Source: Coemansia sp. RSA 487
Lineage: Eukaryota; Kickxellomycota; Kickxellomycetes; Kickxellales; Kickxellaceae
Assembly (NCBI GenBank): GCA_027577595.1
Contig: JANBRJ010000029.1
Span: 1-64,000 of the forward strand
Direction: 5' to 3'
Length of the DNA stretch: 64,000 bases
The notes under the pieces were generated by a model. It was not told the DNA's origin. It did no database searches and worked only from the letters and a program-made list of their open reading frames with translations. This document shows positions 1 through 64,000 of this stretch, piece by piece; position 1 is the first letter of the stretch, and each line of letters starts with the position of its first letter. The translations under genes and the position numbers were made by a program.

Positions 1-1945
1 TGCAGGCCAGAAGGTGCCGTATAAATACAATTTGTTTGTTAGAACGCGCAAAGTGACAACGAAGCTGGCGTTCTGAGCAGAAGCAGTAATTATACGCATG
101 TTGGTGCTCTCTTGTTCTCCCTCCCTTTCCTCCCTCTCCTTTCTGGCATTTTTCTATATGTTTACATTGTGGAATTGGCATCTTTTACAGAAAGATAAAC
201 CCGTGTGCATAAATATCTTCGTCGAACAAGCATGCTTTTGTACCAAGCCAAGCTCTATGTGCTTACAAAGGACAAAGGAAGCCAATCTTGCTGTCTTTAC
301 AACGCATGCAATAGCATGCAAAGACTGATATTTTTTCTTTCCATTTTATACACGTGCTTTTCTTGGCTTGCTAGCAACTTTGCAATAGGTGCTATTGGTT
401 CTTTTTATACATGTCTGGAATTCTAGTTCCTGGAATAGCATCATAAAACTTTGTAAAGGTTCTTCTACTTTGGTTGTCGATTTTATGCCAAGCCCACGTG
501 TGTTTGCAAATCCTCTTTTGTGACAAGATATGTAATGGCCATCGATTCAGTATTTCCCTCCTATATTGGCAACTTGATCAGTGCAGACAAGTCCAGTCAA
601 ACACGCATATTAAACGACATGCCTTCCATGGCCCCTGTTTTTATTGTGGCTCTTGGAATGTTGCCTCTTTTAGTATGTAACAAATTTATGCTTACGCTAG
701 CAACCCTAATGTTATTACTGAAGCTGTAAAGTTGATATCTGTCGACAGGATTTGCTCTGGAATATACCATCCATCTCCAAACAATAGTAGGATTTTGGTG
801 GGGGGTTGTGTGTTGCCAACCCTATTTTTCTTGTGATCCTGAGAGCTTGTATATATTAGTGGATCGACTGGAAGGATCAGATGTGTTTGTGTCTTTTGCA
901 GCTGAAGAGTAGCGATGATGACACCACATATTAGGAGGGATATTGTGGTGTAGATGCGCTCGATTTAGGTTGATAGCGCTGACTAAACACGCCCTTAGGT
1001 ATTATAATTACGCACTCTTATTGACTTTTTTTTTAAAAATATCGGGGGTTTAATGTGCACATTTGGTAATATAAGATCTTGATTTTTGCAGATAGATGTG
1101 CTGTGAACAAGCAAAAAGTAGTCGAGGGGCACATAATCTGTGGCAAATGTTGAAAATCAATGATGCAACTGCGCAGGGGAAAAGAAGGGGCTGGATGAGC
1201 TTTGCAGTAAGTAAGGGATAAAACACAGCCAAAACGCGCACCTTAAAAGCCTGTCACATGCTGGTCAATTGTCCATTCGTGAAGAACCATTGTTACGAAG
1301 GGGCGACTTGCAGAGCCGCTAGAAATTCAATAAGATTTTGAAAGAATATTATTTTACAAAGAGCTTCCCGTCGTTTATGTCGGGAGCCCCTTGGGTTTAA
1401 ATATACCTAAAAAGTACAAAAGTTTGAAACTATTTGAGAAAGAAGATTTATATAAAACTGCTTAATCTGATAGGGTTCGAAAGGATGTTTTTAATGTGCA
1501 AAGTGGCGAATACATTAAAGTGCCAGAAAAATTGGGGAAAAATAACTAATGTTATAACCAAATCAATAGATCAAGCACTGTGTCCGTTATGGACGGATAG
1601 TGGATGCGTGATAGAAGGACGCCTGGAGAGTTCGAGAGCGTGAAAAGCCGTGTCTTTGTTGAGCAAAATGATTGTGTAATATTCAAATCAAAAACAAGAC
1701 GAATGGGAATATCTTGCATTTATGTCTTTCCTTTTGTCAACAAATGTTTTTCTATTTGAGAGAGAAAATATATTGTACTGTAGCATTACCACGTATAAAC
1801 AAAAGAAGCTTTAACCCACCTGTCATGTACATTTGTCAGCAAAAAGGCCCAGTGTAATAAAAATATTCGTTGTGGCAGAACTAAAGTTCCCCGTTCATTT
1901 GAAATAACAATTAGTCATTTTATAGCCGTACAAAAACTTTCTATC

Positions 1946-2108
1946 TTATGGTGGATCATTGTATATCCATTGATCCATCATAATGCATATGAGAGATCCA
2001 TATCACAAAAGGGACCTTTTGTGACACGAATTTATCTGAGTTATGATTGTTGATTCCGTATGCTATTCAACAATACGATTGTTGGTGTTAGAACAATCTT
2101 ATTGTTGA
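1946..2108. repeat. Cluster of short inverted repeats
   Basis: Several hairpins follow one another. Arms 1946-1961 and 1968-1983 match at 14 of 16 positions around a 6-nt loop. CACAAAAGG at 2004-2012 pairs perfectly with 2015-2023 around 2 nt. ATTGTTGA at 2046-2053 pairs with TCAACAAT at 2067-2074, and ATTGTTGA recurs at about 2101-2108. Such density is unusual for ordinary intergenic DNA. It could be a non-autonomous element end, a structured RNA, or AT-rich coincidence. Confidence 0.5.
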
Positions 2109-2843
2109 TCGAATATGACATATAGCACCCGTTTATACGAATAGCTGCACAATGTTTAATTTGGCTATAAAAGCCATCGTTTTATTGAATAAACGAAAGG
2201 AGGAATTTTAGTTTCCTCCAAGCCTTAAGCGTATTATATTTCAGTAGTGAATATTTTTATAACAAATACCCTTAGTGTAATAAAACTTTTCTTACTATTT
2301 GGTATATCTTTAATAAACTAAAACGGAGCTGAAGAATCTCCTTTTCTTCATGCTAAAAATCACAACAAATGTATGCATGTCCATAGATGATCATGCATAA
2401 CATGTAAACAAGAGTGCCTATTATTTTCTGCACTCAGCATGATCGGATTTAGCTAAGCTGCATCATACTTAGTCAAATTGTTAAAGAAAAAGAAAAACAT
2501 TAGTTGTCTTTAAAAAGCATGAAATAGCTATAACAGGGGGCATTATTGTAAAGAAAAATTGGGCGAGGGGGGCGCGATACAACAACTTTTCCCAAAAAGG
2601 GAAAAAAACTGGCAGTCGCTATATAGTTTATGTAAAACCAACGTGAAGAAATAGTGTGGTCATCACCTGAATATACTGGAGTTAATCAGCAGGAAGAGAA
2701 AAGCCTCGCTTGGTCTATTCTGCTGTAAGATCAATAATAAAAAGTGCGATTGGGTTTCTTCCATTGGAGATTAGTCTCAACTTCCTAACTTTACAAAATA
2801 CATTAAAAACATGGGAGGTTTCACAATTCACCGAAACTTCCTT

Positions 2844-2926
2844 GGGATCCGTCCCGACTTTCGGCGAGTTCTCACCGAAAGTAATTCATTAATTCATTGC
2901 AGCTGTTTAAGATCGAGACGGATCCC
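2844..2926. repeat. Nested perfect inverted repeats
   Basis: GGGATCCGTC at 2844-2853 is exactly reverse-complementary to GACGGATCCC at 2917-2926. Inside this pair, ACTTTCGG at 2857-2864 is exactly complementary to CCGAAAGT at 2875-2882 around a 10-nt loop. This gives a two-part fold of about 83 nt. The function is unknown; it lies about 0.75 kb upstream of the Fanzor gene. Confidence 0.6.
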
Positions 2927-3661
2927 GGCGTTGAGTTTAGCCAACTTTTAGTGATCAAAGAGCACTAAAATTTGGTGTATTATAATGAGACACAGTCTTG
3001 GTGGGCCAAATCTGCCTTACTGGATATATATTCTATAGTTTAAGATAACCTCCATTGCAACCTTTGCTTATTTTCATCATTAATATAATTATACATGCTT
3101 AATCTTTCAAATTCTTTTAGACGCAGCTTTTCTATGCTGTTGTTTTAATATAAAACTGTGTTTCAATTATGTTTTCTAAGCAACGAATCAGTATAATTCA
3201 TGAGTTGTGAAGGGGGCGGGAGAACGACTGGCAAACAGCATAAAAATAATTCAATAACAGAGAATGAGTAAGAATTGACAAATGAAAACGTATGCATAAA
3301 AATGGCAATTTAATGTTGACATAATAAAATACAGTTGCTGCATTATGCCACCTATAGTAAACAAGCATTTATCTTTCTCTGCAGCTGCGATGCTGGTCTT
3401 GCTACCTACAACTAATAGTGGCTATTTGTCAAATTTTTGCCTAGCAATTACACCAGGCCATTGTTTATTTAGTTATGTATTTGGAAAAGAGAAAGGAAAA
3501 AAACAAAAACAAAAAAAACAAAAAAAAGCGAAAAAAAAACAAAATGTAATATAAAGGCAAGAGCGACTACAGACAGTATTCCGTACCCATCATTTTCTAT
3601 ATTCTATATTGCCAAAAATATTATTGAAAAAAACAATAGAAATTTATTTTCAAATGTTAAT

Positions 3662-6181
3662 ATGAAGGACATTCGCACAACCAAGGTTCCTCTCCAGGCA
3701 GTGGGCTGGAATGAGGAATACAAGGCGACCTTGGAGGCCCTTGTACGTAATGTCAATTTCATAACTATGCAGGCGTTACTATTTGCACGATATATTTTTA
3801 TTGACGAACTTTACAAAAATCAAAACTTTCAATTTCATACTTATTTGAGCAGGCAGTTTTTTATGGAGGCATTCCTCCACTTGACTGCAAGGCAGGCACA
3901 GCAAGCTAAGGCTGTGACTGCCGCAGCTCGCCAACTGATAGGCAGCAAACATCTTATCAATTTTCAGCACTTGACAAATATGCTTCATCTTGACATTGGC
4001 AGCCTCAACCAAATCTCTAGCTACGAGGGAGAGAAAATGCTAAATGCATACCTCAACAATATTAAGTTGCGTTTTGCTACTTACCTACGCAAATCCATTG
4101 ACGTTGCGCTGCAAACACGGCAGCGCAAGCATGCCATCCAGCGAGAGTCCTGTGGCCATGCGCGAAAGGCAATGATACAAGCTGAAATATCACGGCCGAA
4201 ACGCCAGGTCCAAGACGCCATTCGTACCGGATCCCGCGACATCCGTGGCCTCCTCCCTCCTGCCATTATCGCGATCCGTCGTCTAACGCCGATTCTTAGT
4301 TCCTATGCTACAGACTATGAATTTGAAAAAAACAATATTTATTATGACGTTAAAGTGCATCCTGAAATGCATGCGAAGGCGTTTTTTAGGATCGCTCAGT
4401 TATTTGAGACAGAAGGTGAGCGTGTGTTCCAAAGTATGCCGCTGCGCATGACGTGGGTGCCACAGCACATAACTGTAGACACCGAGGTTCTGCGCCAGAA
4501 CATATTGCAAGATAAAACATACAGATCAACACAAGACACAAAGGAAAACATTTGGTGGCGGGTTTTGGATACGAAATCCAAAGCAATAGTATCGCAAAAC
4601 GGTTATAATTTCACTTACACAGTACAGACGGATGGCGTTTCTATTTCGATACTCAAAGAAAAGGAGGGCAGCGGCTGGATGCCTAAGCGAAAAAAGGGTG
4701 AAGAATTTAAGTATGTGAGCGATCTTAACAAGAGAAAGCTCAACGAAATCATGGACAGAAGCGCATATTTGGATCCTAATCGCCACGACCTCGAACATGG
4801 CATCCTTCCTGGCAGCACAGCAGAAGACCCAAAGTCTATTCGTTATACTCGCAACCAACACGCACACGAAACGGAAATGCATAGGCATCAAGATATACTT
4901 ATTATTGTAAAAGCTGCGTACCGCAACGGCATCGTGTTAGAGGCTGAGGAGCACCTCCAACAAGTATCGTGTACAACGACGAATCCTACAGAGTATAAAA
5001 AATATTTGCGAACAAGAACAGCTGTGCACAGCGTTTTGAGCAAGTTTTACACGGAAACCCTCACCAATCGCAAGGAATTCGGGCAATATCTGCATCGTCG
5101 TTTAAGGTTGTCTACTTACATGAATCAGTTGGCGGTGGACCAGCGCCTTGCGAATTATATCCGAAAGAAGGCAGGGAGAAACGACCTCGTGTTGATTATC
5201 GGCGACTGGCAGGCAACGATGGTGCGCTTCCAGGAGCCGATTCGCGACATCGGCATGCTTCGTATGCTCCGACGACAGGGCTTCGAAGTGTATAAAATTG
5301 ATGAGTTCCGGACGTCAACATTTTGCCCTGGCTGCGGTGGTATACTGCGCAAGTGTCTCCGCGTCCAGAATCCGCGCAAGAAATCCAGAAAGAAACGCCC
5401 ATTCGTTGTGTGCCATGGGTTGCTCGAGTGCACTAGCGATGAGTGTATCCAGTATGTGAAGGAGAAGCTGAGTGAGAAGAACGTGAATGAGTCTGGTGCT
5501 GGGGGCGATCCGGGTGTGACTGTTGAGGGGCGCTACTGGAACCGCGACACAGCAGCTGCGCTGAACTTTAAAATAATCACCGATAGCTTGCGCACAGTCG
5601 GGCGTGTCCCAGAGCGTTTCGATCGCAACGTGAAGCTGACCCCGGAGCAGCAACGCCAACAACGCCAACGCCAACCGCTCAAGCTACAGGTGCCGCCCAA
5701 GCTACAGCAGACGCGGGAGGAATGGCAGCAAACGCGGCAGAACTACCAACAACGAAAACAGAAGCAGCAGCACCAACGGCAGGAGCAGCGTGCACAGCAT
5801 AAGGAACATGAGGAGAAACGCCTTCTGAAAAACCAACAACGACTCGAGAAACTACGCGAGGCGCAACGAATTAAACGAATGGATGAACAAGAACAGCGGG
5901 AGAGGGAGCTCGATATGCGAGTTGCAGCGTTTAAAGAACACCGTCGTCAATTCAAACAGAAGAGGCGCCAAAAACGCGAACTGCAGCAACAACAACAAAT
6001 GCAACCACCAAACAAAACCCGCCGTCTCGCTAGACGCGCTGCTGCTGCGACCACTCCTGTTGCTGACAACACTCAGCTGAACCGCCGTTCCAAGCGCAAG
6101 GCTGCTACGGCCTCAACGTCTGCTGCAACTGCATCAGGGCAGGAGCAGACTGCCATGCGTAAGCGTGCTGACCAGCAGTAA
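3662..6181 (+). CDS. Fanzor RNA-guided nuclease (TnpB/OMEGA family), apparently intact
   Basis: An 839-residue uninterrupted ORF related to TnpB/Cas12, the eukaryotic Fanzor family of RNA-guided DNA endonucleases carried by mobile elements. The N-terminal half (about 1-320) is the recognition/wedge part. The RuvC core includes TDG at 323-325, the DPNRHDL block with candidate RuvC-I Asp371, GDW at 514-516, DEFRTS with Glu548, and NRDTAAALNF with candidate RuvC-III Asp629. A zinc-binding insert has CPGC (555-558) and Cys590/Cys595. Glu548 in DEFRTS fits the relocated catalytic Glu described for many Fanzors; that assignment is inference. Residues about 655-839 form a Q/K/R-rich, probably coiled-coil tail with basic clusters usable as nuclear localisation signals. 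The ATG at 3662 follows an A-rich leader. No intron is evident. Family membership is very likely; activity is untested. Confidence 0.93.
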   Translation: MKDIRTTKVPLQAVGWNEEYKATLEALVRNVNFITMQALLFARYIFIDELYKNQNFQFHTYLSRQFFMEAFLHLTARQAQQAKAVTAAARQLIGSKHLINFQHLTNMLHLDIGSLNQISSYEGEKMLNAYLNNIKLRFATYLRKSIDVALQTRQRKHAIQRESCGHARKAMIQAEISRPKRQVQDAIRTGSRDIRGLLPPAIIAIRRLTPILSSYATDYEFEKNNIYYDVKVHPEMHAKAFFRIAQLFETEGERVFQSMPLRMTWVPQHITVDTEVLRQNILQDKTYRSTQDTKENIWWRVLDTKSKAIVSQNGYNFTYTVQTDGVSISILKEKEGSGWMPKRKKGEEFKYVSDLNKRKLNEIMDRSAYLDPNRHDLEHGILPGSTAEDPKSIRYTRNQHAHETEMHRHQDILIIVKAAYRNGIVLEAEEHLQQVSCTTTNPTEYKKYLRTRTAVHSVLSKFYTETLTNRKEFGQYLHRRLRLSTYMNQLAVDQRLANYIRKKAGRNDLVLIIGDWQATMVRFQEPIRDIGMLRMLRRQGFEVYKIDEFRTSTFCPGCGGILRKCLRVQNPRKKSRKKRPFVVCHGLLECTSDECIQYVKEKLSEKNVNESGAGGDPGVTVEGRYWNRDTAAALNFKIITDSLRTVGRVPERFDRNVKLTPEQQRQQRQRQPLKLQVPPKLQQTREEWQQTRQNYQQRKQKQQHQRQEQRAQHKEHEEKRLLKNQQRLEKLREAQRIKRMDEQEQRERELDMRVAAFKEHRRQFKQKRRQKRELQQQQQMQPPNKTRRLARRAAAATTPVADNTQLNRRSKRKAATASTSAATASGQEQTAMRKRADQQ

Positions 6182-6400
6182 AAACAAGCCTTCACGTATC
6201 GTGTCGTATCAGCTATTACTGATACCATAAGCGGTCTTGCGCCTTTATCGCTGGCGATGGATGCCTCTCAGGAGGGCCCTTTGCGACAGACTTCTCTTTG
6301 AGTTGTTTTAGCGAGGGGGTTCGTTTCTAGGGCAATAAGGCGTGTAAATGGGCCTTTGGAGGGTTTTTGAATCCTCCAGTGAGAAACTGTAAGTATTCTG
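6182..6400 (+). ncRNA. Candidate Fanzor guide RNA (omega/f-RNA) scaffold
   Basis: Directly after the Fanzor stop codon come three hairpins. GTATCAG (6206-6212) pairs perfectly with CTGATAC (6219-6225). CCTC (6264-6267) pairs with GAGG (6272-6275). TGGAGG (6357-6362) pairs with CCTCCA (6373-6378). In TnpB and Fanzor loci the guide RNA usually overlaps or follows the 3' end of the nuclease gene and ends at the element's right end. Location and structure fit, but no guide boundary, conserved copy or expression can be shown from one locus. Confidence 0.35.
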
Positions 6401-8435
6401 ATGTCCTATGTTTGCTGCTGTTTTTGCTGCTGTGTGTTTTATGTGTAGAGTTGAATAATTCATGAGGAAGGTGGTGCGATGTTTACTTCTTGATTAAAAG
6501 GGAAAGAAGCAGAGCTAAAAAAGCCTCCGATTCTCATGACTGAGAAAGAGAAACAAACTGCTGCTACTATTCGTGTTTCTGATTGGTTATTATTTTACTA
6601 ACATATACTTTTGATTTTTTGGTATTTCTTGTATGACGCTTTCGCAAACTTTCACAAACTTTCACACATCGTGAAACGTTGTCTTATACAGACCTCCCTT
6701 TCTCTCAAATAGCGTTTTCATCTTTTTGGATTCTTAGTTTTAATTTACATATCAGCAAACATAGCGCACTTGCGACTGTTTTCTGGGGATCACGCCACAG
6801 GCAAGAGGTGAGGGTAGAACATCACAGGCGCGATTACGAGGTAAGATATGGGTTTATCGCAAGCACAAGGCTGTTGCAAATCTCAGGAGGCATTGCTATT
6901 GGTCTGTTTTGCCACGATTGCAGGGCAGATATTATTCTTGGCGGTAATTTTACAGCCAATCAGACAGGGAATGTGCCAAATCGATGATGATGGTGACGAT
7001 GAACGACAAGGCGAAAAGATCCGCTAAAACTGGCAGAGATGAACAAAATCGAGAAACATTACAGTACTCGCTGTTTAGACAAGGATTGTGGCTGTCTTGC
7101 GAGTAGCATGATGTTTGAGTATTTGAAACACCACCGAGGGCTTCAGAGAACAATGGGCATGTATATATGAGTGCACAGACATGAACAATCCAGCGTGCCT
7201 CTGTATCACTTTGCATTGCAATGCATTGCAGAGGAGAGGAACGCGCGAAATCGCATTACATCGCATTGTATAGTATTTGGTGGCCCTTATTCCTGTATCT
7301 TGTGTCTTTGGGTTGCAAATGGCCAGCAAAAGCAAGGGCCTTTTGCAGAGGAAAACAGCAACATCTTTGGGAGATCGGCTTTATTTCTAAAAAGACAGTT
7401 TTCTCTTTGCTCCGTTTGAGGAGGACGCAGGAGAAGACTAGCGTGCTCTTTCTCCATATAGCATATGCATGTGTAATTGCCTTTTTTTTTATCACTCCCC
7501 CAACAAAGCACAAGAAAATGAGCACAGCAAAAAAGCTACCACGGTCGTTTGAGCGACATGAGCTCAGGCTTTCCTTTTCTGGCAACTCGAACCTATCAGC
7601 ACAAATCTCGTGTGCAATGCTGGCCCATCTGCCCTTGCCAGAATATTTGTCTACTTGTCTTGGTGGCAGTCGGACAACACATTGTGTTTTTATCGATGAT
7701 GTAGAAACGTCGGGCTTTGGGGGGATGTCATGTCACCCCTCGATTATCCTCCGTTATGCCTACGCGCACAAGTGAAATGAATATATGTCCTTGAAAGCAA
7801 TAGAAGCATTGGGAGCAATAGAAGCAACACTGCATGCATTTCGCCCGGCACTGCCCTGTGCCTAGCAAATTTATTCTCCCTGCCCCCAAAGACATGCTGA
7901 ATGGTAAGAGAAGATGCTTTTTTTTTTGCTTTGAGCAAAAGCAATTGTCCCGGTCCTGTATGTCATACTGCTGCTTACCTTTTTTTTTGCTGCGATAAGT
8001 TGCCCCAATTTCCCGACAAAGTTTGCTTCTGTCGATTAACCCGACCAAATGCCATCTGCTGCCTTTTGTTTCTGCCTGTCTAGGTTTTTTTCTTTTGATC
8101 CTCTACGGTGACTACTTAAAAGGCGGCCCCTGCGCTCGCCTTTGAATCCGCGATTCAAGAACACCAAGCGCATTTCATCCAACACATCCTCGTTTTTTCT
8201 TTTGCTTGTTTTCTCCCTTCGTTGCCAACATTTCGGCCACTCTGCGTATCAGCAAGCGTGGCAACACTTTTGCCACTGTCCCTCCTAAATCATAGACAGA
8301 AAGCAAGAACAAGCAAGTAGCGACGCTAACATTTCGCTTCTACTCATTTCCTTTCCACAACCTGGTAGCTCCTGCTGCTACTGTAAAACAAGACAACACA
8401 AGCCAACACAAAACAAAACAAAACAAAACTTCGTA
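6401..8435. other. Intergenic region between Fanzor and first MATE gene
   Basis: No supported gene. Short ORFs here have no recognisable domain and lack consistent starts. Visible features are a tandem AAACTTTCAC near 6655-6668, GCATTGCA-type palindromes near 7210-7230, poly-T runs and, at 8405-8435, a CAAAA-repeat leader immediately before the MATE start. The 3' boundary of the Fanzor element must lie somewhere in the first part, but no terminal inverted repeat was found by eye. Confidence 0.5.
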
Positions 8436-10115
8436 ATGACTGGTTCGCAGGGCGCAAGGCGCATCGACTCACAGAGGACGCTTAGCGGAGACCCGTCCGA
8501 AATATACAATGATCTGCCGGTTATAAACTACACATCCTGTGTTGCGGATGACGATACAGATCCTGCATCCTTCGGCATTGGGGCACCTGAGCCAGACGAT
8601 GAAACCTACCTTTTGTCCACAAACAAGAAAAAGAAGACCCCATACATGTTTATCGCAAAGGAAGAGACCAGCTGGCTGACCGCATCATCTATCCCTGTTG
8701 TCGCAACGTACTTTTTGCAGTTCAGTCTTGGATTTGCCAATTTTGTAGTTATCGGCAATCTAGGCGCCAAGGAGCTAGCTGCGACGTCACTGTCGTACAT
8801 GGTGTCGGGCGTATTTGCCCTGGCGCCGGCTCTCGGATATGCATCGGCCATGGATACCTTCTGCTCCAGTGCATTTACTGCATCAACTGACAAGACTCTT
8901 GTGGGCGTACACTTCCAGCGCGGCGTGGTCGCAGTCGTTCTGCATCTCATTCCAGTCAGCGTCATCTTTCTCAACATGGAATGGCTGATGCTGCTTCTTG
9001 GGCAGGATGCCGAGATTGCAGCGCTGTGCGGGAGCTACATGCGCGTGTTTCTTCCTGGCGTGCTGCCGTGGGCCCTGTACGAGTGCACAAAGCGCTACTT
9101 GCAGGCTCAGGGCATCATGCGTGCCAGCACCATCGTCATCCTCGTCACTGCGCCGCTCCACTGGCTCAATAGCTACCTGCTCATTCTGTCGCCTACGTTT
9201 GGAATCGGCTATCTCGGCGCGCCGCTCAACCTGACAATCACCTTCTGGCTCATGTTTTTGGGCATCTGGGCGTACGCCATGCTTAGCCCTCAAGCGCGCT
9301 CCACTTGGGGCGGATGGTCGTGGGAGTGCGTGCGCGGATTGGGCTCGTTCTACAAGCTAGGGATTCCAGCCGTGATTACCACGTGTGGTGAGTGGTGGGC
9401 GTACGAGTCGCTCTCGCTTCTGGCCTCCTACTTTGGCGCGGCACAGCTGGCCGCCCAGGCAATCATCATCAACATCATGTCTCTTTCGGGCCAGATACCA
9501 AGCGCTCTAGGCTTCGCGTCGACGCCGCGCATCGGCAACCTGCTTGGCGGAGGCAAAGGCCGTCAGGCGCGCATTTCAGCGCACGTCATCATCGTCATGA
9601 CCATCATCGTTGGGACTGCCACTTCGACCTCCTTTGTCGTCTGGCGCCAGTGGTGGGGCGAGATGTACAGCAAGGACCCCGAGGTCGTGGATGTGGTCGT
9701 GAGCCTTATGCCGATAGCTGGGCTCTTCCTCACATGCAACGGACTGAACCAGGTGTTTGCGGCCATCTTGCGCGGACTGGGGCGCCAGAAGCTGGGTGCC
9801 TACATCATTGTCCCGACCTTCAACTTTATCGGACTCCCACTGAGCGTCTACTTTGCATACGGCCCGCCGCACATGGAGGTCCTGGGGCTCTGGTGGGGTG
9901 CATGCATAGGTACCGTGGTGTCTGCTGTTATCCAGCTTATCGTCATCATGTACTGGACGGACTGGGACATGGAGGTTGAGCGGTGTCTGCGCAGGCTCAT
10001 CGACAGCAGCCCCAGTGCAGGCATTGACGGCATTACGGACGGCTGCACTACACCAGTCAACGAGGCGGCCACCGACCAGATCCCCACCAGAGAAAGCTAC
10101 GGATCCATCGTATAA
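8436..10115 (+). CDS. MATE-family multidrug/toxin efflux transporter (array copy 1)
   Basis: Intronless, 559 residues. MATE proteins (MOP superfamily) export organic cations, drugs or metabolites in exchange for H+ or Na+, using twelve transmembrane helices in two homologous halves. Here an 80-residue polar N-terminus precedes the first helix. Family-typical segments are visible: GNLGAKELAA and PALGYASAMDTFCSSAFTA early in half one, and AAQAIIINIMSL followed by STPRIGNLLGGG in half two. The C-tail is hydrophilic. The protein is clearly related to the next two genes but more divergent from them than they are from each other. Location is probably plasma or vacuolar membrane; the substrate cannot be read from sequence. 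Confidence 0.93.
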   Translation: MTGSQGARRIDSQRTLSGDPSEIYNDLPVINYTSCVADDDTDPASFGIGAPEPDDETYLLSTNKKKKTPYMFIAKEETSWLTASSIPVVATYFLQFSLGFANFVVIGNLGAKELAATSLSYMVSGVFALAPALGYASAMDTFCSSAFTASTDKTLVGVHFQRGVVAVVLHLIPVSVIFLNMEWLMLLLGQDAEIAALCGSYMRVFLPGVLPWALYECTKRYLQAQGIMRASTIVILVTAPLHWLNSYLLILSPTFGIGYLGAPLNLTITFWLMFLGIWAYAMLSPQARSTWGGWSWECVRGLGSFYKLGIPAVITTCGEWWAYESLSLLASYFGAAQLAAQAIIINIMSLSGQIPSALGFASTPRIGNLLGGGKGRQARISAHVIIVMTIIVGTATSTSFVVWRQWWGEMYSKDPEVVDVVVSLMPIAGLFLTCNGLNQVFAAILRGLGRQKLGAYIIVPTFNFIGLPLSVYFAYGPPHMEVLGLWWGACIGTVVSAVIQLIVIMYWTDWDMEVERCLRRLIDSSPSAGIDGITDGCTTPVNEAATDQIPTRESYGSIV

Positions 10116-11064
10116 ACAAAAGGACACGGATTACGCGTATCCCACCTGTCCACTATACTCTACCCTTATCCGCTATTCTTTTCTTTTCCATTTGTTTCAT
10201 TTATTTTGAGCCTTTGAGGGATGTGTGCTGCAGAGTATGCGCTTCTTTGCACTGCGAAAACATATTAATATATTATATGTACATAAATGCAGTGTGTATT
10301 CTATCGCATATATGAGCCTGTATATCTCTAATGGTGATGGCCCTTGCTTTAGCAGCACTAGACATTCTTTTGTTTAGCCATGCCATTATTTGGAAGCCAA
10401 TTCATATGGCTGTCAGATGATAGAAGTAGCAGTAGATGCAATGTCTGCACATGCTCACACCCCTTTAATTTTCTTCTATCGTTTGCGTGTCTGTGCATTG
10501 AGGGCAGGGCAGCGTGCAGCCATATATGCAGGTAATGTAACCAAGGATTTAAGTGTCTGTGCATTCCTGTTTGCCAATGCACACATGCAGGCAGCAAAAA
10601 AATGCAATCCTAAAAACATACGAAAAATGTCCTAAATATCTGCGCACGCAGCTCAGCTCCGGATTCTCAGTTTCAGCAGCAGATTAGCTGAAATCGATAA
10701 ATGACACATTCAGACAAAAATTTTTTTTGGGGTAAAAGGCGGAAGATCGCGCAACTCCTTTTTGTAAACCTTGCTTGAACAATCGTTTTTAAATTGACCC
10801 AGTGAAAATGACCTTTAACTTTTTCATAGGATGAAAATTCAATTCGAACAAAGCGTTTGAAAATGTATAAAAGGGCGTCCTATCCTGCGCACTGCTTAAA
10901 ACTTGATCAAAAAACTCTTTCTTCTGCTCAGTTTTAAATTTATATTTTGTTACTGTATGGTGGGCGTAGCTGCGACATTTTTTGTATCTGCTTTTTGTTG
11001 ATACACCAAATATTGAAAGATATAAAGAGCTAATTTACCTGATATTTTCTAATATTCCTTCAGT
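10116..11064. other. Intergenic region between MATE copies 1 and 2
   Basis: No gene supported. It holds AT-rich DNA with a poly-T run near 10721-10729 and a TATA-like motif at 10866-10873, about 190 bp before the next start codon. Confidence 0.5.
10866..10873 (+). promoter_or_regulatory. TATA-box-like motif before MATE copy 2
   Basis: TATAAAAG lies about 190 bp upstream of the second MATE start codon, in otherwise AT-rich non-coding DNA. This is a motif match only. Confidence 0.35.
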
Positions 11065-12651
11065 ATGTCTCGCCAGGACACGCCTCTTGCAAGGGCCAGT
11101 GATAGTGGATCAGAGTCGACGCCATTGCTGCAGTCTTTCTCTGGCACATCTGACACAAGCACTGATTGCCATCTCGAGTCGGGAAATGCAGTGCTTGGCC
11201 ACTCGGGGTCGACAGCGACTTTGTACAACGAGTTTGCCGAGTGCGATTCTGTAAGTACCGCTGTCATAGCCAAGCAGGAAGCCAGACTGCTGGTAAGGTC
11301 AGGCATTCCACTTGCTCTTGCATATCTCCTGCAGTTTAGTTTTAACTTTGTCAATATTCTGTCGCTGGGCCATCTGGGCGCTGACGAACTTGCCGCTGCT
11401 GCTCTCGGAAACATGACGTTGTTCATGCTCGTGAACGCACCTGCAGTCGGTCTGGCCTCTGCGCTTGACACGTTCTGCGCAACAGCATTCACTGCCTCGC
11501 GTAACAAGACGCTTGTTGGCTTTCATCTGCAACGCGGGTTAATTTCTGTCACCGCTCATCTTGTCATCGTGCTGCCTGTTCTAATGAACATGGAGCCCAT
11601 TCTTGTTGCTTTGCAGCAGGATGCTGGTGTATCGCACCTATGCAGCCGCTTCATCCGTGCCCAACTGCTCGGTCAGCTTCCATGGATGTACTTTGAGTGC
11701 ATCAAGCGTTTCTTGCAAGCTCAGGGGCATATGAAGGCGAGTACATATGTGCTGCTTGCCGTACTGCCTCTCCATCTGGCAAACAACTACCTTTTCGTGT
11801 GGTCGCGTACCTTTGGATTCGGGTTTCTGGGTGCTGCTGCCGCAAATGTCGTGACATTTTGGGTAATGTTCCTCGGGATTGTTGCGTATTGCTGGCGCAC
11901 AGAAGCCAAAGCAGCATGGGGCGGATGGACTCGTCGCGCCTTTACTTCCATGCCACAGTACTACCGCCTGGCAATTCCCTCGCTCATCATGGTGTGCTCT
12001 GACTGGGCAGCATGGGAGCTAATGGCCATTGCTGCAAGTTATTTGGGCAATGTGACTTTGGCCGCACAATCTATCGTCATCAACACATGCTCGCTAACTT
12101 ATCAGATCCCTGCAGGCATAAGCATTGCTACCAGCAACCGCACAGGCAATCTTCTTGGTCAGGCACGCGCACGCCGCTCCGAGATCTCGTCTGCTACTGG
12201 GCTGTCTCTTGGTGCGATTTGGGGCATCGTGTCATCAGTACTGTGCTTTGCTGTTGCTAGCTGGTGGGGACGCATCTATTCCAGCGATCCTGGCGTAATT
12301 GCTGGCGTTGCTCTAATCATGCCAATCTGCGGTGTTTTCCAACTTGCTGATTCTGTGAATGGCGTCAGCGGGGGCGTTCTGCGTAGCATTGGCCGCCAAG
12401 CTGCTGGCGCATGGATCAACTTTCCGTCGTATTATTTTGTTGGGTTTCCGCTTGGAATTTACCTAACATATGGCCAACCTGCAATGGGTGTTGTTGGGCT
12501 ATGGCTTGGTCTATGTGTTGGCGTATTTATCACTGCCATTGGACAGACAATCATCTGCCTACGCACAAAGTATATGGCGGAAGTGGAAAAGTGTCTTGCG
12601 CGGGTCAACAAAACTCAACAAGCAGCCACCAGCGACCCCGTTACTTATTGA
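11065..12651 (+). CDS. MATE-family transporter (array copy 2)
   Basis: Intronless, 528 residues, same fold as the neighbouring genes. The N-terminal tail is polar and Ser/Thr-rich and includes TPLLQSFSGTSDTS. Then come LGHLGADELAAAALGNMT, a LASALDTFCATAFTASRNKT segment, and in half two AAQSIVINTCSL and TSNRTGNLLGQARARR. Near-identical stretches with copy 3, for example at LGHLG, PALNMT-like and NRTGNLLGQARARR positions, mark the two as a tandem duplicate pair. Efflux function follows from the family; substrate and membrane are unknown. Confidence 0.93.
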   Translation: MSRQDTPLARASDSGSESTPLLQSFSGTSDTSTDCHLESGNAVLGHSGSTATLYNEFAECDSVSTAVIAKQEARLLVRSGIPLALAYLLQFSFNFVNILSLGHLGADELAAAALGNMTLFMLVNAPAVGLASALDTFCATAFTASRNKTLVGFHLQRGLISVTAHLVIVLPVLMNMEPILVALQQDAGVSHLCSRFIRAQLLGQLPWMYFECIKRFLQAQGHMKASTYVLLAVLPLHLANNYLFVWSRTFGFGFLGAAAANVVTFWVMFLGIVAYCWRTEAKAAWGGWTRRAFTSMPQYYRLAIPSLIMVCSDWAAWELMAIAASYLGNVTLAAQSIVINTCSLTYQIPAGISIATSNRTGNLLGQARARRSEISSATGLSLGAIWGIVSSVLCFAVASWWGRIYSSDPGVIAGVALIMPICGVFQLADSVNGVSGGVLRSIGRQAAGAWINFPSYYFVGFPLGIYLTYGQPAMGVVGLWLGLCVGVFITAIGQTIICLRTKYMAEVEKCLARVNKTQQAATSDPVTY

Positions 12652-12978
12652 CTGCACCAGTGTTAGAAACAACAAGGATAATTACACTTATTGGGCGAAT
12701 TTGAGATCGTTGCATATAGCTATTGTTTTTTACACTTTTCTGCTGTGTGGAATTTTTTTGCAGGTGATATATTAATACATGTTTTATACTCAAAAGCATG
12801 TTATGCTGACTCATCGGATATCATGTATGAGGTGCATGTATACGGATATTTTTATTTCCGCCTTTTGCTTCGATTGCATAAAAGCTAATCTTTCTTTCTA
12901 TTGTTGTCGTTTTTGGTTTGTTTTCCAAGTTTATAAGACTCTAAAGGCATTTTCCCTCCTCGTCTTGCAAGCGGAGCC
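12652..12978. other. Intergenic region between MATE copies 2 and 3
   Basis: About 330 bp without a gene. It is AT-rich with a pyrimidine-rich stretch just before the next start (about 12890-12965). Nothing else stands out. Confidence 0.5.
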
Positions 12979-14562
12979 ATGGTCCACCAAAATATACTGC
13001 CCGTGAGCTCTGGCGGTATGGCTACTGAATCTACGTCGCTGCTGTCTCGCTCAGATGTGCCTGCCACAATTGTCAGCGATTGCGCAGAGCCCGGAGACAC
13101 AGAGCTAGGACACGCGGATTCGGCTCTGGGCGCGGATAACAGCTTTGCCGAGTACGACTCTACGAGAACTGCTGAAATAGTGAAACAGGAAGCTGGAATA
13201 CTTGTAAAATCCAGCATCCCAGTAGCGTTTGCTTGTCTTATTCAGTATACATTCAGTTTTGTTAATATCCTGTCGCTGGGCCATCTGGGCTCCAACGAGC
13301 TTGTCGCTGCTGCTCTCGGAAACATGACCGTGTATATGATTGTGAGCGCACCTGCAATCGGCCTTGCAACTGCGCTTGACACCTTTTGCTCAACGGCATT
13401 CACCGGCTCCCGCGATAGGACGCTTGTGGGCTTTCATTTGCAACGCGGAATAATCGCTGTCACCCTGCACTTTGCTCTTGTGCTGCCAGTACTCATATAC
13501 ATCGAGCCCATCTTTATTTTTCTGCGCCAGGATGCTAATACATCGTACCAATGCAGCCGCTTCATCCGTGCCCAGCTGCCCGGGCTGCTTCCATGGATGT
13601 GCTTTGAATGTATCAAGTGCTTTCTACAGGCTCAGGGATACATGAGGGCGGGTACATGTGTGTTGATCACGACACTACCTCTCCATCTGGCAAACACCTA
13701 TATTTTCGTGTGGTCGTCTACATTTGGATTCGGTTTCCTGGGCACTGCCGTCACAAACGTCGTGACATATTGGGCAATGTTTATCGGGATTATTGTCTAC
13801 TGCTGGCGCACGGACGCAAGGGAATCATGGGGCGGATGGACGCGTCGTTCGTTTACCACTATGCCACAGTACTATCGTATTGCTATTCCATCGGTGGTCA
13901 TGGCGTGCTCTGACTGGATAGCATGGGAACTACTGGCCATTGCTGCGAGTTATCTAGGCAATGTGACGCTGGCCGCGCAAGCAATCGCCATCAACACATG
14001 CCCATTGACATACCAAGGAGCCAGTGGTATACGGACTGCGGTCAGCAACCGTACAGGCAATCTTCTTGGTCAGGCACGCGCGCGTCGTGCCGAGATCTCG
14101 TCTGCTACTGGACTGTCTCTTAGCGCGATTTGGGGTGTAATGACAAGTGTAGTGTATTTTATCGTTGCTGGCTGGTGGGGCAGTGTCTACACTAGTGATC
14201 CAGATGTAATTGCTGGAGTCGCTCTTATCATGCCCATTTGTGGTATTTTCGAGCTTGCCGACTCTATCAGCTGTGTCGGTGGAGGCGTTTTACGCAGCTT
14301 TGGTCGGCAGGCCGACTCTGCACGGATCATTTCTGTGTCGTACTATATTGTTGGGCTTCCTTTAGGCCTTTATCTTACATATGGATGGCCTGAACTGGGC
14401 GTGATTGGACTATGGATTGGACTCACCATTGGCGTGTTTATCACAGATATCAGACAAACGGCGGTCTGCTTGCGTGCCAATTACGCTGACGAAGTTAAAA
14501 AGTGCCTTGCCCAAGTCAACAGATCCCAACGCGCGGCAGCCTATGATGGCACTAGCCAGTGA
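12979..14562 (+). CDS. MATE-family transporter (array copy 3)
   Basis: Intronless, 527 residues, closest to the preceding gene. It has the LGHLGSNELVAAALGNMT and ALDTFCSTAFTGSRDRT blocks and, in half two, NRTGNLLGQARARRAEI. Differences from copy 2 are spread along the helices and loops, for example QGASGIRTA where copy 2 has QIPAGISIA, as expected of diverged paralogues and not of gene conversion along the whole length. ATG 12979 was chosen; an in-frame ATG 39 nt downstream (13018) is a possible alternative. A drug or metabolite antiporter by family; substrate unknown. Confidence 0.92.
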   Translation: MVHQNILPVSSGGMATESTSLLSRSDVPATIVSDCAEPGDTELGHADSALGADNSFAEYDSTRTAEIVKQEAGILVKSSIPVAFACLIQYTFSFVNILSLGHLGSNELVAAALGNMTVYMIVSAPAIGLATALDTFCSTAFTGSRDRTLVGFHLQRGIIAVTLHFALVLPVLIYIEPIFIFLRQDANTSYQCSRFIRAQLPGLLPWMCFECIKCFLQAQGYMRAGTCVLITTLPLHLANTYIFVWSSTFGFGFLGTAVTNVVTYWAMFIGIIVYCWRTDARESWGGWTRRSFTTMPQYYRIAIPSVVMACSDWIAWELLAIAASYLGNVTLAAQAIAINTCPLTYQGASGIRTAVSNRTGNLLGQARARRAEISSATGLSLSAIWGVMTSVVYFIVAGWWGSVYTSDPDVIAGVALIMPICGIFELADSISCVGGGVLRSFGRQADSARIISVSYYIVGLPLGLYLTYGWPELGVIGLWIGLTIGVFITDIRQTAVCLRANYADEVKKCLAQVNRSQRAAAYDGTSQ

Positions 14563-15002
14563 TACTACCAACAGCATTCAGCGCAATAGGGGCATATCAT
14601 TGACATAGCTAAGCCATATAAATGTGCAATTATTGTTTTCCATTTCTAGGCATCATTTGCTCGTATTTGAAGCTCCAATACATTAATATACATGGTCAAA
14701 ACTGCCGAATATCTTGTATATAAACTTCTATAATTTACTTACGCTCAGCCTCCCGACCGAGCACCATCGACAACGGATCACTCGATTCATATGTTGTCTG
14801 TTGCTACACATGCTAACGTAAAAGTGCATTATGAATTTAGCAGACACAAGCAATGCAGAATTCAAGAACAGCATACATTCAAAGAAGCAATATAAACCTT
14901 GGCGCATTGGTGGCAAGGCGCTTTGTCTTTAACGCCAGTTGAAGCAGCATATATGTGCTTGGTTGCAGGTCCAGGCTGGTGGATCTAATCAAAGTTCGTT
15001 TA
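14563..15002. other. Convergent intergenic region, MATE copy 3 and KHDC4-like gene
   Basis: About 440 bp shared by the 3' ends of two convergent genes. No ORF or RNA gene is recognised. Confidence 0.5.
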
Positions 15003-15131
15003 TCATACCTTTTTGTCCTTGTTCGAGTAACTTGGCGGGGGAGGCACGCTGTGGTAGCCACTGGAGAGCTCAGGATCTGTTCGCTCTTTCGATTCGCTAT
15101 CTAATCCAGCATCGGATATCAACATCGGATC

Positions 15132-15208
<77 letters not shown>

Positions 15209-16747
15209 GCTGCTGCTGCTGCTGCTGATAATAATATTCTGTATATGCCGCATGCTGTTCCGGTGTGTGTATAGTGGTTGTAGGCGCTTGTGCAGCGTTT
15301 TGATCGGAAGGTTGTCCATAGTAGCTTTGGTAATCTGGGTACGTTCCATAGTATTGGTAATACTGTGCATAATAGCTTGCATAGTCGTATTCTGCTGCAG
15401 ACCCATCCGCTGCCGGCTGAGGCTGCTGGGCTGCCAATGCAGGATCTGTGTCAGCACTAGGGTACTGAGGAGCATACTGTTGGTACTGCTGCTGAGGATA
15501 TTGCTGGGGATACTGCTGGGGGTACTGTTGCTGCTGCTGTTGGTACTGCGAATATGGATCCTGGTTATCGTAATGAGGACCGCTGCGACGGTATTGCTGC
15601 TGCTGGTATGTGTTTCGTCTGTAGCCATTTCCACTATTGTTATATTGTCCATTTCGCAGATATCCATGTCTGCTATGATCGTGGCGCCTACCTCCAGTTT
15701 CTTTGAACTCGTAGTACTGCGCGCGGACAGTATCCACAAGGCTGGCTCCATACTCACAAGCCCGCCTTAATGAGTCCTCACTCTGCGCTGTGATGAGCAG
15801 GTGCATCGGCTCGGAGGTGTCCGATCCAGGCCCAAACTCCGAATGGCCAGAACCTCTCCCGCGTACCTGCACCCGCGCCTCAGTTGTGTTTTGTATGAAC
15901 TTCATGTTTTCACCACCTGTGCCGATAAGCTTGGCGCGCACGTTGAAGCCACGCTCTGACTCAACTTCGATGTACAGTTTGTCACTCAAGCGCTGAGCGC
16001 TGTTGGATCCCGATCGATACCCAGAGTGGCTATCTCTAGTATTGTCGGCATTTGTATGCGAAGCCGAAAGCGTATCAGTTTTGCTGCTATCCGCTTGACC
16101 TTGCGAGACATCGACGGGATCATCTTCTTTCATGCGCTCGATCATTGCAACAGCATTGTTCAAGGACTCTTGGGATTGTGCTTGCACATAGAGATGCAGG
16201 GCAGGATCTTCCAGAGTTGCTTCGTTTGGGTTGGAATAGTACCTGCCTCTGGTTGAGATTTGAACACCGGTGGCATCCATGACGATCTTTTGTGTGGCAC
16301 CCTTCGCCAGTGACTGTCTGTTTGTGGAATGGTTGATATCGATGTTTTCTGTATACGTATCGGCATTATTTTCAGCAGACGGCTGGTTATCATTAATATA
16401 TACCGGATTTGCAGATTCAGCCATCCTAGAAACTGCTGACTCGCTGCCCTGTGTGGCGACCGGACCACTGCTATTGTTGATTTCTGTGTCGACTGGCTGT
16501 TCTGGCGTTTCAGATGGCTCATGCGATCGACTGTTGTCTTCCGAATCATCCCAGCGCCTCTTTCTGCACATGCTACACACGTTAATAGAACACCAACAAA
16601 GTAATATAAGCAACAGTTAGCATACAGTTGGGGTGGCAGTTATTGTTTTCTATTGGGGTTTGTTTTCCCCAAGACGGTCAGCCTGTGTCTTCCTGTATGA
16701 AACGCTTGAAACCGTTAAACATACCTGTTTTCTTCCGAAGCATCCAT
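15003..16747 (-). CDS. KHDC4/BLOM7-like tandem KH splicing protein with polyQ tail
   Basis: Two exons: 16725-16747 (MDASEEN plus one split codon) and 15003-16563, joined to read ENRKRRWDD; 527 residues. The intron has GTATGT, a TGCTAAC-type branch site and CAG. The N-terminal KRRWDD matches the start of KHDC4 relatives. A first degenerate KH unit carries ATGVQISTRGRYYSNPNEA. The second KH carries GFNVRAKLIGTGGENMKFIQ and RGRGSGHSEFGPG, then EPMHLLI. In animals this family binds RNA and the spliceosome-associated Prp19 complex; a nuclear role in splicing is inferred. The C-terminal third is rich in Tyr, Gln and Pro, with a 32-Gln run near the end and PPPPSY at the terminus. Confidence 0.88.
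15132..15227 (-). repeat. Trinucleotide tract coding 32 glutamines
   Basis: On the coding strand there are six CAG codons followed by 26 uninterrupted CAA codons inside the KHDC4-like gene. A pure CAA run of this length is prone to slippage and is expected to vary in length between strains. Confidence 0.95.
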
Positions 16748-17079
16748 TAATAGCCTTCCCGCGTTAGTTCTTGTAACGGTCAACAAAATAGGGCGCTAGT
16801 GACAAGACAGATTTATCAATACAAGATAAAAATGCGGAAAATTTTCTACAAATTGAAAGTGAAAAAAAGAAAGAGAAAATACTTTGCAGAAAAAGCACTC
16901 GAAAGGCGTCTAAAAAACTTGATGTGCGCGAAACTCCTCACAAAATTCAAACCAAATCTTGATCGCCCACAAGGCGTGAGATTAGAGGCGATTATCAGGA
17001 TTGCTTCAGACCACACATTATATGGATCTTTTGGACCGCTCAAGCTGAACGAAACATGGAATGATAAATGGCTGATTAG
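16748..17079. other. Intergenic region, KHDC4-like promoter and IMP2 3' end
   Basis: About 330 bp. It contains an A/T- and purine-rich run (16850-16900). A 65-codon minus-strand ORF (16846-17043) has no recognised domain and lies where the KHDC4-like promoter should be, so it is not called. Confidence 0.45.
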
Positions 17080-17628
17080 TCAGCGAAGCGGTGTCGTGCC
17101 ATTTACGTACACGCGTTTCTTTTTCAAGGTAGGCATGTCAGACACACGGGCGGCAAAGCGCCATGGCGGCCATACCGGCGCGATGGCTCGAGACTTGATC
17201 AGCCCCATCGGCAGCGGACCAAATGTGTTGCTGTCGTTGCTGTGGAAGGACTCGTCACCCTCGACCCAGCAATGGCCCTTGGGGATGCGGACAAAAGCGT
17301 TCGAGTTGGTGCGTGGAACTACACAGTCGTGTGGCAGGCCAATAATGCGCTTGATAACCATGCGATCGGGATTGAATGGCGACACAAATGCCACAACGTC
17401 ACCGCGCGCCAGCCGCCATGTGCTCGACTCACCCTGTACGACTCTGTCCATCAACACAACATCGCGCCAGAGGCGGTTTGAATCTGGGTTGAGCGCTGGC
17501 TGCATTGAGCGCCCGGTGATCATCTGTAGCGACACGATGTTGTCGTTGACAAAGGTAATTACGGAAGCAAGCGCAACCGCTCGCATCGCCATTTGGAGGC
17601 GCGAGAGCCTATGCGCAGCTGCGCTCAT
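17080..17628 (-). CDS. IMP2: Mitochondrial inner-membrane protease subunit 2
   Basis: 182 residues from the chosen start; IMMP2L proteins are of similar length. Signal-peptidase family S26 (type I, LepB-like). IMP cleaves targeting signals of intermembrane-space proteins at the outer face of the inner membrane. A hydrophobic N-terminal segment (about 15-35) is followed by the catalytic Ser41 in GRSMQPALNPD and Lys93 in VIKRIIGLPHD. The family-typical box VPKGHCWVEGD appears here as IPKGHCWVEGDESFHSND, followed by SNTFGPLPMGLI and a WPPWR end. The ATG at 17628 gives about 40 residues before the active Ser, as in relatives; the longer ORF start upstream adds an unlike extension. The IMP1 partner gene is also in this window. 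Confidence 0.92.
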   Translation of the reverse strand: MSAAAHRLSRLQMAMRAVALASVITFVNDNIVSLQMITGRSMQPALNPDSNRLWRDVVLMDRVVQGESSTWRLARGDVVAFVSPFNPDRMVIKRIIGLPHDCVVPRTNSNAFVRIPKGHCWVEGDESFHSNDSNTFGPLPMGLIKSRAIAPVWPPWRFAARVSDMPTLKKKRVYVNGTTPLR

Positions 17629-18066
17629 CAGGGTCGTGTGCAAAACAGACGATGCTTGTATGGCGGTTAGACAAAGAGCCAGTGAAAAAGGCAGAGGAAT
17701 GCTAGAGCTGATCAAGAAGGCAAGCACAGGCGGGGCGATACACGTGAGATGGGGCTGCTGGTGTGGAGCTAGAGGGTGTGTTAGTTATGGCATCTTGGCA
17801 GAGAGCAAAGATAACGGTGGTCGAGCCCTGTGTCCTTTTGTCGCGTGTGTGGATCAGCGTATAGCCGGCCTGTGCCTGGATTCCAGAGTCAAGATGTGCT
17901 GCTGCTTCCCCCAGCGGTGGGTGCGGATTCTCAAGCGGCTCGTCAACCTCAGCCAGCATTCGGCAGACTATCATTTTCCGGCGCCGGCCAATTAACCGCT
18001 AGCACCATATCTATTATGCACCAAGACTTCAAATAAAAAGGTTGGCTTACCAAAATTTCCATAAAC

Positions 18067-20100
18067 ATGGCTTTTGAAGATCTCACTCTACTTGCTGTCG
18101 TTGTTGCCCTGGCCCTGGGTGAGCAAAAGTCTTACATTTTCGCTCTCGCCTCTGGCCGAACCCTCTCTGCTTTGCCACCGCCGTCCATTCTTTTCCTTTC
18201 TCACTTTCGCTTCATTGCGCTCTATTTTTCCACTGCTTTTGCCATTGCTGTCTTTTTTTTTGCTCTACTGTCTGCTTATCTTTCGCACTCTGGTCTGTGC
18301 ACGCTTTCGTTTGCAACGCACTGTCTGCCTACCCTGGCTCTTGCTTGCCTGCTTCAAGCCGCTCCCTCCCCTTCCTTCCGGCGGCTCCCACCACAGAGCC
18401 ACTTATTTATTCTACCACGGATACACACACAGACGTTGCGCCCCTGGCCTCATACAAATGGCCTCGAGCTCGCCGCTCTCGTCGTCCGGCAGCAGCAGCA
18501 GCAGCCCCAGCCGTCGTCGCACGTCGCCACCTCTGCACTCGACGCTGCTGCGAGAGGACTTTGACCAGGTCCTCGAGTCGGAGGTCTTTGTCGACGTAAA
18601 CCGGCTGCGCAAATACGCACGCCATGGAATTCCAGACGAAATTCGCGGGGTAAGCATAGCTGTCACTGACTAAAGGGACTTTTTTTTTCTTTCTAGGGTG
18701 TGGGTTTGCACCTTTTGCGCAAGCTGCTTGGGTGTTTGTTGCAGCCGTTGCATCTCTTCAGCACCAGCTGCTGGCCTTGATTATCCACTCTTTTTCCTCT
18801 TTGTCTCATGGCTGTCCTGCTGAGAATTTTCTGCTGCTGCGGTGTCGTGTGCAATGCTTGTGACTGTGCCTTTTCCGCACTCTTCGTCTGTGAAGAATTA
18901 AAGCACACATACAATGGTTTGGGGCTTTAAGGTCACTCCAGCCATGTTATTCGTCCTTTTGTTTCGCAAAATATGTTCTACATGTCGAGCTGGCTCATAC
19001 TGCTACACGTTCGGATGGATGGAGGAGTATTTACAGGTCATCATAACGCAATGGTGACAGCTTGGCCTGGTTTGTGCACACACGCAAGGAGGAACGTGCG
19101 TTTTCTTTTTAAATGTCCTTTTTGACGTCTGGATGCACATTGCCGTCATGTCAGATTTCTGCTGCAGCTGCTGCTCGCTTGTTTCCTCACATCTCATTAT
19201 ATCCTTAACCTGTTTTGCGTTGTCTGCATGCATGTGTTTGCTTTTTTTATTTGCTTCTGGTTCTATATATCCGCAATGGCTCTTAATCAAGGATACCAAT
19301 ATCAACTGATTCTCTGGTTATCTCCCCAAACCAAGTAGGAGGTGTGGAGGTTTCTGCTGGGCGTTGAAAAGTCAGACAGATCAAATGAGTTTACACAGCG
19401 TCGCGCTCGCTTTGAGTCCTATCGAGAGATAGACAAGGAGAACGTGGAGACCAGCAAACGCGTGCGTGGCGAAGTCAACCGCTACCTGGCGCGCACGAAA
19501 AAGGAGAACCTCTTGGATCCGCACTTGTCTCCCGCCATATTCGAGGCCATCATATGCGCCTATCTCAACTGCAATAACAGTGTTGAGTACTCTCCGGCGA
19601 TGGTGCAAGTGTGCGCGCCCTTTGTCATCACGATGAAGTCCGAATATGACATGTACAGCTGCTTTGAGCGCCTGCTCAATATCCTGTACGAGCCTGCGCT
19701 TGACGGCAGCATCAACAAGCGGGTTGCACAGTTTCTTTCCTACTTCCGGACACTGTTGCCCGAGCTCTATAACTACTTTGAGGATGAGGAGCTGGATGTC
19801 AGCGAGTGGGCGTCCTCATGGCTGCGCTTTCTTCTTGCTAAAGAGCTTCCCACTGCCAACGTTCTTGGCCTCTGGGATGTATACTTCTCTCTGCCAGACT
19901 TTATCGACTTTCACCCCTTTGTCTGTCTGGCTATTCTTCACCACCTGAAGGACTCTCTTGAAGACCTCGAGCAGTCCGAGATCAGATCGATGCTTCTAAG
20001 GCTGCCTGTGATGAATATCAGTCGCATAGTCAGCCAGGCGCACAACATACGAAGTGAAATCCAGGCACGATATGGTTCGGCGTCCAGCACTCGTATTTAA
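18067..20100 (+). CDS. TBC-domain protein (Rab-GAP-like), possibly membrane-anchored
   Basis: The certain part is two exons, 18458-18649 and 19339-20100 (317 residues), joined over a 689-bp GTAAGC...TAG intron so that IRG is followed by EVWRFLLG, a conserved TBC start. TBC domains stimulate Rab GTP hydrolysis. HGIPDEIRGEVWRFLLG, an Arg-containing GEVNR segment and WASSWLRFLLAKELP fit the fold. Where most active members have YxQGM, this one has EYSPAM, so the usual Gln finger is absent. An upstream exon at 18067-18118 (MAFEDLTLLAVVVALAL) can join in frame at 18399 and would give a transmembrane N-terminus with ATYLFYHGYTHRR next, total 354 residues. That join uses a weak GAG acceptor and is uncertain. 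If it is wrong, translation starts at 18458. Confidence 0.82.
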
Positions 20101-20382
20101 GCTGACGCGGCTCTTTTTGTTCCCTCTATAGAAAGCAATCATACATAGGGGATGGCTTCTGGCTAGAAAAGATCTGTGCAGAGATTAGGGTTTCAGTTCA
20201 TGTAAATTTATCAGCAACCGAAAAATATGTAAAGCCGAAAGAAGGAAAGAAAGAAAGCGATTCTTACTAGTTGAATCGGGAACATGTATAGAACGGATGG
20301 TTTGTAGTATATGAAAATGTAAAGGTGAGGGCCAGTGATGGAGGGGGTGTTATCATGGCCGTAAAGAGCGCGTACTGACTAC

Positions 20383-21885
20383 TTATGCCCACCTGTCTAG
20401 CCTAAAGTTGGACAGATCAAGGGTGGTGCATTCGCCATCGATCAAAAGCTCTGAGACCGCCATCCCAGTTGCTGGACCATTCAGAATGCCCCAGCACCCG
20501 TGGCCAGCTGCAATATACAGCCCCTTCGACGAAGGCACCTTCGATATCACAGGAATGCCTCGCGCATGCACTGGTAAGTGGCATGCAAGGCCGTACTGGA
20601 TGATATCGAACGACAACGCCGAGCTTACGTCGTTGACTATTTGCTTCAAACGCCCTGTGGCGCGCTTGCTGTACACAGGTTCAAACGGATTGTGCGGTGG
20701 CATTTCTGGATCGTCAAGCGCCTCGCCGCACACAAACACCGAACCGTCCGGCCGCGGGTATATTTCAATCGCATCCTCGCCGCTGTACACAGTGCCATTG
20801 ATCTCTGCAAACACCGCCTGCGCGGGAAGCTGCTCTTTTGGTTTTGCCAGTAGGTAGTGCACACGTAGTCCTTGAATCGGAATCTGGCTCGCAGAGACGT
20901 CGCGGAACGCCTCCCACCGTAAACACGATGTTGCCCATGCGCCACACGCAACAACGACCTTGTCTACTAGAATGTCGGTTCCCTGGTCAAGAAGCACTAT
21001 GTACGGCTTCTTTGTCTTTGCGTTCGTTGGTCTGCTATCACGTCCGGTCATCGATAGGCCCGTTATATTGAGCACGTCTGGCGGTGGCTCTCTGATGCAC
21101 TCTCTCTTGTTGATCGAGAACTCGATGAGCGGTGGGCGATATCTTGTTTCGCAGATGTCGATGACCTTGGCACGGACGGTCTCCAGTCCATGCGCCTTCG
21201 CCTCGGCCAGCAGCACACGCGTGAGTTTGAGCGGATCCACCTGTGCTGTGTTTTTGGTGTTGCCTACCTGATGGAGCTTTGTGATAACTCTGTTGTGCAG
21301 CCAAGGAACGGTCTCTGGTGGCACTGCCTTCACAGCGCCAGTGTCCGGCACGGGGATCGAGGCATGTGTGCTTGTCTGCAGCGAATCGTCGTCTAGCGCA
21401 TCACTGCGCTTGTACTCCATCGTGGTGGCTGAGGACACGCGTTTGTCGCGCGGAGCAATGACTTCGATCGATGTGACGACCGACTCGGCCCCTGACCGCA
21501 CGTTTGTGGCCTTGTGCTGCTTTGCCTGCCTCACCGGGATTCGGTCGATCTCTGCACAGAATGTGTCTAGTGGTCGGTACCCCCACCGCTCCTTGCCGCT
21601 GTGCTCGAGCGCCAGCTTTGCATGCAGGTCGTAGCTGAACTGCGCCAGCTGCTCAGTGTCTGTGCCGTCGGACCATTGCCGTGCGAGAAAGCCGCCTGAC
21701 TTTCCTGACGCGCTGCACCCGGGTTCGCACTGCTCGACGAGAACCACGCGCGGCCGCGTGGTGCTGTCTGGGTACTCTTCGCTAAGCCTTTTCACTGTAA
21801 AGTATGCCGTCGACACGCCGACTATGCCGGCGCCGATAATGATTATCGTCTCCCGATCCTCCTCTTTCTGGCTATTGCTTGACAT
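20383..21885 (-). CDS. FAD-dependent oxidoreductase, TDA3-like (DAO family)
   Basis: 500 residues from ATG 21885; the longer ORF upstream would add a poorly conserved hydrophobic leader and is more likely 5' UTR. The N-terminal FAD-binding motif is IIIIGAGIVGVSTAYF, followed by VVLVEQ and SASGKSGGFLARQW, a signature of the yeast Tda3/pombe C1F5.03c group. Near the C-terminus PSSKGLYIAAGHGCWGILNGPATG is the second FAD-contact region of D-amino-acid-oxidase folds. Yeast Tda3 is implicated in endosome-to-Golgi traffic; the substrate is not known. It is convergent with the TBC gene. Confidence 0.88.
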   Translation of the reverse strand: MSSNSQKEEDRETIIIIGAGIVGVSTAYFTVKRLSEEYPDSTTRPRVVLVEQCEPGCSASGKSGGFLARQWSDGTDTEQLAQFSYDLHAKLALEHSGKERWGYRPLDTFCAEIDRIPVRQAKQHKATNVRSGAESVVTSIEVIAPRDKRVSSATTMEYKRSDALDDDSLQTSTHASIPVPDTGAVKAVPPETVPWLHNRVITKLHQVGNTKNTAQVDPLKLTRVLLAEAKAHGLETVRAKVIDICETRYRPPLIEFSINKRECIREPPPDVLNITGLSMTGRDSRPTNAKTKKPYIVLLDQGTDILVDKVVVACGAWATSCLRWEAFRDVSASQIPIQGLRVHYLLAKPKEQLPAQAVFAEINGTVYSGEDAIEIYPRPDGSVFVCGEALDDPEMPPHNPFEPVYSKRATGRLKQIVNDVSSALSFDIIQYGLACHLPVHARGIPVISKVPSSKGLYIAAGHGCWGILNGPATGMAVSELLIDGECTTLDLSNFRLDRWA

Positions 21886-22284
21886 AGTTTTACGTCTGTT
21901 TCCTTTCTCAAGCGTTGGTGCGACTTTATTTCGGTAGCGGTGCAGAACAAGACTAACATACAGCAATAAAGAAATATATCGTAGAATAAACCTCAAGAGC
22001 AAATTTTTAAAAAGAATAAACGAAATAAAAGGGAAAAAAAGAAGGATGTGGAGAAAACGGAAAATGCGAATCGGCAGTTTCCTCCATCCTCCGCTCTTCT
22101 TCCGAGGCTCAAAGAAAAAAGAGCCGATACCATTGTTCACGTGCGCAAGCCATATAAACAGAGCTACATGCGAGGACGCCAAGAAAGCGCTAAAGCGTTC
22201 AAACTGCCGAAAGGAAGCAGACATGGAGTATTTCGTTTATCGGCTTTGTAACCTCAACCCCTCCCCCGACTGCTATGCGCTAGG
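21886..22284. other. Divergent promoter region, TDA3-like and WBP4-like genes
   Basis: About 400 bp between two divergently transcribed genes, purine-rich on the plus strand near 22010-22060. No RNA gene recognised. Confidence 0.5.
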
Positions 22285-23244
22285 ATGTCGTCAGCACCGT
22301 ACCAAAAGAAAGCACCATGGGACCGCAACAACAAGTACTGGTGCCAATACTGCCGTATCTATGTCCACGACAACCGATCTGTAAGTGGCAGCTAGTTAAA
22401 AATATTATCTCCTGGTATCGTGTTTAATATAAAAGTCTAGACTTTTTAACGTAATTACAAAGTGTTCTGATCTTTTACGCTTTCGCCGTTTCTTCTTTTT
22501 TTTTTGCTGGATGATCTATAGAGCCGTAGCATTCACGAGTCAGGGACAAAACACAAGGCCAATGTTCAAAAGTATCTGCGGCAGATAACGAAGGATACAG
22601 AGGCGAAGAGAAAGGAGAAACAAAAGATCGCATTGCAGCTTGAAACGATTGAAAAGGCTGCGGAAGAGAGCTACAGAAAAGATATAGGTGTAGGAACAGC
22701 CGATGGAGCAGAGCGATTCACAGAAATCACCGACAGTATCAAGACCACAGACAGTCCTACAAAGGCTGTGCACAGTGGTATCGATTTTACGCATAGTGAA
22801 GAGCATGCTAGAGCTGCTGTTGGGAGCAGCGAAGCGGCCCAGCCCAGCCGACCATCGAATGTAGGCATTGTTGGGGCATGGGAGGTTGTTGAAGAGCCTG
22901 AGGACGACGATAATTTAACCAAGACATCGATTGTTGCTGATCTGAGCATTGAACAGGACAGCAGTAACGGGAGGCCGGGTGGCGGACAGAGCAGCCTTGA
23001 CATGCGTGGAGCAGAGTGGCTAGACGAAGAGGACCAAGACCATAGCCACAACTTGACAGATTTTAAGATCAAGGAGAAAACAGTTGGCGACACGTCGCAA
23101 GACGAACACACTGGCAGCGATCCAGATAACGCTGTTCAGAAAAAGGAAGAAACTGAGGGTGGTATCAATGCAGCAAAGGGTTTATTCAAAAAGAGAAGAG
23201 TCGCAGGAAACCGGGCATCTTCTCGTAAACAGCGAAAGATCTAG
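22285..23244 (+). CDS. Matrin/U1-C-type zinc finger protein, WBP4 (FBP21)-like
   Basis: Two exons, 22285-22380 and 22522-23244, 272 residues; the intron has GTAAGT and TATAG. The start MSSAPYQKKAPWDRNNKYWC leads into one C2H2 finger of the U1-C/matrin type: CQYC, then HESGTKH after the splice. A basic helix follows (ITKDTEAKRKEKQ and an AAEESYRKDIG block), as after the finger in WBP4. WBP4/FBP21 is a spliceosomal B-complex factor. The WW domains found in animal WBP4 are not visible here. The rest is acidic and probably disordered, ending in a basic KKRRVAGNRASSRKQRK tail that looks like a nuclear signal. Splicing role inferred from the finger and helix. Confidence 0.82.
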
Positions 23245-23447
23245 GACTACCTTGGGTGTAATTATTCACGAGTGTTTAGCTGCTGCACTTTTTTCCGTAT
23301 TATATCCAGCGCACAAGATAAACTATATGCACACGATGTCAACGACCTTGTTTATTTATAAAGAAGCATTTGAGGTGACAATATCTTTGCTGATGAGAAG
23401 ATATGCAAACCTAATAGAACATATATAATGCTGCGATCTTCTTTAGA

Positions 23448-24197
23448 TTATTGTGTGGCGTTAATGATATCAAGGAACTCAGGCTTAAGAGAGGCACCGC
23501 CGACAAGGAAGCCGTCGACGTCGGGCTTCTGTGCAGTTTCTTTGCAGTTCTTGGCGTTGACGGAGCCACCGTAGGTGATACGGGTCTCCTCGGCAACCTT
23601 GGGGGAAACAGAGGTCACCAGATACTTGCGGATGGCAGCGTGGACCTCCTGTGCCTGGTCGGGCGTGGCGACCTTGCCGGTACCAATGGCCCAGACAGGT
23701 TCATAGGCAATGACAATGTTGGCCCAGTCGGACTCCTTGACAACCTTGATAACAGCGTCGAGCTGGCGGTTAACAACGGCCTGGGTGATGCCTGCCTCGC
23801 GCTCCTCCAAAAGCTCGCCGACACAGAGCGCAACCTTGAGCCCGGACTCGAGGGCCTTGACAACCTTTTGCGCAGTGAAGTCGTCGGACTCTTCAAGAAT
23901 GTTGCGGCGCTCGGAGTGGCCCAGAATGACCCACTTGGCACCGACATCGGCAAGCATCTCGGGGCTGATCTCGCCCGTGAACGCTCCGCTCGGCTTGATA
24001 TAACAGTTCTCACCAGCTACAGCCCAGTCCTTGCGCAGGCTCTCGGCCAGCAGCGGGATGTAAACATAGGGTGCGCCGATGACAACCTCGACGTCGGAGG
24101 GGGAGCTGCCGGCGTTGAACTGGCCGACGATATCCTTGATGGAGGCAACAGTGCCGTTCATCTTCCAGTTGCCGCCAACCCAGAAAGTGCGAGTCAT
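23448..24197 (-). CDS. TPI1: Triosephosphate isomerase
   Basis: 249 residues, the usual family length. It interconverts dihydroxyacetone phosphate and glyceraldehyde 3-phosphate in cytosolic glycolysis. The N-terminus [11 protein letters not shown] holds the catalytic Lys; ILGHSERR holds the catalytic His; [12 protein letters not shown] holds the catalytic Glu and the flexible loop 6; YGGSVNAKN and FLVGGASL close the phosphate site. ATG 24197 gives the normal start; the upstream in-frame extension is not conserved. No intron. It is divergent from ADE4 across about 660 bp. C-rich, biased codon use suits a highly expressed gene. Confidence 0.98.
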
Positions 24198-24860
24198 TTT
24201 TGAGAGCTGTTGTGTGCTATAAGAGCTAGAGAAAAATATATGTGGTCTGTGGTGTGCAAGATGCGTGCGATTGGCAAGGAGGCGGAATAGTAGTCGCTGA
24301 GGTTGAAGAAGTTGCATCCAGATGAAGGAAAGAAGCAAAAAAAAGAGGTGTTGCTTCCGATTTCTTTCTTGTGGTGTGTTATCTCTGCCATCCATTTCAC
24401 TGCCTGTGCGTGTGTGGCTTCATGTTGCACTGAGTCCCTTTTTGACCAAATCAACCCTAGTCCACATCATCCGCTCTGATTGATCTCTGAGTAGAGGCAA
24501 TCAAGCCAATTAAGCAACGCTTGCTTTTGTCAAATATATTTTTTTCTTCTGTTTGGATGGTAAAAGAAAGCAGAGGTTGAATTGATCTCGCCTTTTACTA
24601 GTCTCGAAGCCAAGAATCAACTTTTCTTTTTTTCCTTTTCCCCTTTTCTTACCTTTTGCGGTCGTCAGTACTTTATCTTTAATTTTCTTTCTCTTCCCAG
24701 AAGGCAGCGCTGTGCATTGTTCCTACTGAGATCAACGAACTTGTACCTGTGATTTGTATTTTCTAGACATCAGCAACCTGACTTTCTCCACAGCGTGTTG
24801 TGCCACCACTTTTTTTTTTGACAGTAGTACCAAAAAAAATAGCAAGGCAGTATAACAATC
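24198..24860. promoter_or_regulatory. Divergent promoter region, TPI1 and ADE4
   Basis: 660 bp between divergent start codons. It includes long pyrimidine tracts (about 24620-24660 and 24790-24830), common in fungal promoters of strongly expressed genes. A TGAGTC half-match to the Gcn4/Cpc1 type occurs near 24430. No gene is visible. Confidence 0.4.
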
Positions 24861-26696
24861 ATGTGTGGTATTTCAGCACTTCTCCTTGCAGATTCATCGC
24901 AAGCAGCAGTGAGTGAGCTCCTGGAGAGTCTCGGGCTTTTGCAGCACCGCGGGCAGGTAAGTTCGATATATTTTATGACTTTGTTTCGACCGAAAAACAG
25001 GGTTTTGATAGTATCTAATTGTCTGGCTCTTTTTTCTTTTTCTGTTTCTTTTTTGTACTTGTTATTAGGATGCGGCCGGCATTGTTACATGCGGACACAA
25101 GGGTCGTCTGTTCCAGTGCAAAGGCAACGGGATGGTGCGCGATGTGTTTACACCCCAGCGCCTGATGGCTCTTTCGGGATACATGGGTGTCGCTCATGGT
25201 AAGTTGTTCCAGCGGGATTCACTCGTTTTTTCACCTGATTCGCTATTATTTTATATAAACTGGTATGCATTTTACCCAAGCACTTGCTTGCCTCTCTCCC
25301 CAACAAAAAAAGCATTTGCTCGCTTTGATTTACGCTGATGATTGCTGGCCTTACAACTCTTTGAGTGCGGGTGGGTTTTGCATTCTGTGTAGTTCGCTAC
25401 CCAACGGCTGGCACCCCCGCCGACTCTGAGGCGCAGCCGTTCTATGTGAACAGTCCGTACGGGATCGTCATGGGGCACAATGGAAACCTGACGAACGACA
25501 CGGAGCTCCGGCATTTCCTGGACTACGACGCGCACCGCCACATCAACACGGACTCTGACAGCGAGCTGCTGCTCAACATCTTTGCCAACAACCTGCAAAA
25601 GACTGGCAAGTTCCGGATCAACGAACAGGACATTTTTTCGGCGATCCAGAGCCTGTACAAGGAGTGCAAAGGCGCATACGCAGTAACTGCGATGCTTGCA
25701 GGCTTTGGGATCATCGGCTTCCGCGATCCGCATGGCATCAGGCCACTAGTATTTGGACGCAGAAAGTCGCTGACCAGCAACGGGTACGACTATATGTTTG
25801 CGTCGGAGAGCGTTGTGCTGGACGCGCTAGACTTTACAGATATTGAAGACGTGCTCCCAGGCGAGGTCATCATCGTCTCCAGGCACGCGGTGACCCGTCG
25901 CCGGCTCGTTGTCGAGGAGCGGATCACGCCCTGCATCTTCGAGTATGTGTACTTTGCGCGCCCCGACTCGACGATCGACGGCATCCCGGTGTACAATGCG
26001 CGACTGGACATGGGCGTCAAGCTTGCACGCAAGGTGCGGCAGGTCCTGGGTGGAAAGATGGACATTGATGTTGTCATTCCGGTCCCAGACACCAGCCGCG
26101 CGGCGGCGCTGCAGCTGTCGCACGAGCTCGGGTTACCATACCGCGAGGGCTTCAACAAGAACCGCTATGTCGGACGCACCTTCATCATGCCCGGGCAGGA
26201 GATGCGACGCAAGAACGTCAGGCGCAAGCTCAACGCGATGCCGACTGAGTTCAAGGGGCTCAACGTCCTGCTTGTCGACGACTCCATTGTGCGCGGCACC
26301 ACGTCGCAGGAGATCATCCAGATGGCGCGCGACGTCGGCGCAAAGAAGGTGTACTTTGCTTCGGCCGCCCCCGCGCTCCGCTACCCGAACGTCTACGGCA
26401 TCGACATGCCGTCGATCAAGGAGCTGGTCGCCTCGGGCCACAGCGACGACGAGGTGGCCGCCGAGATTGGCGCCGACCACGTCTTCTTCCAGGGCATCGA
26501 TGATCTGGTCGACTCGTGCAGAAGATTCAACCCCAAGATCAAGGAGTTTGACACATCCGTCTTCAACGGCCAGTACGTCACCGGAGACGTCACCGCTGAG
26601 TATCTGCAGAAGCTGGAGGACCGCCGCTCGGACGCCTCCAAGCAAAAGAAGGCGCAAAGCAACGCCGAGGTGATTGGCCTCCACAACTACAAATAG
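24861..26696 (+). CDS. ADE4: Amidophosphoribosyltransferase (glutamine PRPP amidotransferase)
   Basis: Three exons, 24861-24956, 25069-25198 and 25393-26696, 509 residues, the length known for yeast Ade4. First committed step of purine synthesis: PRPP plus glutamine gives phosphoribosylamine. MCGISALL gives Cys2 as the N-terminal nucleophile of the glutaminase domain. Splicing restores QHRGQDAAGIVT and GVAHVRYPTAG, both conserved. GHNGNLTN is the glutamine-site loop. VLLVDDSIVRGTTSQEI is the PRPP-binding motif of the phosphoribosyltransferase half, preceded by RTFIMPGQ. Both introns are short, with GTAAGT donors. It lacks the Fe-S ligand set of the Bacillus type as far as I can see. A polyadenylation signal follows at 26729. 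Confidence 0.97.
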
Positions 26697-27309
26697 ACAG
26701 CGGCCCTTGTCTTGAAGAAAGTGCTGACAATAAAAGCAAGATTTGGGGGCGGGCATGGCGCTGCGTTAAACACTATTTGTGCATAAAGTTGTCTTTGGTC
26801 GGCTATTCTCCAATTGTCTGTTAACTTTTATACCTACCCCGCTTGCTTGTATGTGCCTGACCTCTCACGCATGCAATCATCGATCGTGAATGCTGTAGAA
26901 ACCGAGAAGCATGCTTTTATTTACATGCTTTTGTCTTTTGTCCATTGTCTTTTGGTATTTTGATTCGTATGTGGAATGCATATTGTGTAAACTGGGAATG
27001 CAACTGTTTTTTTCTTGCAAGCGGCAAATGTGTGCTGCTGCATCCAAAGAGCATTTTACTTTTCACCAAGTGGTTTCCTCCACAGCTGCCACAAATGGAA
27101 ACATGCTTTAAAACTCTTTAAAACCCTCCCTCGCTTCCCTCTTCTCTTTTGTCAGCTTCCCTTCAGCCTTATTTTTTGTCTCTTCCACACTCACATACCT
27201 CTACCTTGTCAACAGAATAAACAGCTATTGAATTGAATTTAGGCTACAAAGAAACAATCGCACATCTCTGCTTACAATCCTATTTTTCTCTCTTTTTTTA
27301 TACATTGAA
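26697..27309. other. Intergenic region, ADE4 3' end to LIM gene
   Basis: About 610 bp. It carries the ADE4 poly(A) signal and a C/T-rich leader before the LIM gene. Short ORFs are not supported. Confidence 0.5.
26729..26734 (+). terminator. Poly(A) signal of ADE4
   Basis: AATAAA 33 bp after the stop codon. Confidence 0.55.
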
Positions 27310-28668
27310 ATGTCCGATTCGGTGGCCAGCGAGCTGCAAAAGCAGCAAAAACACCAGCTACAAGTACAGCAGTCAAACATGGCTGCCTTTTTGAATTCGA
27401 TGGGCCAGTCCTCTGCAGACGTTCAAATTATCGACAATAGCAAGCCACTTGCAGAAGCCCTGCGCAACGGAGACCGCGAGACCATCGAAGCGATTGTTCA
27501 AAAGCTGACTGGTCAGCTGGAGTCTCTAAAGATGGAGTCCTTGCTTTCCTCTCAGATTGCAGCACTGGGCCTCCAGGGCGCCAGCGCCTCGGCTTCGGGC
27601 AGCAGTACGCCCAAGGATGGCGAGGAGCGCCAGCGGCGGCGGCAGTCTCTTTTCCCTGCCGCACCGCATAGTAGCGCATTCGCCTCCTCTGGCGACCTGG
27701 AGACCGTGTCCCAGGACAGAAGAAAGCGTGCAACTGTAGCAATCAACATGGATGCTCCAATAGCTTCAACGCTGGCAACTGACGTAGTTTGCGCATATTG
27801 CGGCACTACGCTCGATGACGTCCCAGATACAGCAATGATGGCCACGCTAAACAGCGAAATAGGGTACTGTTGCTCTAACTGCGAGAACATTCTCAGCCTC
27901 GAGGCGTCGTCCGATGAGCAGCCGACAACTCCGCTTCCAAACGCATCTGCATCCATGTCTGCTACAATTGTTGGTTCCGAGCCCCACAGGGTAAATATTT
28001 CGGCATCGCAGATAGACAGTGACTACGTCTCACTGGACGCATTCAACATCGACGACGATGCAGATTCTGAGTACTTTGACGCATTGACCTCTAATAGCCG
28101 CAGGTCGCGTGGCCATTGCAATTCCTGCCGCGAGCCTTTGGGCGAGGAGTATGTCAACGTCCTTGGGCGGCGCTTCCATGCCATGCATTTTGTGTGCGAT
28201 GACTGCAGTATCCCTCTGTATGCCCTAGGCGGGTATCTACAAGATCCAAACGGCGGTGACAAGTTCTATTGCCAGCGCGACTACCTGCAGAGGTTCTCTC
28301 CTGCCTGCCACGCGTGCAGTGTGCAGATTACATCCGGCGAGATGGCCGTTGCTCTGGGTCGCACCTACCATTCGGACTGTTTTGTTTGCTCGATCTGCCA
28401 GTCTCCATTCATTGGCGATGTGTGTTTTGAGCACGACAGCCAGCCACTTTGCGAGTGGCACTGGTACATCCAGAATGGTCTCCTGTGCACTGAGTGCGGC
28501 GGGATCATCAAGAACCAGTGTGTGCTGACAAGAGGCAAAAAGTATCACCAGGCATGTGCTGAAGCAAAATATGGCGAGCCAGCGGTCACCTTTGACGAAG
28601 CCCGCCGGCTGATAAAGTCGGGGAAGGCAAACGCTATAGCGGGGTCTGCTTCAACTGTTGTAGCTTAG
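27310..28668 (+). CDS. LIM-domain protein
   Basis: Intronless, 452 residues. The N-terminal half is polar with a short Gln-rich start and an IVQKLTGQLESLKMESLL helix. At about 157-193 lies an unusual CAYC...CCSNC cluster that could bind one zinc. From residue about 270, LIM domain 1 (CNSC, HFVCDDC, FYCQRDY), LIM 2 (CHAC, YHSDCFVCSIC, CEWHW) and a short third unit (CTEC...YHQAC) follow. LIM domains are zinc-binding protein-interaction modules; fungal examples serve at polarity sites, cytokinesis and the actin cytoskeleton. No RhoGAP or homeodomain is visible. A scaffold role is inferred. Confidence 0.87.
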   Translation: MSDSVASELQKQQKHQLQVQQSNMAAFLNSMGQSSADVQIIDNSKPLAEALRNGDRETIEAIVQKLTGQLESLKMESLLSSQIAALGLQGASASASGSSTPKDGEERQRRRQSLFPAAPHSSAFASSGDLETVSQDRRKRATVAINMDAPIASTLATDVVCAYCGTTLDDVPDTAMMATLNSEIGYCCSNCENILSLEASSDEQPTTPLPNASASMSATIVGSEPHRVNISASQIDSDYVSLDAFNIDDDADSEYFDALTSNSRRSRGHCNSCREPLGEEYVNVLGRRFHAMHFVCDDCSIPLYALGGYLQDPNGGDKFYCQRDYLQRFSPACHACSVQITSGEMAVALGRTYHSDCFVCSICQSPFIGDVCFEHDSQPLCEWHWYIQNGLLCTECGGIIKNQCVLTRGKKYHQACAEAKYGEPAVTFDEARRLIKSGKANAIAGSASTVVA

Positions 28669-28810
28669 CGTCATGTTCTCTCCCCTTATTTCTCTGCCAA
28701 ATGTTGAAGTAAAATGTATATTAAATTTAGCTCATCTGGTCTGTGTGTCTTACATTTTCTCTATTACCTGTTTGCTTTGCTTCTAGCAGATAAATCCATC
28801 CAAGTTCCAA

Positions 28811-29290
28811 TTAAGAATTTGCCGAGATGACCAAGAAACAGGTCAGCAAAACATTTACTATCACAATGCTACACACAAAAGGTTTTGCAGAGGCAGACGA
28901 GCTAATCGTTGTAGTATGCGATGACCCTGTGCTTGTCATTTCATGAGATGATGTCTTAGCGCTCGATATTTCAAGGGTGGGCGACCCGCTCTCGCTCGAT
29001 GTCGAATGAGTTCCTGAGGTTGAGTCGATGGAAGAAGTGGCACTATCTTTGGAAGCTATGCTAGTTACAGGGCTGGTCAAGGTGCGAATATGGGTTGGAG
29101 TTGGTGCCAGCGTAGTGGGCAGTTTGGTCGCGCTAGTTTCGCTTTCTGGGATCAACGACGAAAACGGCGATATTTCCTCGTTGCTAAAATGGATTGGAGT
29201 CATACTAGTGGATATCTCACCATGAGCTATAACAGCAAAGGTAGTAAGGACAGCGAAAGAGAGCACGTTCGCTTTGTACACTGTGACCAT
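28811..29290 (-). CDS. Small Ser/Thr-rich cell-surface protein, probably GPI-anchored
   Basis: 159 residues. A hydrophobic N-terminal signal (about 5-23, ending AHG) precedes a body very rich in Ser and Thr, suited to O-mannosylation. A hydrophobic C-terminus (VIVNVLLTCFLVISA) follows a small-residue stretch (SSSASAK), the pattern of a GPI-attachment signal. Only one Cys is near the end. The family is not recognised; wall or plasma-membrane location is inferred from composition. It is convergent with the LIM gene, 142 bp apart. Confidence 0.68.
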   Translation of the reverse strand: MVTVYKANVLSFAVLTTFAVIAHGEISTSMTPIHFSNEEISPFSSLIPESETSATKLPTTLAPTPTHIRTLTSPVTSIASKDSATSSIDSTSGTHSTSSESGSPTLEISSAKTSSHEMTSTGSSHTTTISSSASAKPFVCSIVIVNVLLTCFLVISANS

Positions 29291-29751
29291 TGTTTTTTCC
29301 CTTGACTATGGATCTCCTGTTTTCAAGCTGATTGAGCTAGAGCCGATGGCAGATCAATATAGGAAGGCTGAATATTTGAATATTTAAATATTTGAATACT
29401 TGAATATTTGAAGTTTTAAAGAAATAAATACTAAGCGCTACCGAAGGATCCTAGAGACATTCTATTATTAAAAACATTCCAAATGGGAAAATGTCGGTTC
29501 TTTAAATATGAACATTTCCATTTTTATTCATTATTTCGTTTCTCTTCGGATCCAACACAGCTTCCACATATGGTGATAGAGCTTGATAGGATTGATTATC
29601 GCTGATAGGCTTCGCTAGAGCGGGTCGTGGTACATGTTAAAGGAAGATGCATGAAAGCTAATCACGCAAAGAGCCAGATGAAATTGCATTTGTATCAACG
29701 ATAAATCAGCTGGAGAGGATAAGAATAATTAGAACAATTACACCTGCCAAT
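29291..29751. other. Intergenic region with AT-rich tandem motif
   Basis: About 460 bp without a gene, containing the GAATATTT-type tandem at 29370-29413. Confidence 0.5.
29370..29413. repeat. Degenerate tandem of GAATATTT units
   Basis: About five imperfect 8-9-bp units (GAATATTT, with AAATATTT and GAATACTT variants) stand in a row upstream of the small surface-protein gene. Simple AT-rich repeat. Confidence 0.75.
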
Positions 29752-30419
29752 TTACTTTTTGCCAGGGTCAGAAGGCTCCTCGAAATGGCCCGGAACAATC
29801 TCTGCAGCGCTACGAAGCCAACGAGATGATGGCCAGACGCAAGCCAGCACCCGTCCGCGCAATAGTCCCAGCGGAACAGGACCATGCGCTCGTGAATCGG
29901 TCGAATTAGAGTAGTTGTCGCCTTGCAGCCACACATGTCCTTTTGGGACAGCCATAAACGACATTTTATCCACTGTCGGATCCACGCAAACGATATCACC
30001 AGCCATCCCCAGAACACGCTTTGATGCCCGCCTTTCGGGGCTTAGCGGCGACACAAAGCACACGATCTCACCAACTTTTATTCGGTCCCGCCATCCAGGC
30101 AGCCGCTCAACCAACAACAGATCACCTACTATATTTAGCGTGGGCGCCATTGACGGACCGATCGACTAGATATGGCAAACAGCAATGTGAAAATACGAAT
30201 ATATCAAGGTTTAATTAGCCACAGCTGGTTTCAGTCGGAATAAACGCTACGTTACATTCTGCACCACTACAAAAAGCACAAACTTACTGGAACTATTTCA
30301 CCAACGTAGTCAAAAACGGTGTGTAAAAAGCATGCGAAAGGAAAGACGTATAATAAGGTGCATTTTGTTGTCTTCCTGGTCATCAGCCAAGCTTTTGTTC
30401 CAAGCTTTGAAAATGGCAT
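29752..30419 (-). CDS. IMP1: Mitochondrial inner-membrane protease subunit 1
   Basis: Two exons, 30288-30419 and 29752-30165, 181 residues. The join reads FDYVGEIVP then SIGPSMAPTLN, as in IMMP1L relatives; donor GTAAGT, acceptor CTAG. Family S26 serine protease: Ser49 in GPSM and Lys93 in ASKRVLGMAGD form the catalytic dyad. VPKGHVWLQGDN and NSTDSRAHGPVPLGLL are the conserved boxes typical of subunit 1 (NSTDSR, not the SNTF of subunit 2). A hydrophobic segment (about 22-34) anchors it in the inner membrane. With Imp2 it matures intermembrane-space proteins. Looking at exon 2 alone would miss the active-site Ser. Confidence 0.92.
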
Positions 30420-31023
30420 TGTCAGCGTTTTCTGGATATATATGTTTCTAGTATGGCAGTGATAGAGATATCATACAGAAGTTAGAAAGAGAGCACATAC
30501 ATTTTCAAAATCAAGAGGTATTTCTGAGCAGATTGTCTCTGTGCTACAGATCTCATCAACCAATTGGTCTGGATCACTCCCATACAAGCAGTATGGGAGA
30601 AGGAGCCAAAGTTCCGTGCTTTAAAACCTAAATTAACAAATAACTACTAACAATCAAGCTCTTTTCAACTTGTCTTCTGGCATGTAAAACATATTCGCAA
30701 TCCCAGGGTGGAGTTTACACACACGTACACATAAACAAAGAAGGACAAGGGTTGTCAGATTGCATATTCGGGTGTTTTTTTTAAATTGATTACCAACCTA
30801 TTGTAAATATTCTTCTCGTTGGAAGCACTGCAGCAATATATTTGTAATACAAAATTGCTGACACTCAGACAACCTTCCCAATTCAGCAATGGATATCCAT
30901 CCACCAGATGTATAAAAGCGATGCATTCAATCCGCAAGAAGCGGAAGCTTTCTCTATCTTTCTTAAAATACAATTCGATAACATGATATTTTCTTTCAGT
31001 CTATTACTTTCTCGCTAGCTACA
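30420..31023. other. Divergent region, IMP1 and MDR reductase
   Basis: About 600 bp. It contains the MDR gene's TATA-like motif. A 72-codon minus-strand ORF (30755-30973) has no recognised features and overlaps the presumed promoter, so it is not called. Confidence 0.5.
30911..30918 (+). promoter_or_regulatory. TATA-box-like motif of MDR reductase gene
   Basis: TATAAAAG 106-113 bp upstream of the start codon, a typical distance for a fungal promoter. Confidence 0.5.
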
Positions 31024-32082
31024 ATGCCCGCTGAAGCTAATACTCGTGTCGTTCTGAAACGATATGCTCCCAATGACGTCCATTCAACATCCTTCTTCAT
31101 GGTTGATACTAGCCAGTCAGTGCCAGATGCCACTTTGCTGACTAAGGGCCAGGTTCTGGTACAAATGAGCGCAATATCTATCGACCCACATTTGCGTCGC
31201 CTTATTGAAGAGCTTCCTGCAAACACGCCAGACGATGCAAACCTTCCAACACCGTTTGTGTTTCCTCTAGATCATCCCATTTCAAGCATTGGTGTTGGAA
31301 AGGTCGTTGCATCCGCAAGTTCAAGGTTTCAGACTGGAGATCATATCCGCGCCGAACAGTTTCCATGGGAGAAATACGCCGTGTTCTCAGACAATGCCAT
31401 CACGCCTATTCCAAACAGCAGTCGTCCTTTGGCAGACTATGTAGGCGTTCTTGGGATGGCTTCGTTTACGGCGTACCTCGGACTTGTTGGAACTGGTGCT
31501 CCCACGGCTGGTGAGACGCTGCTTGTTTCGGCTGCATCAGGCGCAGTCGGACAGATTGTGGTGCAGCTGGGAAAAGCACGCGGCCTACGGGTGATTGGCG
31601 TTGTGGGCTCTGACGAGAAGGCAGCATACGTCAAGGATATTGGTGCCGATTCAGTGCTGAACTACAAAACGTGTGGCGACTATGCACGTGCCATCAGGAT
31701 GCTTGCACCAAATGGAGTTGACATTTACTTTGATAATGTTGGCGGTGAGCTTTTGGATGCAGCCCTGCTGAGCTTGAATACACATGCGCGAGTCATAATC
31801 TGTGGTTCGATGGCAACATACTCGACAAACAAGGCCAACGCACCCGGTGTGAAAAACTTGGACACTGTTATCACCAAAGAGGTCACTTTGAAATCCATAT
31901 ACTACTTGCCACATCTGGGCACGAAGATCGAGGATGAATTCGTCCAGGAAATGTCGCAGCTTGTGCACCAGGACAAGATTAGGTTCAAGGTTGATGCAAG
32001 GGACGGGCTTGAGAGCGCGCCTCAGGCGCTGGTAGACTTGTTTACGGGAGCCAATTTTGGAAAACTCATCGTCAAGGCGTAG
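31024..32082 (+). CDS. NADP-dependent MDR-family oxidoreductase (alkenal/one-reductase type)
   Basis: Intronless, 352 residues. Medium-chain dehydrogenase/reductase without the catalytic zinc ligands, of the leukotriene B4 dehydrogenase/prostaglandin-reductase/CurA group. These reduce activated double bonds with NADPH, often in detoxification. The N-terminal GroES-like part includes MSAISIDPHLRR and VGVLGMASFTAYLGL. The Rossmann part has VSAASGAVGQIVVQLGKARG (nucleotide loop AxGxxG), then VGSDEKAAYVK, DIYFDNVGGE and RVIICGSMATY. The end KLIVKA is family-typical. Cytosolic. Poly(A) signal at 32142. Confidence 0.93.
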   Translation: MPAEANTRVVLKRYAPNDVHSTSFFMVDTSQSVPDATLLTKGQVLVQMSAISIDPHLRRLIEELPANTPDDANLPTPFVFPLDHPISSIGVGKVVASASSRFQTGDHIRAEQFPWEKYAVFSDNAITPIPNSSRPLADYVGVLGMASFTAYLGLVGTGAPTAGETLLVSAASGAVGQIVVQLGKARGLRVIGVVGSDEKAAYVKDIGADSVLNYKTCGDYARAIRMLAPNGVDIYFDNVGGELLDAALLSLNTHARVIICGSMATYSTNKANAPGVKNLDTVITKEVTLKSIYYLPHLGTKIEDEFVQEMSQLVHQDKIRFKVDARDGLESAPQALVDLFTGANFGKLIVKA

Positions 32083-32607
32083 TAAATATTATACTCTGTC
32101 ACAATCAGTTGAGATTTTCATGTTGCCAAGAAACCTTGAACAATAAATTCAAGCGTCTAATATATACACACTAAAGCGAAAAGTGAACATTTCGGTAGCA
32201 TGGGCATGTCATCATCAAAATCCGCAGACAGACAATTTTCACGAGGACACGTGGTTTGCGCGTTGCTATCAAAAAAAACTTCTTGGTTAACTCCATTCGT
32301 ATTTATACACAACATATACGATGAAGAAAGTCTAGACGGCTGATGCGGCAAAGAAGTGCTGCTCGTTTGTCTGCTGTTTTCTCTCTCCTTTTCAACTTTA
32401 CAAAGCTCGATTTGGTTTTTTTTGGCTCCCCCTTTCTTTACATTACGTTTTTCTCTTTTGTGTTTGAACTCTTCAAAGACTAAACCTGAAAGTATCTTTT
32501 CTGCTCATCCTTTATCGTTTTCTCTATCTTCCCTTGTCTAACATAATCTATTCTATATTTTGTATTGCACGCTTTTCTCCCGTGCTTAGTGAACAACCAA
32601 AGCACGC
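32083..32607. other. Intergenic region, MDR reductase to orphan gene
   Basis: About 525 bp. It holds the poly(A) signal of the reductase and a long C/T-rich tract (32340-32540) before the next gene. Confidence 0.5.
32142..32147 (+). terminator. Poly(A) signal of MDR reductase
   Basis: AATAAA 60 bp after the stop codon. Confidence 0.5.
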
Positions 32608-34839
32608 ATGTCAACGATTCGGCCGCTCACAGAGCAGACACTGAACCGCCATGCTCACCAATACGATAAAAGGAATAAGGCCAACACTGCGGGTACGTCA
32701 TCAGGAGCAGCAGCATTAGGAACGATGACGGCAGCAGCAGCAGCCCATCCGAGGATGTCCGAAACAAAGCTGGAGCTTGTGCTGAATTACATTGAGAACC
32801 AGATGAACATTTCTCAGGGAAGCCTGCCGATGACGGAAGCATCGCGAGAGTTTATTCGCAAAACCAATAGCAGATGTGGCCAGAAAGCGGCAGAACAGTT
32901 AAGCACTGCAAATACGGAAACCAGCGAAGCAATAGCCCAACACCAGCAGCAGCAACAGTTGAATCGGCGAAGGCGGGAGAAACGAGCGTCGCTGCGCAAG
33001 GACCTGCATAGTCCTACAAAGGGTACACGCAACGAACTGCCTGCTGCACATAACGGTACCACCGTTGCCGCCACCACATCCAGCCATGCTGCTGTTTCTG
33101 CCCATTGTTTTGGTGCTATACATGCGCAGCCTTCAAAGAAAAAGGAGCCAAAAAGACATCTAGGAATCTTCAACAAGGGCAAGGCGGTTGCCTCCAAAAG
33201 CTCAGGTAAGAACATCCCGACTGCGAACACGTATTTCCCCCGTTGTTCTCATGTATTTGCATTCGCTCTCTAATGTCATTCACGGTCAGCCTGCATCCAA
33301 ATAAATATTTGATGGTGTTTTTCTTATGCTTAAAGTAAAAAATGACCGAGACACTCAACTCCTTGCTTTGGTCATATGAAATGTATTTCATTATCTGCGT
33401 GTGCTTCATTCTTTTGAATCGCGCAATAACAAGCACCCAAGCTGCATATCCCACCTTCAGATATTTCCTACTGCATTTAAGCTTTGGCAATTGTACTCAC
33501 CAATTTTCCCTACAACATATGGATGTTGAATGACGTGTGCTGAAAGATCTTTATAGGAATTGCCTTTTCGGAATCTGAATTTTTGAAGAGCGCAAACGTT
33601 TGTCGTATCCAGATGGAATGCGCTCCCAACGACGATGCAAACAGCGAATGTAAAAAACCATCACGCCGTATCTCACGACGCAGCAGCAATGGTGATAGTG
33701 CCCACAGTGGCACAAGCCAACCATCGCCTAGAGATACAATTATGCCAAGGGGGTTTTCTCACTGGAAAGATATAGAAACTGAGATTCAGCACGCGCACGC
33801 GAGCAGTTCCAGTAGCGACCCTTGCCCAAATGATTTTTCGGCAAGAGACAATAAGCTTGTTCCATCCGCTCCTGGATGCAGCTATTCTGCGCAACCCGAA
33901 GAGCCTATTGTTCTTCCAGTGTCACCTCAATTACCTTGTGGCGAGATTCATTGTGAGCCAACTGCGCACGACTTCCTTTCTGCCTCAATAGATTCTGGGG
34001 CCCTTGATTTTGACGCCGAAGCAGCCAATTCCATGTCGGCTGATAGTGTGATAGCTGGTGGTATGCGCAGACCGCGGTCACAGGACATTGCACCGACACG
34101 GCGGAGCAGAGCCAAGCTACTTGCATCGATTGAGGAATATCTTAACCAGGACGATAAGTACGGGAGCTTTACTCCCCGTGGGCTTTCCTTTGGGCTGGAC
34201 GGCGTATCCGATAGCGAGGGCCTCGACATTAGCGCTCTTTTTGATGAGCACAATGACGAGGGCACCCCAAGATTCAACTCTCACAACTTTTCGAGTACAG
34301 GACTTTCAGAGCTTGACAGTTGCATTTTTGCATCAGGAGATGTGCAGGGATTACGACATCCTGGAAATATAGCAATTTCTGATTTTGGAAACAGTCGCTA
34401 TGGACCGGGATTCCATGGCCTTGACATTTTTGCGCTGACTGACCAAAGCCGCGGTAGCCTGGACAGCACAGACACCTTACCAGAGTATATGTTCCGTGAG
34501 GAGCTTCCGCCACCATATCTTTCCTTGGAAGATTCGTCGCATATTGACAGGGATTACGGTCATTGCAGCAGACAATATCCAAACTATTCTTGTGCACCCA
34601 TCAATAGCCAACACAATCTTATAAGACAGAGGCCATCCAGCTGGCGTGGTCCGTTGGACCACGAGATGCGCAACGTCGGCAGACAATATGTCCGTGCCGA
34701 TGGAAACGGCCACAACAGGATCCGTCGAAGCAGCAGCAGCAATGCAAACAACAGGATACCTCCACCAATGTTAGGAATTGCACACCCTAATAGCCAAGAG
34801 GAAGTCGATTTTAGGTTTTTTCCGCGACATATCGGCTGA
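32608..34839 (+). CDS. Large low-complexity orphan protein with PPPY motif
   Basis: Two exons, 32608-33205 and 33557-34839, 626 residues; the 351-bp intron has GTAAGA and TATAG and the frame is kept (SSG then IAFSESEF). No known domain recognised. Visible features are an Ala/Gln-rich N-terminus with a KLELVLNYIENQMN helix, a basic RRRREKRASLRKD patch, long Ser/Asp/Gly-rich disordered parts, a RRSRAKLLASIEEYL helix, and near the C-terminus LPEYMFREELPPPYLSLED. That last holds LPxY and PPxY motifs that in fungi recruit WW-domain proteins such as Rsp5 ubiquitin ligase. An adaptor or phospho-regulated role is a guess. Confidence 0.75.
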
Positions 34840-35289
34840 TGAGCCCACACGGTAAATGTGGTTCAAGGCAATATTATATCACGGACTATCCTCAATATAG
34901 TTTTTTTTAGATTGTGATAATAATCTCAATATAATTTGGTGTGTTTTGCAAAACTAATTGCGCCGAATAAGAAGGGCGTATACGCGTCGAATAGTGAAAA
35001 GTTTGCGGTGACGATAACACATTTTGCGTTCCAGGACAAAACCGTTTGCGTCGGCTGGCGTGGCATATGCGTCAGTGCAAAACGGGAAACACAAATGATT
35101 AGTACTGTCGTCTAGAAGCAGCTACAGATGTTTATATCTTCAGCTCTCATTTGAGCACCTACCTGCAAAAGGGACAGCATCCTATCCTAGAGCTAGGATT
35201 CCTAGAACTAGGATTTGCCGCGGCTATAACCTTGGCTGGATGTCGTGGTGGTTGTTATTTGTTTGTCCTCGCCGTCTTCCTTTTCTTCT
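34840..35289. other. Intergenic region next to degraded Fanzor
   Basis: About 450 bp without a gene. It holds the tandem palindrome at 35184-35214. Confidence 0.5.
35184..35214. repeat. Two adjacent ATCCTAG palindromes
   Basis: ATCCTAGAGCTAGGAT (35184-35199) is followed directly by a second palindromic unit, TCCTAGAACTAGGA (35200-35213). They lie about 80 bp beyond the coding end of the degraded Fanzor copy, where an element's right end could be. Confidence 0.7.
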
Positions 35290-36123
35290 TGGGTTGCTAT
35301 TCATCGGAGGTAGCAATGGCTGCAGCAGAAGCGCTCTGGGGTCTCGCTGCGATCGCGAAGGCCATGAAAAATATGCCTGAAGCTGAGAATGGCAGCGAGA
35401 TTTCGGTTGTACATGCGTGAACGAGAATTCAAAACACCATCCATTTCCACGGGCCCTATACATAGTTCGCTGGTGCACTTAAGGAGACTGTGGCAGAGGA
35501 ATTCTTCCACCTTCTTTTGTTGGTAGGGGCGGGGGTTGGGCACTTTCAGGAACTTCTTGAGAGTGCCGGTGAGGCAGTCTGGGCAAGCCTTTGATGTTCT
35601 GAATTCATTAATAAGATAAACTCGGCACCCTTTCTTCCTCAACATTCGCCGAAACCAGACCCCCATATGGGCTTTCATGGTAGCGAGCCATTGGCGCACT
35701 CCAATTGCCTAAGCTCACAGTGGGCTTTTCGTCACTGCATGTCACCCGAATGCTCTTTGCTAAGCTACTCATCGGCTTGTTGTTGCTTGGTGTGAGTGGA
35801 TTGCCGAAGCCTACGACAAATTGGCTAAAGGTTGTTCCCATTCTTGCTAGTGGTTATAATGTTCGTGTAGAGTTTACCCAGAACTGGCTAAACAGCAGCA
35901 CGCGTCCTGACATACTGCTCATATTTACCTGAAAAGAACTACTTGTGAGTAGCCAGCTCATGGACAAATATCCACCGAGCCAGCCCATACATGTGTGCAG
36001 AGGCTGTGTTGGCCACTACGACATAGTCGTTTACCTTGGTAATGTCACTTCTGTCATTCACCAGAGATTTTAGGGGCACTTTATAACACGTGTCCCTGTG
36101 TCTGATATATCATCATTGTCCAT
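35290..36123 (-). pseudogene. Degraded, internally deleted Fanzor copy
   Basis: Fanzor similarity is clear but broken. Near the 5' end a block (about 36085 down to 35942) reads KVPL and later YGLARWIFVHEL, matching residues about 8-50 of the intact protein (ARYIFIDEL). Almost at once it jumps to KYEQYVRTRAAV (about 35925), matching residues 446-455, so about 390 codons including the RuvC-I Asp are missing. The rest has GNW (for GDW), NEFRTSKACPDC, LLKCTSELC and YNRNLAAILSF, the last with Asn where the intact protein has the RuvC-III Asp. Frame changes and stops interrupt it. PERF marks the end of similarity; a PKKKRK basic cluster follows. Divergence shows it is an older or different lineage, not a recent copy of the 3.7-kb gene. 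Confidence 0.85.
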
Positions 36124-36361
36124 TGCGGATGGGTGAGCAAAGAAAAGCATATACCTAATATAATGTATGTGTTGAAAGGTGTATTTGGTGTTGCTAGTAG
36201 AGATAAAATGTCAAAGGAAAGCCAAGGAGAACCAAAAGTGAAAAGGAAAAATAAGTGTTCTTGGAATGTAAAATACATTATTGCCACTGTAAATATTTTG
36301 CCATTTGACGCATGTACATCCTTCTTATTCGACGCAGTTAGTTTTGCAAAATACACTATGT

Positions 36362-38261
36362 TTACATCCTGGAGAGGGACAATATAAATAGGCACCATGC
36401 TGTTCCTAAAAGCACACCAATTATTCCCAGGTAAAAGTACCTCCGTTTTGGTATAAACCATGTCACTTCTAGATTGTTGTTGGAGGATATCCGAGTACAT
36501 GCGTCACTATCCAGCTCCTCAGACATGTTGCGCTTGTCTTTGGATATCGATGCTTTGTCTGTGACTCTTGGGTTGGATCCAAGCTCTTCTATCGTCTCAA
36601 CGTATGGATTTGCCGAGTTAAGAAGACCAGAGTTGTACATATGGTCGAATGCAAGACTGGCAATCGAGACAAACAGCAAAAAACACGCAAAAGCAACCAA
36701 TCCGATTAGAACAGTGTCGTAGCGATTGTGATCGGCATCCTGAAGAAGCCCATCCAGCATCTCCATAAGAGTAACACTGGCAAACTCGGCAGAGCGGATC
36801 AGACCCAAAGCAGCGCCGGCGACCTCGTTGTTGTCGATAACAAGGTTCATAAGTGAAAAAATCGATGCTGGCACAATGGACCCGCTAAAATTGATCATGA
36901 CAAGAGAGAGAATAATTGGGATTCTCCGGACAAACGCAACAAACACCGACGCCAGGCAGACGAGGAACGATCCTGCCAAAAAGAGGGAGAGCCTGTGGCC
37001 AATGCGGTTGATAAATATACCTACAGTTATATGTAGAATGATAGGAACGGCGTGGAGATATACAAATATCTTGCTAGACTCCGCACGCGTATAGCCCCAT
37101 TCAGTTTCCATCATCTCAGGGACCACCTCATGTAGCGGAATGAACAGCGTGCCTTGGACCGAAATACAAAGCAAGACAAGCCAGTATGACTCGGGAAGTG
37201 CAGCTATACCGAAAAACAGGCGTTTCGTTCGCGCCCAAACACCACGGCGTCCTGCTGACAATGCTTCGTCTCCATCTTTCGAGCATGAGTCGGCTTGCGT
37301 GTCCGATCTGCTTATGTCTTCGATTTCCATTATCTGTGCATCAATTGGATATATTGCGGACTCTTGGCTGTGGACAATCTCTAGCTCAATAGTCCCATTG
37401 CTAGGCAAGCGAATCGGTTTTTTGCTATCGCTGCACAAGACTGAGGATGTTGTATTGTTATCACCCAAGTCCTTTTCCTTTTCCATACCTGGAATATCCT
37501 TGTGCGTTTGCTCAATGTCTGTAGAATAGTGTGAATAATGGATAAGCGCGTATACTCCAAAGCAGCCGAGTCCAAATGCAGAAAGCCCTGTGGCAATCCA
37601 AAATGGGATGGTGATATTGCTGTGTTTTGTGAGCACAGTTGTGACGATAGCAGGTCCCGAGAATGCCATTAGCCCGCCTATGGTCGAAGCACATCCAAAT
37701 GCCAAGGGAAGCTGCCGGCCTTTGAACCATTTCATCATAATAACCTCGCCAACAAGAAATACTGCTCCACCGCCCATGCTGTATATGGCACGGCCAAGCA
37801 GAAATATACCAAGTTTTTGCGTTCCAACAGCAACTGCACACATCCCGTTTCCTAAAAGAATAAGCGCAATGGACACTGCGCCAGCGAGCGGTGTGCCCAT
37901 CGTGTCGATGAATAGACCGGCAATAAACGGCGACACTGTTCCAACGACCCAGACCATGGAAATCAGAGACGCCCACTGGGTGTTGTTAATGTCGAGCTCT
38001 TGCTTAAGAGTGCTTTTGAGTGGTGACATGAGCGACGTTCCCATGCGCTTCCCCCCTACAACAAGTACAACATTGGAAGCTTTTACATACAAAGCTTGGT
38101 TTATTAATGGCACGATTCTTCACGTTTGTTTAATGTAAAAATGGCATTTTAATAATGGCTACTCATGTTGCTATCATCTGCTTACAGCTCATAAGCACAA
38201 CCACCAACAGTACTGTCGCCTGTATCAGGTGCATGCGTGTAATCCGTAACCGCCAGCGCAT
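36362..38261 (-). CDS. Major facilitator transporter, MFSD1-like
   Basis: Two exons, 38186-38261 and 36362-38055, 589 residues. The 5' exon was recognised because it supplies the missing first membrane helix: MRWRLRITRMHLIQ... with a VLLVVVLMS stretch, in frame with GKRMGTSLMSPL, and a TGA stops the frame just upstream. Twelve membrane segments are expected, six on each side of a long polar central loop (about 210-300). Motifs: NNTQWASLISMVWVVG, RAIYSMGGGAVFLVGEVIMMKWFKG, typical of MFSD1-type lysosomal or vacuolar carriers (the animal protein exports dipeptides). A polar C-tail is followed by a last hydrophobic segment (YLGIIGVLLGTAWCLFIL). Substrate unknown. Confidence 0.86.
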
Positions 38262-39584
38262 TTTTCATTCGAATATAGTCTAATAATATGTTATTTGTTG
38301 CAGGGGTGCTTGTGGCAGGAAAATATATCCACATGGATATATAGGTCGCAAAATGACTTTTCTTTTTTTATAAAAGCCTGGTACTAGAAATACATATTTC
38401 TAACGATTTTCTAGCAATATTCCTTTCCTCTTCTCCACGTTATTTCAATTCAGACATGCTTTAAACACTAGTAACTGCTAGTCACAAAGACGGGGTGGGC
38501 TGATAATACACCAAATATAGCCTGCATTTGTTTCAGCTGTGGAGATAGCCCAATAGTGGGGCCTTATTCGTTTTGTCACTGTCTGGGCAAAACGCATGGA
38601 GAAAGATAGTAGAACAAGATAGCAAAAATGATTTCAAAGCTGGTGGCTGCGCATCCTGAAAAGCATACATGTCCAGCGAGTAGCACATTTGGCAGTTTTT
38701 TTGAGTTATTTTTCCATCGGCCACAAAACGTCTGCTGAAAATGAGCTTGCAAGCTGACCATGCGACTAGTCTGACATGCCAGCCACAGGCGCCATATACT
38801 CAAGATACATAATACGGAGCGTAATGAACAACAGTAACTGATGTCATTACATGCGCTCTTGCTGGAGCCTATTATGCATGTGCGTCTTCTTCGCAGAGAC
38901 CCTTCTGCACATACTGGCCACATCGTCAACGGTCAACCACAAAAGAATCCACACGATTTGCTTAGAATAGATGAAAATAGGGTGTGTTAGTTCCAAAACT
39001 AAGGACGGCTCCACGGGATAAAGAAGCCGGCCACTCAAACTAGGAACGTAGGCAAGCGTCGAACCGCAGGTCCTACCAAAACGGAGGAAAACAAGCGCTG
39101 AGCGCAGACTGCCGCATCGTTCTCTCGCGTTAGTAACAAGCAGTAGCCATGGAGATGGACATAGAGGCTTCTGAAAAATCAAAGGCACACAAGTCTTTCT
39201 TGGCTGCAGCACTGACAATACGCGATGTATTTTGAATGATATAGAACCAGATCAGGCTCTGGCGCACAAAAACACAGCGGAAAAGCCTCAAGCCGTGTTC
39301 CTTTGACACCAAATGCAGTTTTGGGGCTGCATCACGTGGATGGTCTGCAGGAATTTAAGCTGTTATGCACAGCCAGGAGCGGAGAAAAGAGAAAGCATTA
39401 GCACACATGGCTGTGTTCTTTTCGATAAGCACGAAAAGGGGAATACAACATTGTGTGCTGCATGGCTTTTGACAGATCGTTTCTCGATTTTCTTTTACTC
39501 TTTTGCTTTATCTATTCGTGTTTTTGTTTGTTATTTATAAATATTGTATTCCTCCTTTTTTCGCTCCATTCTCTATTCTTGCAC
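38262..39584. other. Long intergenic region
   Basis: About 1.3 kb between an MFS gene and a PGAP2-like gene that point away from each other. Minus-strand ORFs of 60-123 codons have no domain, no codon pattern like the neighbours, and overlap one another. Seen: a CACGTG box near 39335 and a C/T-rich run before the PGAP2-like start. No RNA gene recognised. Confidence 0.5.
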
Positions 39585-40586
39585 ATGACAGGTTCACAGC
39601 GATTCGGCTCACCAGGCGGTGTTCCCCGTGAGTTTCATCTGACAGCTGGCGGAGCTATCCAGAAGGTAAAAAACAGAGCCGTTACAACTAATCGATGCAC
39701 TTAGTTACTTGCATTTCTACACCGTGTTCGCTAAAGGAAATATGTCTGCTTTTGCTATATAGGTCACAGGGTGGTGGGTGCCATTCCTACACACGGTGTT
39801 TGCATCAAGTAAGTAGCGCGTTACTGCGATTGATTTAGCCTTGTCGGCATAGAAAAAAGATAAGGAAAGATAAAGCCACAAGCCAAATACTAACAATCCT
39901 CCGCTTTTCAGTTTCTGATTCTAGCCGCATTTATCGGCGCTCTCGTTATCGGGTGGAAGCTCCATTATTTCAAGATCGTGAAGAATGAATATTACGGGTA
40001 TCCTGACGAGTGGTTTCCCTCAGTATCAGCGACAATTGGCGACAGGTACCCGGGACGCAATGTCTTCCAGATCCTCATTGCGCTGACGGCACCGCCCCGC
40101 CTTCTTCTACATATATTCTGGTACATCCTGACTGTGCGTGCAGCACCCAAGCGTGCGCAGGCTCTTTTCTGGATCGGGTTTCTGCGTACATGGACCTGCG
40201 GCGGATGGGTGTATGTGACCTCGGGCGACGACCATGACGTACACGACGTGATGATGATATCGTACATGCTGCTGACACTTCCATACATGATCCTGCTTAT
40301 AAAAATATGCGATCTCTCGCCGTTCACCTACAACGCAAAGGTGCTTAGCCAAAACAAAAACCGCCGCAAGTGGGTTGCCATCATGTTCTTTGGCTCCATC
40401 CCGCCAATGATCTATTTCTTCATCAACCACAAGGTCCACCATATTGCCGGTGCTTACACCACGTATGCGTTCTTCGAATGGGCCCTTATCTTGTTTGATG
40501 TCATGTTTGATTCGCTTGCGATGGTCGAGTTCAAGGCGCTTGATCTGGCTGTTTTGCCGGCCAAACCTAGCGAGGATCGCGAATGA
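39585..40586 (+). CDS. PGAP2/Frag1/CWH43-N-like membrane protein
   Basis: Three exons, 39585-39665, 39763-39808 and 39925-40586, 262 residues. The start MTGSQRFGSPGGVPREFHL leads to WWVPFLHTVFAS, and after the second intron TAFIGALVIGWKLHYF. Then EWFPSVSATIGDRYPGRNVFQ, the hallmark segment of Frag1/PGAP2/Cwh43 N-terminal proteins, and about five membrane helices. PGAP2 acts in the Golgi in fatty-acid remodelling of GPI anchors; yeast Cwh43 fuses this part to a second domain that is absent here. The third-exon acceptor CTAG at 39924 keeps the frame; CAG 13 bp earlier does not. Poly(A) signal at 40665. Confidence 0.85.
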
Positions 40587-40922
40587 TCTATCTTGAACCC
40601 AACTACTGACTGGCTTGTAAGCAGTTTCACCTGGACTTGGGCTTGCTTACTTTTCATATCCCCCAATAAACCAAGTGCAATTCAATTCATCCCACATCAA
40701 TCAATTTGATCTGATGCTTTCTAGAGGTAATAAATGGTGTCAAAGTGGTTAACGAGATATTTGCAATGTTGCACATGTCTTATAAATGAGAAATCGAAAA
40801 GGAAATGTAGAATTTTAGAGGATAATACGAAAGAAACGCCTGCCAAAAGTAGACCTCCAGAGCTGTACCGACGGGTAAGAGAATAGGTATCGAGCATTGA
40901 ACTGAATGGCAAAGGGGCAGAC
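40587..40922. other. Convergent intergenic region, PGAP2-like and NOP58
   Basis: About 335 bp shared by two 3' ends. No gene recognised. Confidence 0.5.
40665..40670 (+). terminator. Poly(A) signal of PGAP2-like gene
   Basis: AATAAA 79 bp after the stop codon, before the convergent NOP58 gene. Confidence 0.5.
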
Positions 40923-42485
40923 TTAGTCCTTGCTCTTTTTGTGCTTCTTTTCCTTTTTCTCCTTCTTTTCCTTTTTGTCCTTCTTTTCCTTTTTGTCCTT
41001 CTTGTCTTTCTTGTCCTTCTTGTCCTTCTTTTCTTTCTTCTCCTTCTTGGCCTTCTTTTTCTCCTTCTCTTCCTCCTCGTCCTCGGAAGAAGATGCGTCA
41101 GACTCCTCGTCTTCGGACTCAGCTTCTGCGGCCTTGCGCTTCTTCTTCTCCTCGGACGTTACAACAGCATCCGAAGCCGTGTTGTACACAGAAATGTTCT
41201 TTTGCTCAAACTTCTTCTGCTGGGCAGAGTTGGGAGCCTTTGCGCGGTCAGTACGCGCTGCCTTGGCAGCAAACCGTCCCTCAAGCTGACGCAGCCGGTT
41301 CTCAATCTTGACACGGCTCTCGATACCGACCTCAGCGGAGTCGGACTCTCCAAGGGCATCGACACGAACAGCAATGGATGACTTGGTGGCAGTGAGGCGA
41401 GCGATCTTACCCTTAGCCTTGGGACCGGCCTGGCCAACGAGCGACGCGTGGTAGATGAGACCATACTTGGGCGTGTCGTGCTTGGTCTTGAGAGCACGGA
41501 AAAGGGCCTTCTCGGCACCAAGGATCTGGATGGTCGACGCAGGGTACTTGGCAAGGGTCATCAGCGAGCCAGCGTGGGAAATAAGGCGCGCGCCAACAAG
41601 TTCGCCTACCAGGGCAGTGAGGTTAGGAGCAATGGCAAACATGCGGTTCTTCAGGTACTCGTACAGCTGGGCGCGGTACTCGGTGATCGAAATGACCTGG
41701 TCGCACAGTGCAGTGATGTTCAGCAGATCCTCGTCGCTGATCTCAGTACCCATGGAGATTTCGGCTGCCTCCTTGATCTCAGCCTCGAGCTCCTCAGGGA
41801 GAATGTCGGCAAGATCGGTCGAGCTAATGTTACTACGGAAGCCAGCCTTCTTAATGAGCTTGGCGTAGGCCAGGTTGTCGTTGATGATCTTGGCCATCTC
41901 CGGGAAATGCCACCCATACCACTCCTTCACGCGCATCGCGTATGTGTTGAGTTCCTTGTCCAAGTCGTCCAGAAGTGAGATAGCCTGGACGATCATGGTG
42001 TCAACCTTGTCGGGCGAGAACTTGAGCTTGTAGCGCGACAGTGAGTGCGACAGACCAAGCTCCATGGCAGCCATATCAGAGGCTGAGACGCCGGTGAGCA
42101 GGGTCTCGATCTGGTTGCGAATCCCACGGTACAGCTCGTTCACTGAAGAGTCAGCGACAACGTTGATGCCAAGCTTCTTGGAGATGGCGCTCGCCAGTTT
42201 CGAATCGGCAACAGCAAGCGACTCCTTCTTCCACTCCTTCTCGCTGACGTCCGTCGTCAAAAAGTTCTTCAGATTTTTTGAGATCTTGCCCTCAACAAGT
42301 GCGGTGACCGCAGACAGCGCATCCACAGTGTTCTCGAACTTGTGGAACGCCTGCAGCTTAACTGCCTTGTTAGCTGCCGATGGTGTAGCAAACTCCTTGT
42401 AGAGATCGTCGCCCTTCTTCAGCTTGCTCTCGTCGAGCATCTTGAACAGGGCATACCCTGCAGCGGTTTCGTAAAGAACAAGCAT
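40923..42485 (-). CDS. NOP58: Nucleolar protein NOP58, box C/D snoRNP core
   Basis: Intronless, 520 residues, close to yeast Nop58 (511). With Nop56, fibrillarin and Snu13 it forms the box C/D snoRNP that 2'-O-methylates rRNA and is needed for 18S rRNA formation, in the nucleolus. The start MLVLYETAAGYALFKML is diagnostic. The coiled-coil region includes SRYKLKFSPDKVDTMIVQAI; the Nop domain includes APNLTALVGELVGARLISHAGSL and GAEKALFRALK, which contact the snoRNA and the 15.5K-type protein. The tail (from about 440) is an acidic SEDEE stretch and then dense KKDKK repeats typical of NOP58. Codon bias suits high expression. Confidence 0.97.
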   Translation of the reverse strand: MLVLYETAAGYALFKMLDESKLKKGDDLYKEFATPSAANKAVKLQAFHKFENTVDALSAVTALVEGKISKNLKNFLTTDVSEKEWKKESLAVADSKLASAISKKLGINVVADSSVNELYRGIRNQIETLLTGVSASDMAAMELGLSHSLSRYKLKFSPDKVDTMIVQAISLLDDLDKELNTYAMRVKEWYGWHFPEMAKIINDNLAYAKLIKKAGFRSNISSTDLADILPEELEAEIKEAAEISMGTEISDEDLLNITALCDQVISITEYRAQLYEYLKNRMFAIAPNLTALVGELVGARLISHAGSLMTLAKYPASTIQILGAEKALFRALKTKHDTPKYGLIYHASLVGQAGPKAKGKIARLTATKSSIAVRVDALGESDSAEVGIESRVKIENRLRQLEGRFAAKAARTDRAKAPNSAQQKKFEQKNISVYNTASDAVVTSEEKKKRKAAEAESEDEESDASSSEDEEEEKEKKKAKKEKKEKKDKKDKKDKKDKKEKKDKKEKKEKKEKKHKKSKD

Positions 42486-42776
42486 CGTTTTGATTTCTTT
42501 TTGTGTCTCAAAATTACTTTACGAACAAACAAAAAGGATGTGTGAGAGAGATTATCAAAGAGAAAGAAAACCTATATAGACAGCAGAAAGGAGAAGAGAA
42601 AGGAAAAAAAAAACATACCTTTTCAATACTTTGGCGCTTCCTGCTTTTCTTGTTGATTCGCTTGGCTTTGGAACATCAGCAAAAAAAAAAAAGTTTAAGA
42701 ACAGATCAGAAAAAATTTCTTCAATCTAATTGAGCGATTTTAATCAGAAGATTATCTATATATGGATTAATCAATA

Positions 42777-44363
42777 TTAAGGTTTTGTCTCCATTGCTGG
42801 TGTCTCGCTGTCTTTCTCATCTGCTTTCTCGGGCTCAGCTACACGGCTGATTGTTTGGCGATATGTTACAGAGTTGGTAGCATACATACTTGCCTTGACG
42901 AGAAGTGGCGGCTTCGATCGTCCCATCAGATACACCTTGTTCTTGTACTGATCAAGCATATCTTGCAACAGCAGCTGGTATGAGGCAAAGACATAACCAG
43001 TCATAAAGGCATCATATGCTGCGGTATGATACATGGTTTCAACAACTGTTTTGGGAGCCGTCGAGTCTATGCTGTCCGCGCTGCTACTAGTATCGTTATC
43101 GTCATCGTCATCGTCATCGTCAATTTCACTGGTGTCGTCGAATACAATCTGCTTCTCGGAGCCAAGCACTTCGTCATCGATATTGGCTTCTACACTGGTT
43201 GATCCGTTGTTAGAAGCTGTGTTTGTGTCCTCCGTGCCGCTATCCATGATCATCTTTTTTGCTTTGCCATTATCGTCATTCGTGTCGGCACTGCTTCGCT
43301 TGCGTTTCTTGTTACCGTTAGACTCATTCTCAACAGTTTCCTTGTCTGCTTCGTTGTCTGGATTGCTACTACCACCGCTTTCGCGCTCCTGGCAGTCCAA
43401 GATATAGTTTACGTCGTGCGACAGAGGACACATTTGACTAAGCTTGCAATGACCACGGGCTGCAAAGTCCACGCAGTAGCCTTGTGTGTCTGTTCCAGAA
43501 GACGCGGCTGTTGATTTTGGCTCTGCCTTTTCTTGATGCTCGTACTCCAGTCTGTTTTTCAGTTTAATATGCAGTGCCGCTTCATCGCCAAGAGCCCTTT
43601 TGTTCTGGACACGCTCGCTTTTGTGGTATGCGTAGGCTAAGAAGGACGCTGCTGCAGGGTCGGCGCTTTCGACGATGTACTTTGTGTCGTATATGCCGCC
43701 AGGGAACATTTCGTGCAGGTCGTAGACAAAGGACTCGTATGTGTCGGGCAATGGGCCAAAGAACGACTGGTACAGGTAGACAAGATCAAACAGTCCGTTG
43801 TGTATGACCAGAGGCTTTCGCAGCCGTACCAGATCAAGGAATATCTCGCGTATCATCTTGCCTTCCTCGTTAATCTCCTTGGTCTTCACCTCAACGGGAT
43901 CTGGGTTGGGACCACTAAAGTACCGGATGCCCCGTGCTGCCTGCTTTGTCAGATCAAATCCGTTCTGTGCAAGGAACGACATGCTTGCCGGGTTTATCAG
44001 GTGCGAGTTCTGAGCCTGCAGAGTAAAGTTGAAGTTGTTCACATTGAAGCTACCGGGCACAGTGACGTGCCGGCGAGAGTATACACTAATCCCTATCGAA
44101 AGCAGGGCATGTGTCTTGGCAACGTTAGCCATAGCCTTGTACCTCTCTTTCATGTCTGTAGCCCTGGTGACCCATTCGGCTGTGTTGAGGCGGAAGACCC
44201 GCGACGCATTACTGAGAACGAGTCCTGTGAATTCGGTGTCTATGGCTACAAATTTCGCCCGCGATATTATCGAGCGAATGCTGTCAAACAGCGGTCTAAT
44301 GTTGTCCCGCGTTACATCGTTGTATACTGCCGACGTAGAGCCAACGTTCCCGTTGTTCGGCAT
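42777..44363 (-). CDS. TOE1-like CAF1/DEDD deadenylase with CCCH zinc finger
   Basis: Intronless, 528 residues. The RNase-D-like CAF1 domain comes first: VAIDTEFTGL (Asp42 and Glu44 of DEDD), HALLSIGISVYS, LVIHNGLFDLVYLYQSF (central Asp) and, after a long insert, HTAAYDAFMTGYVF (the last His/Asp pair). In the insert is one CCCH zinc finger, CVDFAARGHCKLSQMCPLSH, as in animal TOE1 (target of EGR1), followed by a KKRKR nuclear signal and acidic low-complexity sequence. Animal TOE1 trims oligo(A) from snRNA and small Cajal-body RNA 3' ends in the nucleus; that role is inferred here. It is divergent from the TMEM70-like gene. Confidence 0.9.
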   Translation of the reverse strand: MPNNGNVGSTSAVYNDVTRDNIRPLFDSIRSIISRAKFVAIDTEFTGLVLSNASRVFRLNTAEWVTRATDMKERYKAMANVAKTHALLSIGISVYSRRHVTVPGSFNVNNFNFTLQAQNSHLINPASMSFLAQNGFDLTKQAARGIRYFSGPNPDPVEVKTKEINEEGKMIREIFLDLVRLRKPLVIHNGLFDLVYLYQSFFGPLPDTYESFVYDLHEMFPGGIYDTKYIVESADPAAASFLAYAYHKSERVQNKRALGDEAALHIKLKNRLEYEHQEKAEPKSTAASSGTDTQGYCVDFAARGHCKLSQMCPLSHDVNYILDCQERESGGSSNPDNEADKETVENESNGNKKRKRSSADTNDDNGKAKKMIMDSGTEDTNTASNNGSTSVEANIDDEVLGSEKQIVFDDTSEIDDDDDDDDNDTSSSADSIDSTAPKTVVETMYHTAAYDAFMTGYVFASYQLLLQDMLDQYKNKVYLMGRSKPPLLVKASMYATNSVTYRQTISRVAEPEKADEKDSETPAMETKP

Positions 44364-44692
44364 AGTCCAACTAATGAAGAAAAGGTAGTATAATATTAGG
44401 AATTATACTGAAAAAGTGGAAGAGCAAGAGAGGAAAAGAACAATGCTGGGGTTTTCTTTCATTAAGTTGATCCGTCAAAACTTTGCACGCAAAAAAAAGC
44501 ACAGGTATCTTTTGGATCTTTTGGATCTTTTTTCTTCTCTTTGTCTTTGTTGGTTCCTCACTTTTTACGAATTATTCAATAACCAAAATCTTGTAAAGCC
44601 CCACAAACTATTGAAGGCTATCTTCATCCGGTTATCTGTTTATTTGTTTGTTCGCACTTGTCTTGAAAATACACTTGACGATACTACCAAAC
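44364..44692. other. Divergent promoter region, TOE1-like and TMEM70-like genes
   Basis: About 330 bp. A purine-rich then T-rich stretch (44430-44560). No gene recognised. Confidence 0.5.
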
Positions 44693-45448
44693 ATGCGCGC
44701 TTTCTTACTTTATCCGGCCATTCCAAAGCGCCAGATAACGGCGAGCTTTCGACACAGTGACGGCCAAGCCAAGCGCTGGACAACATCAGATGCAGCAGCC
44801 GACAAGGGGAGAGTTATATTTGAGGCCATCCCGGGCAAAGCCGTGCGCATGCTCAAGTTCATGTCGCTGACAGGGTCGATCGCAGGGTGCACAGCAACTG
44901 GGGGAACGTGGGCGCAGTATGCGATGAGCAAGTTGGACGAGACCGATCTAACGCCGCACTCGCTGATGCTGGCCAGCGTCGTCAGCGTGCTGTCAACTGT
45001 GCTGGTCACTAAGATGTTTGGCCCATTCGTCACCCGCGTCACCATGTTGCCGCCAAAGCCAGCAAAGACAGTTCAGATCAACAAGCACGGGCTGCCGACA
45101 TTCGACAGCATTCTCTCCACAGCGTCCAAGAAAGCCGCATCCACACAGCAGCAGCATCGGCATCTTTCACTTTCAGGGAGAGTCACAAGCGAAACAGAGC
45201 TGGTCATTGAGACACCAGGGTTGCTTGGCTTCACTACACGACACACAAGGCTTAGTGTTCGGGACCTGCAGCCATCTGGTAGACGTTCGCGGACATGGGA
45301 CATGGCAGCAGAAGCAATGCAGCGGCTCAACGAGAAAGGCATAAAAACGCCAGTGACCACATTCACCATTCTGTGGAAATCGGCCAAGGACTCCCCAGAC
45401 AGGCAGCTCATGGAGGAAATAAACAGCATTGTCGGTTCAATTTCATAG
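44693..45448 (+). CDS. TMEM70/TMEM186/TMEM223-family mitochondrial membrane protein
   Basis: 251 residues from ATG 44693 (in ACCAAACATGC); an in-frame ATG 45 nt earlier is less likely. The first 30 residues are basic and hydroxyl-rich without acids (MRAFLLYPAIPKRQI), as a mitochondrial targeting sequence. Then GKAVRMLKFMSLTGSIAGC and SLMLASVVSVLSTVLVTKMFGPFV make a helical hairpin as in TMEM70-like proteins, followed by a soluble C-terminus. Animal TMEM70 aids assembly of ATP synthase and complex I in the inner membrane. Placement in the family rests on the hairpin pattern and is moderate. Confidence 0.75.
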   Translation: MRAFLLYPAIPKRQITASFRHSDGQAKRWTTSDAAADKGRVIFEAIPGKAVRMLKFMSLTGSIAGCTATGGTWAQYAMSKLDETDLTPHSLMLASVVSVLSTVLVTKMFGPFVTRVTMLPPKPAKTVQINKHGLPTFDSILSTASKKAASTQQQHRHLSLSGRVTSETELVIETPGLLGFTTRHTRLSVRDLQPSGRRSRTWDMAAEAMQRLNEKGIKTPVTTFTILWKSAKDSPDRQLMEEINSIVGSIS

Positions 45449-45527
45449 ATAGCTCGAAACTTGCATTTGAACAGGAGAAGCAAAGAGAAAACAACAGATG
45501 ATAAAGTCAAGTGAACGAAACATGCGA

Positions 45528-47297
45528 TCAGTCAAACTCAATCGATACATTCCCGTTGATTGTTCCAGCACGGAGAGAAGACGACCCTGGGCTGGCCTCG
45601 CTCTCGGGTCCAAATGTCCCCCTCTTCACGCGGTCGCTGTCCTTGTCAAAGCGCAGGCGGTTGGATCCGTTGCTGGCATCTTCGACAATAGTCTTGCCAT
45701 TGAGGGAAGTTGCAGAGAATTTGCCGTCAAAGTTGCCGGACACACGGACTGAAACAGATCCTGACACAGAGCCAGCCGAAATGGCAGACTTCTTTGCCTC
45801 GCCGACATTCACGCCAGCATCAATGTCGCCTCTGACAGAGTTGATCGAGACACTGTTAGAAACACGATAGAAGCCATGGACATTGCCAGAAACGACGTTG
45901 ATATCGACATTGCTGGCACGAACGGGCGGCGTCATGACAGGGCCAATAGCCGTGGCAATGGCAAAGTCTCCAAAGATAACCTTGCGGGCAACGGTGCGGT
46001 CCAGCTCATACTTTCCATAGACATAGTTTGTGCGCAGGGAGGTGAGGTTGGTAACGGTCTCAGGGATCTTGAGTTCGATGATGGCGTAGGCGCACTCGTC
46101 CTTGCTAATAAGCTTGGGGCCATCAAGTACAAAGCTAATACGGCCCTCGTTGTTTGTGCTCATTCTGAGGGTGATCTTGTCGGCGATGTCCTGGCTGGAC
46201 GCCATGACTCTGGCGGTGAACGACGCCTTGTCGTCAGTCGTTGGGACAATGCTGATATCGGAGCCGATGGCGCCAGCAACGGTCTGCAGGATGCTACTGG
46301 TCTCGGTCGGATCAAAGACAAAGGATTCGATGCCATCCACAGGAATGGAAGGAACGCAGGTGTCGCCAGGGGTGCGGAACAGTGAGCCAAGCTTGGACGA
46401 TGGGAGGCTTCCTTGGATAAGCGCGGACAGAGACTCGTGGTCGACATGCTTGAGGCTCTGCTTCAAGCGGCGCATGTTGCCTCCTTCATGCATGGGCTTA
46501 GGCTTGATGTGTGTGGCATTCCCCCTGCCCTTGGAAGGAGTCTGAGTAGCGGTGATTGCGTTGTCGATGACAGGCTTTGTGTGGTGCGGGCGCTTGGAAG
46601 GAAAAGCCTGCTTGTTGGTATCAAGGATGGCTTTGTCTTGAGAGCCCATGACATAGGCGCTTGGTGGGACATACGGCTTGTAGGGGCTCCTATAGCCTTG
46701 GGCGGGTGCTGGATAGTTGGGGGTGTTGTAGTTGTAGCTGTACCCGGATCCAGGACGATAGGCGCTGTACTCGGGGTAGGGGCGCCTGTAGCCGTATCCG
46801 TGCTCGGGGCGGTAAGGAGTATAGCCATAGTACCCAGCGTGGTAAGGAGCATAGCCATTGTATCTAGCATAGTAAGAAGGAGGAGGAGGAAGAGAAGGGT
46901 GGGCCGGACCATCGCAGGGGGGTTGTGGGTAGTGGGGAGGATGGTGGGGCGGGTAGTGAGGGCGTTGGTGCTTGTGCCAGTGGTGCTCGTGCCAGTGGTG
47001 CGGGAGAGCTTCGTGTTGGTGGTGGTTGTGACTATAGTGCCTTAGCCTACGACCCACGCCAAGGACCATGTTCAAAACAAGGTTCAAGAGTAGGACGGCG
47101 ACAAAAACGGACAGCACACGCACAAGCATGCGGTGGACAAACTTCCTGAACCCGCCATGGCGAGGAGCCGGATGTGGCTCCTCATGCTGTTCCTGCCGGG
47201 GCTGGCCATCCTTCAGAAGGCCGGCCTCGATGTCAGCATGGAGTTCAGGGAACCTCCCCACAGAAATGGAGTATCCCTCACTCTTTTCGTTGCTCAT
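45528..47297 (-). CDS. Type II membrane protein with His-rich stalk and beta-rich (DUF4097-like) C-terminus
   Basis: Intronless, 589 residues. A polar cytosolic N-terminus (about 1-55) is followed by one membrane segment (LVRVLSVFVAVLLLNLVLNM). Then comes a His-rich stretch (about 86-125; HNHHQH, HHWHEHHWHKH, HYPPHHPPHYP) and a Tyr/Pro/Gly-rich linker to about 215. The last 250 residues are Ser/Thr/Val/Gly repeats such as NVDINVVSGNVHGFYRV and GSVSGSVSVRVSGNFDGKF, each turn forming a strand, like the DUF4097 or adhesin-like beta-helix folds. Cell-surface or secretory-membrane location is likely. The His cluster could bind metal. Function unknown. Confidence 0.8.
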   Translation of the reverse strand: MSNEKSEGYSISVGRFPELHADIEAGLLKDGQPRQEQHEEPHPAPRHGGFRKFVHRMLVRVLSVFVAVLLLNLVLNMVLGVGRRLRHYSHNHHQHEALPHHWHEHHWHKHQRPHYPPHHPPHYPQPPCDGPAHPSLPPPPSYYARYNGYAPYHAGYYGYTPYRPEHGYGYRRPYPEYSAYRPGSGYSYNYNTPNYPAPAQGYRSPYKPYVPPSAYVMGSQDKAILDTNKQAFPSKRPHHTKPVIDNAITATQTPSKGRGNATHIKPKPMHEGGNMRRLKQSLKHVDHESLSALIQGSLPSSKLGSLFRTPGDTCVPSIPVDGIESFVFDPTETSSILQTVAGAIGSDISIVPTTDDKASFTARVMASSQDIADKITLRMSTNNEGRISFVLDGPKLISKDECAYAIIELKIPETVTNLTSLRTNYVYGKYELDRTVARKVIFGDFAIATAIGPVMTPPVRASNVDINVVSGNVHGFYRVSNSVSINSVRGDIDAGVNVGEAKKSAISAGSVSGSVSVRVSGNFDGKFSATSLNGKTIVEDASNGSNRLRFDKDSDRVKRGTFGPESEASPGSSSLRAGTINGNVSIEFD

Positions 47298-47901
47298 GCG
47301 TCGAAAGAATAGAAAAGGCTGCTGGTTTGGATATATCGGTTACGATAAAGAGAGAAGAGGGTGGTAACGTTTTTGTTTGCTGTTGAATAGATAGAGAAAA
47401 TTGGAAATAGGTCATGAAATATTGAAAAGGGCAAAAGAAAAAGGTGGAAAGCCGAAAGAATGCGGCGACACTTGTTTTTTTCTGTATCCTGCTTTGAATA
47501 GCGCCAAGACTTGTGATTTTTCACAAAGCTGAACAGAAATGCAAGCGGCAAGAGAAGTGGTGGTTGGTGGGCATAAACATTTCCGCAGTGTTTGGGAATG
47601 GGGGGAAGTGAAATTCGCTAGAGTTGTTCCCAAAAATGAGAGGTTCCGTTTTCATTCATACAAAGAAAGCGAATGTACAAAGATGAAAGAATATTGACAG
47701 CAGCATCTCGCTTTTGCAGCGGAATTTGTTGCATTTTCTCGGCCAGAAACCATGGTCGATCAAGGCAAACCAGCTACAACCAATATATATGGTAAACTTT
47801 ATCATGACCAGAGCAGCAGATTATAACATTGCGTTCCGTGTATGTGTCCACCACGGACCCAAGCTATATAAAAGGACTTACATTGACTCCTGTAAAAAAT
47901 G
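47298..47901. other. Intergenic region, His-rich gene promoter and saccharolysin 3' end
   Basis: About 600 bp with no supported gene. Short ORFs here overlap each other and show no domain. Confidence 0.5.
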
Positions 47902-50476
47902 TTAGTTAGAACCCAAACCAATCGACTTGAGGAAGGCTTCGTTGTTTGGCTTGCGGCCAAGGAACTTTTCCAGGCTGATTGCAGCGTCGCGGCTGCCGCC
48001 AGGCTGAAGGATCTCGTGGCGGTAGTCAAGCCCGGTCTGTGCGTTCCTCACGCCCTCCTTGACAAAGCGCGCGGCGTACATGTCAGCGCTGAACACCAGC
48101 GACCAGAGGTATCCGTAGTACCTTGCGTCGTAGCCGCCCATCATATGCCCAAACGTCGCAGCGCCCCACGAGTCGGCATCACCGTTCTTGAAGCGCCCTA
48201 CTTCCTCACGTAGCCCAGAGTAGATGGCTTTGATGTCGATGTCGCCGTTCGTGGTGTTGTGGATCGCCATGTCAAACAGGCCAAAGAACACCTGGCGCAG
48301 GTTGAACAGCCCAGCGCCCTCGTTCTTTGCCGCAACCAGGCGCTTGACGAGATCCTCGGGGATTGGTTCGCCTGTCTGGTAGTGCACTGCAAAGCGGCGC
48401 AGCACAGACGGCTCCCACCCCCAGTTCTCGAGCATCTGCGACGGCGCCTCGACAAAGTCGTGCTCGGTGCTTGTGCCATGCAAGCGGCCCCACTTTGTCA
48501 CCGAGCAGATGGAGTGGAACACGTGGCCGAGCTCGTGCAAAAAGGTGACCGCATCGCTGTGCTTGAGCAGTGCCGGTGTAGACGACGTGGGCTTGGGGAA
48601 GTTGGCGACCATGGCAGCAACCGGGTACTCGTGCGACCCGTCCGGTCGCTCAAAGCGCGGGCGGATCGGCCAAACTGCGGCGTGGTTGTACTTGCCTTCG
48701 CGCGGATACAGGTCAAGGTAAAAGTGCCCGATAAAGGTCTCTTCTGTTGCCTCCCAAACCTCGTACATCTCGACATCCGGGTGCCACACAGGCGGATCCG
48801 CGATCTTGACAAAGCGAAGGCTCAGCATCTCCTGGTAAATGTCGAGCACGCCGCGGGTGACCTCCTTCATCGGGAGGTATTTCTTGACCTCCTCGTCCTT
48901 GATGTTGTGCTTGCGCTCCTTCACCAGGTTCGAGTAGTAGCGGAAGTCCCAGCTGTACAGCCCCGTATAGGGCTCGCCAGCAGCCTTCTTGTCGGCCTTC
49001 TTCAGGTCCTCGATCACAACAATCTCCTTGTCCGCGAGCACATTGAGCCTCTTGCGCAGATCAGACTCAAACTCTGCAACCGCCTGTGGCGTCTTGGCCA
49101 TGTTCTCCTCCAGAACAAACTCGGCGTGTGTCTTGTACCCAAGCAGCTGTGCCGCCTGTAGACGCAGCTTGGCGGACTTTTGCAACAGTGGGATGTTCTC
49201 TGGACAGCGTGTCTCCTCGACATGTAGCACACGCCTGCGCGTGTCCTCGCGCTTTGCCAGCTGCATTGCGGGCACAAGGTCGGGGTATTTTGTAGTCACC
49301 ACGTACTTTTCAACGCCGTCCTCGGTTTCGGTTTCGCGGCTCTCAAAGTAGGAGTCGGGAAGCCCCTCCAGCTCCTCGCGCGTCAGCAGAATCTTGCCAT
49401 CGCCTTCGTTGATGTTGCGGCTGAAACGGACACCCAGTTCCAGAATCTGTTTGTTGATATCGCCCAGCCTCTGACGATCCTCCTTGCTGAGAGCCAGCCC
49501 GTTACGGCGGTACTGGAGCTCCATCTTTTCGACAAGGCGGCGGTCCTCTGGGCCAACCTTGGCCATCTCGCTCTTGTTGTCGAACACAGCACGCACTACC
49601 TTGTAGACATCCTCGCGCATGTTTGATTCGACTTCAAAGTCCTACATGTTCCAGAAGAAAAAGAAAGCATCTGCGGTACCGTTGCCGTATTTGTGCAGCT
49701 GCTGCTCTGTCAGTTTTTATTTGGCTTAAACAAGGCTTGACAGACACGCTGACTGGCCGTCTCGTATTGGTTCAGTGGCTACGTGGGAATGTCAAGCCAA
49801 AAGAGAACTAGCTGATGTAACTCCCCCCAGTCCATTGGGCTTGCTTCTCCCCCCCCCCCAGCCTTTGGGATAACATCTCCCACCAGAGATAATCTAAAGA
49901 TGACAAGAAAGCCCCGCTTGCTTTGCACACGCGTACTGGAGAATGAATGCCTACCAGGATGCCAAAAGGAAAACCAAAACCAGAGGTGACTATTGAACTT
50001 ACATTAAGCCTTTCTTCGGCTGCGGTGCTGGCGTCGCGCACCTTCCTGTCGGTGCTAATGTTCTGTAGGAACGTGACTACAAGGTACTGCGCGCTCTGCT
50101 CGTTCTCGCGGGTAGCAAGGGGCACGATGACGTTGTCAAAGGTCGGGTTGGTCTGCGCGGCAACAGAGTCCTGGATCTTTTTGCCCTCACGAATCAGCGT
50201 ATCGACGGCATGGCGGATTTCGTCTGGGCTGAGGTTGAAGTTGAGCACAGAGCCCTTGGTCGTTGCTTCGGAGCTGATCATTGGCGAGTGGTTGGACAAA
50301 AAGGCGGGAAGAGAAAACGAACTTTTTGGGTTGTATAAAAAGTAAGGCAAAAAGACTAAAACTGTGCAGGATAGAAAGAAAAGAATACTGCGATAGGTCG
50401 TGGCATCATGCTGCGATGACGATGGCAGCTGTGTTGTTTTCGAAACAGGCTTCTGCTTGGTTGGCAATGGTGGCAT
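47902..50476 (-). CDS. PRD1: Saccharolysin / thimet oligopeptidase (M3 metallopeptidase)
   Basis: Two exons, 50003-50476 and 47902-49641. The join reads EERLN then DFEVESNMREDVYKVV, matching AEKKL...MREDVY of relatives. Zinc oligopeptidase that cuts short peptides. FLHELGHVFHSI holds the HExxH zinc site with its catalytic Glu, and DFVEAPSQMLENW supplies the third ligand Glu. YYGYLWSLVFSADMYAARF closes the active-site groove. From ATG 50476 the product is 737 residues with a hydrophobic segment (ILFFLSCTVLVFLPYF). From in-frame ATG 50281 it is 672 residues, soluble and near the usual length. Both are possible; the shorter form is more like cytosolic family members, the longer would be anchored or targeted. 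Confidence 0.93.
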
Positions 50477-51342
50477 ATTGCGCGTCTGTTGTTTGCTTTG
50501 CGTGGATTCACAAGTATGGATAAAGAAGCAGGATTGAAAACAGAGGCAAGGGAGTTTTGATGGCCAGCCGTTTTGCTTTGTTTTGTTCTACCAGCTTTTG
50601 TCGCTTGTGGCAAAGAGCCATTGTACATGCACAACAGTGTTTGCAGTCAGCTGTCACCCCCTCCGACTAAACAGTGCAAAAGAAAGCTTTATCTGCGGCC
50701 AGTCGGCCATAGCTCCGGCACCGCCGACCGTTCCGTACCGGATGTCGCTGCTTGAGCTCTCTGATGTAGCGGTTCCCTCCTTTGTTTGACGCATCCGCCA
50801 ACTCGCTTGCTATTATTTGCTCAAAACGTGTTGGGAGGATAGGGTACAAAAGTAACCACAGCATTGTTCAAAAAATACACACACAAGCACATTCTTCTTC
50901 CCCTTACCCTGGAAGCGCAAACCAAAACACAGCACTGCCAGGTGCAACTCGAGCTGCAGATCACAGCTCGGTTCATAGTAAGGAATCGTTGTTGGATTGG
51001 GGTTTTTTGAAGAAAAAAATTTTCACTACTGCAGCAGAAACAGTCAATTTTTTTTCAAAACGCACTCTGCTGATAGGGCAAGCAACCGCAGGTTTGGCTT
51101 GTGTGTGGGTCAGGCTAGACTTGCAACCTGCAATCAGCTCAGAATCGCGCTTTATGAAGCAAGCAACCACAGAGCAAAAAAAAATTTTTTTCTCCTTCTT
51201 TCCTTTCTTACGCACCCACATCATCCTTGTGTTTTTTTTTTGCTTTTTATTTTGGACTCTCTTGAAAAGGCAGCTTGTTTAGCTTGTTCTTTACCACACA
51301 ATAGTTTTATAGCATAACAATACTACAAGGAAATCGCTAAAC
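50477..51342. promoter_or_regulatory. Divergent promoter region, saccharolysin and eEF2
   Basis: About 865 bp. It includes a long pyrimidine-rich stretch (51180-51260) directly before the eEF2 start, common in promoters and leaders of translation-factor genes. No gene recognised. Confidence 0.45.
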
Positions 51343-54289
51343 ATGGTTAACTTCACCGTCGATCAGGTAAGTTGGAAATTTGAAATTTGATGTATCTCTC
51401 TCTCTGCTCAAGCAAGGAGCGTGTACTTTACTGACACGGTCTGAGGCCCGATGTTCTGTATTTTGCTTAGCGCTCAGTGCCTTTCTTCCCCCACGTGCCT
51501 TGTCAGAGAGAAAACATGCTCTAGTATTGGCTGGTTAGATAGGCTGGGTGGTTAATTGGCCGTCTTCCAGTGCAAATGGGGTTGGCAAACGCAGCAACCA
51601 ACGCTTTTCCCTTTTAGCTTGGCGGAATAGGCGTTGCCTTCTTTCATCCCCCTCCAGAGCGGTTATTTATTCAAAACGAGAAAGAGCATTTTGGATCTGT
51701 TTTCTAAATACACACCTGCCAATGGTTGCACTTTTGCTTTTGTCTTTGCTTTTGCCTTTCTTCGCTGCCCTTGAGCAACAATAGATCCGTGAGCTCATGG
51801 ACAAGGTCCACAACATCCGTAACATGTCCGTCATTGCTCACGTCGACCACGGCAAGTCCACTCTGACCGACTCCCTTGTCGCTAGGGCCGGTATTATCTC
51901 GAACGCCAGGGCTGGTGAGGCCCGCTTCACCGATACCCGTGAGGATGAGCAGGAGCGTGGTATCACCATCAAGTCTACTGCCATTTCGATGTACTTCGAG
52001 CTGAACGCCGACCAGATGGAGGACATCCCTCACAAGGAGGACGGCGATGGTTTCTTGATCAACCTTATCGATTCTCCGGGGCACGTTGACTTCTCGTCTG
52101 AGGTCACTGCTGCTCTGCGTGTCACCGACGGTGCTCTTGTTGTCGTCGATACCATCTCTGGCGTGTCTGTTCAGACCGAGACTGTGCTTCGCCAGGCCCT
52201 GACCGAGCTGATCAAGCCTGTTGTCATGATCAACAAGGTTGACCGTGCTCTGCTTGAGACCAAGCTCACCAAGGAGGTTCTGTACCAGAACTTCTCGCGT
52301 GTGGTCGAGGACGTCAACGTCTCCATCGCCACCCACCAGGACGAGAAGACCATGGGTAACCTTATGGTCAGCCCCGAGCACGGCACCGTTGCCTTCGGTT
52401 CCGCCCTCCACGGCTGGGCCTTCACCCTGCGCCAGTTTGCCGTGCGCTACTCCAAGAAGTTCGGCATTGACCGTGTCAAGCTTATGAAGAAGCTCTGGGG
52501 TGAGAACTACTTCAACGGCAAGACCAAGAAGTGGACCACCAAGAGCAGCGACGACTCGGGCGAGAAGACCGACCGTGCCTTCAACATGTTTGCCCTTGAC
52601 CCGATCTACAAGATCTTCGACTCGACCATGAACGGTCGCAAGGATGAGGCCATTGCCCTTGCCGGCAAGCTCGGCATCAGCCTTACCAGCGAAGAGCGCG
52701 ACACCGTCGACAAGGCCCTGCTGAAGACCATCATGCGCAAGTTCCTTCCTGCCGCCGACGCTCTTATGGAGATGATCTGCATCCATCTGCCGTCGCCCAA
52801 GAAGGCCCAGGCCTACCGTTGCGATCTTCTGTACGAAGGTCCCTCTGACGACGAGAGCGCTGCCGGTATCCGCAAGTGCGATTCCAAGGGCCCGCTCATG
52901 CTCTACGTGTCCAAGATGGTGCCGACCTCCGACAAGGGCCGCTTCTACGCCTTCGGTCGTGTCTTCTCGGGTACCGTCGGTTCGGGCATGAAGGTCCGTA
53001 TCCAGGGCCCTGACTATGTCCCGGGCACCAAGAAGGATCTGCACATCAAGACCATCCAGCGCACTGTCCTTATGATGGGTCGCATCACCGACCCCATCGA
53101 GGACTGCCCTGCCGGTAACATTGTTGGTCTCGTCGGTGTTGACCAGTTCCTCCTCAAGTCGGGTACCCTGACCACCTCGGAGACCGCCCACAACATGAAG
53201 GTCATGAAGTTCTCGGTGTCGCCTGTCATGCAGGTTGCCGTTGAGGTCAGGAACCACCAGGATCTGCCCAAACTTGTCGAGGGTCTCAAGCGTCTGTCCA
53301 AGTCCGACCCTTGCATCCAGACATGGACTTCGGACACTGGCGAGCACATTGTTGCTGGTGCTGGTGAGCTCCATCTTGAGATCTGCCTCAAGGATCTCCA
53401 GGACGACCACGCCCAGGTCCCCATCAAGACCGGTAACCCCATTGTTGGTTACTGTGAGACCGTCCAGGCCGAGTCGTCGCTCACCTGCCTTGCCAAGTCG
53501 CCCAACAAGCACAACCGTATCTTCATGAGGGCTGCTCCTATTGGCGACGAGCTGACCAAGGCTGTCGAGGAAAAGCTGGTTGCTCCTCGCGATGACCCCA
53601 AGGAGCGTGCCCGCCGCATGGCCGACGATTTCGGCTGGGACGTCAATGATGCCCGTAAGATCTGGTGCTTTGCTCCCGATGGTGACGGCCCGAACTTCCT
53701 TGTTGATAACACCAAGGGAGTGCAGTACCTGAACGAAATCAAGGACTCTGCTGTCAACGGTCTCCAGGACTGTGCCCGCCAGGGCCCCTGCGCCAACGAG
53801 AAGCTGCGTGGCTGCCGCTTCAACATCATGGATGTTGCTCTCCATGCCGATTCGATCCATCGTGGTGCTGGCCAGATCATGCCCGCCATGCGCCGTGCCG
53901 TCTATGCCGCGACCCTATCTGCCAACCCCACTCTGCAGGAGCCCGTCTACCTTGTCGACGTCCAGTGCCCCGAGGGAGCCATTGGTGGCATCTACAGCGT
54001 GTTCAATCGCCGCCGTGGCCAGGTCTTCGAGGAGAACATGCACTCCGCGTCGATGTACAACGTCAAGGCATACCTGCCTGTCGCCGAGTCGTTCGGGTTC
54101 ACCACCGATCTGCGCTCTGCCACTGCCGGCCAGGCGTTCCCCCAGATGGTGTTCGATCACTGGAGCATGATGGGCGGCGATGCCACCGACCCCACCGACA
54201 AGGTCAGCATCATCTGCAGCAGCATCCGCGAGCGCAAGGGTCTTGACCCCAAGGTTCCTACCTACGACCACTACCACGAGAGGCTGTAA
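51343..54289 (+). CDS. EFT1: Translation elongation factor 2
   Basis: Two exons, 51343-51366 (MVNFTVDQ) and 51785-54289, 842 residues, exactly the yeast length. It drives ribosomal translocation in the cytosol, using GTP. The G1 loop is [13 protein letters not shown]; the G3 DSPGH occurs in [15 protein letters not shown]4 NKVD follows. Switch 1 has [30 protein letters not shown] carries the His that eukaryotes convert to diphthamide. [14 protein letters not shown] and HWSMMGGD are domain V landmarks. The 418-bp intron follows the eighth codon (GTAAGT...CAATAG). Strong C/G-ending codon bias marks high expression and gives a long meaningless antisense ORF. Confidence 0.99.
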
Positions 54290-54322
54290 AGAGGCTCTGT
54301 CTTTTACCACTCGCAGTTGAAG

Positions 54323-54328
54323 AATAAA
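54323..54328 (+). terminator. Poly(A) signal of eEF2
   Basis: AATAAA 34 bp after the stop codon. Confidence 0.6.
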
Positions 54329-54462
54329 AACGTTTCCTCTCCAATCTTCTCTTTTTCTAAAAGTTATTTCTCAGTACTTGGTTATCACAGTCTACTTGCT
54401 TGATAATGTCTACTTTGCTGAAAGCGCGTCTCGTGTATGTATTATGTTGTGTAGCTTGCTGC

Positions 54463-54464
54463 TG

Positions 54465-54495
<31 letters not shown>

Positions 54496-54496
54496 C
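54463..54496. repeat. (CTGC)n microsatellite
   Basis: About eight tandem CTGC units in the eEF2/MOB1 convergent region, followed by T-rich sequence. Likely length-variable. Confidence 0.8.
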
Positions 54497-54609
54497 GCCT
54501 TTAACGAGCAGCAGAAGCACTGCTTTTTGTTTTTTGTTTTTTTGTTTTTTTTTTACAATATTTGGAATGGGATAATGTTACTGATCAAGACAGAGAGAAT
54601 AGAGACGAG

Positions 54610-55296
54610 CTAGGCAAGGATTTTGATGACGTCCTTGACGGCCTGGAGCTCGGTGTCGCTGACCAGCTTGTACTTTGTAACGAAAAGCGTAAAGTGGGTG
54701 AAGCTGGTGTTGAGCATGGTTGCCAGGCCGACCTGGCAGATCTGAGGGTAGTGGTGCCAGTAGAGGTGTGCGTAGACCCGCAGCATGCGCTTGAGGATTT
54801 GGGAGGCGATTTCGGGCCTGAAGTTGGCAGGGAACGGCTGGCCCAGATCCACAGGAAACAGACGCGTGTCGTCCAGCTGAGAGTCAATCCACTTCATCAG
54901 TAGCCGAACATACTTGTTCGCAGGCACCGGTGTCGGCTCCTTGTACGTGACACCGTCGCGCCAAAAGTACACGTAGCTTTCGCCAGCGCACATCTTGGGG
55001 CACGTTTCGTCTGTGCAGTGGTGGCTGACGGACATGAACAGCATGTTGACGTGGTTGTAAAAGTCCACGATGTGGCACGCTATCCACTCGTCCAGCGACT
55101 CGCCTTCGGGCAAGAGCACAGCTTCGTGGAGACTGGCTTTTCCCAGCGTGCTTTCGGCGTACTGTCGGAGCTGGTACTGCACGGACCCGGTGCCTGTGCG
55201 CCCGGCATCGGCGGAATTGTTGATGGCCACCGAGTCCATGCCACGCCGATTCGGCCGCGAGGTCATTCCCCGTGTCCAGAGCCCGAGAAAGTTCAT
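54610..55296 (-). CDS. MOB1: MOB1-family kinase activator
   Basis: Intronless, 228 residues, family length. Mob1 binds and activates NDR/LATS-type kinases (yeast Dbf2) in mitotic exit, septation and the Hippo-type pathway. The start MNFLGLWTR resembles MSFL. YQLRQYAESTLGKASLHEAV and GESLDEWIACHIVDFYNHVNMLF are conserved. CTDETCPKM gives the two Cys zinc ligands, and the His ligands are in RVYAHLYWHHY. NTSFTHFTLFVTKYKLV ends the fold. Relative to metazoan MOB1, the region between the finger and the LF motif is well conserved (YVYFWRDGVTYKEP). Confidence 0.93.
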   Translation of the reverse strand: MNFLGLWTRGMTSRPNRRGMDSVAINNSADAGRTGTGSVQYQLRQYAESTLGKASLHEAVLLPEGESLDEWIACHIVDFYNHVNMLFMSVSHHCTDETCPKMCAGESYVYFWRDGVTYKEPTPVPANKYVRLLMKWIDSQLDDTRLFPVDLGQPFPANFRPEIASQILKRMLRVYAHLYWHHYPQICQVGLATMLNTSFTHFTLFVTKYKLVSDTELQAVKDVIKILA

Positions 55297-55908
55297 GCTG
55301 CGCAGAGAGCTATGTTCGGCTGGGTGTGCGGGTACAAGATAGTGGGGGGTGCCAAATGCAAACAGAATTTATAATTAGCCAAAATGCAAATGTTGGGATG
55401 GTTAAATAAAAACAACACGGTCAGGCGGCAAGCAGCAGCAGAAAGAAGCCACAGCGCTTTTAGAGGCAAAGCAGCAGCCACTTTTCTCTTTTGTTTTCTG
55501 AATTGCAAATTTGAAAGATGCAGCAAGAGCTGCTGTGGCTTGAGCAGGTAGCGACGAGTACTTTTCTGAACCCATGGCTCGTTTCCTGAAGCAGCAAAGG
55601 TATAGATAGGTGTCACTTGTAGGAGAGGGAACAAGGGCCTGGCGGTTGAGCTAAATCGAAACCAACAAACACTCCCCTCCACAAAGATGAGGGCAGCACA
55701 AACAGTTCTTTCTATTGGTCTTTGGAAGTCCGCTCCTCTCTCTCCCTCTTTATATCTCAAGCATCATCGTTTCTCGTTTCGTTGTCACAATTCTTTTCTT
55801 CTCCACATCTTGCCTTTTTTGTACTTTAAAAAAATTAAATTCTTCATTTTCGACAGCTTTCTTTGCTTCATTTAACTTTTATTATTGCTTTCGTGTCAGC
55901 TATACAAA
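55297..55908. other. Divergent promoter region, MOB1 and BAR protein
   Basis: About 610 bp. T-rich before the BAR gene start (55735-55905). No gene recognised. Confidence 0.5.
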
Positions 55909-56843
55909 ATGAGTTTTTGGTAAGATAGAGAGAGAGCCTGTTTTCTTTTGCACACCTTACGCACCTGGGCGGCAGTAACGTCAATCGCCTGGAATCTATG
56001 TCTGCAGACAATAGCGTTTTCTCATAAAGCCTCCAAGCCCCCCGCCATACACACTTTCATCTGCTAACATGTAGGGACAGCACAAAAAAGACGTTCTCTC
56101 GGGCTGGAACTGGGCTCCGTGGCGGCAACGCGCAAACAGCCGACCCTGAATTCAACGAGCAGGAGCAGAGATTCAGAAACCTGGAGCGCCGCGCCATGAA
56201 GCTTCTGCAGGAGACAAAGGACTACCGCAGCAGCGTCTCGGGGATGGTGATGTCGCAGAACGCTCTGGCAGAGAACCTCACGGCCTTTATGCTCGATGTA
56301 CAGCGGCCGCAGGACTACCAGAGCGCCTACCGCCAGGCGGCCATGGCTATTGCGCAGAACTCGCACCCGCAATTCGACGAGGCATACACGCGCACGGTGA
56401 TGGAGCCGATGGCGCAGTACTGCGGCTACATGCCCGAGTTCACCAAGGCGCTAAAGAAGCACAAGAACCTCTACAGCGACCTGGAGAAGGCCAGGCGTGC
56501 GCTTGCCAAGGAGCAGAGCAAGGTCGGCGAGGGTGTGATGTGCGTGGAGCGCGCAGAGCAGGATGTGCAGTACGCCGAGGACGCATTCAACACCATGAAC
56601 AAGGCGCTGGTCACCGAGATCCCAAAGCTCATCAACTCGCGCGTGTACGTGACTGACCCGTCGTTCGAGGCCTTTGTCAAGACACAGCTGCAGTTTTTCA
56701 GCGATTCGCTCGAGCAGATGGACAAGGTTGCCCGCTATCTGCCGCCCCAGGGCGGACCGGAAGACGACAAGGTCCTGGACCAGCGCGTGGAGAACGTGAT
56801 GGAGCAGGTGCGCTCGCTTGCCATCTGCACCCTCAACGTCTAG
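55909..56843 (+). CDS. RVS161: BAR-domain protein, RVS161/Hob3-like amphiphysin
   Basis: Two exons: an 11-nt first exon 55909-55919 (ATG AGT TTT TG) and 56075-56843, giving MSFWDSTKKTFSRAGTGLRGG, 259 residues; yeast Rvs161 is 265. Donor GTAAGA; acceptor ATGTAG after a GCTAAC branch site. The N-BAR protein bends membranes and, with an Rvs167-type partner, drives vesicle scission in endocytosis and helps actin and Cdc42 control. Amphipathic N-terminus, then long helices (FRNLERRAMKLLQETKDY; KHKNLYSDLEKARRALAKEQ) and DPSFEAFVKTQLQFFSDSL, as in Rvs161. No SH3 domain, as expected for this subtype. Confidence 0.93.
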
Positions 56844-57005
56844 ATCTCTAGATCTCTCTCTACAAGCCATGCACGGGATCTAGCTATTCATCTTTTTTGC
56901 CTTCTGTTTATTCTTTTGTCAACATGTCCTTCTTCCCCCCCCCGTATCACCTAAAACACACTAGAAAATAGTAGGCAGGATCCACAGCAACTATGCTGTG
57001 CATTT

Positions 57006-58844
57006 CTATCGCCTCAACACGCCAAATCGAAGAAGTTGCATGTATCCCAGCTGCAGAACGCATCCGACATACACCAGGAAATCCAGTGCCGCCATTTGCA
57101 CGCGGCTCGCTAGGCTGGGCCCAAGCGCCGCAGAAAGCACGACATTAAGCACGGCAAAGGTTATTGAAAGCATCGGAAGCACAACAGCAAACCCTAGCCA
57201 TCCAGCCCACTGCCAAATGCTTTGTCTTTTGGACATGCCAGCGCTAGATGATGATGATGGTGACGATGAGTCCTGGATTCCTGCTGCTACATTCCCATCT
57301 TCACCTTTTCGATCCGGCTGTCTGCACTGCCACGGGCGGCTGAATTTGAAGGTGGCTGCGATATCGTTCTCGAAATACGCCTCCACCACCTCGTCTCGAA
57401 CCATCCCTGGCGCCAGCCCAATCTCATAGCTGACGCCCCCGCGCTTGCGTGCCAGCTGTGGCGCGTCAAATGGGATATGGCCGCCCATTGCACGCACTAC
57501 ATCCACCGACGTGCGCACACACCCTTCCAGCAGCGGCACGCCAGGCGACGTGTACGTCCCTACAAACCAGATGCCACACTTGCCCTGATGCGTGTGGACC
57601 GTGTTGATCTGCCGCTGCGACTCGACTGTCACTAGCGAGCGATGGAACCTAGTAGTGCTGATGATCTTTGCTTTGTCCAGGGCAACAAGCGGATCGACTG
57701 TCTGGAACACTTGCGTGCTAAACTTGCAGCCGCTCGTTGTCTGCTCAACATAGTTGATCCAGTGCGATGCCATGGCGTTGGATCCGCCGGCTGTCGTGCG
57801 GATGTTGACGCCGCGCCATTCGTCGCGGTTCGTGGGCATCACAGCCTTGTCGCGGTGCGTCACTACGTAGGTGTCCTCGTATGGCACCGACTGCAACGCC
57901 TTGATAAGCTCGTTTGGCGGATACTCCGCCGACCCGTATTTGCTTTCCTCCTTGTTGCCGGTGGACAGCAGCAGCGCAGCAACATCGGCAGGCGTTGCCA
58001 GCACTACCTCATCGAAATAGCGCCTTTCGCCGTCGCCGGACACCAGGCAAACCTGGTTGCTCTTGGCACCAGTGCCAGCATCACAGGGTATCATTTCCTT
58101 GATCGATGTGCCCAGATGCACCGACGACAGACCACGGGTGAGTATGTCGCATACTTCCTGGATGCCGTTTTTGGCCTTGCGGATCCGACTGCCAAACAGA
58201 ACCTTGGTCGTAAAGTGCAAGATGGTGTTTGCCGGGTACGCCGCCGCAGCTTCCAGCGAGCATGTCAGCAGGCTGGCGATAAACGGAATAAACACCTGAT
58301 CGACAAACGCTCGTTCGTATCTCCCCTGCTGAAGATACTGGCCAATGGTTATCGATCCCATGTTCTGGCTGGACCCTTGCAGCAGCCCATGGTCGGGCAT
58401 TCGCATCAGCTTCAGGCACGCAAACGCAAGGCGCACCCACTCGCGCGTAATCGTCACACGCTCTGCGCATCCAATGCCGTCCGGTATCGGCATCTGGAAG
58501 TCCTCGAATGGCAAATTCGTATACGACCAAACCGAAGTATCGCTGTTGTCGCGTGTGAACCCGAGCGAGTAGTCTGCTGCTGCGAAATCTATGCCCAAGT
58601 ACCTGTACATACGGTACAGATACGGGTAGTAGTCGGGGGTGAATACTCGGAAGGGCACGTCTACGCGCACGCCCTCAATTGTCAGCGAACCCATGTCCAT
58701 ACCTACGCTTCTGGACTTTTCAAACAGCTCTACCGCGTACCCGCTTTTCTGCAAGAAATGCGCTGTTGTTAGCCCTGCAAGTCCTGACCCGACCACGGCC
58801 ACCCTCTTGCTTGTTACCGTGCTCTCTGTCATCATAAACCCCAT
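57006..58844 (-). CDS. FAD-binding amine-oxidase/desaturase-like protein with membrane C-terminus
   Basis: Intronless, 612 residues. The N-terminal dinucleotide motif is VAVVGSGLAGLTTAHFLQKSGYAVELFEK, a GxGxxG FAD fold of the amine oxidase/phytoene desaturase group. VFTPDYYPYLYRMYRYLGIDF and IWFVGTYTSPGVPLLEGCVRTSVDVVRAMGG follow, the latter the C-terminal FAD contact. The last 90 residues contain two or three hydrophobic segments (WAGWLGFAVVLPMLSITFAVLNV, FLVYVGCVLQLGYMQLL), suggesting membrane attachment. Substrate unknown; related fungal and bacterial proteins are poorly studied. Low-complexity SSPSSSSS precedes the membrane part. ATG 58844 has a second in-frame ATG four codons later. Confidence 0.87.
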   Translation of the reverse strand: MGFMMTESTVTSKRVAVVGSGLAGLTTAHFLQKSGYAVELFEKSRSVGMDMGSLTIEGVRVDVPFRVFTPDYYPYLYRMYRYLGIDFAAADYSLGFTRDNSDTSVWSYTNLPFEDFQMPIPDGIGCAERVTITREWVRLAFACLKLMRMPDHGLLQGSSQNMGSITIGQYLQQGRYERAFVDQVFIPFIASLLTCSLEAAAAYPANTILHFTTKVLFGSRIRKAKNGIQEVCDILTRGLSSVHLGTSIKEMIPCDAGTGAKSNQVCLVSGDGERRYFDEVVLATPADVAALLLSTGNKEESKYGSAEYPPNELIKALQSVPYEDTYVVTHRDKAVMPTNRDEWRGVNIRTTAGGSNAMASHWINYVEQTTSGCKFSTQVFQTVDPLVALDKAKIISTTRFHRSLVTVESQRQINTVHTHQGKCGIWFVGTYTSPGVPLLEGCVRTSVDVVRAMGGHIPFDAPQLARKRGGVSYEIGLAPGMVRDEVVEAYFENDIAATFKFSRPWQCRQPDRKGEDGNVAAGIQDSSSPSSSSSAGMSKRQSIWQWAGWLGFAVVLPMLSITFAVLNVVLSAALGPSLASRVQMAALDFLVYVGCVLQLGYMQLLRFGVLRR

Positions 58845-59591
58845 TATGACAAAAGAAAGTATAAGTGCTTTCTAATAGCAATAGTAGTAGCAGTCGATAG
58901 AAAAAAAAAAGAGCGGGTTCAAGAGAAAAACTGTCGGTTCGACAAGGACAAAAAAATACAATATAGTCAGGTCCCTTTTGTTAGACTAGCTGCTTTGTTT
59001 AGGGTAGGTTTTACTGTCCCGTTCTACTGACAACGCAATCGAGAATAAATAACGCACAAGCAAATGTTAAACAATATGACAATATAAAAAGAGGGACTGT
59101 AAAATGGCAAAGGGATACTTGCTTTACCCAAGAGCTGGCCCAGGAATTGCAACAGCAGTTTATAATATATATATTTCCTTGAATGAACTTTGCAATATAG
59201 CTTCTAGACAAACAATATAAAGCTTTGCTTTAATCTCTAAAATATACTTTTACACATCAATTCTAGTGCAAAGTGGATGTAGAGCAAAAAAAGACCAGAA
59301 AAATAAAAGGTCTTGAATATGTCACGGTTATCGCATGTCTTTGTATTACCTTTCAGCCCAGGCCTTGTGCTACACTTGAAAGCAGCAGTCTAGCTCATGT
59401 ATTTCATATAATTTTATGCAGGGCATGTAATTTGATGCACTATGCTTGAATGGCCATATAGTTTTCAATTGGGCAGGGAAATTAAAATATTTAATAAAAG
59501 TCGATCATCACGGTTTAGCCGAGCATCAAAAGAGCTGCTAGCTTTAATCAGAAAAAGGAGAACATGGGAAACACCCAGACAGACGCTTTGC
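58845..59591. other. Intergenic region, FAD oxidase promoter and ADE5,7 3' end
   Basis: About 750 bp of AT-rich DNA, with no supported gene. A short minus-strand ORF (59011-59211) has no domain. Confidence 0.5.
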
Positions 59592-61982
59592 TCACCAGTT
59601 GCTTGTGTTTGCGACCAGCACGCTCTCGCCATCGCTGGCGTTTGCGCTAAGCTTGCCAATAACGTACGCATCCTCTTTGGCTGCAGCAAGAGCACTCATT
59701 ACGCTGTCAGTATTATCCTTGGAGACAACAAGAACCATCCCAATGCCGCAGTTGAAAGTACGTGCCATCTCCTCGGCTGCGATTCCGCCGGCTTTCTTGA
59801 GCCATTTGAACACGGCAGGAAGCTCCCATGCCGACGCGTCGATTTCAACGCCAATGTTCTTTGGCAGCACACGGGGGATATTGTCGATAAATCCACCGCC
59901 GGTGATGTGTGCCATGCCCTTTACCAGACGCTTGTGGATAAGCGGCAACAGCTGCTTGACATAAATGCGTGTCGGGGTAAGCAGTGCCTCGCCAACGGTC
60001 TTTCTGCTATCTGTGCCGGTAGTCCAGGGACAAGCACTGTGGAAGTCAAGGCCGGCATTCGCAACAACCTTGCGCACAAGGGAGAAGCCGTTCGAATGGA
60101 CTCCTGACGAGGCAAGGCCGATAAGGACGTCGCCGTCTTGGATCTCATCCATGCAGGGCAAAATCTCGTTACGCTCAACTGCTCCGACAGCAAACCCAGC
60201 CACGTCGTAGTCGCCCTCGCTGTACAGGCCAGGCATTTCGGCGGTTTCCCCACCGATAAGCGCACAGCCAGACTGGAGACAGCCGTCAGCAACGCCTTTG
60301 ACAAAGTCGCGGGTGGCCTCAACATCAAGGTGGCCGCAAGCATAGTAGTCCAAAAAGAACAGTGGCTCAGCGCCCTGGACAATGATATCGTTGACTTGCA
60401 TAGCAACAAGATCGATTCCCACCGTGTCGTGGATCTTCATCTCGTGCGCAATCTTGAGTTTCGTGCCCACACCGTCGGTGGCCGAAACCAAAACAGGGTC
60501 CTTGTATCCAGTGGCCTTGAGGTCGAAGACTCCGCCAAACCCGCCAATATCAGAGTCGGTGCCTGCACGACGCGTGGCCTTGACTATCGGCTTGATCAAA
60601 TCAACAAGGCGGTTGCCAGCGTCGATATCAACACCAGCATCAGCGTATGAAAGCCCAGCACTGCTGGCAGCTGCCTCCTCCTTCAGATACTTGATGGCAC
60701 GGAAGCCTATATCGGAGCGACAAAACCCGCCCTCAAAGTTCACTGTTTTCACGCACGCATACGCGCGGTCCAGCGCTTCCTGAAGTGTGTCACTGACGCC
60801 GGTGACTGCTAGGACACGACCGCCAGAGGTGACAGTGCTGTCTCCGTCGAGCTTGGTTCCGGCGTGGAACACTTGTGTCCCCTGAGGCGGCTGACCGAAC
60901 GAAATCGCATGCTCCTTGGGATACGAACCGGGGTATCCACCAGAAGCCATGATGACCGTCGCCGCATAACCCTTCTTGAAGGTCAGAGGAACTGCGTCGA
61001 GACGTCCCTCGGCAGCAGCCATGAACACATCCGACAGATCACAGGTGTCATCCAGAAGAGGAAGAACAACCTCAGTCTCTGGATCCCCAAAACGGCAGTT
61101 GTACTCTAGCACCTTGGGCCCGTCTGCTGTTAGCATGAACCCTGTGAACAGGCAGCCGACAAACGGGAAACCGTCCTTGCGCATCCCATCGATCGACTGC
61201 TTCAGAACCGTCTCGTGGATAGTTTTGAGGATCTGGGGCGTGGCTACGGGAGCGGGTGCATATGCACCCATGCCGCCGGTATTGGGACCCTCGTCGTTGT
61301 CGTAGGCGCGCTTGTGGTCCTGCGCGGCCGGGAAGCTAGCGACTGTGTATCCATCGGAAAGAGACAGGATGCTGATTTCTTGCCCAACAAGGAGCTCCTC
61401 AATAACAACCTCGTCGCCGGCAGATCCAAACTCGCGGTCGACCATAACAGACTTTAGAGCATCAAGCGCTTCTTCTTTGGCCTTTGGAATGATAACGCCC
61501 TTGCCAGCAGCAAGCCCAGATGCCTTGATGACGACATCAAAGCTGGCGCTCTGTACAAACTGGCGCGCCTTTTCGTAGTCGGTAAAGTTGCCGTATGCAG
61601 CAGTAGGGATTCCGTGCTTCTGCATAAAATCTTTGCTGAATGCCTTTGATCCCTCCATGCGTGCCGCCTTTGCCGATGGCCCAAACACGGGGATGCCGAC
61701 CTTCTTGAACGCATCGGTGATACCGTCGACAAGGGGCTGCTCGGGTCCTGGAACAACAAGACCAACATTCTGGGACTGTGCGAACTCTACAAGCGCGGGG
61801 AAGTCGTTCTTGCCATGGCTAATAGGCACATTCTCAATTTTGGAGCTGGTGCTGGCGGTGCCGCCGTTTCCGGGAGCAACAAAAACCTTGCCCACCTTTG
61901 GCGACTTTGCAAGAGTCCACGCAAGAGCATGCTCGCGACCGCCACTGCCTACGATCAGCACGTTCAACGGACTATCAGCCAT
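59592..61982 (-). CDS. ADE5,7: Bifunctional GAR synthetase / AIR synthetase
   Basis: Intronless, 796 residues; yeast Ade5,7 is 802. Purine synthesis steps 2 (phosphoribosylamine plus glycine plus ATP) and 5 (FGAM to AIR), cytosolic. The GARS half (about 1-430): [34 protein letters not shown], the ATP-grasp segment [13 protein letters not shown], and [12 protein letters not shown]. The AIRS half (from about 450): [58 protein letters not shown] (as VNDIIVQG), [14 protein letters not shown] and [16 protein letters not shown]. The order matches the yeast fusion, without the GAR transformylase of animals. Together with ADE4 it makes two purine genes in 37 kb. Confidence 0.98.
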
Positions 61983-62405
61983 GTTATGTGGTGTTTGTCT
62001 GAATATCTAGTGGTTAACCGGGTAAACCGAGGGTTGACGGTGATTCTCTACAAATTATAAAGCCAAGAAAAAATATATAGGGGCTATAGAGAAGAAAGTC
62101 CAGAGTCGAAAATATAGATAAAGCTGAAGCAAACGCATGTTGTTCTGCCACTTTCGCCCTTATTGAAAAGAAAAAAATTCATGATCCAACCAGTTCAAAA
62201 AAAAAAAAAAAGTAATCCACGCCTGCATCGTTAATCCGAGATTATGCTTTTTTGGAGCGGTTTCATGTTAAGCCCCATGCCTTCAGCTCAAAGAACATGA
62301 GTATTTCCATGGTTTATTTTGCAAGTCTTGGCAAGAACTGAAAGAAAAATAAGATCTGGCAAGTCCAATAAAAGACTCCAAGACACACCGCCGTCACAAC
62401 ACCGT
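61983..62405. other. Intergenic region, ADE5,7 promoter and RPL20 3' end
   Basis: About 420 bp, AT-rich, with a poly-A run near 62195-62210. No gene recognised. Confidence 0.5.
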
Positions 62406-63628
62406 TTAGTAGAAAGTCGAGGGGCGCTTGGCAATGATGAGGGAGCGGTCGGACCTCTTGGCAGCACGGGTGTTGCGGTGGGGCAGAGGGAACTTGAGAG
62501 CAGGCTGGATGAGCTGCTGGATGTAGGGGCGGCGGACGTCAGCGGCCTTAACCTCGGCAACGCGGATGATCTGCACGGAGCTGAAGCGGGCACGGTGGCG
62601 GGCAGCCATGTCCTGGTAGCACGAAGTGACGGCTTCGGCGCGGGTAGTCTCACGGTACTCCTTGTACATGTTGTGGGTACCCGAGCGCGAGTCGTAGCGG
62701 AGCCAGATACCAAAGTTCTTGACGGTCAGAGGCTTGGACTCGAAGATCTCGTTGACCGAGACGATCTCACCGCTGGCGCGCTTGGCCTTGTGCAGCTTCG
62801 ACAGGAAGTACCAGTAGCGAGACTTGGCAACAACCTCGTTAGGCGCAAAGATGCGCATGCGGAAGAGCTTGGGAGTGGGCTCATTCTCGGTAGGCAGCCT
62901 GCGGCCGATAACCTGGTACTCGTGGAGCTACAATAATAATGTCAGAAGCAGTACAACGCAGACTTTGTAATTAGTTGCTATTTCGTTCGTTATCTCACCT
63001 TCGCCGTGGCGTAGGTCAAGAGGCAAGAGGCAGCTGCAAAACAAGCAATAAACCGTATGTTGCGCGATAATAACGACTGCTGTAGCGAAATCGGCGGGCA
63101 TTGGGGTATGGTCTCGCGTTGCGCTTCATGGGTGTATAATACGATAGTACTTTTGCAACAGCAGCGATACCCCCTTTTACGCATTCAGATGGACCCGTTG
63201 CATTCTGGTGGCAAGTTCCGCTTCCTTCTGTTGGATTTGGAGTCGTGGGGCTTTGAATAAACGATTCTTGCATCGTAGAATATACAACAGTCAAGTCTCC
63301 TCCACATTTCGGCAAAGAAGGAACTGTCGTAAGTATTGCCTATACTACTGTTGCTGTTATTGCCATCAATCCCAATTAGGCTTTTCTTCGTTATTATTGA
63401 TGATTCGCAGAATCTTCGAATTCCAACAAATTCGCCAAACCCCCCCTTGCACCAATTACGCTGCTGTTATTGACATAGCTTCACATCGCTGATCTGCGAT
63501 TGATTCACATAGTCGCATCCATCGTAATACCCGAATAGCAGCACTGTCGTTATCGACTCGCATCCATCACGCCATACACGCCAGAACCACGCATCCATCG
63601 TCTCGTCAACGAAACTTACTCTTGCCAT
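62406..63628 (-). CDS. RPL20: 60S ribosomal protein eL20 (L18a)
   Basis: Two exons, 63620-63628 (ATG GCA AGA) and 62406-62927, 176 residues; yeast Rpl20 has 172. MAR is followed by [17 protein letters not shown], as in yeast [67 protein letters not shown] and a RPSTFY end are diagnostic. Cytosolic large-subunit protein. The intron is long for this window (692 bp, GTAAGT...TTGTAG). It contains a 35-bp exon-like segment (62999-63033) with good splice signals on both sides which, if included, puts a stop soon after MAR. No conserved protein sequence is lost by skipping it. Confidence 0.96.
62999..63033 (-). other. Possible poison cassette exon inside the RPL20 intron
   Basis: TTGTTTTGCAG stands before and GTGAGA after this 35-nt segment (minus strand). 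Including it after ATGGCAAGA gives a stop six codons into the segment (LPLAS then stop) and shifts the frame, which would target the mRNA for decay. The flanking downstream intron would be only about 71 bp. It is seen only as splice-signal geometry. Confidence 0.4.
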
Positions 63629-63947
63629 TGTGAAAACTAGAAAAATAATATTTTAATAGTGCTGTGAGGCTGAAAAGGGAGTAAACCGAATAGATGTGGC
63701 CGTTTGTGCGGATTCAATATCCACCCTCTGCAAAATCAACTGGGATTTTTCTCCTATGTTTTGTTTGAAAACAAACGCCCACAGAAGTGGGCAGTTGTTG
63801 ATCTGGTGATTACCACTCTTTGTCTGGATCACTGGTTTTAAAGAAGCTCCTCTCTTTGATCTTTCTTGTGCTTGCTTCTTTCACAATTCCAAGTTCTCTA
63901 TTTATATTTGCATTGTTGCGACTTGTTCTACTTTAATTAAATTCAAA
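63629..63947. promoter_or_regulatory. Divergent promoter region, RPL20 and the last gene
   Basis: About 320 bp between divergent starts; T-rich on the plus strand before the ATG at 63948. Confidence 0.4.
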
Positions 63948-64000
63948 ATGGAAAGTTCATTTGTCACCGACTCACAAGACATATTGGCCAAGGACACCAG
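63948..64000 (+). CDS. Start of an unidentified gene, cut by the window end
   Basis: ATG in AAAATGG context after a T-rich leader opens a frame to the edge: MESSFVTDSQDILAKDT. Too short to name. The leader and start context look like the other genes here, and the divergent arrangement with RPL20 supports a real gene. Confidence 0.5.
   Translation, partial: MESSFVTDSQDILAKDT

Follow-up and report, generated by a model that had tools for sequence, protein, structure and literature searches.

Fanzors are eukaryotic RNA-guided nucleases, and to our knowledge little is known of how they are kept up, or of how their guide RNAs are made, in nucleated cells. A Fanzor gene of the fungus Coemansia sp. 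RSA 487 raises the question of whether the guide RNA of such an element is one contiguous stretch, or is interrupted by an intron and put together by splicing. The gene lies in the first 64 000 nucleotides of contig JANBRJ010000029.1 (assembly GCA_027577595.1), the stretch that was analysed and is here termed the window; the whole contig (C29) has 174842 bases, in a genome of 17.8 Mb and 184 contigs. Papers are cited below by PMC number, for those parts of their text that were available. In the published plan, a Fanzor1 element combines a nuclease with an RNA from the 3′ end (the omegaRNA), whose guide comes from the flank (PMC10432273, PMC11423790), and published Fanzor1 RNAs include the transposon end in their scaffold (PMC10711439). 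Comparing the copies in this genome, we give an even chance to the reading that in three of the four Fanzor1 families examined (A, C and D) a spliceosomal intron would interrupt the omegaRNA within the loop of the guide-adjacent stem. There is good evidence for a predicted intron of this kind in families C and D, and moderate evidence for it in the window copy, a member of family A.

The original prediction was that the window carries an intact Fanzor gene, an uninterrupted ORF of 839 codons with the catalytic residues Asp371, Glu548 and Asp629 and a zinc insert of the form CxxC...C...C. All of this is confirmed. The frame runs unbroken from ATG to TAA, and shuffling the bases of this stretch 500 times gave no stop-free run above 239 codons. 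The three acidic residues are found where they had been placed, both in the translation and in an alignment of the protein with 16 relatives (17 sequences); D371, E548, T551 and S552 are invariant in this alignment, and the D629 column holds Asp in 14 of the 17 sequences and Asn in P0012 and P0014, with P0018 cut short there. The zinc insert consists of C555, C558, C590 and C595. Assignment to the Fanzor family is borne out by phmmer matches to PDB sequences, where the best match among solved structures is Parasitella PpFz1 (E = 2.8e-89), with SpuFz1 at 1.5e-29 and GtFz1 at 1.5e-4. The match to PF07282 (Cas12f1-like TNB) scores 16.8 bits, under the gathering cut-off of 26.3, which is passed by another Fanzor copy of the genome (C17, 28.4 bits); the precomputed label on relatives of the protein is PF26935. 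The Fanzor1 motif D-X(125,275)-[TS][TS]-X-X-[C4 zinc finger]-X(5,50)-RD (PMC3627910) is present as D371, T551 S552, C555..C595 and R628 D629, and the alternative glutamate belongs to the motif named Ealt in Fanzors (PMC10711439). The protein is a Fanzor1 member, with a RuvC fold predicted from homology.

PpFz1 (PDB 9cf0-9cf3) is homologous to the window protein over residues 4-473 and 478-656, with RuvC, zinc ribbon and REC/WED in common. The window protein lacks the PpFz1 insert of about 100 residues (chain 993-1095 unmatched), the FRI domain in PMC11423790, and unlike PpFz1 it has a 180-residue tail rich in Q, R and K. Its public annotation, P0004, is a 528-residue ‘hypothetical protein’ that omits parts of the protein and bears IW138_003297 as a further locus tag; genes of this kind are easy to overlook because the public model is incomplete and named in this way. 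Taken as a gene, this is a further member of a known Fanzor kind, and what would be new is the predicted spliced guide.

The gene very probably encodes a Fanzor1 RNA-guided DNA endonuclease carried on a mobile element of about 4.2 kb, from 2533 to about 6740 (Table 1). The 3′ region (6181-6740) has 50 genome matches at about 35 places, many of which are deletion derivatives. Its right end is sharp, with flanks that differ among copies. Four of the derivatives have a breakpoint at 5792 in common and a fifth begins at 5794; the left ends of derivatives carry the hairpin GGGAGGTTTGTATAAATACAACCTCCC, an 18-base stretch of which is complementary to the right end. No target duplication was established. 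Classical terminal inverted repeats were rejected for the window copy, in which local alignment of the right end against 1500-3700 gave a 12-base match at best; the complementary pair is found in the deletion derivatives only. Also rejected was 6388 as the right end of the element: copies diverge at differing bases between 6388 and 6407, and fuller ones reach about 6740.

Table 1. Features of the two Fanzor elements in the window (positions in the window; strand as + or -)
Feature	Position	Strand	Remarks
Left part of element	2533..3661	+	Homology with C40:100k and C18:46k begins at or near 2533
Unrelated inserted repeat in left part of element	2762..3107	.	Partial copies at many other genome places
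Fanzor1 ORF	3662..6181	+	839 codons, ATG to TAA; coding frame without intron
RuvC-I Asp371	4772..4774	+	From alignment
Glu548 in DEFRTS	5303..5305	+	‘Alternative’ glutamate position of Fanzors; from alignment
Zinc ribbon C555 C558 C590 C595	5324..5446	+	
RuvC-III Asp629	5546..5548	+	From alignment
Q/R/K-rich C-terminal tail, residues 658-839	5633..6178	+	Past end of PpFz1 match (residue 656)
Conserved structured block after stop codon	6204..6388	+	Candidate first part of omegaRNA scaffold
Hairpin like a tRNA T arm / box B (GGGGGTTCGAATCCCCC)	6358..6377	+	In many copies
Candidate spliceosomal intron	6389..6712	+	GTAAGT 6389-6394, TACTAAC 6596-6602, AAATAG ending 6712
Right-end hairpin CTTTCACACATCGTGAAA	6659..6676	+	Kept in L012, a Fanzor element of 39% identity
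Right-end sequence AAAGGGAGGTTTGTATAA	6684..6700	+	Complementary to left end of deletion derivatives
Right end of element	6713..6740	+	Between-copy homology ends at about 6740-6743; following bases are the presumed guide
Broken second Fanzor element, family C	34937..36354	-	Residues ~1-63 and 499-703, in several frames
RNA side of window family C copy	3′ block to 35163, GT 35162, TACTAAT 35104-35098, AG 34954	-	TTTTGCAAAACAC end
Left inverted repeat of window family C element	36258-36354		About 98 bases

That the gene belongs to a fungus, and so to a eukaryote, is borne out by the Coemansia genome; its placement in an accessory region is not supported, because the neighbours are ordinary genes. 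From 2.3 kb downstream these include genes for MatE (three), KH, Nop, CAF1, peptidase M3 and GARS/AIRS proteins, and also FAD oxidoreductase, LIM and MFS genes. The three MatE transporter genes are consecutive, at 8436-14562, and all on the + strand. Further on, at 51704-54289, a long ORF of the - strand (718 aa) overlaps one of the + strand (830 aa); a Pfam search with the 718-aa ORF gave no match.

Searching the genome with the window protein gave at least 96 matches, forming at least 48 loci; this count is a lower bound, with 54 of 203 candidates scored and pieces within 3 kb merged to one locus. Of 19 distinct loci read, among them that of the window, 13 encode 690 residues or more in one open frame and have D, E, D together with all four cysteines. 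Four Fanzor1 families, A (that of the window gene), B, C and D, were called from the 3′ regions. Family A has six coding copies; apart from the window's, their aligned frames hold 1, 4, 8, 4 and 4 stops. Compared with its nearest paralogue, C18:46460, the window gene has Ka 0.062, Ks 0.33 and Ka/Ks 0.189 (657 codons), with weaker constraint in the tail (Ka/Ks 0.463) than in the core (0.19). With the remaining copies as outgroup, the changes assigned to each branch give a dN/dS of about 0.27 for the window gene and 0.19 for the paralogue. Because of the Ks, the Ka/Ks and the two branch ratios, we conclude that the protein was long under purifying selection in the past and that the insertion is not fresh; a ‘recent’ element, as had been suggested, is not supported at this Ks to the nearest copy. 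P0003 of Coemansia sp. RSA 1813 differs little from the paralogue, with 684 of 722 columns identical, gaps counted.

A host gene domesticated from a mobile element would look similar in some respects: the window gene is the sole intact copy of its subfamily, its branch is under constraint, and the genome has no near-identical copy of it. We nevertheless consider domestication unlikely, since the left and right ends of the element and its 3′ RNA region are still present at the gene, the same Ka/Ks is expected from selection among mobile copies, and the paralogue with a ratio of 0.19 is itself broken by one TGA.

In the arrangement of the conserved sequence between stop codon and right end, family B follows the standard plan and the other three families depart from it. 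The family B scaffold lies directly after the stop codon; its conserved stretch ends 118-129 nt on in 21 of 21 places, and the flanks differ in 9 of 9 places read. Family C was sampled as 35 stretches (three without anchors, two without acceptor and one a duplicate row), which gave 31 distinct copies. Here the block measures about 76-92 nt and closes with ...CCTTTTGCAG. Next come GTARGT and, about 58 nt on, TACTAAT; another 68-165 nt lead to an AG and then to TTTTGCAAAACAC, where copies end. The GT donor is found in 30 and an exact TACTAAY in 23 of the 31 distinct copies, the AG acceptor in 25 of 29, and the flanks past the right end are all different (29 of 29). A search of the genome for an intronless family C copy, using the joined-ends pattern with up to three mismatches, gave no match. 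In one family C copy, L007 (C7:245k), the 3′ homology stops exactly at the predicted exon-intron border, and the sequence beyond is unrelated. Eleven of the 41 family C 3′-region matches listed sit less than 1 kb from a contig end, where assembly breaks or subtelomeric positions are possible.

Family D is represented by L012 and six further places, five of them alignable with L012; its consensus was made without L104, which has no donor or branch anchors. The order in this family is ...CATCG, GTAAGT, TTTACTAACGATTATTTT, CTTTTTTAG and then TTCTCAGTT, beyond which the flanks are unlike. Families C and D thus both have a donor GTRRGT, a TACTAAY branch site and an AG acceptor at constant places, with about 9-19 nt of element remaining after the acceptor. 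For comparison, an intron of an alpha/beta-type tubulin homologue in the same genome (C3) has GTAAGC, TACTAAA, 83 AG-free bases and GTGTAG. In the window, counting both strands, there are two donors with a TACTAAY no more than 90 nt on, one in the family C copy and one at 39809, in an ordinary-looking intron; the latter is a 103-base stretch outside the elements (39809-39911) that reads GTAAGT...TACTAAC...TTTTCAG.

In family A the intron signals are present and less clean than in families C and D. The conserved block of the window copy folds well (6186-6400, z -2.70, equalled by 0 of 200 shuffles). The candidate donor of this copy is GAGAAACT followed by GTAAGT at 6389, and exact GTAAGT is found in 11 of 28 distinct family A copies. 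The near acceptor of other copies, TTTTCTAG, reads TTTTTTGG in the window copy, in which the next conserved acceptor is CTCAAATAG, ending at 6712, with an alternative later AG near 6736. RNAalifold predicted no structure for 15 family A right ends and weak structure for the joined ends of eight copies, which we counted against any strong claim for this family. The block also has a T-arm-like GGTTCGAATCC (Pol III box B) that may aid transcription or be there by chance. Hairpins of this type prompted the idea that the 3′ block derives from a tRNA or a SINE, for which no support was obtained: ARAGORN found a tRNA in 0 of 17 loci, and Rfam gave two matches only, both under gathering scores.

When the acceptor is chosen by scanning onward from the branch point, the trace left is a scarcity of AG dinucleotides confined to the sequence after the branch site. 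In that stretch, up to the acceptor, family C copies have 25 AG against 148.6 expected from base composition (GA, 136), and 13 of 29 have none at all; between donor and branch site AG is not depleted (174 against 146.0). The corresponding counts are 16 against 30.7 for family D (seven rows) and 8 against 18.3 for the nine of 21 family A copies in which all anchors were found. There may nonetheless be no intron, the splice-like motifs and the AG scarcity having arisen by chance in one ancestor per family. Family copies are related and hence not independent, stretches of 100-227 nt without AG are present elsewhere in the window, the search for an intronless family C copy had no match, the intron stretch of family C is conserved about as its flanks are (0.789 against 0.822 and 0.736), and the depletion is not significant in the window copy alone (1 AG in 108 nt, P 0.14). 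Set against this are the consensus sequences, which give 0 AG in 151 nt for family C (P 0.0017) and 1 in 151 nt for family D (P 0.030); the restriction of the family C scarcity to the far side of the branch point; and the order of signals that families A, C and D share, with the donor first, then TACTAAY, then the acceptor. We judge chance to be unlikely.

An intron in these elements could also belong to the mRNA only, with GT...TACTAAC...AG in its 3′-UTR and the guide RNA a separate, contiguous molecule made, as in PpFz1 and SpuFz1, for example from the last 80-100 nt, which include the hairpin at 6659-6676. Published Fanzor1 omegaRNAs are indeed short and contiguous, ending at the right end and measuring 75-150 nt (PMC11423790, PMC10432273), and the hairpin at 6659-6676 is kept in family D. 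What makes a contiguous guide somewhat doubtful is that in families C and D so little of the element follows the acceptor, that in family C these few bases base-pair with the closing part of the upstream block, and that family B has one contiguous scaffold straight after its stop codon. When the family C ends are joined they form the hairpin UUUUGCA(GUUU)UGCAAAA, extended by GCWGU/ACWGC, in which 90.1% of cells pair, against 34-66% when the partner is slid (26 distinct rows). In five copies one pair of this hairpin is swapped between U-A and A-U, and four copies have T on both sides. The number of paired cells and the covariation score were each matched by 2 of 500 shuffles; doubly changed pairs are not unusual (249 of 500 shuffles match), in a comparison that ignores common descent. 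The A/T swap across the junction has a Fisher P of 0.0009, likewise ignoring common descent, and the tree carries no support values.

Among known systems, PpFz1 has a contiguous omegaRNA of 75 nt (PMC11423790), where the window element has a candidate intron. Spu-1 of Spizellomyces punctatus, the element of SpuFz1, is likewise a fungal Fanzor1 with tens of full and partial copies, and its ghost loci, like the deletion derivatives described here, lack the ORF and keep the RNA end (PMC10432273). Spu-1 has an unbroken 75-nt omegaRNA scaffold and 30-nt inverted repeats (PMC10432273); unlike it, the Coemansia elements have about 150-325 nt, carrying intron signals, between block and right end. The CRe-1/2/3 elements of Chlamydomonas (Helitron2-type) have a left-end hairpin and a complementary right-end sequence, as the Coemansia derivatives do, and share with the Coemansia elements many 5′-deleted copies; they have no transposase of their own (PMC3627910), and none was found with the Coemansia element. 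They differ in that the left end of the window copy is unlike that of its derivatives, with no clear hairpin pair, and in that the Helitron protein PF14214 was unmatched in the Coemansia genome, a search that excludes nothing because 14 control genomes were equally unmatched. IStrons, TnpB elements of bacteria, contain a group I intron. They too have intron and guide RNA on one transposon end, as read here; their intron is self-splicing, of group I and bacterial, whereas the Coemansia signals are spliceosomal and the predicted intron would lie inside the guide RNA. By title and opening of abstract, no paper on a spliced Fanzor guide was found, which is no proof that such a guide is unpublished, and the available text of PMC10432273 does not mention introns.

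The arrangement suggests the following scheme. The Fanzor protein would bind an RNA that covers the non-coding 3′ part of the element and runs into the first flanking bases, those past the right end serving as guide. The loaded nuclease would cut those copies of this flank in which the element is absent, and repair from the element-bearing copy would then keep or spread it; RNA binding, cutting and a role in copying are what we infer for the window Fanzor. In the window's subfamily an intron probably separates the body of the RNA from the right end, so that splicing would complete the guide RNA, removing most of the right-end sequence and linking the scaffold to the element's few terminal bases and the guide.

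If this is true, a working guide RNA would need the host spliceosome, and the nuclease would be confined to nucleated cells. Splicing of the guide RNA would be a eukaryote-specific step in its maturation. The scaffold would no longer have to meet the sequence requirements of the transposon end, which would explain the separate evolution of the two, and omegaRNA searches built on the assumption of a single contiguous stretch would miss such systems. In the Coemansia genome, families with and without the predicted intron stand side by side.
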